39,370 nucleotides of DNA. It comes from Chloroflexota bacterium (GTDB taxonomy: Bacteria; Chloroflexota; Dehalococcoidia; SZUA-161; SpSt-899). Each line of letters begins with the position of its first letter. Positions within the stretch are counted from its first letter, which is position 1. A program made the position numbers and the translations under genes. Location of the stretch: NCBI GenBank assembly GCA_013203045.1, contig JABMQN010000060.1:1-39370 (forward strand), in the 5' to 3' direction. The notes beneath the pieces were generated by a model. It did not search any database. It was not told the origin of the DNA and was given only the letters and a program-made list of their open reading frames with translations. Positions 1 through 39,370 of the stretch are shown here, one piece after another.

Positions 1-1
1 A

Positions 2-142
2 CACTAGTGTCATGTCACATTTGAAATGTCATTCTGAGCAAAGCGAAGAATCTCACTGTCAACCGGGGAGATTCTTCGATCGTCCTGGTCGGACTCCCTC
101 AGAATGACAAGGCGTCAAATCATGATTGACACCACACTAGTG
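2..142. repeat. Long imperfect palindromic repeat (hairpin, MITE-like)
   Basis: The ends are inverted copies of CACTAGTGT followed after three bases by GTCA. Inside are further inverted pairs: CATTCTGAG near 31-39 against CTCAGAATG near 100-108, and GAAGAATCTC near 46-55 against GAGATTCTTC. The whole unit can fold into one long hairpin and has no reading frame. The CATTCTGAG/GAAGAATCTC words resemble dispersed hairpin repeats found in many bacterial genomes. Whether it is mobile cannot be told from one copy. Confidence 0.6.
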
Positions 143-167
143 CTTACTTGTTTTGTTAAGCGCTATG

Positions 168-290
168 CCGTTCGTTCATACTTCGAGAGCCTCAGCACGA
201 ACGGGCTAGGAATCTGGGCATCCCGCTTCCGTTCGCCCTGAGCGTACCATCGCTGAAGCTTTGGCGTGTAAGCGACCTGTCGAAGGGGAA
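168..290. repeat. Dispersed palindromic repeat copies
   Basis: CCGTTCGT at 168-175 pairs with ACGAACGG at 197-204 around a GAGAGCCTCAG core, forming a hairpin. A second, broken copy starts with CCGTTCGCCCTGAGC near 229-243 and ends with CCTGTCGAAGGGG near 276-288, with about 30 unrelated bases between. These words match a common intergenic repeat type (CGTTCG...CTGAG...TCGAAG). Nothing coding is seen from 1 to 403. Confidence 0.5.
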
Positions 291-403
291 CTGAAGCACT
301 GGGACACATCACGGTCAATTAGAAAACTTTGCACTAGCTACAATACATCAACTTATGGAATGAAGTTGAGATAATTGAAAAACCTACAAGTGATTAACAG
401 ATG

Positions 404-868
404 TTACCAAACAACCCAGTTGGTATCTTTTCGGGCCAATTGAATTGTTTTTGTGACGACAGGTTCTTTGGTGATTGAAGCTGGAGATACCTTTGTAGTC
501 GTCACTTCTATTTCACAAATGTCTCCGTCAAATGAAGGATCTCCAATGCTATCAACATTGATGGTTGCACCTTCGGATTCGACAGCATTCAGAAGGGATT
601 GCCAGTTGCCATTTATATCTATTGAAAAATCGCTGAGAAGATCGCTATCATATGTGTTAATAGAAGAATAGAGGTTGTGAATAGCCAGTTCAACGGACTC
701 GGTCTCTCTTGCTTCTACTGCAGTAGCGGTTATATAGTCGGTTCCACTCCACCCGGCGCCTTTACCATATCCGACCAGAATGATTCTATCGTCGTTTACC
801 TGGCGTTGAACGATAATGGCTACCAGAGCCAGTAGTACCACTAATGAGGCAACTATGATCCTTTTCAT
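404..868 (-). CDS. Exported or membrane-anchored protein of unknown function
   Basis: A 154-residue protein not recognised as a named family. Residues 4-20 form a hydrophobic segment after MKR, so it is a signal peptide or an N-terminal membrane anchor; there is no lipobox Cys. The mature part is rich in Thr, Ser and Asp, and the chain ends in TNWVVW, an ending seen in many small NTF2-like or lipocalin-like secreted domains, so an NTF2-like fold is possible but not shown. The start codon follows ACGGAGA at a good distance. It stands alone, divergent from the small gene at 1108. Confidence 0.7.
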   Translation of the reverse strand: MKRIIVASLVVLLALVAIIVQRQVNDDRIILVGYGKGAGWSGTDYITATAVEARETESVELAIHNLYSSINTYDSDLLSDFSIDINGNWQSLLNAVESEGATINVDSIGDPSFDGDICEIEVTTTKVSPASITKEPVVTKTIQLARKDTNWVVW

Positions 869-968
869 AATGCATTCTCCGTTTGACTTTATGTTGCATT
901 ATAGGCAGCAAGATCATGTTTTCTCGACGGGGCCAGCCCTCAAAAACTCTGCGAGTTTTCCGCATAAA

Positions 969-997
969 TTGATGTCAAGGAAGCTTAGGAGTATAAT
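969..997 (+). promoter_or_regulatory. Sigma70-type promoter for the small Cys protein gene
   Basis: TTGATG at 969-974, a 17-nt spacer and a perfect TATAAT at 992-997. The predicted start of transcription near 1004 leaves a leader of about 100 nt before the ATG at 1108. Confidence 0.5.
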
Positions 998-1107
998 GCC
1001 GATAGAATTATTTGATTCGCGCTTTTATGATTAAGCGTTGGAGAATTAGTAGTCTATGACTGGTTTCGGGAAAGTCTACTCGTAAAAATGGCTAGTGGGG
1101 AATAATA

Positions 1108-1281
1108 ATGGGTAGCGAATGGCCGGATTGCATAAAATGCAAGAACTTCATCAAACATTTGCAGCAAAAAATGGTTTGCACCGTATATTCAAAAGGTATA
1201 CCTCATGAAATCGTAATGGGCAAGAAATGTAAGAGCTTTGAACCGAAAACAGGGGAAAAGAAAAAGCGGAAGAAGTGGTAA
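1108..1281 (+). CDS. Small four-cysteine protein (57 aa)
   Basis: The frame from ATG 1108 to TAA 1279-1281 encodes 57 residues beginning MGSEWPDCIKCKNF. It has a CxxC pair at residues 8 and 11, a third Cys in MVCTVY and a fourth in KKCKSF, then a Lys-rich tail. Four spaced Cys suggest a zinc-binding or small metal-binding protein. A GTGGGG lies a few bases upstream of the ATG and a good promoter lies at 969-997. The even Cys spacing and basic tail make a real gene likely; the function is unknown. Confidence 0.6.
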   Translation: MGSEWPDCIKCKNFIKHLQQKMVCTVYSKGIPHEIVMGKKCKSFEPKTGEKKKRKKW

Positions 1282-1377
1282 ACAGGTGTGTCAGTCTTAC
1301 AGTACAAGTGTGTGGTGAGGTTATCTGATGATGACGAATATTTACTGAATTTTGTGATTTGCTTATAGTTGTCTACA

Positions 1378-2250
1378 TCAATTAATAGCCAGTTCCGCAG
1401 TAACTTTCAGGAATTGCTTATATTGAGCCATATTGATATCCAGCCACATTTTTTCCCCGTCGTTCACCATGTCTAGCTCAATTTCATCCATGGCATACTG
1501 GGCTGCATCTGTGTTTTCGAACTTGCATATCCACGTGAATGCCATCGAGTGCTTATCTCGTTTCACCGCTGACATTCCGGTGACTTTGAGTCCGTCATAT
1601 TGATAGTTATCACGGAACCACCCTTCCTTGAACCAGAGAATTATTCCTTCAGGTAACCTGTCAATTACGTCTTTGAAGTCTTTATTGTCATAAAGCGAAG
1701 GAGCTTCGCCTTTGATGACATTCTTCAGTTCTCTGCCGTCAGTTGCATTGGCACTAATGATCAGGCTGTCCATCAGGGCAATCCACGAGTCTTCTGAGAT
1801 CCAGGTTTCCACACCTTCGAATCCACCACTTTCCAAATTCCTGTTCTTCAACTTTGCCCTAACAGTTATCGGATTGTAACTTCCTTCGATGAGCAACGAG
1901 TACCCTGCCGTACCAAATCCTGTCACTTCCCTGACATCCATACCTAATGGCTTTATCACCCACCCGTATTCGTAATGCCAGTTGTTATACAGACTTTCGA
2001 GGTCATCATCCATCCGGATTGCGGCGATATCCATAAACTCAAATTCACGGAGCGTGGCAGGGACTCGTTTCATCATCTCTATTGATGTATCACGGTTTTC
2101 CTGCCCGGTTTTTTCAGGAGTTATTACTGCTACTGTTTCTGTTTCTTCCGGCGACTTGGTCTCTTCGCCATCACTTGATGAGCACCCCACTGTAATCAGA
2201 GATACCAATATCAAATATATCAAGGTTACGAACAGAATGATCTTTCTCAT
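1378..2250 (-). CDS. Putative lipoprotein of unknown function
   Basis: A 290-residue protein with a classical lipoprotein signal: MRK, a hydrophobic stretch to about residue 20, and lipobox ITVGC with Cys23, followed by a Ser/Glu/Thr-rich linker to about residue 55. The remainder is a mixed soluble domain with paired segments that look alike in layout (EGVETWISEDSWIALMDSL and AFTWICKFENTDAAQYAMDE). I do not recognise the family. AAGGAG stands before the ATG and a promoter lies just upstream. It is monocistronic. Confidence 0.75.
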   Translation of the reverse strand: MRKIILFVTLIYLILVSLITVGCSSSDGEETKSPEETETVAVITPEKTGQENRDTSIEMMKRVPATLREFEFMDIAAIRMDDDLESLYNNWHYEYGWVIKPLGMDVREVTGFGTAGYSLLIEGSYNPITVRAKLKNRNLESGGFEGVETWISEDSWIALMDSLIISANATDGRELKNVIKGEAPSLYDNKDFKDVIDRLPEGIILWFKEGWFRDNYQYDGLKVTGMSAVKRDKHSMAFTWICKFENTDAAQYAMDEIELDMVNDGEKMWLDINMAQYKQFLKVTAELAIN

Positions 2251-2274
2251 AGGATGCTCCTTGTATTTGCCAGC

Positions 2275-2303
2275 ATTATACGCTTATTAATTCACGTATG
2301 CAA
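2275..2303 (-). promoter_or_regulatory. Sigma70-type promoter of the lipoprotein gene
   Basis: On the minus strand TTGCAT (2303-2298), a 17-nt spacer and TATAAT (2280-2275). The -10 context GCGTATAATGCTG is the same 13 bases seen in the two promoters at 6956 and 7337. Confidence 0.5.
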
Positions 2304-2564
2304 CAGCTTTTCATTATATTCTGAGGGCTTGCTTGACTATAATCTGATCAGTTGAGTAGGATAGAGCAACTTGAACCATCCGGATTCAGTGCTCCCACCC
2401 TCACCGGCCCAATGGTCTTTTGGGGGTCGCCCCTCCTTCATTTCATTACGGCGGGCATTGCCAAACACTTGTCTACGCAATTGCCGGCGGTCGCCGTAGC
2501 CTGTAAGGCGAAGGAGACCTCTGGACTCCTCCTTCAATCGCTGTTTTTAGGTCTTTCCGTTCTA
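2304..2564. other. Intergenic stretch without a supported gene
   Basis: A G+C-rich stretch between the lipoprotein promoter and the promoter at 2565. A minus-strand frame of 66 codons (2337-2537) exists, but its start sits inside a GGAGGAG run without a separate ribosome site and its peptide has no recognisable fold. It may be a decayed repeat. Confidence 0.3.
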
Positions 2565-2593
2565 TTGATCGAGCAATACAAATCGGTTATAAT
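2565..2593 (+). promoter_or_regulatory. Sigma70-type promoter of the 67-aa gene
   Basis: TTGATC at 2565-2570, 17-nt spacer, perfect TATAAT at 2588-2593. Transcription from here would run through the 67-residue gene and on into attL and the recombinase gene of the integrated element. Confidence 0.6.
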
Positions 2594-2626
2594 ACCATCC
2601 CATCTCCAAATATCAGGGGGTGAAAA

Positions 2627-2830
2627 ATGGCAACGCATGAATTCAAAACCACGGCAGCACATCCGATCGTAGTAAAGGACCGTCCTGAAGGATTGATCAT
2701 CAGACTCGAAGACACTCATCACAAGAAAGGATGGGAAGAAGCTCTGAGTTGGGAAGAATGGGATGCTCTAGTTTCCTGGGTGGATTGGCGCAGGCACGTT
2801 ATAAAAATTGAGTCACAAAAGAAAAAGTAA
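2627..2830 (+). CDS. Hypothetical protein (67 aa) next to the left attachment site
   Basis: ATG 2627 is preceded by AGGGGGTG at good spacing and by a near-consensus promoter. The 67-residue product is Trp-rich in its second half (WEEALSWEEWDALVSWVDWRR) and ends in a Lys-rich tail; it has no signal peptide or membrane segment and I do not recognise a family. Its stop at 2828-2830 lies 17 bases before attL, so it belongs to the chromosome flank. Before insertion its 3' end would have faced the 3' end of tRNA-Glu. A GTG at 2832 directly after its stop is in frame with the recombinase, so re-initiation is conceivable. Confidence 0.65.
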   Translation: MATHEFKTTAAHPIVVKDRPEGLIIRLEDTHHKKGWEEALSWEEWDALVSWVDWRRHVIKIESQKKK

Positions 2831-2847
2831 TGTGATAAACTGCCAAT

Positions 2848-2897
2848 TAGCTTCGGGGTTACGTTCAAAAAAATGGTGGCCCCAAGGGAATTCGAAT
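2848..2897. repeat. attL: 50-bp direct repeat, copy of the tRNA-Glu 3' end
   Basis: Identical over 50 bases to 10487-10536. It contains the CCA end and T-arm of tRNA-Glu on the minus strand plus 26 bases of downstream DNA including a run of seven A (T on the tRNA strand). Identity stops at 2898 (T versus C in the tRNA). Confidence 0.93.
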
Positions 2898-2915
2898 TCC
2901 AGAACTAGCTTCAAA

Positions 2916-3887
2916 ATGCTTAACAAAATGACGGTCACCGAACTCGCAGAGGTAAGCGGATTTAGTAAATCATTTATCTCCCAAGTTAAGCACGGGAAAA
3001 GGCCACCATCTGAAAGACTGTTACAGATACTTGATGAACTGACTTCATCTAGTGGGGAGTCAAGAACACGACAGGAAGGCCAAAGAGCAATTGAACTATT
3101 CCTAAAATCAAGACGTGAAGGTATTTCACAATCAAGCTTGGACTTCTACAGTAAATATTTAACCAAAGCAATTCCTGTTATTAGCTTATCTCCCACACCT
3201 AGAAAAATATCTAGTTATCTTGATGGGCTATCTTGTTCTGTTGGTGGGAAACATGCTTATTTCAGGGCCATTTCAGTTTTCTTCAACTGGTTATATAGCC
3301 CCAAATCTGGATTCCCCTTTCAGCAGAAGGATAATCCAATAAAGCTAATCGACCCACCAAAGAAACCAAAACTGATACTACCAACCTTGACGAAAGAGCA
3401 AGTGAACCTACTGATATCCAAGGTTAAATGTGTGAGGGACGCAGCAATCATCTCTCTATTTACTGAATCTGGACTAAGGCTGTCCGAACTTATGAATATT
3501 AAGCCAGAAGATATTGATTGGGATAATAGAATTATCAGGATTATGGGTAAAGGTAATAAAGAGGGTTATGCTGCATTTGGAGCCTTAAGTGAGAAATACC
3601 TAAAGGAATGGTTAGCCGAATATCAGCCTGGTTCAGGTGAGTTGATTTGGAATATTGGATTCTGGGGTATTAAAGCGATGTTGCATAGCTTGGGAATAGA
3701 AACTGGTCTACAATGCAATCCCCACACATTCCGCAGGACCTTTGCCTGTCTTCTTCGTAAAGCAGGAGTAGACACCATGACCATCAAGGACTTGGGGAGA
3801 TGGGAAAGCTTAGAGATGGTACAGAGATATACTAGGTCAGTTACTTTTCATGATAGTCTGAAGTTGTATAAAGCACCACTCTCATAA
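2916..3887 (+). CDS. int: Tyrosine recombinase/integrase with N-terminal HTH (catalytic part of split gene)
   Basis: Site-specific recombinase that inserts and excises the element at tRNA-Glu. From the ATG at 2916 the product has 323 residues: a Cro/Xre-like helix-turn-helix at about 5-43 (TVTELAEVSGFSKSFISQVK), an Arm/SAM-like core-binding domain to about 150, then the XerC/D-type catalytic domain. Visible active-site residues are Arg188 (SGLRLSEL), a Lys in MGKGNK, His270 and Arg273 (HTFRR), Trp296 in the usual His/Trp position (GRW), and nucleophile Tyr305 (QRYTRS). No Shine-Dalgarno precedes 2916 or the next ATG at 2928. The frame is open upstream through attL to a TTG at 2808; in an excised circle it would instead continue to a GTG at 10447 at the right end. 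The chromosomal start is therefore uncertain. Confidence 0.9.
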   Translation: MLNKMTVTELAEVSGFSKSFISQVKHGKRPPSERLLQILDELTSSSGESRTRQEGQRAIELFLKSRREGISQSSLDFYSKYLTKAIPVISLSPTPRKISSYLDGLSCSVGGKHAYFRAISVFFNWLYSPKSGFPFQQKDNPIKLIDPPKKPKLILPTLTKEQVNLLISKVKCVRDAAIISLFTESGLRLSELMNIKPEDIDWDNRIIRIMGKGNKEGYAAFGALSEKYLKEWLAEYQPGSGELIWNIGFWGIKAMLHSLGIETGLQCNPHTFRRTFACLLRKAGVDTMTIKDLGRWESLEMVQRYTRSVTFHDSLKLYKAPLS

Positions 3888-3965
3888 ACAATCGCCTTTA
3901 CTTATACCGACAACTGGGTTATTATTGCTGCACTATCCTAATGCGTCGTTATAGAGGAGGCCGCT

Positions 3966-4442
3966 ATGTTCTGCACAATTTGTGGTAATCCCGTGTCTGA
4001 GAGTGCTGCTTTTTGCGCCAAGTGTGGACATCGGCTTGCCAAAGTAACACAAACCGCAAAAGCCCCAATTCCAGTAGTGAATGACAAAGAGCTACAAGCC
4101 GCAGCGAACGCCTTAAAAGCAAAGAGCCTTGAGAAGAGTAACCCTGAAGCTGCCATCAGTCAATATCGTAAGTCTATAGCAGCTCTCAGAGACTTGTCAC
4201 AAGAGTCCCCGAACCAACCGCAGCAAGGAAACTTCCCTTATCTGTTCAATAGACTCACTATGCTGATGGAGAAGCAGAAGAAGTATAAAAAGGCACTTGA
4301 TGAAACTGGAGTATATGAGAGCCTACCACGCAGACAAAGACACGCAGGAAAGAAATCGGATATCACGGCTATCGACAATCGAAAGTTAAGATTGATAAGC
4401 AAACAACGAAAATTACGTTTGGCCGACAAGGCAAGAAAATAA
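3966..4442 (+). CDS. Zinc-ribbon protein, element cargo
   Basis: A 158-residue protein opening with a double-CxxC zinc ribbon (MFCTICGNPVSESAAFCAKCGHRL, Cys at 3, 6, 17 and 20), the type found at the start of many bacterial regulatory or membrane-associated proteins. The middle (about 37-105) is helical and resembles a tetratricopeptide-like arrangement (AISQYRKSIAALRDL, KQKKYKKALDETGVYESLP). The tail is very basic (RKLRLISKQRKLRLADKARK) and could bind nucleic acid. AGAGGAGG stands before the ATG. No membrane segment. It follows the recombinase by 78 bases. Function unknown. Confidence 0.75.
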   Translation: MFCTICGNPVSESAAFCAKCGHRLAKVTQTAKAPIPVVNDKELQAAANALKAKSLEKSNPEAAISQYRKSIAALRDLSQESPNQPQQGNFPYLFNRLTMLMEKQKKYKKALDETGVYESLPRRQRHAGKKSDITAIDNRKLRLISKQRKLRLADKARK

Positions 4443-4465
4443 CCGACCATTAGATGGTGAGACGG

Positions 4466-4494
4466 GTACCCCCCCATGCCGGGGTACTTCCCTT
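4466..4494 (+). terminator. Probable rho-independent terminator after the zinc-ribbon gene
   Basis: GTACCCC (4466-4472) pairs with GGGGTAC (4481-4487), followed by TTCCCTTTT. The T tract is interrupted, so strength is uncertain. Confidence 0.5.
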
Positions 4495-4674
4495 TTGGGG
4501 TTCTTAATAAGGCTGTCCAAGGCCTAATTCCAGATATACCAGTTTTTTGAAATCTAGGGTGAAGTTGGATTGACGGATAGAGCCTAGAATGGAGCAGGGC
4601 AACTGGTGTTCACACATTGATACACCTTACCCTCGCTGTCCCATTGCAAATTTTTTATAATTCTTCCCAATATC

Positions 4675-5418
4675 TCAATGCACAGTCACTGTGCCATCCT
4701 TTGCTATGTCATAGGCTTGACGAAGCGATTCCTCTGGTGAAATGTCCAGATAGTCGTCTATACTGTACGCACCACCACCAGCGGTGACATTATGAACTTC
4801 TTCATAGGTATCAACCTCAAAATAATCAGCATCTAATTGAGAAACTCCAGCATCTGCCATCAAAACAGCCACCGCAAGTCTAACGTTCTTCAGCTCGGTA
4901 TTGTATGCTTCCTCAGGCACTTCACTTTCATTACTATCACTACTATCACCGTCAATCAACCAACTATCATCAACCTTAGTGAGAAGAAAAGTAGCTGACG
5001 TATTGCCACTAACTTCTCCTTCGATATTAATCTGGTAGTCATAGCTAACATTTACTTTGGCATCATGCTCACCCTGTTCAACTACCTCAGTTGATATATT
5101 GGAGAACTTAAAGGCCATTCCCTCAGGTGGTTCCTCAGAATCCTCTAAACCGAATTCTTCCGCATAGTCCTCGGTGCAGAAACTTGCCATTTTCTCTGGA
5201 TTCATATCCTGTATAGCTGCAAAAAAGCCTCTTACCGTGTCCTCAGGGCTAGATGCATCATTGGCAATAGTTTGGGTAGGTGTACTCGTAGACATTGATG
5301 TTTCATTTGCAGTAGGAATATCCGTAGGAGTCGGTGTATCCCCACCATTGTCACACCCAACGACACTCATTAAAACCGATATCAATACCACACAAACAAA
5401 TAGTAATGTTTTTCTCAT
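4675..5418 (-). CDS. Putative lipoprotein with NTF2-like domain, element cargo
   Basis: A 247-residue protein from the ATG at 5418, which follows GGAGGG. It has a lipoprotein signal (MRK, hydrophobic core, lipobox SVVGC) and a Thr/Pro/Ser-rich linker to about residue 48. The next part, DTVRGFFAAIQDMNPEKMASFCTEDYAEEF, is typical of NTF2-like (SnoaL/DUF4878-type) domains in surface lipoproteins, and the domain closes with LTKVDDSWLIDGD near residue 155. The last 75 residues form a second part with a type-IV-pilin-like phrase (AYNTELKNVRLAVAVLMADAG). It is probably displayed on the cell surface by the element; role unknown. Confidence 0.75.
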   Translation of the reverse strand: MRKTLLFVCVVLISVLMSVVGCDNGGDTPTPTDIPTANETSMSTSTPTQTIANDASSPEDTVRGFFAAIQDMNPEKMASFCTEDYAEEFGLEDSEEPPEGMAFKFSNISTEVVEQGEHDAKVNVSYDYQINIEGEVSGNTSATFLLTKVDDSWLIDGDSSDSNESEVPEEAYNTELKNVRLAVAVLMADAGVSQLDADYFEVDTYEEVHNVTAGGGAYSIDDYLDISPEESLRQAYDIAKDGTVTVH

Positions 5419-5573
5419 AATTCCCTCCAAAGACCGATGTGATCATGCATTCTATCTTGTCCACAAGATTCCTAACGTATCATAGACAGTCAAACACACG
5501 TACCACAACGGTGTAAGCCCGTATATTTGTGTGAGTGAAACAGTGGTGTGGGAACGTGATTAGCAATTGAGAA

Positions 5574-5654
5574 GGTTAGCCAGTGTTAGCATGGTTAGGG
5601 TAAAAACATATATATATATTAATTCTAGGCTAACCATCCTAACCTACGTTAACC
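5574..5654. repeat. Mirrored iteron array around an AT-rich core (candidate origin)
   Basis: Left arm: GGTTAG (5574), TGTTAG (5584) and GGTTAG (5593), 10 and 9 bases apart. Right arm is the mirror image: CTAACC (5630), CTAACC (5639) and TTAACC (5649), 9 and 10 bases apart. Aligned as reverse complements the two 30-base arms agree at 22 positions. Between them, 5601-5629 is almost pure A/T with an (AT)n stretch. Helically phased repeats flanking a meltable core are the usual look of a plasmid replication origin; recombinase arm sites are another possibility. Confidence 0.65.
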
Positions 5655-5678
5655 TTTTGGTCGCTGGTTTGGTGGGGA

Positions 5679-5969
5679 TTAGGGGTGTAGGACTTTTGTC
5701 TTTACCTCGCGTTTCAATTTCAAAACATGTCGTTGGAGTTCACGCATGGTTTTATGTATCTCTTTCTCAATGGACTCTAGTTCTTCCTGTAAATTGATAA
5801 GGTCTACACCAGATGATGGAGTTGTAAAATATCCTTCCTCAGTGAAAACGAATCCTTCTTCAAATCCTAATTTTTCAATGGGCCTAATCTCATCGCGTTT
5901 CTTCTGGGCTTCGACTAATAAATTTGCATATTTCAAACTTAATACGTAGTACTTTTCATCATATTCCAT
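5679..5969 (-). CDS. Coiled-coil hypothetical protein, element cargo
   Basis: A 96-residue protein from the ATG at 5969, chosen because GGTGGAGG lies 9 bases upstream; a longer TTG start at 6005 has no such site. Sequence begins MEYDEKYYVLSLKYANLL. It is highly charged and helical, and the last 40 residues (LINLQEELESIEKEIHKTMR onward) form a clear coiled coil with a basic end. No Cys, no membrane segment. It lies next to the mirrored iteron array, so a role in replication or copy control is possible, but I do not recognise the family. Confidence 0.6.
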   Translation of the reverse strand: MEYDEKYYVLSLKYANLLVEAQKKRDEIRPIEKLGFEEGFVFTEEGYFTTPSSGVDLINLQEELESIEKEIHKTMRELQRHVLKLKREVKTKVLHP

Positions 5970-6005
5970 CGTATGATGCCTCCACCCAAAAATTTTCGTA
6001 AGCAA

Positions 6006-6265
6006 TTCTATAACATTAATTATGCTATAGCAACCATATCCGATAAACTGTTGGAAAACCTATGTGCAGTCATGCTGTAGTCGCTCACATCATATACACA
6101 TAGAACACCATTGCCCCCCCATACCCGATAGCTTCCCCTCAGAGAATCACATATGGCTTGCTAAATCCCGATTTAGGATGCAGCTCATTTTTGAAACGCA
6201 ACCTGCTTGACTAGCTGTTGAGTGTGGGTGTAGGATAGGGGCACTTAAGAAATAGCAATGCTCAG
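6006..6265. other. Intergenic stretch with a short palindrome
   Basis: No gene is supported here. CTAAATC-CC-GATTTAG at 6161-6176 is a perfect inverted repeat, a possible protein-binding site upstream of the promoter at 6266. A run of seven or eight C lies near 6113-6120. Confidence 0.3.
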
Positions 6266-6294
6266 TTGTCAACCAATACTTAGTGGCTTATGTT
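6266..6294 (+). promoter_or_regulatory. Probable promoter of the CARDB-type lipoprotein gene
   Basis: TTGTCA (6266-6271), 17-nt spacer, TATGTT (6289-6294). Leader of about 48 nt to the ATG at 6349. Confidence 0.4.
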
Positions 6295-6348
6295 GCGCTT
6301 TTGTAATCTAATAATTGTTGGGCAGGCAATAACGAATCGGAGGTGGAA

Positions 6349-6867
6349 ATGAGAAAGGCAATAGTTACTTTGGCGCTTCTGCTAATACCGGTTTTCGCTC
6401 TCGGCATGTTGGCATGTAGCGATAATAATGATGACGATTTGATGAGATCAAGTCAGTCATTCACCATTGATGATGGAGACCTTACATTGGAGATCAGTGA
6501 CCTCAAAGTCGATCCTAATGCAAAGCGTTCATGGCGTATAGGAGAAAAGAACTTCAATGTGACTGCAAGCGTAAGAAACGTTGGCACTACGGCTGGGACT
6601 TATAGCGCCGTACTAGATGTCGGCAGCAAACACAAAACAAAGCACACAGAAGAAGTATTTCTTGATTCCGGCGCTAACGAAACGGTGAACTTCTTGATTG
6701 TTAAAAAGGACCCTGGAATCTATCAGCTTGAGCTAGGCGAATTGAAGAATGAGTTTAAAATCGGGACCAAAGCGTATACTATCCATACCATCCTCGGATT
6801 GATTTATGCAATCGTACTATTGTCATGGCTAGTAAGGTTCATAATAAAATCTCGTGCTACAAGATAG
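6349..6867 (+). CDS. Lipoprotein with CARDB-like domain and C-terminal membrane helix
   Basis: A 172-residue protein. The ATG at 6349 is preferred because CGGAGG sits 5 bases upstream; a GTG two codons earlier overlaps that site. It has a lipoprotein signal with lipobox GMLAC, an acidic linker, then an immunoglobulin-like beta domain: ISDLKVDPNAKRSWRIGEKN, VTASVRNVGTTAGTYSAVLD, as in CARDB domains of surface proteins. Residues 144-165 (TILGLIYAIVLLSWLVRFII) are a membrane helix followed by KSRATR. Being tethered at both ends is unusual; the loop would face outward. Function unknown. Confidence 0.75.
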   Translation: MRKAIVTLALLLIPVFALGMLACSDNNDDDLMRSSQSFTIDDGDLTLEISDLKVDPNAKRSWRIGEKNFNVTASVRNVGTTAGTYSAVLDVGSKHKTKHTEEVFLDSGANETVNFLIVKKDPGIYQLELGELKNEFKIGTKAYTIHTILGLIYAIVLLSWLVRFIIKSRATR

Positions 6868-6934
6868 GGCCAATTCAAACACAGGGGAATCTAACAACTC
6901 CTTACACGCCGACTGCCAGGACAGCCTCACACAG

Positions 6935-6965
6935 TTGCCCTATCATCCCCCAATAGGCGTATAAT
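6935..6965 (+). promoter_or_regulatory. Promoter of the 87-aa gene, first copy of a repeated -10 motif
   Basis: TATAAT at 6960-6965 within GGCGTATAATGCTGTCACA (6956-6974), which is repeated exactly at 7337-7355. TTGCCC at 6935-6940 is the best -35 but leaves a long 19-nt spacer. Confidence 0.45.
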
Positions 6966-7012
6966 GCTGTCACAAACAATACCGTTCGTAGTCTCAAGTG
7001 GAGGTACAGTAA

Positions 7013-7276
7013 ATGGCGGTTTCATTAAACGATGAACAGACGGATAAGCTGGCTGACTTGATGCTTGAATTGCAAGACTTGCAAATTGAGATCAATGCCA
7101 TTGGGGCTAATAAGACAACTTTGACAATACATGAAAGGGCAGGTATCAAAGATAAGATAAGGGAATGGCTTAAAATAGCCCAGAAGATTGCAAATGAACT
7201 CGGTCCATCGGAGTTTAACGTGGAAGCCAAAGCGGGATTTCCCCCAAGTATCTCGATAGGATTCACGTGGACATAG
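7013..7276 (+). CDS. Small helical hypothetical protein (87 aa), element cargo
   Basis: ATG 7013 is preceded by GGAGG at 8 bases and by a TATAAT promoter. The product is acidic to neutral and mostly helical (LNDEQTDKLADLMLELQDLQ, then HERAGIKDKIREWLKIAQKI) with a short beta-rich tail (FNVEAKAGFPPSISIGFTWT). No Cys, no membrane segment and no family recognised. Regular helical heptads and the good ribosome site support a real gene. Confidence 0.65.
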   Translation: MAVSLNDEQTDKLADLMLELQDLQIEINAIGANKTTLTIHERAGIKDKIREWLKIAQKIANELGPSEFNVEAKAGFPPSISIGFTWT

Positions 7277-7317
7277 TATCATAGGTGTGTTTTCCGTATC
7301 TGCGTGGCAACCATTGA

Positions 7318-7346
7318 TTGTCCGTATGTTCTAAAGGGCGTATAAT
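7318..7346 (+). promoter_or_regulatory. Orphan promoter, second copy of the repeated -10 motif
   Basis: TTGTCC (7318-7323), 17-nt spacer, TATAAT (7341-7346), inside the 19-base sequence shared with 6956-6974. No open reading frame follows on this strand before the gene at 7538, which is on the other strand. Confidence 0.5.
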
Positions 7347-7352
7347 GCTGTC

Positions 7353-7512
7353 ACACATGTAGGATAGCTCAGCTTTGATTGGCCTATCATCTGGGGTGGA
7401 TTATACGGAACGTTCGCCCGCTCGAACATTCAGTATGGCTATCTTCTATACATGAGATGGTTCCCTCGGAGCGAGGATTTGTGGCATGAAAAAACCGCCC
7501 GGAAGCGGTTCG
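7353..7512 (+). ncRNA. Candidate small structured RNA
   Basis: A transcript from the promoter at 7318-7346 would start near 7353 and contain no gene, but several hairpins: GAACGTTCG against CGAACATTC around 7408-7431, CCTCG-GAG-CGAGG at 7464-7476, and AACCGC against GCGGTT at 7493-7510. It would end antisense to the 3' flank of the gene at 7538. This is an inference from promoter plus structure only. Confidence 0.3.
7489..7512 (-). terminator. Rho-independent terminator of the 2-TM protein gene
   Basis: On the minus strand AACCGC (7510-7505) pairs with GCGGTT (7498-7493), running into a T tract ending at 7489. It lies 26-49 bases after the stop at 7538. Confidence 0.7.
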
Positions 7513-7537
7513 CTATAACTTTAGTTCTTGTTTTGAT

Positions 7538-8098
7538 TTATTGTCTTATTTGTATATGATCCCCTAGTTTCAAACTAAAATCTATCACAGCTTTCCTTGA
7601 AGGCCAAGGTTCTTCATCCACCCATGCAAAAAGTTGTACTTCTTTCTCCCCGGATGATCTGTAACTAGAAGTATCAAAATAAATGTTTGTTAAAAAACCT
7701 TTGCCACGATCAGGTGATAGCCTTAAATTCTCAACGGGAATTGGCTTCTTCCTACCTATTTTTAACTCCAATGTCTCTACAATTATATCTTCATTGGCTT
7801 GTATATTCACGCCCAATCTCAACATACCATTTTCATCAAAAGAATATCCATCCATTTTTACATTTATAATCGCTGAAGAAATCGGGGGTAAAGCTCTGCT
7901 ATATAAAATAATGAATGTCAATATGATAAGTGTAGGAAGGAATATTAACGGTAGGAAATTCATATATCCTTCCCACCATTGATAATATTCAAGTATTGCT
8001 GTGGCGATTGTAGCAATGACTGTTTGTAACGCCAATGCAATACCAAATGTTCGAGACAATGCCCTTTTCGCACGTTTGCTCTTAGAGTACCTTGCCAT
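7538..8098 (-). CDS. Two-TM membrane protein with extracytoplasmic domain, element cargo
   Basis: A 186-residue protein with a basic N-terminus (MARYSKSKRAKRALSR), two membrane helices at about 18-37 and 47-67, then a beta-rich domain of about 115 residues (GYSFDENGMLRLGVNIQANE, DIIVETLELKIGRKKPIPVE, FDTSSYRSSGEKEVQLFAWV) facing the outside if the N-terminus is inside. I do not recognise the family. The ribosome site before the ATG at 8098 is weak (TAGG). A terminator follows directly, so it is transcribed alone or as the last gene of its unit. Confidence 0.65.
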   Translation of the reverse strand: MARYSKSKRAKRALSRTFGIALALQTVIATIATAILEYYQWWEGYMNFLPLIFLPTLIILTFIILYSRALPPISSAIINVKMDGYSFDENGMLRLGVNIQANEDIIVETLELKIGRKKPIPVENLRLSPDRGKGFLTNIYFDTSSYRSSGEKEVQLFAWVDEEPWPSRKAVIDFSLKLGDHIQIRQ

Positions 8099-8353
8099 GC
8101 GCCTATTCTACCACTTACAAGTTTATCGGGCACTCTCACCAATCGAAGGGCAAATTTACCCTTTATCCCTGAAATCCGTGCCACATACGGCAAACGCTCT
8201 ACGGGCTATCCATGTCACCGTTCATCTATGGCCTATCCATACACCACTAAAGCATCACCCTAAGCATATCAGTTTCACCCAATGTACCAAGCAGTTCATA
8301 TAAGTGTTCACATTTAGCTTCAAACCCCGCTGATCCGTCTACTATGCGCGCAT
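8099..8353. other. Intergenic stretch without a supported gene
   Basis: It lies between the 2-TM gene and the terminator of the rep operon. GGCTATCCAT and GGCCTATCCAT recur near 8206 and 8231. Open frames on either strand lack ribosome sites. It presumably holds the promoter of the 2-TM gene, which I could not place with confidence. Confidence 0.25.
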
Positions 8354-8394
8354 GAAAAACCCAGCCAAGGACAACGCATGTTCCCTAGCTGGGT
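8354..8394 (-). terminator. Rho-independent terminator of the rep operon
   Basis: On the minus strand ACCCAGC (8394-8388) pairs with GCTGGGT (8365-8359), followed by TTTTTC. It lies about 80 bases past the stop codon of the RepA-like gene. Confidence 0.6.
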
Positions 8395-8472
8395 CCTTCA
8401 ATGCCTATCTTACAGCACCTTCAAAAACTCACGTTCGGGGTGTCTAAAGAGAGAGTAGTAGATAGATATAGA

Positions 8473-9654
8473 TTAGTTTTCTTCACACACACCCCCTAGC
8501 TGAGTTTTTCTAATTCTAACCACTTTCTTCCTCTTCGCTGGTTTTCGTGTGAACCGTTGGGTTTCTGTCTGATCACGCCCCCTAGCTGACTTTCCTGGCG
8601 TTTCCCACATGATCTCTCTATCAGTGAGTACCTTCTCAAGCTCAGTAAGGTAGTTTTCATCTGCTTGTTTTTTCCGTTTGCGGTTAAGCAGATAACTAAA
8701 TGGCTCCCCCGGAGGAGTTGTGACGACCTTTCGTTCAATCAACTCTTCAACGCCCATCTTGTTATCTTTCTTGGTATAAAACGCTGCCGTGCTGTTTATC
8801 TTACTAGCTTTAATGGCCTCATCTTCACTGAAAAGAGGGAACAGGTCCTTAGCTATCTTTGACGGTGGAATAACCATCGGAGAGATTTCTTTCAACGACG
8901 CAGGCCCTTTTCCATAAGCTTCCTCTTCTATTTCAACAAAAACATCCTTAGCTGCCGCCGGTATCGCACACCTTTTCGGTTTTGTAATCAGCACAAACCT
9001 GCTTGTCTTAGGATGTTCTGATATCTTCTTTATCATCAGCCCAGTATCACAGGCTTGCCCGACTATCGATCCGTGGCCCCTAACAACACTTACCATTTCT
9101 GATTCTTTCAATTGAGCCATACTATACTCAGCGACAAGTTTCTTCGCATGTGCCGCAATCATGATAGTGCATTCTGGGACTTCATCCAAAATCCTATTAA
9201 GGTCATCCCGCATGGCTATTCCTGTTTTATCACTATTCTCTTCCATCCCTTCTCGACCACCAGGGAGACATGCCAATACACTGTCGAACCGAATGAAAAC
9301 AGGCTTCACCTCTTTAATGACCTTAAACAGTTTGTTAAAATCCTCTTTTCTCCCAAATCTGAATCCCTCCATCGATCTTACTGTAATTGGTAACTCTTCC
9401 CATGACTTGTACCCTAAGCCTTGAGAAAACCTCTCTAAATGAATAGTGAGGTCCTTATAGGGTGTTTCCTCATCTATCATAAGCACAGGCCCTTGTTTGA
9501 CCTTCTTGCCAAAAAACAAATTGCCTGAAGCGACACACACAGCTATCCAACAACCTAGGATAGTCTTGAAACCGCCTTCCGTGTTTGTATCCATCACTTT
9601 GTGCCCAATCGGCATCCAATCCTCAACCAACCATTCTCTCTGATCCAGTTTCAT
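8473..9654 (-). CDS. RepA-like hexameric helicase/ATPase (AAA_25 type)
   Basis: A 393-residue protein that probably drives replication of the element. It resembles RSF1010 RepA/AAA_25 RecA-fold ATPases: a P-loop-like NTEGGFKT (24-31) with the Lys-Thr kept but the first Gly replaced, VLMIDEE (58-63), a Walker B-like PVFIRFDS with Asp124, and a TIMIAAHAKK segment near 163-172 where the family has its His/sensor motif. The tail after residue 300 is very basic. The ATG at 9654 follows GAGGAGA; a TTG four codons earlier is less likely. Its start overlaps the end of the upstream small gene by 32 bases, which suggests translational coupling. Confidence 0.75.
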   Translation of the reverse strand: MKLDQREWLVEDWMPIGHKVMDTNTEGGFKTILGCWIAVCVASGNLFFGKKVKQGPVLMIDEETPYKDLTIHLERFSQGLGYKSWEELPITVRSMEGFRFGRKEDFNKLFKVIKEVKPVFIRFDSVLACLPGGREGMEENSDKTGIAMRDDLNRILDEVPECTIMIAAHAKKLVAEYSMAQLKESEMVSVVRGHGSIVGQACDTGLMIKKISEHPKTSRFVLITKPKRCAIPAAAKDVFVEIEEEAYGKGPASLKEISPMVIPPSKIAKDLFPLFSEDEAIKASKINSTAAFYTKKDNKMGVEELIERKVVTTPPGEPFSYLLNRKRKKQADENYLTELEKVLTDREIMWETPGKSARGRDQTETQRFTRKPAKRKKVVRIRKTQLGGVCEEN

Positions 9655-9802
9655 TATTCTCCTCAATAAATTCGTATTTCTTATCCAACCGTATCAAAGA
9701 CAACGCTACCCTCGGCAGCACACATGTCTCAATACGCATGTTATACAGGGGACAACACGCCCCTATACAGTCTCTAAACCCACCCAATGGGCACTTTCTC
9801 AT
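9623..9802 (-). CDS. Small Cys-rich protein (59 aa), first gene of rep operon
   Basis: The ATG at 9802 has a perfect GGAGG six bases upstream, so it is preferred over an in-frame GTG at 9871. The product starts MRKCPLGGFRDCIGACCPLY, with Cys at 4, 12, 16 and 17 and one more in ETCVL: a compact metal- or cluster-binding knuckle. The second half is charged. Its 3' end overlaps the RepA-like gene by 32 bases, so the two are one operon under the consensus promoter at 9992-10020. A copy-control or accessory replication role is a guess from position. Confidence 0.65.
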   Translation of the reverse strand: MRKCPLGGFRDCIGACCPLYNMRIETCVLPRVALSLIRLDKKYEFIEENNETGSERMVG

Positions 9803-9991
9803 CAATAGCCTCCATTCGATTATGTCCCCTAATTTTCTGCTGTTTGCTACGTGAATCCTTCCACTTTTCACCTACCTAATATAGATTTAAAGCACAATAC
9901 ATCGCCCGGACACTGAGATGAAATAGGTCAATGAACCGTGCTTTTCTTTCTGCGGATATGAGGATTTGAGGGTATTTTTTCTACACATTGT

Positions 9992-10020
9992 ATTATACCA
10001 TATTTTCGAGTTTTTGTCAA
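9992..10020 (-). promoter_or_regulatory. Perfect consensus sigma70 promoter of the rep operon
   Basis: On the minus strand TTGACA (10020-10015), 17-nt spacer, TATAAT (9997-9992): both boxes are exact. Predicted start near 9985 leaves a leader of about 180 nt to the ATG at 9802, room for an antisense RNA or leader control. Confidence 0.75.
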
Positions 10021-10037
10021 CCCCCTATTTATTAGGT

Positions 10038-10090
10038 TTATAGCTATAACTAATGAGTTTATATAGCATGCTTAACATGCTGAGCATGCT
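10038..10090. promoter_or_regulatory. Operator-like palindromes between two divergent promoters
   Basis: TTATAGCTATAA at 10038-10049 is a perfect 12-base palindrome. Then AGCATGCT (10065-10072), ACATGCT (10075-10081) and AGCATGCT (10083-10090) stand in a row, ending two bases before the -35 of the rightward promoter. This is the arrangement expected for a regulator controlling both the rep operon and the HTH-recombinase transcript. Confidence 0.6.
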
Positions 10091-10092
10091 AC

Positions 10093-10121
10093 TTGACTTT
10101 TTAGCTACAAAGTGGTAAAAT
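10093..10121 (+). promoter_or_regulatory. Promoter of the HTH regulator gene
   Basis: TTGACT (10093-10098), 17-nt spacer, TAAAAT (10116-10121). The AGCATGCT repeats abut the -35. In the integrated state the transcript would run antisense through tRNA-Glu. Confidence 0.65.
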
Positions 10122-10141
10122 CAAAAACATGGAGGTCAGAC

Positions 10142-10447
10142 ATGTGGTTATCGCTTGAAGAAGCATCAAAAGAGCTTAAAGTCGAAAAAAGACGGATCAG
10201 GGAATTACTCAAAAATGAAAAGTTGGAAGGCCACTTCACAGGTGCAGTTGGATGGATCATTGACAAGGAAAGCGTTGATAGCTATAAGATTAATAAGAAC
10301 ATAGGTGGCAGGCCAAAGAAGCCAAAACGCCCATATCATCGAAAGCACCAACCAGAGCAAACGATAGATACTACCAGCCCATCGGATAGTCATCAGCCTA
10401 GACTACAAGAGAAAGAGGAAACCAAAGAAAAAGAAAGGGGGATATAG
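10142..10447 (+). CDS. HTH DNA-binding regulator, excisionase-like
   Basis: A 101-residue protein; the ATG at 10142 follows GGAGG by six bases, while an upstream GTG at 10112 overlaps the promoter. Residues 1-57 (MWLSLEEASKELKVEKRRIR ... GWIIDKESVDSY) form a winged-helix module of the excisionase/MerR-like HTH_17 type. The rest is low-complexity, rich in Lys, Arg, Pro and Glu. It probably binds the AGCATGCT operator and/or att DNA as regulator or excisionase. Its stop TAG overlaps a GTG (TAGTG at 10445-10449) that opens the 5' part of the recombinase frame, so in the excised circle regulator and recombinase would form one coupled operon. Confidence 0.75.
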   Translation: MWLSLEEASKELKVEKRRIRELLKNEKLEGHFTGAVGWIIDKESVDSYKINKNIGGRPKKPKRPYHRKHQPEQTIDTTSPSDSHQPRLQEKEETKEKERGI

Positions 10448-10569
10448 TGAAAAAGTTAAGCAACTCTGTTAAGCACTCAAAAGGTCTAGCTTCGGGGTTA
10501 CGTTCAAAAAAATGGTGGCCCCAAGGGAATTCGAATCCCTGTCTGCGCCTTGAAAGGGCGCCGTCCTAG
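10447..10569 (+). pseudogene. int: Detached 5' end of the recombinase gene at the right border
   Basis: GTG 10447 follows GGGGG at 5 bases and overlaps the stop of the regulator. The frame reads MKKLSNSVKHSKGLASGLRS and crosses attR. In the chromosome it then reads tRNA-Glu antisense and stops at 10567-10569. If attR and attL are recombined, the same frame continues without a stop into residue 1 of the recombinase at 2916 and on to 3887, giving a protein of 359 residues. This is inferred from frame continuity; it is a truncated coding end only in the integrated state. Confidence 0.65.
10487..10536. repeat. attR: 50-bp direct repeat overlapping tRNA-Glu
   Basis: Identical to 2848-2897. Bases 10513-10536 are the tRNA 3' end with CCA; 10487-10512 include the T-run that ends the tRNA transcript. 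Confidence 0.93.
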
Positions 10570-10588
10570 TCCCCTAGACGATGGGGCC
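10513..10588 (-). tRNA. tRNA-Glu (anticodon TTC), CCA encoded
   Basis: On the minus strand the gene starts GGCCCCATCGTCTAGGGG and ends GGGGCCACCA. The acceptor stem GGCCCC/GGGGCC, D-arm, anticodon stem with loop CTTTCAA (anticodon TTC), and T-arm with TTCGAAT are all present, 76 bases including CCA. It remains intact after integration because the element restores its 3' end. Seven T follow, a probable terminator. Confidence 0.96.
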
Positions 10589-10613
10589 ATGGTTGATATC
10601 CTGACAAGACTAG

Positions 10614-10642
10614 AGTATAGCAGACTGTGAGAGTGGAGACAA
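10614..10642 (-). promoter_or_regulatory. Promoter of tRNA-Glu
   Basis: Minus strand TTGTCT (10642-10637), 17-nt spacer, TATACT (10619-10614), about 26 bases before the 5' end of the tRNA. Confidence 0.6.
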
Positions 10643-10655
10643 CTGCATGATGATC

Positions 10656-12362
10656 TTACAGAATCAGGTTTAACAGACTCCCGACAACCAACGTAGCAAC
10701 AAGCATAACGATAATCGATCCCATAAGTCCTTTTAATCCCAACTCTTTCCCCAAAACCACGAAACTGGCAATGCAGGGGAAGAACATTGCCAGAACCACA
10801 CTTCCTACAACCAGTTGCCCAGAGGTAAGGTCGAGTCCGCCCAGCATACCGATAGCCATGTCCTTGCGTAGAAACCCGATAACAATTGCAGCAGTTGCAT
10901 CTTCAGGCAGACCGAAGAGACCGCTTACCACCGGTTTCGCAGCGTTGGCCAGGCGGTCGAATACGTTCAACGCGTAGAGAACAGTGATCACAAAGATCCC
11001 GGCCATGAGCACAGGAATCGCTTCTCTCAGAAACCCGATGGTCCTCATCCATAGCTTCGATGCCATGATTCGAAGTGGAGGGAGTCGATACGGAGGTATT
11101 TCAATCAGAAGCTCAGGAGTGAAACCTTTGACAATTAGATTTAATATCAAACCAATTACTATCCAGACTACAATCAGAGTCCCGTAGACAATGGCAACAT
11201 ACTGAATTCCCTCATCTCCCACCAGTCCAATTACCATTGCTTGCAGTGCTGCGCACGGAACTGCAATGGAGATAAGGGTTGCTACAATGAATCTCTCTCG
11301 TTTGCTTTCCAGAATACGCGTGGCCAAAATACCCGGTACATTGCATCCCATTCCAAGGAGTGTGGGAATAATGGAGTATCCGTGTATTCCCATGCGGTGG
11401 AGGAGATTATCTAAAAGGACCGCCATTCGTGGCAGGTATCCCAGGTCTTCCAGGAAGCCCAAAACCAGGTAAAAAGCAACGACGTACGGCAGAACAGCGC
11501 CAAATGGAATAAATAAGCCTGTTGTCAGCATGCCAAAGGATTCAATAAGGTCCAATTCTCCATTAATTAACTCTCCTACCAGGACATCATGCCAGAAGCC
11601 GCTTCCTCCCAGTGCATCGCTTAGGTCAGTCATTAGCGGGAGCCATAGCTTTTCGAACAACGGTTCAAAAACAAATCCGATTAGCCCTTCTCCGATGAAC
11701 CGTACAATCGTAAATGATGCCAGGAGTACCAGAGCTGCAATAGGAATTCCAGTCAGGGGGTGGATGGAAGCATCTCCGAGGCGCTCTCTCCATGTGTGAT
11801 GGCGGTGAACGACTGTCTGGACCTGCTCCACGATCCGGCCTACCTCGGCCCACATTTCGGGGTGTGTCCGGCCAGGCAAAGGCAGGATTCTTGCTTCAGG
11901 AATTCGGTCGATGACCTTTTTCATCCCTTCGCCGCTGACTGCCACTGTGGGAACTACCGGTATTCCGAGAAGTTCTTCCAACTTCTCAGCATCGATGGAT
12001 ATTCCCCGGTGCTTGGTATCATCCCACATGTTAAGTGCGATGATCATGGGAATACCTTTTTCTACTAACTGGAGAGTCAGGAAGAGGTTTCGCTCAAGGT
12101 TAGTGGCATCCAGAACATTGATGATCACATCACCTTCACCGAGCATTTCTACGGCGACCTCTTCTGCTTTGCATGTGGGTTCCAGCGTATAAGTGCCGGG
12201 GACGTCAATTATCTCACCGGCATCATCAGCAATTTTGAGGAAGCCTTTGGTGAATCCGACCGTAGTACCGGGGTAGTTTGAGGCAATAACTCGTACGCCA
12301 GTGAGCCGAGAAAAGAATGCGCTCTTTCCTACATTAGGGTTGCCCACCAGGAGAATCTTCAC
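10656..12362 (-). CDS. feoB: Ferrous iron transporter FeoB
   Basis: Inner-membrane Fe(II) importer with an N-terminal GTPase. Of its 568 residues, the G domain shows G1 GNPNVGKS (7-14), G3 DVPG (53-56), G4 NMWD (111-114) and G5 AVSGEG (141-146); from about 198 onward it is a polytopic membrane domain with Gate segments including LGFLEDLGYLPRMAVLLDNL and GMGCNVPGILATR, the latter carrying the conserved Cys of the pore region. At 568 residues it is a short FeoB without a C-terminal FeoC-like extension. Its ATG overlaps the feoA stop by four bases; the operon is fur-feoA-feoB. Confidence 0.95.
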   Translation of the reverse strand: MKILLVGNPNVGKSAFFSRLTGVRVIASNYPGTTVGFTKGFLKIADDAGEIIDVPGTYTLEPTCKAEEVAVEMLGEGDVIINVLDATNLERNLFLTLQLVEKGIPMIIALNMWDDTKHRGISIDAEKLEELLGIPVVPTVAVSGEGMKKVIDRIPEARILPLPGRTHPEMWAEVGRIVEQVQTVVHRHHTWRERLGDASIHPLTGIPIAALVLLASFTIVRFIGEGLIGFVFEPLFEKLWLPLMTDLSDALGGSGFWHDVLVGELINGELDLIESFGMLTTGLFIPFGAVLPYVVAFYLVLGFLEDLGYLPRMAVLLDNLLHRMGIHGYSIIPTLLGMGCNVPGILATRILESKRERFIVATLISIAVPCAALQAMVIGLVGDEGIQYVAIVYGTLIVVWIVIGLILNLIVKGFTPELLIEIPPYRLPPLRIMASKLWMRTIGFLREAIPVLMAGIFVITVLYALNVFDRLANAAKPVVSGLFGLPEDATAAIVIGFLRKDMAIGMLGGLDLTSGQLVVGSVVLAMFFPCIASFVVLGKELGLKGLMGSIIVMLVATLVVGSLLNLIL

Positions 12363-12604
12363 TTACCTGCTACCTCTACCATAACCTTTTGGGCCATGCC
12401 AAAACCGAGGGCTAACTGTGTTCCCCCGACTTTAATAGTTATTGGACCGCGCATGAACATGCCACTGATTTTGGTGACGCGCTTGCCGGGCCGTAATCCC
12501 ATGGCCTCAACACGTTTCATACCGCGCCCACTGTCAATATTGACTACTCTTCCACTTTGTCCCGCTTCCATTTGCGCGATGGTGATTTGTTTCCTGTCTG
12601 TCAT
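12359..12604 (-). CDS. feoA: FeoA, small SH3-like partner of FeoB
   Basis: An 81-residue cytoplasmic protein with the FeoA fold: MKRVEAMGLRPGKRVTKISG and a closing ALGFGMAQKVMVEV. FeoA is needed for ferrous iron uptake by FeoB and is thought to act on its G domain. It overlaps both neighbours by four bases (ATGA type), so all three proteins are translationally coupled. Confidence 0.92.
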   Translation of the reverse strand: MTDRKQITIAQMEAGQSGRVVNIDSGRGMKRVEAMGLRPGKRVTKISGMFMRGPITIKVGGTQLALGFGMAQKVMVEVAGK

Positions 12605-13011
12605 TGACTACTTTTCTCCAGGCAATCTCTACAATGCCCCTGCATATTTACTTCTATATTGGTTATTACATACTGGCTGGCTTCTTCTACTGCGGCTTTC
12701 ATTTTTTCAGTGAAATGACTCTCGAATTCGAAGACTACACCGCATTCTACGCAGACCAGGTGGTGATGATGAGGAGCTACATTTATCTCATAGTGGTGAT
12801 GACCTTCTCCCAAACGCCGTTCAGCAATAAGCCCCACATCCTTTAACAGGCTCAGATTACGATAAACTGTCGAAAGACTAATGCGTGGGTCTCTTTCCTT
12901 TGCTTGTCGATAAAGTCCGTCAGCGTCAATATGATCATTGGCACTACGGATAATATCCAGCAGCAATCTCCTTTGCGCTGTCATGCGTTGTCCAATCGTT
13001 TCGGTAGCCAT
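12601..13011 (-). CDS. fur: Fur-family metal-dependent repressor
   Basis: A 136-residue regulator from the ATG at 13011, which follows GGGGAGG at 7 bases; upstream codons in the same frame are not typical Fur sequence. The N-terminal winged helix includes DPRISLSTVYRNLSLLKDVG (41-60). The dimer domain has HHHHLVCVECG with Cys87 and Cys90, and a C-terminal Cys127-x2-Cys130, the structural zinc site. His-rich HHHYEIN and the following His81-84 supply the sensing site. As first gene before feoA and feoB it most likely senses Fe(II) and represses its own operon; PerR or Zur specificity cannot be ruled out by sequence alone. Confidence 0.9.
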   Translation of the reverse strand: MATETIGQRMTAQRRLLLDIIRSANDHIDADGLYRQAKERDPRISLSTVYRNLSLLKDVGLIAERRLGEGHHHYEINVAPHHHHLVCVECGVVFEFESHFTEKMKAAVEEASQYVITNIEVNMQGHCRDCLEKSSQ

Positions 13012-13061
13012 TGTCAAACCTCCCCAACGGACTAAAAAACCCTTATTGCAAATGCTTCCCA

Positions 13062-13074
13062 ATAACAATGTTAT
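13062..13074. promoter_or_regulatory. Candidate Fur box
   Basis: ATAACA-A-TGTTAT is a perfect 6-1-6 palindrome within TGATAACATTGTTATT on the minus strand, close to the 7-1-7 Fur consensus (TGATAATNATTATCA). It lies about 50 bases upstream of the fur start. Confidence 0.55.
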
Positions 13075-13122
13075 CAGTAACAAGATGAGTGGTCAATCTT
13101 TTGTTGGGATGTGCAAAAAAAG

Positions 13123-13150
13123 AGTAGGGGTATGGTGTTGTGCCCCTACT
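13123..13150. repeat. GTAGGGG palindrome, divergent copy
   Basis: AGTAGGGG (13123-13130) and CCCCTACT (13143-13150) are inverted around a 12-base loop. It is a degenerate member of the repeat family at 18041, 18455 and 37690. Bases 13146-13148 are the TAG stop of dtd on the minus strand. Confidence 0.6.
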
Positions 13151-13622
13151 TGGAGGCCGAGTGTTTTCGGGGGGAATGTCTATCTTTGCTATCAAGAGGA
13201 ATGGTTACGGGACCATCATTGTGGATTTCTACCAGCATATGTTGCTGAAACTGCCCTGTTTCAACTTTCAAGCCATTTGTGCGAACTGACTCAATGAATT
13301 TTTCAATTAGTGATTCTGCTAGCTCGGGAGAGGCGGCGCTAGTAAAACTGGGACGACGACCTTTCCTTGTATTAGCGAGGAGTGTGAATTGACTGACTAC
13401 TAAAATTTCACCGCTGATGTCTTGTACCGAGAGATTGAACTTACCTTCTGGATCAGAGAATATGCGCAGACCGATGATTTTATCTGCGAGATATTGAGAG
13501 TCTTCTTCAGTGTCTTCTGATTCAGACCCAATGAGGATAACCAAGCCTGGCCCAATTTGGCCAACGGTCTTCTCCTCGACGCTAACCGAGGCCTTGGAAA
13601 CGCGCTGCAAGAGGGCTTTCAT
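13146..13622 (-). CDS. dtd: D-aminoacyl-tRNA deacylase
   Basis: Hydrolyses D-amino acids (and mischarged Gly) from tRNA, protecting translation. The 158-residue chain shows the two family signatures: SQFT (77-80) and NDGPVT (135-140), the Gly-cisPro-like region of the active site. Beyond residue 142 there is a 16-residue polar tail ([15 protein letters not shown]) not usual in the family; its last codon and the TAG stop lie in a palindromic repeat. The ATG overlaps the fmdB stop by one base (TAATG), so it is the second gene of a CIRCE-controlled operon. Confidence 0.93.
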
Positions 13623-13900
13623 TACTCATCCGCAGATTTGGATGAATTGCTGGTAGTGGAAGAAGCGACTTCTTTGGATTCAGTGCTGCCCCCTTCTTCG
13701 GGCGAGTTAGCCGAAGGCGATTTGCCGTTGTAGTCGGTGACGTAGAATCCGCTTCCTTTGAAGATTATTGGGGCAGGTCGAAATAGTCGACGGGCCTGAT
13801 TATCGCATTGGGGACACGCGCAAATAGGCTCAGCATCAAAACCCTGACGCTGTTCGAAGTTATGATCACATGATGTGCACTGATATTCATATATGGGCAT
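13622..13900 (-). CDS. FmdB-type zinc-ribbon protein
   Basis: A 92-residue protein with the FmdB/CxxC_CxxC signature: [20 protein letters not shown], then [12 protein letters not shown], four Cys for one zinc. A typical phrase [10 protein letters not shown] follows, and the tail is a Ser/Glu-rich disordered stretch. The family is widespread and its exact role is not settled; it is named after a putative regulatory protein near formamidase genes. AGGAGG precedes the ATG. The operon starts here, with a perfect CIRCE operator 35 bases upstream of the start codon, so it should be induced by heat through HrcA. Confidence 0.88.
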
Positions 13901-13934
13901 TAAGGTGTTACCTCCTGGAATGTATCACCCTCAC

Positions 13935-13969
13935 AATATTAGCACTCTATTGAAAGGAGTGCTAATATT
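13935..13969. promoter_or_regulatory. CIRCE element (HrcA operator)
   Basis: TTAGCACTC (13939-13947), nine bases, GAGTGCTAA (13957-13965): an exact match to the CIRCE consensus, extended to 13 paired bases per arm (AATATTAGCACTC/GAGTGCTAATATT). It lies just upstream of the fmdB-dtd operon on the minus strand. CIRCE usually controls groESL and dnaK/hrcA operons. Confidence 0.93.
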
Positions 13970-13985
13970 AATGTAGCATGATAAC

Positions 13986-14570
13986 TCAATTTCTGTCAAG
14001 CATAAAAGCCTCAATTTGGCTATAAATTGCCCCGTTGTTGGTCAGGGTACTTTGCATAAGACTGAATCTGTCGGCGGAGAAAGAGGCTGACTTTGGAATC
14101 TCTAGCGACTCAACAGTCTTTCCCAGTTCATAGCGTTCATTTTTACTGGTCTTATCACGAACACGCCCCAGAGTAAGATGTGGTGAAAAATCTCTTTTCT
14201 CCGGGGAAAAGCCCAGTGGAATCAAGGACTGGTCAATCTGCCTTTGTAGATTTGTAATGATGGGAAGATCCCCTCCAATCCCAACCCAGACAACTCTGGG
14301 TGATTTTAAATTAGGGAAAGCCCCAAGTCCTTTTAGTTCAAGGTTGAACGGGAATGTGAGAGAGCTTGCTTTTGCGATGGCATGTGTTATGTCAACTATT
14401 CTCTCTTCGGGGATATTGCCCAGGAATTTCAATGTCAGATGGATACTATTTGGGTTAACCCATTTGACGGCTTTCTCTCGACCTGGCTTCAATTTATAAA
14501 GTATTTCGGATAGTTCGTTTTTGACTTCATCTGGAAGCTCAATGGCGATGAATGCGCGAATTTCTCCCAT
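13986..14570 (-). CDS. thpR: RNA 2',3'-cyclic phosphodiesterase (2'-5' RNA ligase family)
   Basis: A 194-residue 2H phosphoesterase. The two catalytic HxT motifs are His44-x-Thr46 (IHLTLKFLG) and His131-x-Thr133 (PHLTLGRVR). Opening MGEIRAFIAIELPDEVK is typical. The family hydrolyses 2',3'-cyclic phosphates on RNA and ligates tRNA halves in vitro. Its start codon overlaps the end of the amidohydrolase gene by one base, so the two are co-transcribed. Confidence 0.93.
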   Translation of the reverse strand: MGEIRAFIAIELPDEVKNELSEILYKLKPGREKAVKWVNPNSIHLTLKFLGNIPEERIVDITHAIAKASSLTFPFNLELKGLGAFPNLKSPRVVWVGIGGDLPIITNLQRQIDQSLIPLGFSPEKRDFSPHLTLGRVRDKTSKNERYELGKTVESLEIPKSASFSADRFSLMQSTLTNNGAIYSQIEAFMLDRN

Positions 14571-15412
14571 TAGCTCAGTCCTAGCAGTTCGAAAGCATTA
14601 TTCCCTAGAATCAGGTCTTTGTTGTCTTGGGATATACTTATTTCTTCCAGTAATCGCTTGACGATTCGTTTCTGCGTGATGAGCGGGAAGTCACTACCAA
14701 ACAAGATTTTATCTGCCCCTGCGATTTCAGAAACATGTTGAAAGATGGCATATTTGTAAAGGAAAGGTGAGGCTGCTGTATCAAAATACACGTTCTTCAG
14801 TGCTTCACCAACTTCAGACATTAGAGCATAGAAAGGGAGCCCTCCACCCCAGTGAGCACATACGATACATGCCTCTGGAAAATTGGTAATGAATTGATAG
14901 AGCATTCCCGGTAGAACGTTACCCTTACCAGGGTAGATATGGCCCACGGGCTCGGAGGAGTGAGTCATGATAATCATGTCATTCTTTTGGGCAACTTCAA
15001 CGATAGGAGCCATCAGAGCCTTATCACCCAAATCGAAATTCTGCAGGTGAGGCATCAATTCACCAATCCCTCTAATTCCTCCTTTTGCACAACGCTCTAT
15101 CTCCCCTGGGGCTTCCTTCCACTCTGGATGTATAGTACAAAAGCCTATCAGACGTTTCGGGTATTTGTTAATTGATTCCAGAATATAGTCGTTTGTCTGA
15201 TGGCAAAGCTCAAAACTCGACCATCCCATGTTGACCACAACAGAAATATCAATACCATCCTTATCCATACTTTCGATGAGGTCTTCGGCAGTTGCCATGT
15301 TGGCCTTAGGATCGGAGAAGAGAGACCCGAGACAATCATCTTCGTGAACTAGCTCGTCCCGACGATCCTTCATTTTTGGAGGAACGATATGAGTATGAAA
15401 ATCGATGATCAC
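14570..15412 (-). CDS. Amidohydrolase (amidohydrolase_2/ACMSD-like TIM barrel)
   Basis: A 280-residue metal-dependent hydrolase or decarboxylase. MIIDFHTHIVPP gives the first metal-binding HxH; IIMTHSSE (about 148-155) and VCAHWGGG (about 184-191) hold later His ligands, and FGSDFP near 239-244 has the catalytic/metal Asp. This is the PF04909 pattern, which includes ACMSD and resorcylate decarboxylases; the substrate cannot be told. It starts with GTG at 15412. No ribosome site is present; instead a promoter -10 box ends six bases before the GTG, which suggests a leaderless mRNA. Confidence 0.85.
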   Translation of the reverse strand: MIIDFHTHIVPPKMKDRRDELVHEDDCLGSLFSDPKANMATAEDLIESMDKDGIDISVVVNMGWSSFELCHQTNDYILESINKYPKRLIGFCTIHPEWKEAPGEIERCAKGGIRGIGELMPHLQNFDLGDKALMAPIVEVAQKNDMIIMTHSSEPVGHIYPGKGNVLPGMLYQFITNFPEACIVCAHWGGGLPFYALMSEVGEALKNVYFDTAASPFLYKYAIFQHVSEIAGADKILFGSDFPLITQKRIVKRLLEEISISQDNKDLILGNNAFELLGLS

Positions 15413-15418
15413 GCTGGC

Positions 15419-15447
15419 ATTATATCAAGCAGGCTCCGGGAGAGCAA
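15419..15447 (-). promoter_or_regulatory. Promoter of amidohydrolase-thpR, leaderless type
   Basis: Minus strand TTGCTC (15447-15442), 17-nt spacer, TATAAT (15424-15419). Only six bases separate the -10 from the GTG at 15412, so transcription should begin at or next to the start codon. Confidence 0.55.
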
Positions 15448-15483
15448 ATCGAGAGATAGGTGATAAATAGGATTAAGACGAAT

Positions 15484-15513
15484 TTGTGCTTCCCCCTTGT
15501 TTATGCATATAAT
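15484..15513 (+). promoter_or_regulatory. Promoter of the antiporter gene, leaderless type
   Basis: TTGTGC (15484-15489), 18-nt spacer, perfect TATAAT (15508-15513). The ATG at 15523 is nine bases further, and no Shine-Dalgarno precedes it. Confidence 0.5.
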
Positions 15514-15522
15514 TCATTACAA

Positions 15523-17217
15523 ATGGAAGACCTGAGCCTGTTGTCAAATATGGCAATTGTACTGGGGTTAGCTCTTGTGGCCGGGTTGGTTGCAAATCGA
15601 GCAAAACTCCCTGTTATCCTCGGCTACCTGGTGTGTGGCATTATAGTCGGACCGAATGTTCTTGGTCTGGTTGAAGATGTAGAGGACGTAGAGACGCTTG
15701 CGACCATCGGGGTTGTGTTATTGATGTTTACCCTTGGTCTTGAGTTTTCTCTGAAAACGCTGCGTCAAATAGGTGCAATTGCTGTTTTTGGTGGGATAGC
15801 TCAGATTTTGTGCACCATCGTACTGGGGCTGGGGATAGGATTCCTTTTTGATCTTGGCCTAACCGAGTCTATTATATTTGGATTCTTTATCGCACTCAGC
15901 AGTACCATCATAGTCATCAAAACCCTCATGGATCGTGGGGAATTAAGCAGTCCCCACGGGCGAATCATGGTGGGGATCCTTCTTGTTCAGGATTTAAGTG
16001 TAGTCCCTATGATAGCTATTCTCCCCTCATTGGACGATGTGAGCATGGCAGTTTTAGGGGATATGGGATGGGCTGTGGGTAAAGCAGTAGCAATTCTCGC
16101 TGTCGTCCTTGCGTTAGGTTTCTGGGGGCTGCCCTGGTTTATGAAGAGAGTTGCTTTGGAACGATCTCGAGAGCTGTTTCTTCTAACAATAGTATGTCTT
16201 TGCTTCGGAGCAGGCTTTGCAACGTATAACCTCGGATTGTCAGTCGCACTGGGGGCGTTTCTTGCGGGGCTTCTAATCAGCGAGTCAGAGTATTCGCATC
16301 AGGCGCTTGCCGATATTCGGCCGTTGCGAGATGTATTTGCGGTATTATTTTTTGTATCTCTGGGAATGTTAGCCGATCCCGGTTTTGTTGCAGACAATCC
16401 AGGTGAAGTTGTCGGCGTTGTTGGGCTGGTTGTGCTGGGAAAGTTTACCATAGTAGCTGTTATTCCGTGGAGATTCGGGTATCGTGCCAAGACCAGTTTG
16501 TTCGTCGGAACCGGCCTTTTCCAGATAGGAGAGTTCAGTTTTATTCTTGCAGCTCTTGCTCTGGAGGAGGATCTGATATCTGCTGATTTGTACGATTTAA
16601 CACTTGCTACAGCGTTTATCACGATCTTCTTGACGCCATTTGCACTGGGATTTGTCTCGAAATTATACTATCGCGTTACACAAACGGCAAGATTGACTGG
16701 TGAGTATGATGATGATCCCAAATTGGATGAATCAGACAGTAGCACGTTACTCAAAAACCATGTAGTGATTTGTGGTTATGGCAGAGTTGCCAGACATCTT
16801 GGGAGAGTTCTGGAACACAGGGACTTCACGTATCTGATTATCGATATCGACCCTAGGGTAATTGATTCAGCTCGCGAAAGAGGCATCCCTTGCATTTTCG
16901 GTGATGCCAGCCATCCTGAGGTATTGGCTCGGGCGGGACTTGAGAGAGCTAAAGTTTTAGTGATTGCTTCGCCTGATCCGATAGCCACAGAATTCATTGT
17001 AAAAAATGCCCTCAAGATTAACCATCGATTGAATATCATCGCGAGAGTTCATAGGGATGAAGACACAGAGGACCTTATGAGGCTTGGCGTTGCCGAGGTG
17101 GTTCGTCCTGAAGTTGAAGCAGGACTGGAGATCATTCGCCACACGCTGCATCGCTTTGGGCTGAGTCCGCAGGAGATCCGATTAATTGTCAATAGACTAA
17201 GAGAAAAAGAAATTTAA
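15523..17217 (+). CDS. Kef-type monovalent cation:proton antiporter (CPA2) with TrkA-N domain
   Basis: A 564-residue integral membrane protein that probably exchanges K+ or Na+ for H+. Residues 5 to about 385 form the CPA2 membrane domain, with typical phrases [39 protein letters not shown] and [17 protein letters not shown]. From about 410 a Rossmann TrkA-N/RCK domain follows: [14 protein letters not shown] for NAD(H) binding, then IIDIDP and [20 protein letters not shown]. The start at 15523 is chosen because the protein then begins like family members and the promoter -10 lies just upstream; a GTG at 15460 would place the promoter inside the gene. The J-domain gene starts two bases after its stop. 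Confidence 0.9.
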
Positions 17218-17219
17218 TC

Positions 17220-18044
17220 ATGAACGATTATTACGGAATTCTGGGTGTTGACGAAAATGCCAATGCAGACGAAATCAAAGCTGCCTTCAGAAAGCTGGCT
17301 TTCGAACATCATCCGGATAGGAATCCTGGGAATGTGAAGCAGGCTGAAGAGAAATTCAAGGAAATCAACGAAGCTTACAGTGTTCTGTGTGACGAAAGGC
17401 GCCGACGAGAATACAATGCATACCGAAGCGGAAGATTCGCAGGGACTGGATTCAATAGAACTGCTGGCGGATTCGGGCAATCTCAAGAAGATATCTTTAG
17501 AAGTGCCTTTGATAATGGAGCCATGTTTGAGGAATTGAGCCGGATGTTTGCTCAAATGGGCCTCAGGTTTGATGACGACTTCCGCAATCGAACGTTTTTC
17601 AGTGGGAGACCCGTTCATTTCCAATTCTATAGCACTTCGGATGGCGTCAGACGCAACTATTACTCTGGCAACTCGAATCAGAGGGTTAATGAGGGCTCGG
17701 CTATTACAGGTAATCGGCCCATAGTAAGAAAGCCCAATTTCGCAGAGAGAATGATGGGCAAAGTGATTGGTAAATTAAGCAAGTATGCTCTTAAAAAAGC
17801 TTTTGATATAGACCTTGATCTGCCTGCCAGAGGAGAGGATATTCATAAGGATTTGAAGATATCGTCCAAGGAAGCTGCCAAAGGCTGCACCAAGCGAATC
17901 AGCTATAAAAGAGGCAAAGAGAAAAAAGCTATTGAAGTTACCGTACCTCCGGACATATCCTCGGAAAAGAAGATCATGCTCAGAGGAATGGGTAACGAAG
18001 GTATAAATCCAGGGGACCTATACCTGAACATTGTTGTAATGTAG
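17220..18044 (+). CDS. DnaJ/CbpA-like co-chaperone lacking the second C-terminal domain
   Basis: A 274-residue J-protein that should stimulate a DnaK ATPase. The J domain is at 3-68 with HPD at 31-33 and typical [21 protein letters not shown] Gly/Phe/Asn-rich linker follows, without the zinc-finger repeats of DnaJ, so it is CbpA-like. The C-terminal part (about 195-274) has one peptide-binding subdomain, ending with [20 protein letters not shown] and DLYLNIVV, where DnaJ proteins pass into their second subdomain. Here the chain stops, and the TAG comes from the palindromic repeat at 18041-18069. It may be a truncated gene or a naturally short form. Confidence 0.85.
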
Positions 18045-18069
18045 GGGCAGGTTTCAAACCTGCCCCTAC
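18041..18069. repeat. GTAGGGG palindrome between convergent J-domain genes
   Basis: GTAGGGGCAGGTTT, C, AAACCTGCCCCTAC: a perfect inverted repeat. Its left end supplies the TAG stop (18042-18044) of the plus-strand gene and its right end the TAG stop (18066-18068) of the minus-strand gene. It may also act as a two-way terminator hairpin. Confidence 0.85.
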
Positions 18070-18437
18070 TTCCCAATCCGTTGCACCAGCCACAGAATCC
18101 CCAGAAATACCAGGAAAATCAATGCCAGTCGGAACCCAAACTTGGCCGCAAACAAAATGACCAGGACCAAACTCATAGGGATGACTAATCTGCGCCAGTC
18201 CCAACCTTTATTGGCTTTGGTCTGTTGTCTGTTCCGATCATAAGAACTTCGCTTTGATGGATCGGAGAGCACCTCATAGGCCTCATTAAGCAGCTTCATC
18301 TTATCGATTGCCTCAGTGGAGTCGTTCACATCTGGATGGTGTGTTGAGGCCAGTTTGCGATAGGCTGCATCTATCACCTCTTTGGTGGCGGTGGGATGGA
18401 CTTGAAGGATGGCGTAATAATCAGGTTGTTCTGGCAT
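18066..18437 (-). CDS. Membrane-anchored J-domain protein
   Basis: A 123-residue protein: J domain at about 5-67 with HPD in THHPDVND (about 34-36) and LLNEAYEVLSDPSKRSSYDR, a short basic linker, then two closely spaced membrane helices at about 83-118 (LVIPMSLVLVILFAAKFGFR, LALIFLVFLGILWLVQ). It probably recruits DnaK to the membrane. It converges on the CbpA-like gene, and the two share a palindromic repeat that gives both stop codons. The start at 18437 lies just before another copy of the repeat, which separates it from hflC. Confidence 0.88.
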   Translation of the reverse strand: MPEQPDYYAILQVHPTATKEVIDAAYRKLASTHHPDVNDSTEAIDKMKLLNEAYEVLSDPSKRSSYDRNRQQTKANKGWDWRRLVIPMSLVLVILFAAKFGFRLALIFLVFLGILWLVQRIGK

Positions 18438-18454
18438 TACCGTTTCATAAATGG

Positions 18455-18483
18455 GTAGGGGCAGGTTTGAAACCTGCCCCTAC
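18455..18483. repeat. GTAGGGG palindrome copy
   Basis: GTAGGGGCAGGTTT, G, AAACCTGCCCCTAC, differing from the copy at 18041 only at the central base. It lies between the divergent-reading start of the J-domain gene and the end of hflC, followed by AAAAATT. Confidence 0.85.
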
Positions 18484-18523
18484 AAAAATTACGATAGACC
18501 CTCAATATTTAAGGGCACAACCC

Positions 18524-19387
18524 CTATTCTTGTGGCTCAGATCCTGAGAGGTATTTCAGCAGGTCAGATTCGGTGCTGAGTACCATTGTAGTATCCTGAT
18601 TCAGGAAATTACTGTATGCTTCGAGAGTCCTAAGGAGGCTGTAGAACTCGGGGGCTTGTGCGTAGGCCGCGGCATATATCGCGGTTGCCTGGGCGTCGCC
18701 TTGCCCTCTCAGCTCCTGGCTTGTTTTGAAAGATTCAGCGAGGATGACCACTGCTTCCCTATCTGCCTCTGCTCGCGTCTTGAACGCCTGCTCTTCACCT
18801 TCGGCGCGATTCTGCTTGGATATTCGCTCTCTCTCTGCCTTCATACGGTCAAACACACTAGCTTCAACCTCTTTAGACAGGTCCGCGCGTTTTATTCTGA
18901 CGTCGATGACACCCATTCCAAATTCGCTGACCTTCTCATTAGCCCGCTCAGCCACAATTTCCATTATGGGCTCACGCTGACTAGATATCATGTCTTCAAA
19001 ATCATGCGAAGCTACTTCTGTTCTCAACTCAGAGACCACGACGTCCTGTAGACGCTGCAATGCACCACTTTCATTGCGGACGGTTTTATAGAATACATCA
19101 GGCTCTTCGATACTCCATCGGGTTATATGATCAATTATAAGGTTTTTCTTGTCCATCGTAAGGTATCCTGTTGGGGGAGCATCACTCATGAGAACCCTGG
19201 CTTCAAGACTTTTTATACTCTGAACAAAGGGCACCTTGACATGTAGTCCTGGCTTGGTTACAGTCTCCTGGAACTCCCCGAATTGCAGGACGATAACCTG
19301 TTTTGTTTCATCCACTACATAGAGGCTCTGGGTAAGTACGACAACTGCTACTATTACCAACACACCAACTATTACTAAGCTTCTCAT
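18524..19387 (-). CDS. hflC: HflC, SPFH/prohibitin-type membrane protein
   Basis: A 287-residue protein with one N-terminal membrane helix (4-24), an SPFH domain (about 25-190; VVDETKQVIVLQFGEFQETV, PGLHVKVPFVQSIKSLEARV) and a C-terminal coiled coil (MKAERERISKQNRAEGEEQA) followed by the family phrase ATAIYAAAYAQAPEFYSLLR. With HflK it forms a large complex around the FtsH protease and shapes membrane-protein turnover. The start overlaps the hflK stop by four bases. Confidence 0.93.
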   Translation of the reverse strand: MRSLVIVGVLVIVAVVVLTQSLYVVDETKQVIVLQFGEFQETVTKPGLHVKVPFVQSIKSLEARVLMSDAPPTGYLTMDKKNLIIDHITRWSIEEPDVFYKTVRNESGALQRLQDVVVSELRTEVASHDFEDMISSQREPIMEIVAERANEKVSEFGMGVIDVRIKRADLSKEVEASVFDRMKAERERISKQNRAEGEEQAFKTRAEADREAVVILAESFKTSQELRGQGDAQATAIYAAAYAQAPEFYSLLRTLEAYSNFLNQDTTMVLSTESDLLKYLSGSEPQE

Positions 19388-20736
19388 TGGCCGGCCTCCT
19401 GCGTTTGCTCTGATCCTGTCAGTTCTTTTAATGGCAGGAATGGAACAAGATTACCACTGCTATCGGGATCAATAATGAATTTCTCGGTACCAGATAAAAC
19501 ATCCTCCATTGTCTCCAGATACAGCCGTTCGCGTGTCAACCGAATCGCTTCCAGGTAGAACTGTTCATATTCGTCCGCCAAACCCAATTGTGCAAGCGCT
19601 TCGACGAGGACCTGAGAAGTCACTTCTTCTGGCGTACGGCTAGAATCTACAGCTCCCAACGACTTTAGGATTTCAGTAAGGGTTTCTCTGCTCAATGATG
19701 ATGTCGACTCACTTTCCAATTCAATTATTGATTCCAGTTCCGTTGCTACCCCTGACTCTGTTCCGGTTATTATTATTAAATCAATCTCATTCTCTATGGC
19801 TCCAAGTTGAGACAGTACTTCACTTGCTTGAGAGACACCTGAATCAGCAAGGGCCTGGAATGCTGCTGGTACTTCGTGCTCTCGAATAACCTTGAGGAAT
19901 TTAGCGATATCACCTTCAGCCTCGAGAACGCGTTGTTCCTTGAAAGCTTCGGCTCCTAGTATCATTTTTTCTGCTTCTCCTCTGGCCTTGGGTACTCGGT
20001 CAGCAGCGTATCCTTCAGCTTCGCGTATAAGCGTTTGTTTGTCTTCTCTTGCTCTTACAACTTCGTCGAAGGCGTCCTTGACTTCATCGGGCGGAAAAGT
20101 CTCCTGGAGTTTTACTGCGGTTACTAGCAGTCCCGAATTATAGTCGTCCAGCAACCTCTGCAGGAAAGTGTCAACTTCTTCTTGAACGATGGTTCTTCCC
20201 TCGAGTAAGACGAAATCGATTGTGTTGCTGCCTACCACACTTCTCAGCGCCACTTCTGTGGCTGCAGAGACAGCCAGTTCGAGATCTCTGACATTGAAAA
20301 GGTACTTGGCGGAATCTCTCACTCGATATTGGACTACCACCTGTGCCTTAACAATGTTTTCATCACCGGTCAACATTTGTGATTCTTGTGGTACATCCGC
20401 AATGCCATCGCTCCTGAATCCGATTTCAGCCGTTCGAATCTTTTCAACATTTACTCTGTTGACACTCTGAATCGGCGATGGCCAATGGTAGTTGAGTCCA
20501 GGGCTTGTCGTAGCTGTATGTTTTCCAAAAGTCTTAACCACACCTTCTTCGCCTGGACCGACGGTGTAGATCCCAGTTAACAGCCAAATTACTATAACAA
20601 TACCAATGACTATCCAGATCATTCTCCTTTTCTTGAGAAATTTTGGGACATTATCGCTGCTTTTTCCGCCGGCAATCTTCTGCCAGACTTCATCCCAGTT
20701 GATATCTCCTTTAGGCCCGTCCGGTTGTCTAGCCAC
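19384..20736 (-). CDS. hflK: HflK with a large insertion in its coiled-coil region
   Basis: A 450-residue partner of HflC. The order is: cytoplasmic head (1-38) with INWDEVWQKI, one membrane helix (39-56), SPFH domain (about 57-225), coiled coil to FLKVIREHEV (280-289), and the conserved TRERLYLETMEDVL (401-414). In usual HflK these last two blocks are separated by a short segment; here about 100 residues (roughly 288-392) lie between, rich in Glu, Ser, Leu and Ile. The gene starts with GTG at 20736 after GAGGAGG. It follows the PAC2 gene by 11 bases and overlaps hflC by four. Confidence 0.92.
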   Translation of the reverse strand: MARQPDGPKGDINWDEVWQKIAGGKSSDNVPKFLKKRRMIWIVIGIVIVIWLLTGIYTVGPGEEGVVKTFGKHTATTSPGLNYHWPSPIQSVNRVNVEKIRTAEIGFRSDGIADVPQESQMLTGDENIVKAQVVVQYRVRDSAKYLFNVRDLELAVSAATEVALRSVVGSNTIDFVLLEGRTIVQEEVDTFLQRLLDDYNSGLLVTAVKLQETFPPDEVKDAFDEVVRAREDKQTLIREAEGYAADRVPKARGEAEKMILGAEAFKEQRVLEAEGDIAKFLKVIREHEVPAAFQALADSGVSQASEVLSQLGAIENEIDLIIITGTESGVATELESIIELESESTSSLSRETLTEILKSLGAVDSSRTPEEVTSQVLVEALAQLGLADEYEQFYLEAIRLTRERLYLETMEDVLSGTEKFIIDPDSSGNLVPFLPLKELTGSEQTQEAGQ

Positions 20737-20747
20737 GCTGCACCTCC

Positions 20748-21572
20748 TCAGTTTTTGCCCATTTGATCTTCTTCATCATAATCATCGTCATCGTCTTCTT
20801 CTTCACTTGGATTACGTTCCCAGATCGGTTGAGTGAAATGATCGATGTATTTGACCATCATTTCCTGGGAAAGAGCTTTCATTACTTCAGCAGTATGTTC
20901 TGCTTCCTTAGCTATATCGGTAAGATCGATCTTGAGATCGAGTATCCGTGATAAGGCATCAAGTACAGCGTAGGAAGCCATCGGATTGGGCATTTCGGCT
21001 GCCCATTGTGGAGTTTCCCCTAAAATGCAGATTCCCTCAACACCTCTTTCCTTAGCTGTCCCCAACAACAAACCATTAAGACCGCGTATCTGGAAATTAC
21101 CTGCCAGGGTGACATTGTATTTTTTAAGCTCGGTTATGAGTTTATCATCTGTTGCTGCTACCAATACGCGCGACTTTTGCACGTTGTGTTGAACGAGCGC
21201 CGCGGCACATGTATAAATTCTCTTTACCTTAAATTTCTGAGCTGCATCAAGAATCACATGCGCCAAATCATAGTGGTTCTGATCCGGTTGAGCTTCACCA
21301 CTGAAGAGAATTATGTCACTTTTCCCTTTAGGTGTCTTGATGAGATAGAACTTATTTTCCGGGAATATCGGAACCTGAACTACGTTATTCTGCACCAGAA
21401 TTCCAACCGGCGTGAAAAAATCGGTGGGCTCAATATCGGCAAATTCCCTGGCATCCATTTTATCGCGCAAATATGCAGCTACATCGAGAGCTACATTACT
21501 TACGCCTGGCCATGTTGCCAGCATTACTGGTTTCTTGAGCCTGGGAGAACTATGCATATTGAGGTAGTCCAT
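20748..21572 (-). CDS. PAC2-family protein (proteasome assembly chaperone-like)
   Basis: A 274-residue member of the PAC2 (DUF75) family known from archaea, actinobacteria and Chloroflexota. Typical features are KPVMLATWPGVSNVALDVAA at the start, DIILFSGEAQPDQ (about 85-97) and ICILGETPQWAAEMPNPMAS (about 177-196). The C-terminus is strongly acidic (NPSEEEDDDDDYDEED). In archaea and eukaryotes relatives help build the proteasome; no proteasome gene is in this window and the bacterial role is unknown. As first gene before hflK and hflC it may act in the same membrane-proteolysis complex. Start ATG 21572 follows CGGAGA. Confidence 0.88.
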   Translation of the reverse strand: MDYLNMHSSPRLKKPVMLATWPGVSNVALDVAAYLRDKMDAREFADIEPTDFFTPVGILVQNNVVQVPIFPENKFYLIKTPKGKSDIILFSGEAQPDQNHYDLAHVILDAAQKFKVKRIYTCAAALVQHNVQKSRVLVAATDDKLITELKKYNVTLAGNFQIRGLNGLLLGTAKERGVEGICILGETPQWAAEMPNPMASYAVLDALSRILDLKIDLTDIAKEAEHTAEVMKALSQEMMVKYIDHFTQPIWERNPSEEEDDDDDYDEEDQMGKN

Positions 21573-21753
21573 CGACTTTTCTCCGTTTATACACTGGCAG
21601 ATACTGGTTTGCTCACGATGTCCTTAATATAGATAATCACACACTCTTCGAGTGAACATGGCCATTGTACCATATTGCAATCGGGTGAGGGAAACATTTT
21701 GGCTTTGAAATTAGTGCGGTACTCTACCCACTTGTTTAGGTATATATGTGTAA

Positions 21754-21782
21754 TTGACACTATTATTCAATTGTTGTATATT
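21754..21782 (+). promoter_or_regulatory. Promoter of the methylmalonyl-CoA gene pair
   Basis: TTGACA (21754-21759), 17-nt spacer, TATATT (21777-21782). Leader of about 78 nt to the ATG at 21867. Confidence 0.65.
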
Positions 21783-21866
21783 CAGCCATGATGGAGATAG
21801 AGTAGCGCTGAACGTAGGATGTATCGGGATACCAGCGTTTACGGATAGGTTAATCAGGAGGAATAG

Positions 21867-22265
21867 ATGATCAAGAGGATCGACCACGTGGCGGTTGCCG
21901 TGAAAAATCTGGATGATGCAGTGGCAAGCTTTGAAAAATTGTTTGGCCTCAAGCCTTCAAAAATCGAGGAAATACCTGATCAGGGAGTAAAAGCGGCACT
22001 GATACATATCGGCGATACCGAGCTTGAATTCATACAACCGATCAACCCGGATACAGGTGTAGCTAAATTCCTAGAGAACAAAGGGGAAGGAATTCATCAT
22101 ATCTGCATTGAAGTGGATGATACTGATGCGGAACTGAAGAGGATCGAAGACCAGGGCGGAAAACTCATTGATAAACAGGGCCGAAAGGGATTAGCCGGAA
22201 AGATCGGGTTCATTCATCCCAAATCAGTCAATGGGGTCCTCATCGAACTGGCACAAAAAGTCTAG
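21867..22265 (+). CDS. mce: Methylmalonyl-CoA epimerase
   Basis: A 132-residue vicinal-oxygen-chelate protein that interconverts (S)- and (R)-methylmalonyl-CoA. It has the two beta-alpha-beta-beta-beta halves with metal ligands in IDHVAVAV (His7), ELEFIQPI (Glu), GIHHICIEVDD (His) and GVLIELAQ (Glu). Length is normal. GGAGG precedes the ATG. With the B12-binding mutase subunit next to it, it belongs to propionyl-CoA/succinyl-CoA interconversion. Confidence 0.93.
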   Translation: MIKRIDHVAVAVKNLDDAVASFEKLFGLKPSKIEEIPDQGVKAALIHIGDTELEFIQPINPDTGVAKFLENKGEGIHHICIEVDDTDAELKRIEDQGGKLIDKQGRKGLAGKIGFIHPKSVNGVLIELAQKV

Positions 22266-22292
22266 TCACCATTTAAGGGAGGCATTTAGCCG

Positions 22293-22700
22293 ATGTCCGA
22301 GATAGGAACGATCAGAGTATTAGTTGCAAAACCTGGCCTCGATGGGCATGATCGAGGTGCTAAAGTAATTGCCCGCGCATTTCGTGATGCAGGTATGGAA
22401 GTAATCTATACTGGCATTCGGCAAACGCCAGAGATGATTGCGGAAGCAGCCATGCAAGAGGATGTTGATGTTGTTGGGTTGAGCATTCTCTCCGGAGCGC
22501 ATACAGAATTATTCCCTCTTGTTATGGACGAACTCAACAAAAGGGATTTGCGTGATGTGATAGTTATTGCTGGCGGAATCATCCCCGAAGATGATCACCC
22601 GGCACTGAAAAAAATAGGGATTAAAGCTGCATTTGGGCCAGGGACTACCACAGCTGAGATTGTCGATTATGTTCAAAAGGCAGTAGCCGAAAGAAACTAG
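22293..22700 (+). CDS. Methylmalonyl-CoA mutase, cobalamin-binding C-terminal subunit
   Basis: A 135-residue stand-alone B12-binding domain: [20 protein letters not shown] contains the DxHxxG signature with the cobalt-ligating His, followed by [16 protein letters not shown] and the nucleotide-loop region [13 protein letters not shown]. This is the small subunit of the split-type mutase; the large catalytic subunit is not in the window. It lies 27 bases after the epimerase, behind AGGGAGG. Confidence 0.93.
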
Positions 22701-22729
22701 TAATACTTTTAAAGTATAGGGGTTGTAAG

Positions 22730-23479
22730 ATGTCAGGCCATTCAAAATGGTCCACAATAAAGCGAGCAAAAGGTACCGCTGACGCAAAAAGAGGCCAGCT
22801 TTTCACCAAGCTAGGTCGCGAAATAACCATCGCAGCCAGAAATAGCGGTGGGGATCCGGATAGCAATCCATCACTACGTCTGGCAATACAAAAGGCTAGA
22901 GACAATAATATGCCGGTCGATAATATCGATCGGGCTATTAAACGTGGTACTGGAGAGGGTACGGCCGGCGCCCTACAGGAAATGACCTTGGAAGGCTACG
23001 GTCCCGGTGGTGCTGCCATGCTGTTGCAGATACTGACTGATAATCACAATCGTACGGTAGCTGAAGTCCGAAGTGTTTTCACCAAAATAAATGCCAGCCT
23101 GGGAGAGGTTGGTTGCGTTACCTGGGTCTTTGAGCAAAAGGGTATGATTCTCGTAGAAGTTGATGGCGATACTGAAGAGATAGAACTCACAGCCATTGAT
23201 GCGGGGGCTGAGGATGTGAAAGTGGAGAATAACGTTATTGAGATTTATACTCAGCCCGGTGATTTTGAAGCCGTTAGGAAATCGCTTGAGGACAACGGAG
23301 CAACCGTGTCATCGGCTGAGGTAACGCTAATTCCACAGAACCTGGCCAAACTTGATGAAAAAACCGCCTTACAGACTCTCAAATTGATAGACAAACTGGA
23401 AGATATCGATGGTGTGCAACACGTGTTTACCAATGCTGATTTTCCTGATGAAGCGCTTGAGAGTTATCGAACTCAATAA
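22730..23479 (+). CDS. yebC: YebC/TACO1-family protein
   Basis: A 249-residue protein of the YebC/PmpR family. It opens MSGHSKWSTIKRAKGTADAK and carries GREITIAARN, DNMPVDNIDRAIKRGTGEG-like text, EGYGPGGAAMLLQILTDN and the closing LDKLEDIDGVQHVFTNADF. Members were described as transcriptional regulators; some relatives help ribosomes translate proline-rich stretches. It is of full length and lies 29 bases after the mutase subunit, probably in one operon. Confidence 0.95.
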   Translation: MSGHSKWSTIKRAKGTADAKRGQLFTKLGREITIAARNSGGDPDSNPSLRLAIQKARDNNMPVDNIDRAIKRGTGEGTAGALQEMTLEGYGPGGAAMLLQILTDNHNRTVAEVRSVFTKINASLGEVGCVTWVFEQKGMILVEVDGDTEEIELTAIDAGAEDVKVENNVIEIYTQPGDFEAVRKSLEDNGATVSSAEVTLIPQNLAKLDEKTALQTLKLIDKLEDIDGVQHVFTNADFPDEALESYRTQ

Positions 23480-23632
23480 CCCCCCCCAACCACTTTTTTC
23501 TGGCAAAGTTAAGATAGTCTGCATCTCCTGTCATTAGCGTGATGATTGTCCTATTTGGACGCAGTATAGTGCAACGTAAGCTCATCTCCATTTACAAGCG
23601 TCTTTCGATCAACAATATTTCATACAATAAGG

Positions 23633-23661
23633 TTGACTTCCAACGTTATCGAGGCTACAAT
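23633..23661 (+). promoter_or_regulatory. Promoter of the acetyl-CoA synthase operon
   Basis: TTGACT (23633-23638), 17-nt spacer, TACAAT (23656-23661). Leader of about 80 nt to the ATG at 23748. No known riboswitch fold was recognised in the leader. Confidence 0.6.
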
Positions 23662-23747
23662 AATCTGTTGGGTGCCTTTTATTCAGCAGGTACGTGTGCC
23701 ACTGTGTTAAAAGGATAACCTTTGAACTTAAGCAGGAGGGTCAGAGT

Positions 23748-24119
23748 ATGGCAATAGTATCAAAACTCTTCAGAAAACCGGAAGATGCCGAAAAGGCAGC
23801 GGCTGATCTCAAAGGTATGGGCGGAAACGTGTCTGTGATAGAGAAAGGCTCGGAGGGCGAGCTAGGTTCGTTGGGCCTTTCGGAACAGACAGCAGACTAT
23901 TACAAATATGGGCTCGCCATTGGCGGAAAAGTGGTCAAAGTGGATGTCGATGATGCCAAAGCTGATGAAGCGAACAATCTTCTTCTTGCCACCGGTTTCG
24001 ATGAGCTTACCGAAAGGCCTGCACAGTGGGCAACCAGTCCTTCGTTCGTTCAGGCCGAAAAGATGAGCGCCACCAATCCTATGGATGCTGAAATGACCGG
24101 GGATTTCCGAGTTTACTAG
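23748..24119 (+). CDS. Small general-stress-protein-like gene heading the ACS operon
   Basis: A 123-residue protein from the ATG at 23748, which follows AGGAGGG; earlier in-frame codons lack a ribosome site. Residues 1-25 (MAIVSKLFRKPEDAEKAAAD) and LGLSEQTADYYKYGLAIGGK with VVKVDVDDAKADEANNLLLA match the layout of YflT/YsnF-like general stress domains, in which a short ferredoxin-like unit is followed by xxYYxxGLxxGG. The last 35 residues (RPAQWATSPSFVQAEKMSAT) are not recognised. It lies 34 bases before acsB and shares its promoter. Its role in acetyl-CoA synthase metabolism is unknown. Confidence 0.75.
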   Translation: MAIVSKLFRKPEDAEKAAADLKGMGGNVSVIEKGSEGELGSLGLSEQTADYYKYGLAIGGKVVKVDVDDAKADEANNLLLATGFDELTERPAQWATSPSFVQAEKMSATNPMDAEMTGDFRVY

Positions 24120-24153
24120 GGATTCTATTTTGGAACAGGAAGGAGAATAGTAA

Positions 24154-26382
24154 ATGTCCAAATATATTGCAACCAGAGCACTTAGAGGCGCGCAAGCCGT
24201 TGTTAAAGAGGCGGAAGATGCGTTGAATGCAGCTATGCAGAGTCCCGGGCCCGATGCGAAAATCGAGCTCCCGATGACTGCATACTATTTGCCCACCATT
24301 TACGGAATGCTCGGGCACAAAGTTGAAAAAATCAGTGATTTGCAATGGGTTGTAGATTACTGCAAAACAATTGTTTCCCCTACCCCGGCGGATAACCTGT
24401 GGACTCCCTACCTGGGTGAAACCCTGGATGCAGGTATGGCAACACTCTTCGCAGAGGAGGTGATTGAAGGAATCGGCTATGCCAAGGGTGAACGTCCCCA
24501 ATCCAAAAATGGTTACACCTACAACGGCGCCATCGATGATGTGCAGATGCGCACCTGGGGTGTAGCGCTGGTGGATGGCCGCATGACCGGTTTTGCCGCC
24601 ATTCTCGGCCGGGCGAAGAATGACGAAGTCGCGGTGAAGATCGTCCGTGAACTTCAGGCAAAGGGCCAGTTATGCTTCTTTACAGGTGATCCCAATGACG
24701 GTGGAGATTTTATTACCGATCAGTTGCTTAATCAGGGTGTCGAGCTCGGATACGATACCTACACCGTTCCGCTAGGCAACAATACTCATTCGACTATTTA
24801 CGCCGCCGGTTTTGCTACACGGGCTGCCATTAGCTTTGGCGGATTCGAGCCCGGTGATGCCCGCCGGAACCTTTTCTATAACAAGTTCCGATGCTTCGCT
24901 TTCGCGCTGGCGCTTGGTCCGATCGATGACCTGAAATACGCAACAGCAGCCGGCGCCATCAACTATGGTTTCCCGGTTATTGCGGATACCCTAATCCCCA
25001 ACATTTCACCTGTTGGCGTTACTCAGTACGAACATGTTGTCAGCATGCCGTTTGATGATATCCCGGGCGCCAATGACATGGAGAGGGCGGAGCGTCTCGT
25101 TGAGAAATGTATCGAAGTTCGCGGCATCAAGCTCAAAATCACCAAGGTGCCGATCCCGGTTTCCTATGGAGCTGCTTTTGAGGGCGAGGTTGTCCGGAGA
25201 GCAGACCTGCGCGCCGAGATGGGCGGTAAGAGAGGCATGTGCTTCGAGTGGTTGAGCATGGCTGGCATGGATGAGATTGAAGATCACAAGATTGAACTCA
25301 TCGGTCCCGATCTGGACGTTGCCCCGGCCGGCACGAAGACGCCAATGGCAATTCGGGTCAAAATAGCGGGTCGCAAGATGCAGATTGACTTTGAAGGTGT
25401 GCTGGAACGCCAGATACACCACTTCCTCAATGGCGCCGAGGGCATACAGCATCAGGGCCAGCGAGATATCTCATGGATACGAATACATAATAGCGCAGTG
25501 GAAAAAGGCTTCAGGATTACCGATCTTGGCGAGATCCTGTACGCTTGTTTCAAAAACGAATACGGTGCCATCATTGATAAGATCGAAATGACGTTCTACA
25601 CCGAAGAAGAGACCGTCGCCAAGATGATGGAAGAGGCCAGAGCGGTGTACAGAGAGAGAAATGAGAGAACTGCCGGTCTTACCGACGATTCAGTGGACCT
25701 ATTCTACAGCTGCACGCTGTGCCAGTCCTTCGCACCTACCCATGTTTGCGTTATCAACCCCGAACGCGTGGGATTGTGCGGCGCCTATAGCTGGCTCGAC
25801 TGCAAAGCAGCTTACGAGATCAATCCTCATGGTGGAAACCAGCCAGTCCCGAAGGGCACCTGTCTCTCCGAGGAAAAAGGTGAATGGGAAGGCGTCAATC
25901 AGTTTGTAAATGCCAATACCCAGCAGGCAATTGAGCGCTTCACCGTGTACTCTTTGATGGATGCGCCTATGACAACTTGCGGTTGCTGCGAGTGCGTCAT
26001 GTCAATCCTTCCGGAGGCCAATGGGGTGATGGTTATTTCTCGTGATGACTATAGCAATAGCCCATCAGGAATGACGTTTACTCAGCTCATGGGTATCATG
26101 GGTGGTGGTGCCCAGACACCGGGCATGATGGGACTTGGCAAAACCTACATTAGCAGTGACAAGTTCATCTCGTTCGAAGGAGGTATCAAGAGGCTGGTAT
26201 GGCTCTCAAAGAACCTCAAGGAAGAGTTCGCAGATCAGTTGCAGGCAGCGGCGGAAAAAGTCGGTGTGCCTGATCTTATCGATAAAATTTGCGACGGCGA
26301 CATAGCTCAGGATTCCGATGGCATGGTGGCCTTCCTTACCGAGAAGGGACATCCGGCATTGTCCATGGACCCCATGATGTAA
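24154..26382 (+). CDS. acsB: CO-methylating acetyl-CoA synthase (ACS), A-cluster subunit
   Basis: Joins a methyl group from the corrinoid protein with CO and CoA to form acetyl-CoA, or the reverse, in the Wood-Ljungdahl pathway. The 742-residue chain is full-length bacterial type with the N-terminal domain that in other organisms docks CODH. A-cluster ligands are clear: Cys520, Cys523, Cys532 and Cys542 for the [4Fe-4S] cubane and Cys609-Gly-Cys611 for the distal nickel, each exactly 14 residues later than in Moorella ACS. The next residue is Cys612 (CGCCEC), where I recall Phe in Moorella (CGCFEC). AGGAAGGAG precedes the ATG; acsD follows after 38 bases. Confidence 0.96.
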   Translation: MSKYIATRALRGAQAVVKEAEDALNAAMQSPGPDAKIELPMTAYYLPTIYGMLGHKVEKISDLQWVVDYCKTIVSPTPADNLWTPYLGETLDAGMATLFAEEVIEGIGYAKGERPQSKNGYTYNGAIDDVQMRTWGVALVDGRMTGFAAILGRAKNDEVAVKIVRELQAKGQLCFFTGDPNDGGDFITDQLLNQGVELGYDTYTVPLGNNTHSTIYAAGFATRAAISFGGFEPGDARRNLFYNKFRCFAFALALGPIDDLKYATAAGAINYGFPVIADTLIPNISPVGVTQYEHVVSMPFDDIPGANDMERAERLVEKCIEVRGIKLKITKVPIPVSYGAAFEGEVVRRADLRAEMGGKRGMCFEWLSMAGMDEIEDHKIELIGPDLDVAPAGTKTPMAIRVKIAGRKMQIDFEGVLERQIHHFLNGAEGIQHQGQRDISWIRIHNSAVEKGFRITDLGEILYACFKNEYGAIIDKIEMTFYTEEETVAKMMEEARAVYRERNERTAGLTDDSVDLFYSCTLCQSFAPTHVCVINPERVGLCGAYSWLDCKAAYEINPHGGNQPVPKGTCLSEEKGEWEGVNQFVNANTQQAIERFTVYSLMDAPMTTCGCCECVMSILPEANGVMVISRDDYSNSPSGMTFTQLMGIMGGGAQTPGMMGLGKTYISSDKFISFEGGIKRLVWLSKNLKEEFADQLQAAAEKVGVPDLIDKICDGDIAQDSDGMVAFLTEKGHPALSMDPMM

Positions 26383-26420
26383 TCAAATTACACAATATTC
26401 AATTTTAAGGAGGCTCTTAC

Positions 26421-27359
26421 ATGGCCGTAGAGATTCCGGTTGATAAATGGACCGGCAAAATTCGGGAATTGAAATTCGGTGGTGGTGGCCGCAAGGAAGT
26501 CATCATTGGTGGCGCGAGCACCCTGCCTTATTTGAAGTTTGAGGGTGAACCATGCAATCCCACTCGCGTGGCCATTACAATCCATGATTGCGAGCCTCCA
26601 TATCCCCCTGGTCTCTTGTCTGCCTGGGGAGACGTGGTCAAAGACCCCAGCGAGTGGGCCAAGAAGGCTGTGGAAATCGGCGCCGATATTATCTGTTTGA
26701 GACTGACGAGCGCACACCCTGAGACAGCAAATACGGGCGCAGTCGAGGCCAAAGCCACGGTAGATAAGGTACTCTCCGCAGTTGATGTGCCCCTTATTGT
26801 TCTTGGGCCCGGCGTAGCAGAGAAAGATAATGAAGTGCTTATGGCTGTTTCAGAAACAGCAAAGGGGCAGCGCATAGCCCTGGGCAACTGCGAGGAAAAG
26901 AATTATAAGACGATTGCTGCAGTGGCAATTTCTGATGGGCATATCGCTATCGCCAAGACTCCTTTGGATATAAACCTGGCCAAGCAGCTTAATGTGCTGG
27001 TTTCCGATGTAGGAGTTCCGATGGATTCCATCATCATGGATCCAGATACAGGGGCGTTAGGCTATGGTATTGAGTATGGCTATTCGATCAACGAAAGGTT
27101 ACGATTGGCAGCTCTTATGGGCGATTCAATGTGCCAGATACCAATTATCAATCATGCCGGCCCGGAGACATGGCGACAAAAAGAGGCAAGAGCGGCTGAA
27201 GGCGTGCCTGCCGAATGGGGCAGCCTGGATGAGCGCGCGGTGATATGGGAAGAACTCACTGCTATAGCCTGCATTAACAGTGGCGCTGACTTGCTCGTGA
27301 TGAACCATCCCAAAGCGGTAGAGATGATCAAGGCCACCATTGGGAAGCTGAGCGCATAA
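26421..27359 (+). CDS. acsD: Corrinoid iron-sulfur protein, small subunit
   Basis: A 312-residue TIM-barrel subunit (CdhD type) of the corrinoid/Fe-S methyl carrier that delivers methyl groups to ACS. Recognisable parts: VIIGGASTLPYLKFEGEPCN near the start, GADIICLRLTSAHPET (about 87-102), VPLIVLGPG, SIIMDPDTGALGYGIEYGYS (about 213-232) and the end DLLVMNHPKAVEMIK. No Fe-S cysteines, as expected for this subunit. AAGGAGG precedes the ATG; acsC follows after 13 bases. Confidence 0.94.
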   Translation: MAVEIPVDKWTGKIRELKFGGGGRKEVIIGGASTLPYLKFEGEPCNPTRVAITIHDCEPPYPPGLLSAWGDVVKDPSEWAKKAVEIGADIICLRLTSAHPETANTGAVEAKATVDKVLSAVDVPLIVLGPGVAEKDNEVLMAVSETAKGQRIALGNCEEKNYKTIAAVAISDGHIAIAKTPLDINLAKQLNVLVSDVGVPMDSIIMDPDTGALGYGIEYGYSINERLRLAALMGDSMCQIPIINHAGPETWRQKEARAAEGVPAEWGSLDERAVIWEELTAIACINSGADLLVMNHPKAVEMIKATIGKLSA

Positions 27360-27372
27360 GGAGAGATGAAAG

Positions 27373-28719
27373 ATGGCACTGACAGGCATACAAATCTATA
27401 AATTCCTTCCTAAGACAAACTGCAAGGCTTGTGGGTTTCCCACATGTCTGGCTTTTGCTATGAAACTGGCCCAGGGTCAGGCGGAGCTTTCCAAGTGTCC
27501 TGATGTAAGTGATGAGGCTAAGCAGGCGTTGGAGGCTGCATCCCGCCCGCCAATGAAGCTGGTGACTATCGGGGCAGGCGAGAAGAAGATGGAAGTCGGC
27601 GGAGAGACCGTTATGTTCCGTCATGATAAGACCTTTTTTCACCCTTCAGCGCTCGTTGTCCGCGTAAAAGATACCCAGTCGGATGATGAAATTGCTCAAA
27701 CCGTAGAAGCGGTTACCAAATACACAGTTGAGAGAGTGGGCATAACTTTTGGCATGGATGGTATTGCCATACAAAACGATTTCGGCGATGCCGGTAAATT
27801 TGCCGCTTGTGCCGAAGCTGTTAAGGGTAAGACCGATCTGCCGCTGATCCTCATGTCAGACGATGCCGCCGCCATGGGTGCAGCGCTGGAGAAAATCGCT
27901 GATGCCAAACCGGCAATTTGTGGCGCTAACAAAGACAACATCGATGCTATGATTGAGTTGGCCAAAGCCAATGGCGTTGCCCTTGGTATCAAAGGCGATA
28001 ATCTTGATGAACTGGCCGAGCTTTCCGAGAAAGCCGCGGGAGCTGGTGTTGAGGATATCATTCTTGATCCAGCAACTAGAGGTCATGGCGATTCGCTAAA
28101 TGCCCTGACTCAAATGCGCCGGCTGGCTATTAAGAAACAGTTCCAGCCGATGGGCTTCCCCACTATCACCTTCCCGGGTGAGGGCGCATCCTCTTTGGAT
28201 GAGGAAGCAGTCATGGCTGCCCAGTATGTTGCCAAGTATGGCAGCATTGTTGTGCTGGACACTTTTGATCCTGCCATGGTTTACCCTCTGATCACCCTGC
28301 GGCTCAACCTCTACACCGACCCTCAGAAACCGATCCAGATGGCTGCCGGTATTTACCCGATTGGTAATGCCACAGCAGATAGTCCGTTCTGTGTTACTAC
28401 CAATTTCTCGCTAACCTACTTCACCATTGCTGGTGAGCTTGAATCCACCGGTATTCCAGCATGGTTAATGGTCTGCGATACAGAAGGTCTTTCGGTCCTG
28501 ACAGCTTGGTCAGCAGGTAAATTTGATGCTGAGAAGATCGCCAAGACAGCAAAAGAACAGGATGCCGCATCAAAGGTGGGCCATAAAAAAGTGATTCTTC
28601 CTGGTAAAGTGGCTATACTCAGAGGTGAACTGGAAGATGAGATGTCCGACTGGCAGATTATGGTCGGTCCGATGGAAGCCATGGATGTCGGTGGATGGTT
28701 TAAAAAGAACTGGAATTAA
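27373..28719 (+). CDS. acsC: Corrinoid iron-sulfur protein, large subunit
   Basis: A 448-residue subunit carrying cobalamin and one [4Fe-4S] cluster. Cluster ligands are Cys17, Cys20, Cys25 and Cys42 (NCKACGFPTCLAFAMK ... KCP). A TIM barrel follows (about 90-320), and the C-terminal part with GIPAWLMVCDTEGLSVLTAW forms the cobalamin-binding domain. With AcsD it shuttles the methyl group between methyltetrahydrofolate:CFeSP methyltransferase and ACS. Neither that methyltransferase nor CODH is encoded nearby; a strong terminator closes the operon 21 bases after the stop. Confidence 0.94.
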   Translation: MALTGIQIYKFLPKTNCKACGFPTCLAFAMKLAQGQAELSKCPDVSDEAKQALEAASRPPMKLVTIGAGEKKMEVGGETVMFRHDKTFFHPSALVVRVKDTQSDDEIAQTVEAVTKYTVERVGITFGMDGIAIQNDFGDAGKFAACAEAVKGKTDLPLILMSDDAAAMGAALEKIADAKPAICGANKDNIDAMIELAKANGVALGIKGDNLDELAELSEKAAGAGVEDIILDPATRGHGDSLNALTQMRRLAIKKQFQPMGFPTITFPGEGASSLDEEAVMAAQYVAKYGSIVVLDTFDPAMVYPLITLRLNLYTDPQKPIQMAAGIYPIGNATADSPFCVTTNFSLTYFTIAGELESTGIPAWLMVCDTEGLSVLTAWSAGKFDAEKIAKTAKEQDAASKVGHKKVILPGKVAILRGELEDEMSDWQIMVGPMEAMDVGGWFKKNWN

Positions 28720-28740
28720 AGCTATATAAAAGCTAGAAAT

Positions 28741-28777
28741 ACAAAAAGGGCGATGCATTAGGCATCGCCCTTTTTGT
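28741..28777. terminator. Strong bidirectional rho-independent terminator after acsC
   Basis: AAAAAGGGCGATGC (28743-28756), loop ATTAG, GCATCGCCCTTTTT (28762-28775). A 14-base perfect stem with a T tract on either strand, serving the acs operon and the convergent kinase gene at 28805. Confidence 0.92.
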
Positions 28778-28804
28778 ATTCGTTAATTTCAACAGAAAGT
28801 GTCC

Positions 28805-31333
28805 CTATACTATCTCGTCCAGATCATCTATTATGGGAAGAGTAAAGATGAATTTAGAACCGTTTCTTGATTCGCTTTCTATCCATATCTTGCCTCCGTG
28901 TGATTCCACAATTCCTTTACAGATGGCAAGCCCCAGACCACTACCACTCTTTCTCCGTTTTACATTCTCCTCTAGTCGATAGAAGTGGGCAAAGACCTTT
29001 TCATGGTGCTCCGGAAGAATACCTTCGCCACAATCGCTCACACTTACCTCTAAAGCCCCACTTGACATCGAAGCCTCAATAGTGATCTTAGTTCCTTCAG
29101 GTGAGTATGACGCCGCATTCTCTACGAGATTGGTAATGACCTGGCCAACACGTACTTCATCCATCGCCATAGACGGCAGATCAGGTGGGAAAACGAACTC
29201 AAGAATGTGGTCACCGGCAATGTTATCAAATACATTGCTAAGCTGCGATATCACCCTGTTGAGGTTTGTTATCGACTTCTCCAATTTCATTGCACCGGCT
29301 TCGATCTTGGACATATCTAAAACATCGCTCACTATGCGCAGGAGCCGGTCAGATTCTTGATCAATCGTCATAAGGAATTCATATTGTGTTTTGCTATCCC
29401 ATTCCACATCGGGTTGAACCAGAGTGCTGGCAAGTCCCTTGATAGATGTCATAGGTGTCCGCATTTCATGCGATACACTGGCCAGAAAAGCGGTTCTCAA
29501 ACGATCTGTCTCTTCCAGAGCTACGGCCTTAGAGGCCTCTTCAAGCAGTTGGGCATTTTCGATTGCTGTACTGATCTGGTGTCCTATAGTTATCAGAAGA
29601 TACTGTTCTTCCGGTGTGAACACACGTTCTCCCTGAGTAGCCGCACCCATAACTCCCAGGACTTTTCCCCTTGTGTTAAGGGGAATGAACATGGCTGATT
29701 TTAATTGATGCTTAGGGACTATTTTATCGGCAGTTTTGTGAACTGGTTCAATGGTATCTATAAGAGATTCAATATAAATAGGTTCGCTATTTTGAGCTGC
29801 GACCCACAAATCGCTTTGAGCTATCTCGTTTGGGGATATAGCTGCAATGTCTTCATTACTTATCCCTTTAACAATCTTCAAGGTTAGTAGCTTCCCTTTC
29901 TCTTCCATGAGGAGAATCCCACCATGTTTGATGTTGAGTATATCGAGAGTCTTGTTGAGTGCACTATTGAGAATATCATCCAGTTCGATAGATTGAGTTA
30001 CAGTTTGAGCAATGGCGTTCAAGGCAGCAAACTCTCGATTGCGTCGTAGAATCTGCTCCTGAGCTTGTTTACGTTGGGTTATGTCTCTAAGGATAACAAG
30101 AATACCTTCAATCTCACCTGTTCTCTTGAGAAGACTAATACTCGCTTCAGCTAAAACAAGGCCACCGTTTTTGTGTGTGAGTTCTACTTCAATCAGGCCC
30201 TTCCCGCCAGTTCCTCCTATCGCATTTCTGATGGCCTCCGTCATTTTCACCATCTCTGACTCGGGCAAAACATGAGCAAGTTCTATAACGCTTTTGCCGA
30301 TGACTTCATCTGATGTGTAACCAGTTATGTCCTCGCCTTTGATGTTTCTATCGACAATAATTCCATTATTATCTATATAAATGATTTCATCATTAGCATT
30401 TTCAAAGATGGCCCTAAATTTGCTTTCGCTTTCCTGTAGCACCGCTTCCCACTGTTTGCGCTCAGTGATGTCTCGCATAAATGCCAACCGCACATTTTCA
30501 CCCCTAAACTGAGCAGGGCTCGCACTAATTTCGATCCACAAAGTTACCCCCGCACCGTTCAAAATCGGGAGTGAATATGTTCGAGATTCTGTGTTCGCCT
30601 CAAGAGAGTTTGCCATATCTGAAATCAGACCCTGTTTTTCGATTTTCTTCAGTACATCTGGCAGGTTAGGGGATAAGAGTTCAAAAACATCTTGACCTAT
30701 ACATTCAGATATAGGGTAACTAAATATTTCACTTGCTTTCTCATTCAAGAATATAAGCTCGCGACCTCTAATCACGATGATTCCATCAGGACTAAGTTCC
30801 ACAAGGGAAGAGTATTCTGCCTCTCGTTTTCTGATAGCCTCTTGGGCAAGTTTGCGTTCGGAAATATCACGACAATTGAGCACCATGCCCTCAACGAGCG
30901 GGGTATTCATGAGATTTGTTCCCGATATCTCAACATCGACCCAGGTACCGTCTTTTCGTTGGAGGCGATTTTCTATTGATACCGTATATCCCGGTGTTTG
31001 CACTCCTTTATCAAAGATATCAGCGATACTTGAAAGTTCATGCGGGTGGAAAAAATCGAAAGCTTTTTTTCCGATCAATTCTTCCAGTTTATAACCTGAT
31101 ATCTGTTCGGTAGCTGGATTAACGTATCTGACAGTCCCATCCTGATCAAGTATCGAGATCATGTCGGTGGAGTATTCAATGAGCGCCTGGAAGTAGTCTT
31201 TGCCACTGGATAACGAGAAATTGTCAGAACGAATACGCGCATCGTCTGCCTTCTCTAACTCATCGATTTTCTGACGCAGAGCATTTACTCTTTCTAATAG
31301 GTCTTTGTCAGTTTGTTTTTCGTGTTTCTTCAT
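28805..31333 (-). CDS. Cytoplasmic PAS/GAF sensor histidine kinase
   Basis: An 842-residue kinase without membrane segments. The order is an N-terminal coiled coil (1-35), PAS (about 45-160, ending NCRDISERK), PAS (about 170-293, ending FMRDITERK), PAS (about 300-422, ending ILRDITQRK), GAF (about 435-595), HisKA with His622 in SVSHEMRTP, and HATPase with N-box VITNLVENAASYSPEG, DCGEG and GSGLGLAICKGIVESHGG. No response regulator lies beside it, so the partner is unknown. It probably senses a small ligand or redox state inside the cell. It converges on acsC, so it is not co-transcribed with the ACS genes. Confidence 0.92.
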   Translation of the reverse strand: MKKHEKQTDKDLLERVNALRQKIDELEKADDARIRSDNFSLSSGKDYFQALIEYSTDMISILDQDGTVRYVNPATEQISGYKLEELIGKKAFDFFHPHELSSIADIFDKGVQTPGYTVSIENRLQRKDGTWVDVEISGTNLMNTPLVEGMVLNCRDISERKLAQEAIRKREAEYSSLVELSPDGIIVIRGRELIFLNEKASEIFSYPISECIGQDVFELLSPNLPDVLKKIEKQGLISDMANSLEANTESRTYSLPILNGAGVTLWIEISASPAQFRGENVRLAFMRDITERKQWEAVLQESESKFRAIFENANDEIIYIDNNGIIVDRNIKGEDITGYTSDEVIGKSVIELAHVLPESEMVKMTEAIRNAIGGTGGKGLIEVELTHKNGGLVLAEASISLLKRTGEIEGILVILRDITQRKQAQEQILRRNREFAALNAIAQTVTQSIELDDILNSALNKTLDILNIKHGGILLMEEKGKLLTLKIVKGISNEDIAAISPNEIAQSDLWVAAQNSEPIYIESLIDTIEPVHKTADKIVPKHQLKSAMFIPLNTRGKVLGVMGAATQGERVFTPEEQYLLITIGHQISTAIENAQLLEEASKAVALEETDRLRTAFLASVSHEMRTPMTSIKGLASTLVQPDVEWDSKTQYEFLMTIDQESDRLLRIVSDVLDMSKIEAGAMKLEKSITNLNRVISQLSNVFDNIAGDHILEFVFPPDLPSMAMDEVRVGQVITNLVENAASYSPEGTKITIEASMSSGALEVSVSDCGEGILPEHHEKVFAHFYRLEENVKRRKSGSGLGLAICKGIVESHGGKIWIESESRNGSKFIFTLPIIDDLDEIV

Positions 31334-31491
31334 CCTATCTTGCCTTATGTGTTAACAGTCATTATGGATGAGACCGACCTGTAGTGCAGTTCATGTAGCG
31401 CATATTATGTCACATTATTATAATGGAAGTCTCCTGATAATCCAAATACGATTAAAACACCGTATTTACGTTGCAATAAGTGGACCGGAAA

Positions 31492-33768
31492 CTATCCCTT
31501 TAAGGCCCCCAGTATCAGCTTGGCCGCCATTTTATCCAGAGGTTGATTATTATTGCCGCACTTTGGTGATTGTACGCAACTGGGACATCCAGACTCACAA
31601 GGACACTCGGAGATTAAGCTCAAAGTTTTACTCCAGAGTTCAAGTATTAATTCATACCCCTTTTCTGCGATTCCAACACCTCCGGGATGGGCATCATAAA
31701 TAAATATCTGGGCTTGATCGGTATCAGCGTGAAGCGGAGTGGATACACCCCCAATATCGTTCCTATCACATAGCGCGAACAATGGCAACATGGAAATAGC
31801 AGCGTGTTCTGAAGCATGGAGTCCACCAGCAAAATCGAGTCCCTGCTGTGCCAGCGCTTCTTCAATCTTCGGGGGCATATCGAACCACAGGGCAATTGTC
31901 CGAAATGATTGGGGCGGCAAATCCAGCGGTTCCTCCCCAACAATTTCTTCAGTATAGACTTTTTTCTTTTTGAATCCGATTACAGTAGTGGTGACTTCTA
32001 CTTCACCTAAATATACTTTGCTGGTACCAGATGTCTTCTCTTGCATGGTTTCAAGTATTCTGAGGTCGGTGAGGTCTTTACTTTGAGTGTAGTAGTGAGC
32101 GTCTGAGGGCAGGGTGTAGGCTGTATGCGATACGAGGTCGAGTTCTGTGACGATGTATGATTCCCCTTGGTGGAGATAGATCGCGCCGGGGTGGATTTGA
32201 AAGAATGCCTGTGCCGACTCTATAGTTTCCAACAGTTGTCCGGTACTGGCATCGATTAAAGCGTAGTTTACAGATGACGTGGAACGAATGTTGACCTGTT
32301 GGGCCGGATACGTTATCGATGTTGCAGGATACCATCTCTTGCCCCGTATCCGGAGTAAACCCTCTTGTTCCAGTTCATTTCGAGTATCTTGAAAATCGTT
32401 GAAGTATTTCTTGTCTGAATCAGTCAGAGGAAATTCCCATGCAGAGCACAGCAAATGCGGCTTCAAAACATGCGGGTTTGAAGGGGAAGTAAGAGCATGC
32501 TCATATTCTCTTCCGAAAAGTGCATCCGGGTGCCTCATTAGATATTGATCCAGCGGGTTATCGGACCCAATGAGAACGCTGAGCGATTTCTCCTTGCCTC
32601 GGCCACTCCTGCCTGCCTGTTGCCATGTACTGGCAATACTGCCGGGATAGCCTGTCAAAATGGTCGCATCGAGTTGGCCAACATCCACTCCCAGTTCGAG
32701 AGCATTTGTGGCCACCGCTCCCAGGAGTCTTCCGGAGAAAAGTCCCCTCTCTGTTTTCCTGCGATCCTCGGCTAAGTAGCCAGCACGATAAGGTTTGATT
32801 AAATCAGCCAGTTCAGGGGATTTCTCTTCAAGCTGGTTTCTTACATAAATATAGATTAGTTCGACCAATCTGCGAGTTCTGGCAAATGCAAGGCTTCTCA
32901 CGCCAGCTAATATGAGTTCTGTAAGGATGTATGTAGTTTCACTGCTGGCACTTCGGCGGGTAGATTTCACTTCGTCTATTAATGGAGGATTCCAACAGAT
33001 GAAGTCCTTTCCGCCGAATGATGCCCCATCATCACTGACAACATCAAATGGCAATCCGGTGAGGTTTTCAGCATGGTCACCAGGATTGGCGATAGTAGCT
33101 GAGCAACATATGAACTGAGGATATGCTTTATATCTGGCGCAGATGCGTCTCAATCGACGAATGATATTAGCTACATGTGAACCGAAAATCCCTCTGTACG
33201 CATGGGCTTCATCGATTACCACGTATTCTAGCTGGCCCAGAAAGGCCATCCATGCACGGTGATTGGGCAGGATGCCGAGGTGTAGCATATCCGGATTAGA
33301 AAGCACAAGTCGAGCCGAACGCCTTATCTGAGATCTTTCATTTTGAGGTGTATCTCCATCAAAGGTGGCCATTCTAATTTTTCTATTGGCGGCTGACGTG
33401 AGTTCGTTCAAAGTCTTTAGTTGATCTTGAGCTAGTGCTTTCGTTGGAAACAGGTAAAGTGCTCGGCTGTCTTTCTGTTCCAGGAGAGAATTGAGTACGG
33501 GCAGGTTGTAACACAAAGTTTTGCCACTGGCTGATGGCGTGGACACCACAACGTTTTTCCCTGAAAGAACAGCATCTACTGCTTTAGCCTGGTGGCTGTA
33601 GAGATTGTCTAAGTGTAGTGTTTGCAGGGCGGAGAGGAGGGAGGGGTGGAGTTGGCTGGTTAATTGCCCATACTCAGCTCTACGGGGCGAAATGTGCTCC
33701 TGGTGGACTATCTGGTCTTGATAGATGGGGGAGTCTCTCAGGTGATCTAGGAAGGCAGAAGTATCCAT
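31492..33768 (-). CDS. MrfA/YprA-type DEAD/DEAH helicase with C-terminal DUF1998
   Basis: A 758-residue superfamily 2 helicase. Motif I TPSASGKT (77-84), motif II DEAH (186-189), motif III CSATIANP, and motif VI QQAGRSGRGKEKS are in place. The C-terminal DUF1998 part has the zinc-binding Cys cluster at 722-737 (CPCESGCPSCVQSPKCG). This is the layout of Bacillus MrfA, a 3'-5' helicase that removes mitomycin-type DNA damage, and of related Lhr-like proteins. It starts 5 bases after the DUF503 gene ends, so the two form an operon. Confidence 0.9.
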   Translation of the reverse strand: MDTSAFLDHLRDSPIYQDQIVHQEHISPRRAEYGQLTSQLHPSLLSALQTLHLDNLYSHQAKAVDAVLSGKNVVVSTPSASGKTLCYNLPVLNSLLEQKDSRALYLFPTKALAQDQLKTLNELTSAANRKIRMATFDGDTPQNERSQIRRSARLVLSNPDMLHLGILPNHRAWMAFLGQLEYVVIDEAHAYRGIFGSHVANIIRRLRRICARYKAYPQFICCSATIANPGDHAENLTGLPFDVVSDDGASFGGKDFICWNPPLIDEVKSTRRSASSETTYILTELILAGVRSLAFARTRRLVELIYIYVRNQLEEKSPELADLIKPYRAGYLAEDRRKTERGLFSGRLLGAVATNALELGVDVGQLDATILTGYPGSIASTWQQAGRSGRGKEKSLSVLIGSDNPLDQYLMRHPDALFGREYEHALTSPSNPHVLKPHLLCSAWEFPLTDSDKKYFNDFQDTRNELEQEGLLRIRGKRWYPATSITYPAQQVNIRSTSSVNYALIDASTGQLLETIESAQAFFQIHPGAIYLHQGESYIVTELDLVSHTAYTLPSDAHYYTQSKDLTDLRILETMQEKTSGTSKVYLGEVEVTTTVIGFKKKKVYTEEIVGEEPLDLPPQSFRTIALWFDMPPKIEEALAQQGLDFAGGLHASEHAAISMLPLFALCDRNDIGGVSTPLHADTDQAQIFIYDAHPGGVGIAEKGYELILELWSKTLSLISECPCESGCPSCVQSPKCGNNNQPLDKMAAKLILGALKG

Positions 33769-33773
33769 TCCCG

Positions 33774-34064
33774 CTACAAAGTAATGATCTCGATTTCGTA
33801 ATCCAGGATTTCGGCATCGCCCCGGATGACCTCTATAAAGTCCATAACTTTGGAAAGCATTTCGTTAGCATGACGCCTACCATTGCTCACACATGCAATT
33901 CCGAGAGTAGCTGCTTGCCACCGATCGAGGTCATCGACTTCAGCTACAGACACATTGAATTTATTACCTACCCGAGAAGAAATCGATTTTATTATCTTCC
34001 GTTTTCCTTTAAGAGATCCATTTTCGGGCAAGCGAAACCGCACGCATAGCGTCCCAACATTCAT
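33774..34064 (-). CDS. DUF503 family protein
   Basis: A 96-residue protein with the family pattern: MNVGTLCVRFRLPENGSLKG, KRKIIKSISSRVGNKFNVSV, AEVDDLDRWQAATLGIACVS. It is a small alpha/beta protein like YlxP, which in Firmicutes lies with translation factor and ribosome-maturation genes; function not settled. Here it precedes the MrfA-type helicase. The ribosome site is weak (AAGGAT). Confidence 0.85.
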   Translation of the reverse strand: MNVGTLCVRFRLPENGSLKGKRKIIKSISSRVGNKFNVSVAEVDDLDRWQAATLGIACVSNGRRHANEMLSKVMDFIEVIRGDAEILDYEIEIITL

Positions 34065-34136
34065 TTGAATCCTTGAATTGTCTGGATTCCAGAGTGATGA
34101 AAGGTGATGGTGGAGCTTTAAAGTGATTCCGTAATT

Positions 34137-34424
34137 CTAGGTTTGTTCTCTGACGTTGGCGAAGCATTGGTCGCAGTACACCGGGCGATCCCCACGAGGT
34201 GCAAAAGGAACTTCGCACTCAACACCACAGGCCGCACAAACTGCTTTATGCATTTCACGTGGTCCCTGACCGTAGCCCCCTCGTTTTCTTGTCTGCCGGC
34301 ACTCCGGGCAGCGCCTGGGTTCGTTAAGGAGCCCCCGCGACTCGTAAAACTCCTGTTCTCCAGCGGTGAACACGAATTCCCCGCCGCAATCGCGACAAAC
34401 CAACGTCTTGTCCTCAAATGCCAT
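34137..34424 (-). CDS. Double zinc-ribbon protein
   Basis: A 95-residue protein with four CxxC pairs: VCRDCGGEF, RCPECRQTR, VCAACGVEC and YCDQCFANVR. The phrase EFVFTAGEQEFYESRGLLNE is typical of the probable-zinc-ribbon (zf-trcl-like) domain, and the second half (PREMHKAVCAACGVECEVPF) of the CxxC-x-CxxC-SSSS-like domain common in Chloroflexota. It probably binds nucleic acid or protein; function not known. AAAGGGG precedes the ATG. Confidence 0.85.
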   Translation of the reverse strand: MAFEDKTLVCRDCGGEFVFTAGEQEFYESRGLLNEPRRCPECRQTRKRGGYGQGPREMHKAVCAACGVECEVPFAPRGDRPVYCDQCFANVREQT

Positions 34425-34722
34425 ATGCTACCCCTTTATTTTGGACTGTGTACCCATGTGTCAATTCTGGAATCTCCCTAGCTCCATCCTATGTAAGATT
34501 GCTATTGCCTGTTTTAAAAGATGGAGAAACCCGCGATGAAGCGGGATCACCGAAGCCTTCTATTGACAATTAGCTATTCCTCCAAGTATGAACCATGAAT
34601 GTTCCAGGAATCGATGTGAGTATGTTTAGGCAACATTCTACACTATTGATACACGAAGTGCAAACAAATTGCAGAAACAGCGAAAAACATTTGATATACT
34701 GGGAGGGGAAAAAGAGAGCTTG

Positions 34723-35844
34723 CTAGTAGAGGTAGGTTTTGGGAATGGGAAAGCCGTTGAAGCGTGAGGCATATGCGGTAGTGTATGCTCCTGCTGAAGC
34801 AATATAAACCTTATCGCCCACTTCTGGTTCGGGAAGCCTGATTTCATTTGAAATGACGTCCATGCTGTCGCAGGAAGGTCCGGCAACTACCCATTTTTGC
34901 AGAGGGCCGGTCTTTTCTGGATACATGGAATACTCGATACCTCCTATGCTTTCCATCAAACCGTTAAAAACCCCGACATCCAGATAAAGCCAGTTCTCTT
35001 CATTGCGTTTGGCCTTGGCGATGACGGTGCTAACCAGAGTACCAGCTTCGCCCACAAAGGTTCTCCCAGGCTCAGTAAAGATATCAATACCATTCGGGAA
35101 TTCCGTTTTCAAGCTTTTATTAACGGCCGTTGCTATTTGATTAACCGACGGAATGGAATCCACGTATTCGACGGGGAAACCTCCCCCGATATTCAGCATT
35201 TTCAGTTCGATCCCCTGTGCTTTCACCATTTCCCAAACGAGTCTGCTCTTCTTAATTGCATTACCCCATGAATTTGCATCGATACACTGTGATCCCACAT
35301 GAAAGGTAATTCCGCATGGAATAAGATTATGTCGCGCTGCGTTTATCAGCAGATCAGCAGCAATTTCAGTTTCCACTCCAAACTTCCTGCTCAATGGCCA
35401 TTGACTGCCTTCATTTGATACCGTCAAACGAATGTAGATATTACTACCAGGAGCATGCTCCGCTAGTTTAGCAATCTCGGTCTCCGAATCAAAGGCAAAA
35501 TACTTCACTCCAGCTCCATGAGCTGCTCTAATGAACGGTATATTTTTAAGTGGGTTACTGGAAATGATTTTATTTCCGGGCACACCACAATTCAAAAGCA
35601 GATCAAGTTCATCTTTCGAGGAGATTTCGAACCCACTACCTGCATCATGCAGGATATTCACGATGCGTTTGTTTGAGTTCGTTTTGACTGCATAGAACAC
35701 CCTGGCATCGGGCATGGCCTCGGTGAATTGCCTGAACTTGCGCTGGACCTTGTTCTTATTAATAGCAAGAAATGGCGTCTCCCGGTTTTGGGCAAGGCGC
35801 TTAACATGTTGAGGAATATTTTTGTTGGAAGTTATAGTAGACAT
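34723..35844 (-). CDS. Ornithine/lysine-type PLP decarboxylase (fold III)
   Basis: Makes a diamine (putrescine or cadaverine) for polyamine synthesis. From the ATG at 35844 the chain has 373 residues; AGAGG lies 8 bases upstream, while an in-frame ATG at 35898 has no ribosome site, so the start is not certain. Key parts: FYAVKTN with the PLP Lys54, FHVGSQ, NIGGGFP, TEPGR, and GPSCDSMDV with the active-site Cys-Asp of ornithine decarboxylases, and closing YTTAYASRFNGF. This is the eukaryotic-like ODC/LdC clade. SAM decarboxylase lies upstream on the same strand, about 140 bases away. Confidence 0.9.
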   Translation of the reverse strand: MSTITSNKNIPQHVKRLAQNRETPFLAINKNKVQRKFRQFTEAMPDARVFYAVKTNSNKRIVNILHDAGSGFEISSKDELDLLLNCGVPGNKIISSNPLKNIPFIRAAHGAGVKYFAFDSETEIAKLAEHAPGSNIYIRLTVSNEGSQWPLSRKFGVETEIAADLLINAARHNLIPCGITFHVGSQCIDANSWGNAIKKSRLVWEMVKAQGIELKMLNIGGGFPVEYVDSIPSVNQIATAVNKSLKTEFPNGIDIFTEPGRTFVGEAGTLVSTVIAKAKRNEENWLYLDVGVFNGLMESIGGIEYSMYPEKTGPLQKWVVAGPSCDSMDVISNEIRLPEPEVGDKVYIASAGAYTTAYASRFNGFPIPKTYLY

Positions 35845-35982
35845 TCCGTGTGCCTCTGACTGGCTTCTCTTACTGCGTCCCATGGTTACAAACGGCATTT
35901 TTACATGGGAACATGTAGCTTGCAGTAATATGTCATGTGGTCACAGAGCTACAAGCCTGCAATGGTACGCTTTGAAACCAGC

Positions 35983-36339
35983 CTAGCCAATATCCGGATA
36001 AGGGCGATCGAGGATATGGCTTTTTGAATTAGTCAGGCCAAAATGTTCCTGAAGTGTCTGGGTCGCTTGTTGGCAATCGAATTCCCTGCAGGAGAAGATA
36101 TCAATGTTGATATAGGACTGTTCAGGGGAGATGTGAATGCTTATATGGCTTTCAGCAAGGAGGACAAATCCTGACATACCTTTTTCTGCGGGGTCAGGAT
36201 TGCTATGTTGGGTAACCTGGGGAGTGGAGACCTTGGTCATTTGTATTTGTTCAGGGTACGTATCAAGGAAACTGTAGATGAACTCCTTGTCTTCTATTTT
36301 GTTGAGATCGCTAACGTACCCATCGATGATCAGGTGCAT
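35983..36339 (-). CDS. speH: S-adenosylmethionine decarboxylase proenzyme
   Basis: Supplies decarboxylated SAM for spermidine synthesis. The 118-residue proenzyme self-cleaves between Glu63 and Ser64 (LLAESHISIH), Ser64 becoming the pyruvoyl group; His69 and Cys84 (DIFSC) match the processing and catalytic His68 and Cys83 of the Thermotoga enzyme. The ATG at 36339 follows GGGGGTGGG; a GTG three codons earlier falls in that site. The N-terminus is a little shorter in conserved text than in typical class 1B enzymes. No spermidine synthase is in the window. Confidence 0.93.
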   Translation of the reverse strand: MHLIIDGYVSDLNKIEDKEFIYSFLDTYPEQIQMTKVSTPQVTQHSNPDPAEKGMSGFVLLAESHISIHISPEQSYINIDIFSCREFDCQQATQTLQEHFGLTNSKSHILDRPYPDIG

Positions 36340-36365
36340 TGGACCCACCCCCTTTTACAGATTTG

Positions 36366-36554
36366 CTACTGAAATACCGTATTCGCTAAAAGCTTGACTT
36401 CATACCATGTACCGGAAATAACTTGTCCGTATTGATACAACGCGACATCTGAAGCCGCAAGAACACCTCTCGAACAGCATGATCTTTCGTTGGCTAAACC
36501 ACTATTTATAGCAGTGCTATATATTTCTATTGGTGATAAATTGACGGTTTCCAT
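36366..36554 (-). CDS. Possible small ORF in the speH leader (62 aa)
   Basis: An open frame of 62 codons between the promoter at 36608 and speH, ending 26 bases before the speH start. AGGAGG occurs upstream but 18 bases from the ATG, too far for normal use. The peptide has two adjacent Cys (RSCCSRG) and no known family. It may be a leader ORF tied to control of speH, or chance. The remainder of 36349-36679 shows no other gene. Confidence 0.25.
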   Translation of the reverse strand: METVNLSPIEIYSTAINSGLANERSCCSRGVLAASDVALYQYGQVISGTWYEVKLLANTVFQ

Positions 36555-36607
36555 AAAGGTTTGGAACCATCACCTCCTCTGCCGCTCAATCGAGCACCAG
36601 CATGCGA

Positions 36608-36636
36608 ATCATAACATATTTTCACTTACGATACAA
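36608..36636 (-). promoter_or_regulatory. Promoter upstream of speH
   Basis: Minus strand TTGTAT (36636-36631), 17-nt spacer, TATGAT (36613-36608). The leader to the speH ATG would be about 260 nt, long enough for leader control. Confidence 0.45.
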
Positions 36637-36679
36637 CATTGTTTCCGTTGGATTAAAGTCTTTGTTCCATGAACGAGTT

Positions 36680-36853
36680 TTAAGGGAAACAGCCAAGTTG
36701 GCATGAAGATATTTTAATATCCAGTTCATCGGCGGTTTCCTTAACTGACATAGGAACTACCCTCATTTCCTCGGCGATTTTGAAAGCAACAGCACAGGGT
36801 AACTTGCCGTTCACAAGTGATTGCATTATCTTCTCTTCGAGTTTGGTGTTCAT
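36680..36853 (-). CDS. Small conserved-looking protein (57 aa)
   Basis: The frame from ATG 36853 to TAA 36682-36680 gives 57 residues, starting MNTKLEEKIMQSLVNGKLPC and ending DIKISSCQLGCFP. GGAGGG stands 8 bases before the ATG, inside the end of the hydrolase gene, whose stop is 5 bases away. It is a compact helical protein with Cys20 and a C-terminal CQLGC pair. The phrase GKLPCAVAFKIAEE with KISSCQLGCF recalls small proteins seen in anaerobes, perhaps helix-turn-helix-like, but I cannot name the family. It is clearly coupled to the hydrolase gene. Confidence 0.75.
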   Translation of the reverse strand: MNTKLEEKIMQSLVNGKLPCAVAFKIAEEMRVVPMSVKETADELDIKISSCQLGCFP

Positions 36854-36858
36854 TATTT

Positions 36859-37641
36859 TTACCCTCCAGTAATGAATTTTTTAATGGCGTCAAAGTACTC
36901 CTGAAGGCCTACTAACATGAGGCTATTGTGATCACTGCCCCGGATAGTCAAGAGCTTCTTCTCTGATGAGCCAATATTTGAGTAGATGTTTTCAGCCTCT
37001 GTGTGGGGGATGGTGGTATCAAGGTCTCCATGAATAATCAAAACAGGCATGGTAATTTCACTTATTCGTTTGATAGCTGCCTTCTCAAAACTCTCGAGAT
37101 TGGGGATTGGAAGGGGAATACCAACGTATTTGAGCAACCGCACATTTTGAATGAATCCGCTTTCCAGAATCAGTCCCTTAATTTCAGAGGGATAACTTGT
37201 AGCAAGTTCCAGTGCAGACTGACTGCCAAGAGATCGGCCCATGATGAATATAGCACCTGTGTATCCGTTTGAATTAAGCATATCCTGGAAATACTTGAAG
37301 ATAATATGGGCATCAGCAACAGTATTGGATGATGTTGGTATACCGTTACTCTTCCCGTATCCGCGATACTCAGCAACGAACAGGTTAGCCCCAATCTCAT
37401 TGTAGAAACGTGATACCCAGTCATAGTCGCTGACTACTTCTCCATTGCCATGGAAGTAGAGGATCGAAGGGGTGGTTTGGTTAATGGGATGGAAGCGGCC
37501 GGCGATGAAAACGTCACTTTCCACAGGGATCGAATGATCAGTAGCTCCCTCGGGTGGAGGGCTCCAGTCAGAGTCGGGATGAAAGATTATCTGCAACAAC
37601 TGAGGGTCGTCGAGTACTGAATAATCAAGTTGATCTGCCAT
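36859..37641 (-). CDS. Alpha/beta hydrolase
   Basis: A 260-residue serine hydrolase from the ATG at 37641. ILYFHGNGE (about 60-68) forms the oxyanion loop, the nucleophile is Ser137 in GRSLGSQ, with Asp208 in HGDLDTTIP and His238 in GSDHNSL completing the triad. It resembles the ABHD13/YfhR-type peptidase-like hydrolases (family S9-like 'bem46'). Substrate unknown. A longer TTG start would overlap the promoter; the -10 box ends seven bases before the ATG, with no ribosome site, so a leaderless mRNA is likely. Confidence 0.85.
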   Translation of the reverse strand: MADQLDYSVLDDPQLLQIIFHPDSDWSPPPEGATDHSIPVESDVFIAGRFHPINQTTPSILYFHGNGEVVSDYDWVSRFYNEIGANLFVAEYRGYGKSNGIPTSSNTVADAHIIFKYFQDMLNSNGYTGAIFIMGRSLGSQSALELATSYPSEIKGLILESGFIQNVRLLKYVGIPLPIPNLESFEKAAIKRISEITMPVLIIHGDLDTTIPHTEAENIYSNIGSSEKKLLTIRGSDHNSLMLVGLQEYFDAIKKFITGG

Positions 37642-37648
37642 CGGATAT

Positions 37649-37678
37649 ATATTAGATGAGTCGATAGCAATTGTGCAA
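37649..37678 (-). promoter_or_regulatory. Promoter of the hydrolase gene, leaderless type
   Basis: Minus strand TTGCAC (37678-37673), 18-nt spacer, TAATAT (37654-37649), then seven bases to the ATG at 37641. Confidence 0.5.
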
Positions 37679-37689
37679 GACAATGCCTA

Positions 37690-37722
37690 AAGTAGGGGCG
37701 AGTTTGAAACTCGCCCCTACTT
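37690..37722. repeat. GTAGGGG palindrome copy (variant core)
   Basis: AAGTAGGGGCGAGTTT, G, AAACTCGCCCCTACTT: a perfect 16-base inverted repeat. It differs from the copies at 18041 and 18455 by paired changes in the stem (GCGAG/CTCGC for GCAGG/CCTGC), so the pairing is conserved. It lies three bases after the stop of the TIGR04076 gene. Confidence 0.85.
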
Positions 37723-37724
37723 GA

Positions 37725-37985
37725 TTAAATTCTTTTCAACTCAAATACCACAGGATTCTCCGGATCCGGACAGGCCACAGTGGTCTTCCCCTCTTCTGTC
37801 TCCCAGGGGAAAGAGCAACCGGATTGCAGCACTGTAGCAAACGGGAACAGCGCACAGAATGCCCAGGAACACATCCCTTCCGGGGTATTTTGTCCAACCA
37901 CAAACTCATCCCCAACTTTGTGTCCAGCTGAGCAAGTGCCTTGCTGGGATATTACCCTAGCTATAACGTCTTTCATTTCCTGCAT
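37725..37985 (-). CDS. TIGR04076 family protein
   Basis: An 86-residue protein from the ATG at 37985, which follows CGGAGG; the frame upstream overlaps the permease gene and is not coding in this phase. Pattern: TCSAGHKVGDEFVVG, TPEGMCSWAFCALFPFATVL, SGCSFPWE and ACPDPENPVVFELKRI, which fits the TIGR04076 family of small Cys-containing proteins (C...G..F, P.G.C.WA, C.....PV.F). Cysteines may bind a metal. Function unknown. It follows the ABC permease gene by 44 bases, possibly in one transcript. Confidence 0.82.
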   Translation of the reverse strand: MQEMKDVIARVISQQGTCSAGHKVGDEFVVGQNTPEGMCSWAFCALFPFATVLQSGCSFPWETEEGKTTVACPDPENPVVFELKRI

Positions 37986-38029
37986 GGGTTTTCCTCCGAT
38001 TGTGGTAGAGGACGCACTTAAGTACGTTC

Positions 38030-38797
38030 CTATTTGAGTAACCGTCTTCTCATGAGCACGAGCGAGAGCTGGAAGAAAACAAACGTCACAATAAGAATCA
38101 GAGCCAAAGCGCCGAGCAAGCCCCATTCCAGATCACCGTCTACCACAGCGCGCATAATGCGGGATACCGGTGTAAGTGGTGCAATCCAGCTGAATGTTTG
38201 AACCGCCTCAGGAAATTCGTCCATGGGAAAAAACACACCGCTGAAGAAGAACATCGGGGTGGCAAACAGAGTGAAGAAATAATTGAAGCTGCTAATGGCC
38301 GGAGCGATCGCGGTGAAGGTTAGCGCAATAGAGGCAAACATCAGTCCGGCCAGGAAGCCCATTGGCAGGGCAAGAAGTGCCCAGTATGAGTCGATTGCTC
38401 CGAACATAGAAGCAATAATCAGTACGGCTGTAGTGGTAATAAGGCTGCGGGTAGCTCCCCAGAGCACTTCTCCGGCTACTACGTCCTCGATACTCAATGG
38501 TGTTGCGATAATAGAATCATACGTTTTTTGAACATCCATCCGGAAAAAGCTTCCATAAGTGCATTCCAGGCTGGCACTGAACATGCCGTATGCTGCGATG
38601 ATCCCCGGCGCAATGAATTCAATATATTCATCACGGCCACCGATATTAGAAACATAGGCACCGAGCCCATATCCCATAGCCAAAAGTACCAACAGGGGCT
38701 CGGCAATTATCCCGGGCATTTCGCTCTTGCCAAGTGCCTGAAACACATCGCGATTGCGTTGCCATACGCGAAAGGCACTGGGGGAGAACCATCTCAT
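38030..38797 (-). CDS. ABC-2 type transporter permease (DrrB/NodJ-like)
   Basis: A 255-residue membrane protein with six hydrophobic segments and the ABC-2 signature near the end (FFFSGVFFPMDEFPEAVQTF, SWIAPLTPVSRIMRAVVDGD). The N-terminal region (MRWFSPSAFRVWQRNRDVFQ) is the cytoplasmic elbow. It pairs with the ATPase gene that it overlaps by four bases. The family exports drugs, lipids or polysaccharide parts; the substrate here is unknown. Confidence 0.9.
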   Translation of the reverse strand: MRWFSPSAFRVWQRNRDVFQALGKSEMPGIIAEPLLVLLAMGYGLGAYVSNIGGRDEYIEFIAPGIIAAYGMFSASLECTYGSFFRMDVQKTYDSIIATPLSIEDVVAGEVLWGATRSLITTTAVLIIASMFGAIDSYWALLALPMGFLAGLMFASIALTFTAIAPAISSFNYFFTLFATPMFFFSGVFFPMDEFPEAVQTFSWIAPLTPVSRIMRAVVDGDLEWGLLGALALILIVTFVFFQLSLVLMRRRLLK

Positions 38798-39370
38798 TCG
38801 GTAAGGGCCCTCCCTGTAAGTCTGAGAAACACATCTTCTAAAGTTGGCTTCCTTTGTACAAGCACGTTGAGCTTTTCACCGAAAATATTATCGAAATCGG
38901 CGCTGTCCGATTGGAAGATGTAAAACGTCTCCCCCAATTCCTGCCAGTAGATTCCCCGTCTTTTCAGTTCCTCTCTTATCTGATCCTTAGCAGTGGAATC
39001 CGCTTTGGCTTCAATGATCTGTTTGCTGCCGTATTCGGCTATCATTTCGCTCGGCACACCTGATGCAACAATTCTGCCATCGTTCATAATGGCTAAGCGA
39101 TTGCAGAGAACGGTGGCCTCTTCCATATTCTGGGTGGTCAGAAGCTGTGTTGTACCCTGGCCTTTAAGGGAGTCCATTTTTTGCCATACCATGTGCCTTG
39201 TCTGTGGGTCCAGACCGACGGTTGGTTCGTCCAGTACAATGATTCGTGGCTGGTTTATTAGTGCACGGGCTATTAAGAGCCGACGTTTCATGCCTCCGGA
39301 GAGTTCGCTGACCTTAGCATTTTGACGGTGAGCCAGTTCGAATATCTCCAGATTGGCAATTGCCTGCCTC
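38794..39370 (-). CDS. ABC transporter ATP-binding protein, DrrA-like (5' end outside window)
   Basis: The frame is open to the window edge, so the N-terminus with Walker A is missing. The visible 192 codons include the signature VSELSGGMKRRL, Walker B IIVLDEP, D-loop VGLDPQT, and LLTTQNMEEA, where Gln stands in the switch-His position as in DrrA-type ATPases. The last 90 residues form the DrrA-like C-terminal domain ending RKPTLEDVFLRLTGRAL. It energises the permease encoded next. Confidence 0.92.
   Translation of the reverse strand, partial: RQAIANLEIFELAHRQNAKVSELSGGMKRRLLIARALINQPRIIVLDEPTVGLDPQTRHMVWQKMDSLKGQGTTQLLTTQNMEEATVLCNRLAIMNDGRIVASGVPSEMIAEYGSKQIIEAKADSTAKDQIREELKRRGIYWQELGETFYIFQSDSADFDNIFGEKLNVLVQRKPTLEDVFLRLTGRALTE

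Follow-up and report, generated by a model that had tools for sequence, protein, structure and literature searches.

Within the 39,370-nucleotide stretch of DNA that we analysed (the window), from a Dehalococcoidia-type bacterium, lies an integrative element that very probably carries attP inside its own tyrosine integrase gene, int. Splitting of this gene by integration is strongly supported by integrated copies, in which the anatomy, the reading phase, the domain split and the recurrence at many tRNA genes can all be seen directly. Our best reading is that the elements are a bacterial, independently evolved counterpart of the archaeal SSV-type 'suicidal' integrases.

Layout of the window element

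The borders are a perfect att repeat (50 of 50 bases identical between 2848-2897 and 10487-10536), which takes in tRNA bases 53-76 plus a further 26 that lie outside the tRNA. The features are:

2808-2897, plus strand: chromosomal and attL stretch that prolongs the IntC frame when integrated, from TTG 2808, without Shine-Dalgarno
2848-2897, no strand: attL core, a copy of the final 24 bases of tRNA-Glu and the next 26 bases
2898-3887, plus strand: IntC, with HTH_3 and the tyrosine recombinase catalytic part (PF00589)
2917-2924, minus strand: GTTAAGCA, inverted, a putative arm-type site inside IntC
2985-2992, plus strand: GTTAAGCA inside IntC
8473-9666, minus strand: cargo AAA_25 ATPase (PF13481, E 3.4e-15)
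10069-10076, minus strand: GTTAAGCA in an inverted repeat (10064-10091) flanked by two divergent promoter-like sites
10093-10121, plus strand: weak promoter-like TTGACT-17-TAAAAT, upstream of the regulator and IntN
10142-10447, plus strand: HTH_17 excisionase-like regulator, open from GTG 10112
10447-10536, plus strand: IntN, the proposed natural GTG start and first 30 int codons, through the attR core
10455-10462, plus strand: GTTAAGCA inside IntN
10468-10475, plus strand: GTTAAGCA inside IntN
10487-10536, no strand: attR core, into which the 3' end of the intact tRNA extends
10513-10588, minus strand: intact tRNA-Glu(ttc), the target gene

IntC is a tyrosine recombinase by its Pfam match (PF00589, E 1.9e-26, 93.3 bits) and conserved residues, has an HTH_3 domain (E 2.7e-5) and is 68% identical to its counterpart at locus L015. 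The invariant A3 columns include R224, K248, H306, R309, W332 and Y341, which we take to be the catalytic set. At the level of sequence only, the protein is also similar to Xer recombinases (XerC, XerD or XerA), with matches to 4a8e (4.5e-25), 1a0p (2e-22) and 5hxy (7.5e-20). The regulator reaches 25.7 bits against HTH_17, slightly below the cut-off of 27, and matches the phrog_66 excisionase (E 4e-4). The promoter call has little weight, as the scan gave 2 sites in the region against 1.6 expected from shuffling. A role of the AAA_25 ATPase in replication is possible by inference. No cargo core shared between loci emerged from searches with nine window proteins, of which only AAA_25 matched another locus (L021), and weakly. 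The GC content of the element is below that of its flanks in all 18 cases compared, and two single-contig genomes of one genus lack the element, with the flanks ~0.7 kb apart.

An earlier note on this DNA proposed that int naturally starts at the far end of the element, and the details bear it out. GTG 10447 overlaps the stop of the regulator (TAG 10445-10447), with GGGGG upstream at 10437-10441, and its frame is open through attR, stopping at 10567 in the chromosome. Joining attR to attL keeps this frame, so that the 90 bases (30 codons) of 10447-10536 run into the 990 bases of 2898-3887 (329 codons and a stop) to give 359 residues, in which the core is translated as ASGLRSKKWWPQGNSN. The integrated catalytic part does lack a Shine-Dalgarno, as the note said, but its frame is also open leftwards to TTG 2808, from where it coincidentally has 359 codons as well. 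None of the four in-frame starts present when integrated (2808, 2832, 2916, 2928) has a Shine-Dalgarno of at least 4 bases. An open frame in the window alone is weak evidence; it is the relatives that make the evidence strong.

Conserved phase and parted domains in the relatives

We found 108 loci with an int match. In 29 of them an att pair overlaps a called tRNA; the other 79 lack such a pair, and many of these end near int or contain just fragments. Removal of two duplicates (L023 of L092, L030 of L075) left 27 non-redundant pairs, which are related recombinases from the same class as the window. L084 and L120, which have repeats but no called tRNA, stand outside the 27, and L016, which has the attR side only and an int cut by the contig end, was not counted. 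A search of the phylum gave a match in 10 of 400 genomes, all 10 from the window's class.

A pair passed the phase test if a start with a Shine-Dalgarno of at least 4 bases reads through the attR core in the phase of int (for L092, the phase of the first int part, the later part being frameshifted). The test was passed by 20 of 27 pairs, compared with 4 of 54 off-phase frames (Fisher P 1.3e-9). Open frames do arise by chance, since a fixed phase tried at random positions passes in 14.2% of cases, and the evidence from the window by itself is thin; against this stand a binomial P of 3.5e-12 for 20 of 27, uncorrected for relatedness, and the domain content of 12 pairs. Chance as an explanation has next to nothing left in its favour, and we reject it on the phase counts and domain content. 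These P values overstate independence, because the 27 pairs are related. Clustering at 60% identity gives 10 clusters, in which cluster-averaged passes are 6.2 of 10 in phase versus 1.1 of 10 off phase.

Seven of the 27 pairs do not satisfy the strict criterion: in L094 and L121 a helix-turn-helix is in phase without a Shine-Dalgarno, L152 is off phase and 14 bp are missing from its attR, L115 and L116 have a broken int, and L128 and L157 have a conventional look. Among the passes, L032 (5 codons, conventional clade) and L085 (broken int) are weak. Twenty pairs we judge to be split genes; their att cores derive from 11 kinds of tRNA, correspond to 5' parts (8 of 20) or 3' parts and occur in both orientations. 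Cores from tRNA-Glu differ in frame, being read as QGNSN in the window and GIRIP in the distal piece of L016.

The placing of attP inside the int coding region, as the earlier note had it, is upheld by this conserved phase, and the strongest support comes from 12 pairs whose distal piece encodes an in-frame helix-turn-helix (11 of them passing the Pfam HTH_3 cut-off, L113 failing) stranded from the catalytic part at the other end. In these pairs attP therefore lies between protein domains. The split severs the helix-turn-helix domain itself in this sister type; in the window type, attP is just ahead of the domain and only a leader is taken away. Because the helix-turn-helix and catalytic parts stay together, window-type activity after integration is possible.

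The distal open reading frames could instead be separate small regulators that entered att by chance, with recombinases that start independently. Element ends commonly carry small helix-turn-helix regulators, and the integrated distal piece does end soon past the core (stop 10567 in the window), but the agreement in phase, the contiguity of a similar domain with the catalytic part in the window type, and the clade-specific repeats that flank the core on both sides make this very improbable. The repeats, GTTAAGCA or GTTCACA, resemble arm-type integrase sites, although arm function is inferred. Exact GTTAAGCA sites number 25 in 59.3 kb of element versus 2 in 86.9 kb outside (7 pairs), and GTTCACA, with at most one mismatch, flanks both sides in 8 of the 12 domain-split pairs. 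The regulator-int arrangement recurs only partly: an HTH_17-like gene lies at the distal piece, or no more than about 100 bases upstream, in 6 of 21 loci (the window's, L076, L077, L078, L117 and L094).

Start codons, decay and the free form

Integration could act through a state-dependent promoter only: the circle would supply int with a promoter, Int would be translated from an internal start located past the core, and the IntN frame would be a leader with no function as protein. Switching of this kind is described for ICEKp1, ICEclc and ICEEc1 in the abstract of PMC13023037, and the window has ATG 2916 and ATG 2928 after its core. Neither has a Shine-Dalgarno, however; 6 of 8 relatives compared lack an ATG, GTG or TTG at the 2916 position, and the 12 pairs with an in-phase helix-turn-helix ahead of the core would go unexplained. 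We regard this as decidedly unlikely. ATG 2916 as the start throughout the family is likewise disfavoured, as it is unconserved, lacks a Shine-Dalgarno and lies beyond the start of the predicted first helix (residues 29-40 in a model of low to middling confidence, spanning Met 2916, residue 37).

It is also conceivable, if unlikely, that integrated copies are dead fossils whose pattern is a relic with no present role. C-terminal int scraps and broken copies do occur (L033-L038, L040, L041, L044, L085, L115, L116), and the attL core of L074 contains a TGA. Perfect att repeats in 15 of the 20 split pairs, a low dN/dS in the single usable IntN pair (L114 versus L154: dN 0.18, dS 1.51) and the variety of target tRNAs, which suggests repeated mobility, argue the other way. 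Decay of this kind is compatible with self-splitting of int, because one-way integration predicts it. In 7 of 27 pairs a start with a Shine-Dalgarno is also available in the chromosomal flank at attL, which leaves room for continued translation of some integrated copies.

Neither a circular nor an unsplit copy turned up. A search of plasmids and phages, made with the window's protein alone, had no match; in viral_contigs, the A1 query gave none and the A2 query 4 distant matches (L161-L164), nothing usable; and none of 26 whole contigs has an exact terminal overlap of 15-300 bases. The two ends of L150 share 26 20-mers, as expected from att copies near both.

Known relatives in principle and a proposed mechanism

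A 2021 review describes the int-splitting layout as exclusively archaeal. In SSV1, SSV2, pTN3 and pT26-2, as far as the available part of PMC8371274 goes, the recombination site is within int, integration leaves int(N) and int(C), int(C) holds the catalytic domain and tRNA genes are the targets. The elements here share the attP in int and the split on integration, judged from integrated copies with the circle unobserved. The archaeal integrases belong to PF16795 and are described, in the portion of the source available, as having one origin and occurring exclusively in archaea. In contrast, the elements here combine PF00589 with HTH_3 and have bacterial hosts; att takes two positions, the tRNA occurs in both orientations, and some members carry an excisionase-like gene next to IntN. 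Phage_integr_3 (PF16795) is absent from the window recombinase at E 0.01, where Pfam gave PF00589 and HTH_3. The SSV-type parallel drawn earlier is therefore apt as an analogy and not as membership, the Pfam family being different. Mycobacteriophage integration-dependent immunity resembles the window element in using an attP within a coding gene as a switch, but the gene cut there is that of the repressor and not the integrase.

The Myxococcus phages Mx8 and Mx9 have attP in the coding sequence of a tyrosine integrase, and integration alters the protein; in Mx8, 112 C-terminal residues are swapped for 13 and the enzyme remains active (PMC6070905 and PMC4701971, both available in part). Mx8 thus changes the 3' end of int, whereas the elements here lose its 5' end, start included, and many of them a domain as well. 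The window element does not have the Mx8-type arrangement, in which attP lies in the 3' part of int and the C terminus is exchanged, as its attP is at the 5' end of the frame and the C terminus is inside the element. Streptococcal ICEs in rumA have att inside the integrase gene as here, but their integrase is a serine integrase and only its C terminus is altered, by the available part of PMC4701971. In ICEKp1 and ICEclc, expression of int is driven from the opposite end, and only in the circular form; the effect is on transcription, and the abstract of PMC13023037 describes no split int coding region.

In the free circle, which is inferred, int would be one gene running from a start and leader, through a tRNA-derived att core serving as in-frame linker, to the remainder of Int; in sister elements the helix-turn-helix domain would also precede the core. 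Repeats on either side, mostly within coding DNA, may be arm sites for Int. Integration would swap the 5' piece of int for chromosomal DNA and, in the window, leave the promoter, ribosome site and excisionase-like regulator at the other end, beside the tRNA. We infer that Int is then turned off or down, that activity lost in this way could be rescued in trans, that excision would depend either on a related integrase that is intact or on weak initiation within the gene, and that excision would restore the regulator-int unit.

More broadly, we lean towards a bacterial integrase lineage in which self-splitting is independent of the archaea and acts as a one-way switch, with spread via the Int of incoming relatives in trans and the core as a linker. 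In such a lineage attP, with core and arm sites, would be written in frame before or after the helix-turn-helix (arm-binding) domain, and integration would part catalysis from the start or from the arm-binding domain. The linker core would tolerate many tRNA sequences, either tRNA half and different frames.

For annotation, the int start in such elements may be false or missing, and small helix-turn-helix open reading frames next to tRNAs may be integrase pieces. The persistence of suicidal integrases becomes testable in bacterial hosts, one of which has a single-contig genome with such an element at tRNA-Lys. The family would show that the int-splitting strategy arose separately in bacteria, where the helix-turn-helix and catalytic parts would be parted by the att site itself.

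Borders and reading frames of the element

The element is bounded by a perfect 50-bp repeat, made up of the last 24 bases of a tRNA-Glu(ttc) gene and 26 bases past it.

Borders of the element in the window
2848-2897: attL, copy of the perfect 50-bp repeat at the left end of the element
10487-10536: attR, copy of the perfect 50-bp repeat at the right end of the element
10513-10588, minus strand: tRNA-Glu(ttc)

The tyrosine recombinase at the left end reads into the element; its N-terminal helix-turn-helix (HTH_3) is followed by PF00589. At the right end lies an HTH_17-like gene (25.7 bits, slightly below the Pfam cut-off) that matches the phrog_66 excisionase (E 4e-4) and terminates in TAGTG. 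The frame starting at the GTG of this overlap, at 10447, is open across attR and reaches a stop at 10567, within tRNA-Glu. An earlier note, whose coordinates proved correct, had joined this frame to the recombinase, and the coordinates show that the two match in phase through the shared att core. No in-frame start in the window has a Shine-Dalgarno in the integrated state. The note overlooked that the chromosomal recombinase frame is also open back to TTG 2808, giving 359 codons, which equals the length in the note by coincidence. An AlphaFold model made for the window ORF (mean pLDDT 75.4, pTM 0.46) places the first helix at residues 29-40, with pLDDT of about 44-67; beginning translation at Met 37 (2916) would therefore cut this predicted helix.

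The cargo at 3966-9666 includes a zinc-ribbon protein, another protein that matches CARDB only weakly (18.7 bits, under the cut-off) and an AAA_25 ATPase, which may have a role in replication.

Split recombinase genes in related elements

Kin of the recombinase occur mainly in Dehalococcoidia and other Chloroflexota assemblies. A profile built from eight sequences (A1) found matches in 42 of 393 genomes of the class, in 10 of 400 genomes of the phylum, every one in the window's class, in 39 of 156 genomes of the order of genome G083, and in 9 of 15 genomes of that of genome G148. We applied a single pipeline to 108 loci with an int match, from stretches fetched around the matches; of these loci, 29 carried an att pair that overlapped a tRNA called by ARAGORN, or 27 without two duplicates. 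A pair passed when the attR core was crossed, in the recombinase's phase, by an ORF that had a start codon and a Shine-Dalgarno 4 or more bases long. In-phase frames passed in 20 of the 27 pairs, whereas 4 of the 54 off-phase frames did so (Fisher P 1.3e-9). The pass rate at random positions is 14.2%, which gives a binomial P of 3.5e-12 for the in-phase result. Because the pairs are related, forming 10 clusters at 60% identity, these P values overstate independence; cluster-averaged passes were 6.2/10 in phase versus 1.1/10 off phase.

Among the failing pairs, L094 and L121 have an in-phase helix-turn-helix without a good Shine-Dalgarno, int is broken in L115 and L116, and in L128 and L157 stop codons separate att from int. 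The helix-turn-helix ORF of L152 is off phase because, as judged by eye, its attR is 14 bp short relative to its attL. Two passes are doubtful: L032, which has only 5 codons and falls in the same clade as L128 and L157, and L085, whose int is broken. After these corrections, we judge the gene to be split in 20 pairs.

Split-gene pairs (L numbers are fetched loci; WIN is the pair in the window)
No helix-turn-helix in the distal piece: WIN, L074-L078, L092, L149
Helix-turn-helix in the distal piece: L093, L094, L112, L113, L114, L117, L118, L121, L144, L146, L150, L154
Core from the tRNA 5' part: L093, L094, L114, L117, L118, L121, L146, L154

The distal 5' piece at attR (IntN) encodes, in 12 pairs, a helix-turn-helix running in frame into the att core (11 of 12 pass the HTH_3 cut-off; L113 is below it), and the recombinase at the opposite end (IntC) begins past the core without one. 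In the window's type, a similar helix-turn-helix domain directly follows the core. The cores of the 20 pairs derive from the tRNA 3' part in 12 and the 5' part in 8; int runs antisense to the tRNA in 15 and in its sense direction in 5, and the intact tRNA adjoins IntN in 11 and IntC in 9. The targets cover 11 amino-acid kinds, and the att repeats are perfect in 15 of 20. Together these pairs demonstrate the anatomy, phase, domain split and recurrence of the split genes. Of 21 loci examined, 6 have an HTH_17-like gene at IntN or no more than about 100 bases upstream of it, and 4 of these 6 genes exceed the Pfam cut-off.

Some loci are more complex. L113 (oriented, 6538-8921) has three att copies, with a second helix-turn-helix piece at 8710 by the third, and looks like tandem elements on one common tRNA-Arg. 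Beyond the tRNA-Phe att copy of L093 (oriented, 2919-14084), three more att-like copies (11088, 12043, 14030) suggest stacked insertions. In L019 (8455-10707), a 750-codon open frame crosses attL, and this upstream extension of the integrase frame reads like another tyrosine recombinase. L033-L038, L040, L041 and L044 are short, very alike integrase C-terminal scraps, some of which (L033, L040) lie no more than about 100 bp from a tRNA; together they are an apparent graveyard of dead elements.

In a quick tree built without bootstrap from 74 catalytic parts (midpoint-rooted drawing), neither split type forms a single clade, so the tree does not place the origin or loss of splitting. L128, L157, L032 and L158-L160 form one long-branched clade (support 100) that adjoins one domain-split group. 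L149, L099, L105 and L108 are a side branch with both ends present only in L149, where att is within the int frame and no helix-turn-helix was noticed in the distal piece. The IntN pieces of L114 and L154 differ with dN 0.18 and dS 1.51; a second IntN pair gave no usable dS.

In every one of the 18 elements compared, which did not include the one in the window, GC was lower than in the flanks. Both flanks of the G083 element have matches in each of the 8 genomes of the genus, G083 itself among them: in G189 and G211 ~0.7 kb separates the flanks, the adjacent tRNA-Lys is intact and int is absent, and in the other five the flanks are far apart or on separate contigs. A ~0.7-kb gene beside tRNA-Lys in two element-free relatives (L177 1034-1729) is absent at the G083 junction (L077 near 2914-2937).

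Repeats near the core and promoter-like sites

In all 7 pairs of the window's type examined, both att copies have GTTAAGCA repeats (at most 1 mismatch) on their element side; the chromosomal flanks hold a single near-match (L092). Across these pairs, exact sites number 25 in 59.3 kb of element versus 2 in 86.9 kb outside. The IntN-side copies of L078 are upstream of the IntN start, outside the coding part. In the domain-split type, GTTCACA (one mismatch allowed) is on both sides in 8 of 12 pairs, exact on the IntN side in 7/8 and the IntC side in 8/8, with near-matches in the chromosomal flank of L112, L118 and L144; in the remaining 4 the repeats are GTTAAGCA-like and do not always occur on both sides. 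We infer that the core-flanking repeats are arm-type sites and that Int probably binds them through its own helix-turn-helix.

Repeats and promoter-like sites in the window
2917, 2985, 8683, 10069, 10455, 10468: GTTAAGCA sites (6 reached by 1 of 100 shuffles)
10020-9992, leftward: perfect promoter-like site, TTGACA-17-TATAAT (12/12), TG ahead of the second hexamer
10093-10121, rightward: weaker promoter-like site, TTGACT-17-TAAAAT
10064-10091: inverted repeat between these divergent sites, holding the GTTAAGCA site at 10069

The inverted repeat (within 9992-10121) looks like an operator, and the position of GTTAAGCA at 10069 hints, by inference, at autoregulation.

Known systems and the proposed switch

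Archaeal SSV-type integrases work alike to the Chloroflexota element but carry PF16795, whereas the window recombinase has HTH_3 and PF00589; the archaeal ones are described as exclusively archaeal (PMC8371274). Mx8, Mx9 and the rumA ICEs change the Int C terminus (PMC6070905, PMC4701971), and promoter switching is described for ICEKp1, ICEclc and ICEEc1 (PMC13023037). We noticed no description of a 5'-end-split bacterial integrase among the open-licence papers listed by text searches. A 2026 Dehalogenimonas study describes ssrA islands, and no 5'-split integrase was noticed in the portions examined (PMC13390414).

The window's own genome has 22 matches to the recombinase. One is a near-full copy at 57% identity, whose upstream frame resembles an antisense tRNA by eye; a search of this copy for a tRNA or an att pair found neither. 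It is conceivable, by inference, that a related integrase of this genome acts in trans. The existence of the circle, the loss or drop of Int activity upon integration and its rescue in trans are likewise inferred. The proposed circle would join promoter, regulator, IntN, core and IntC into a single unit, which integration would sever at the core.
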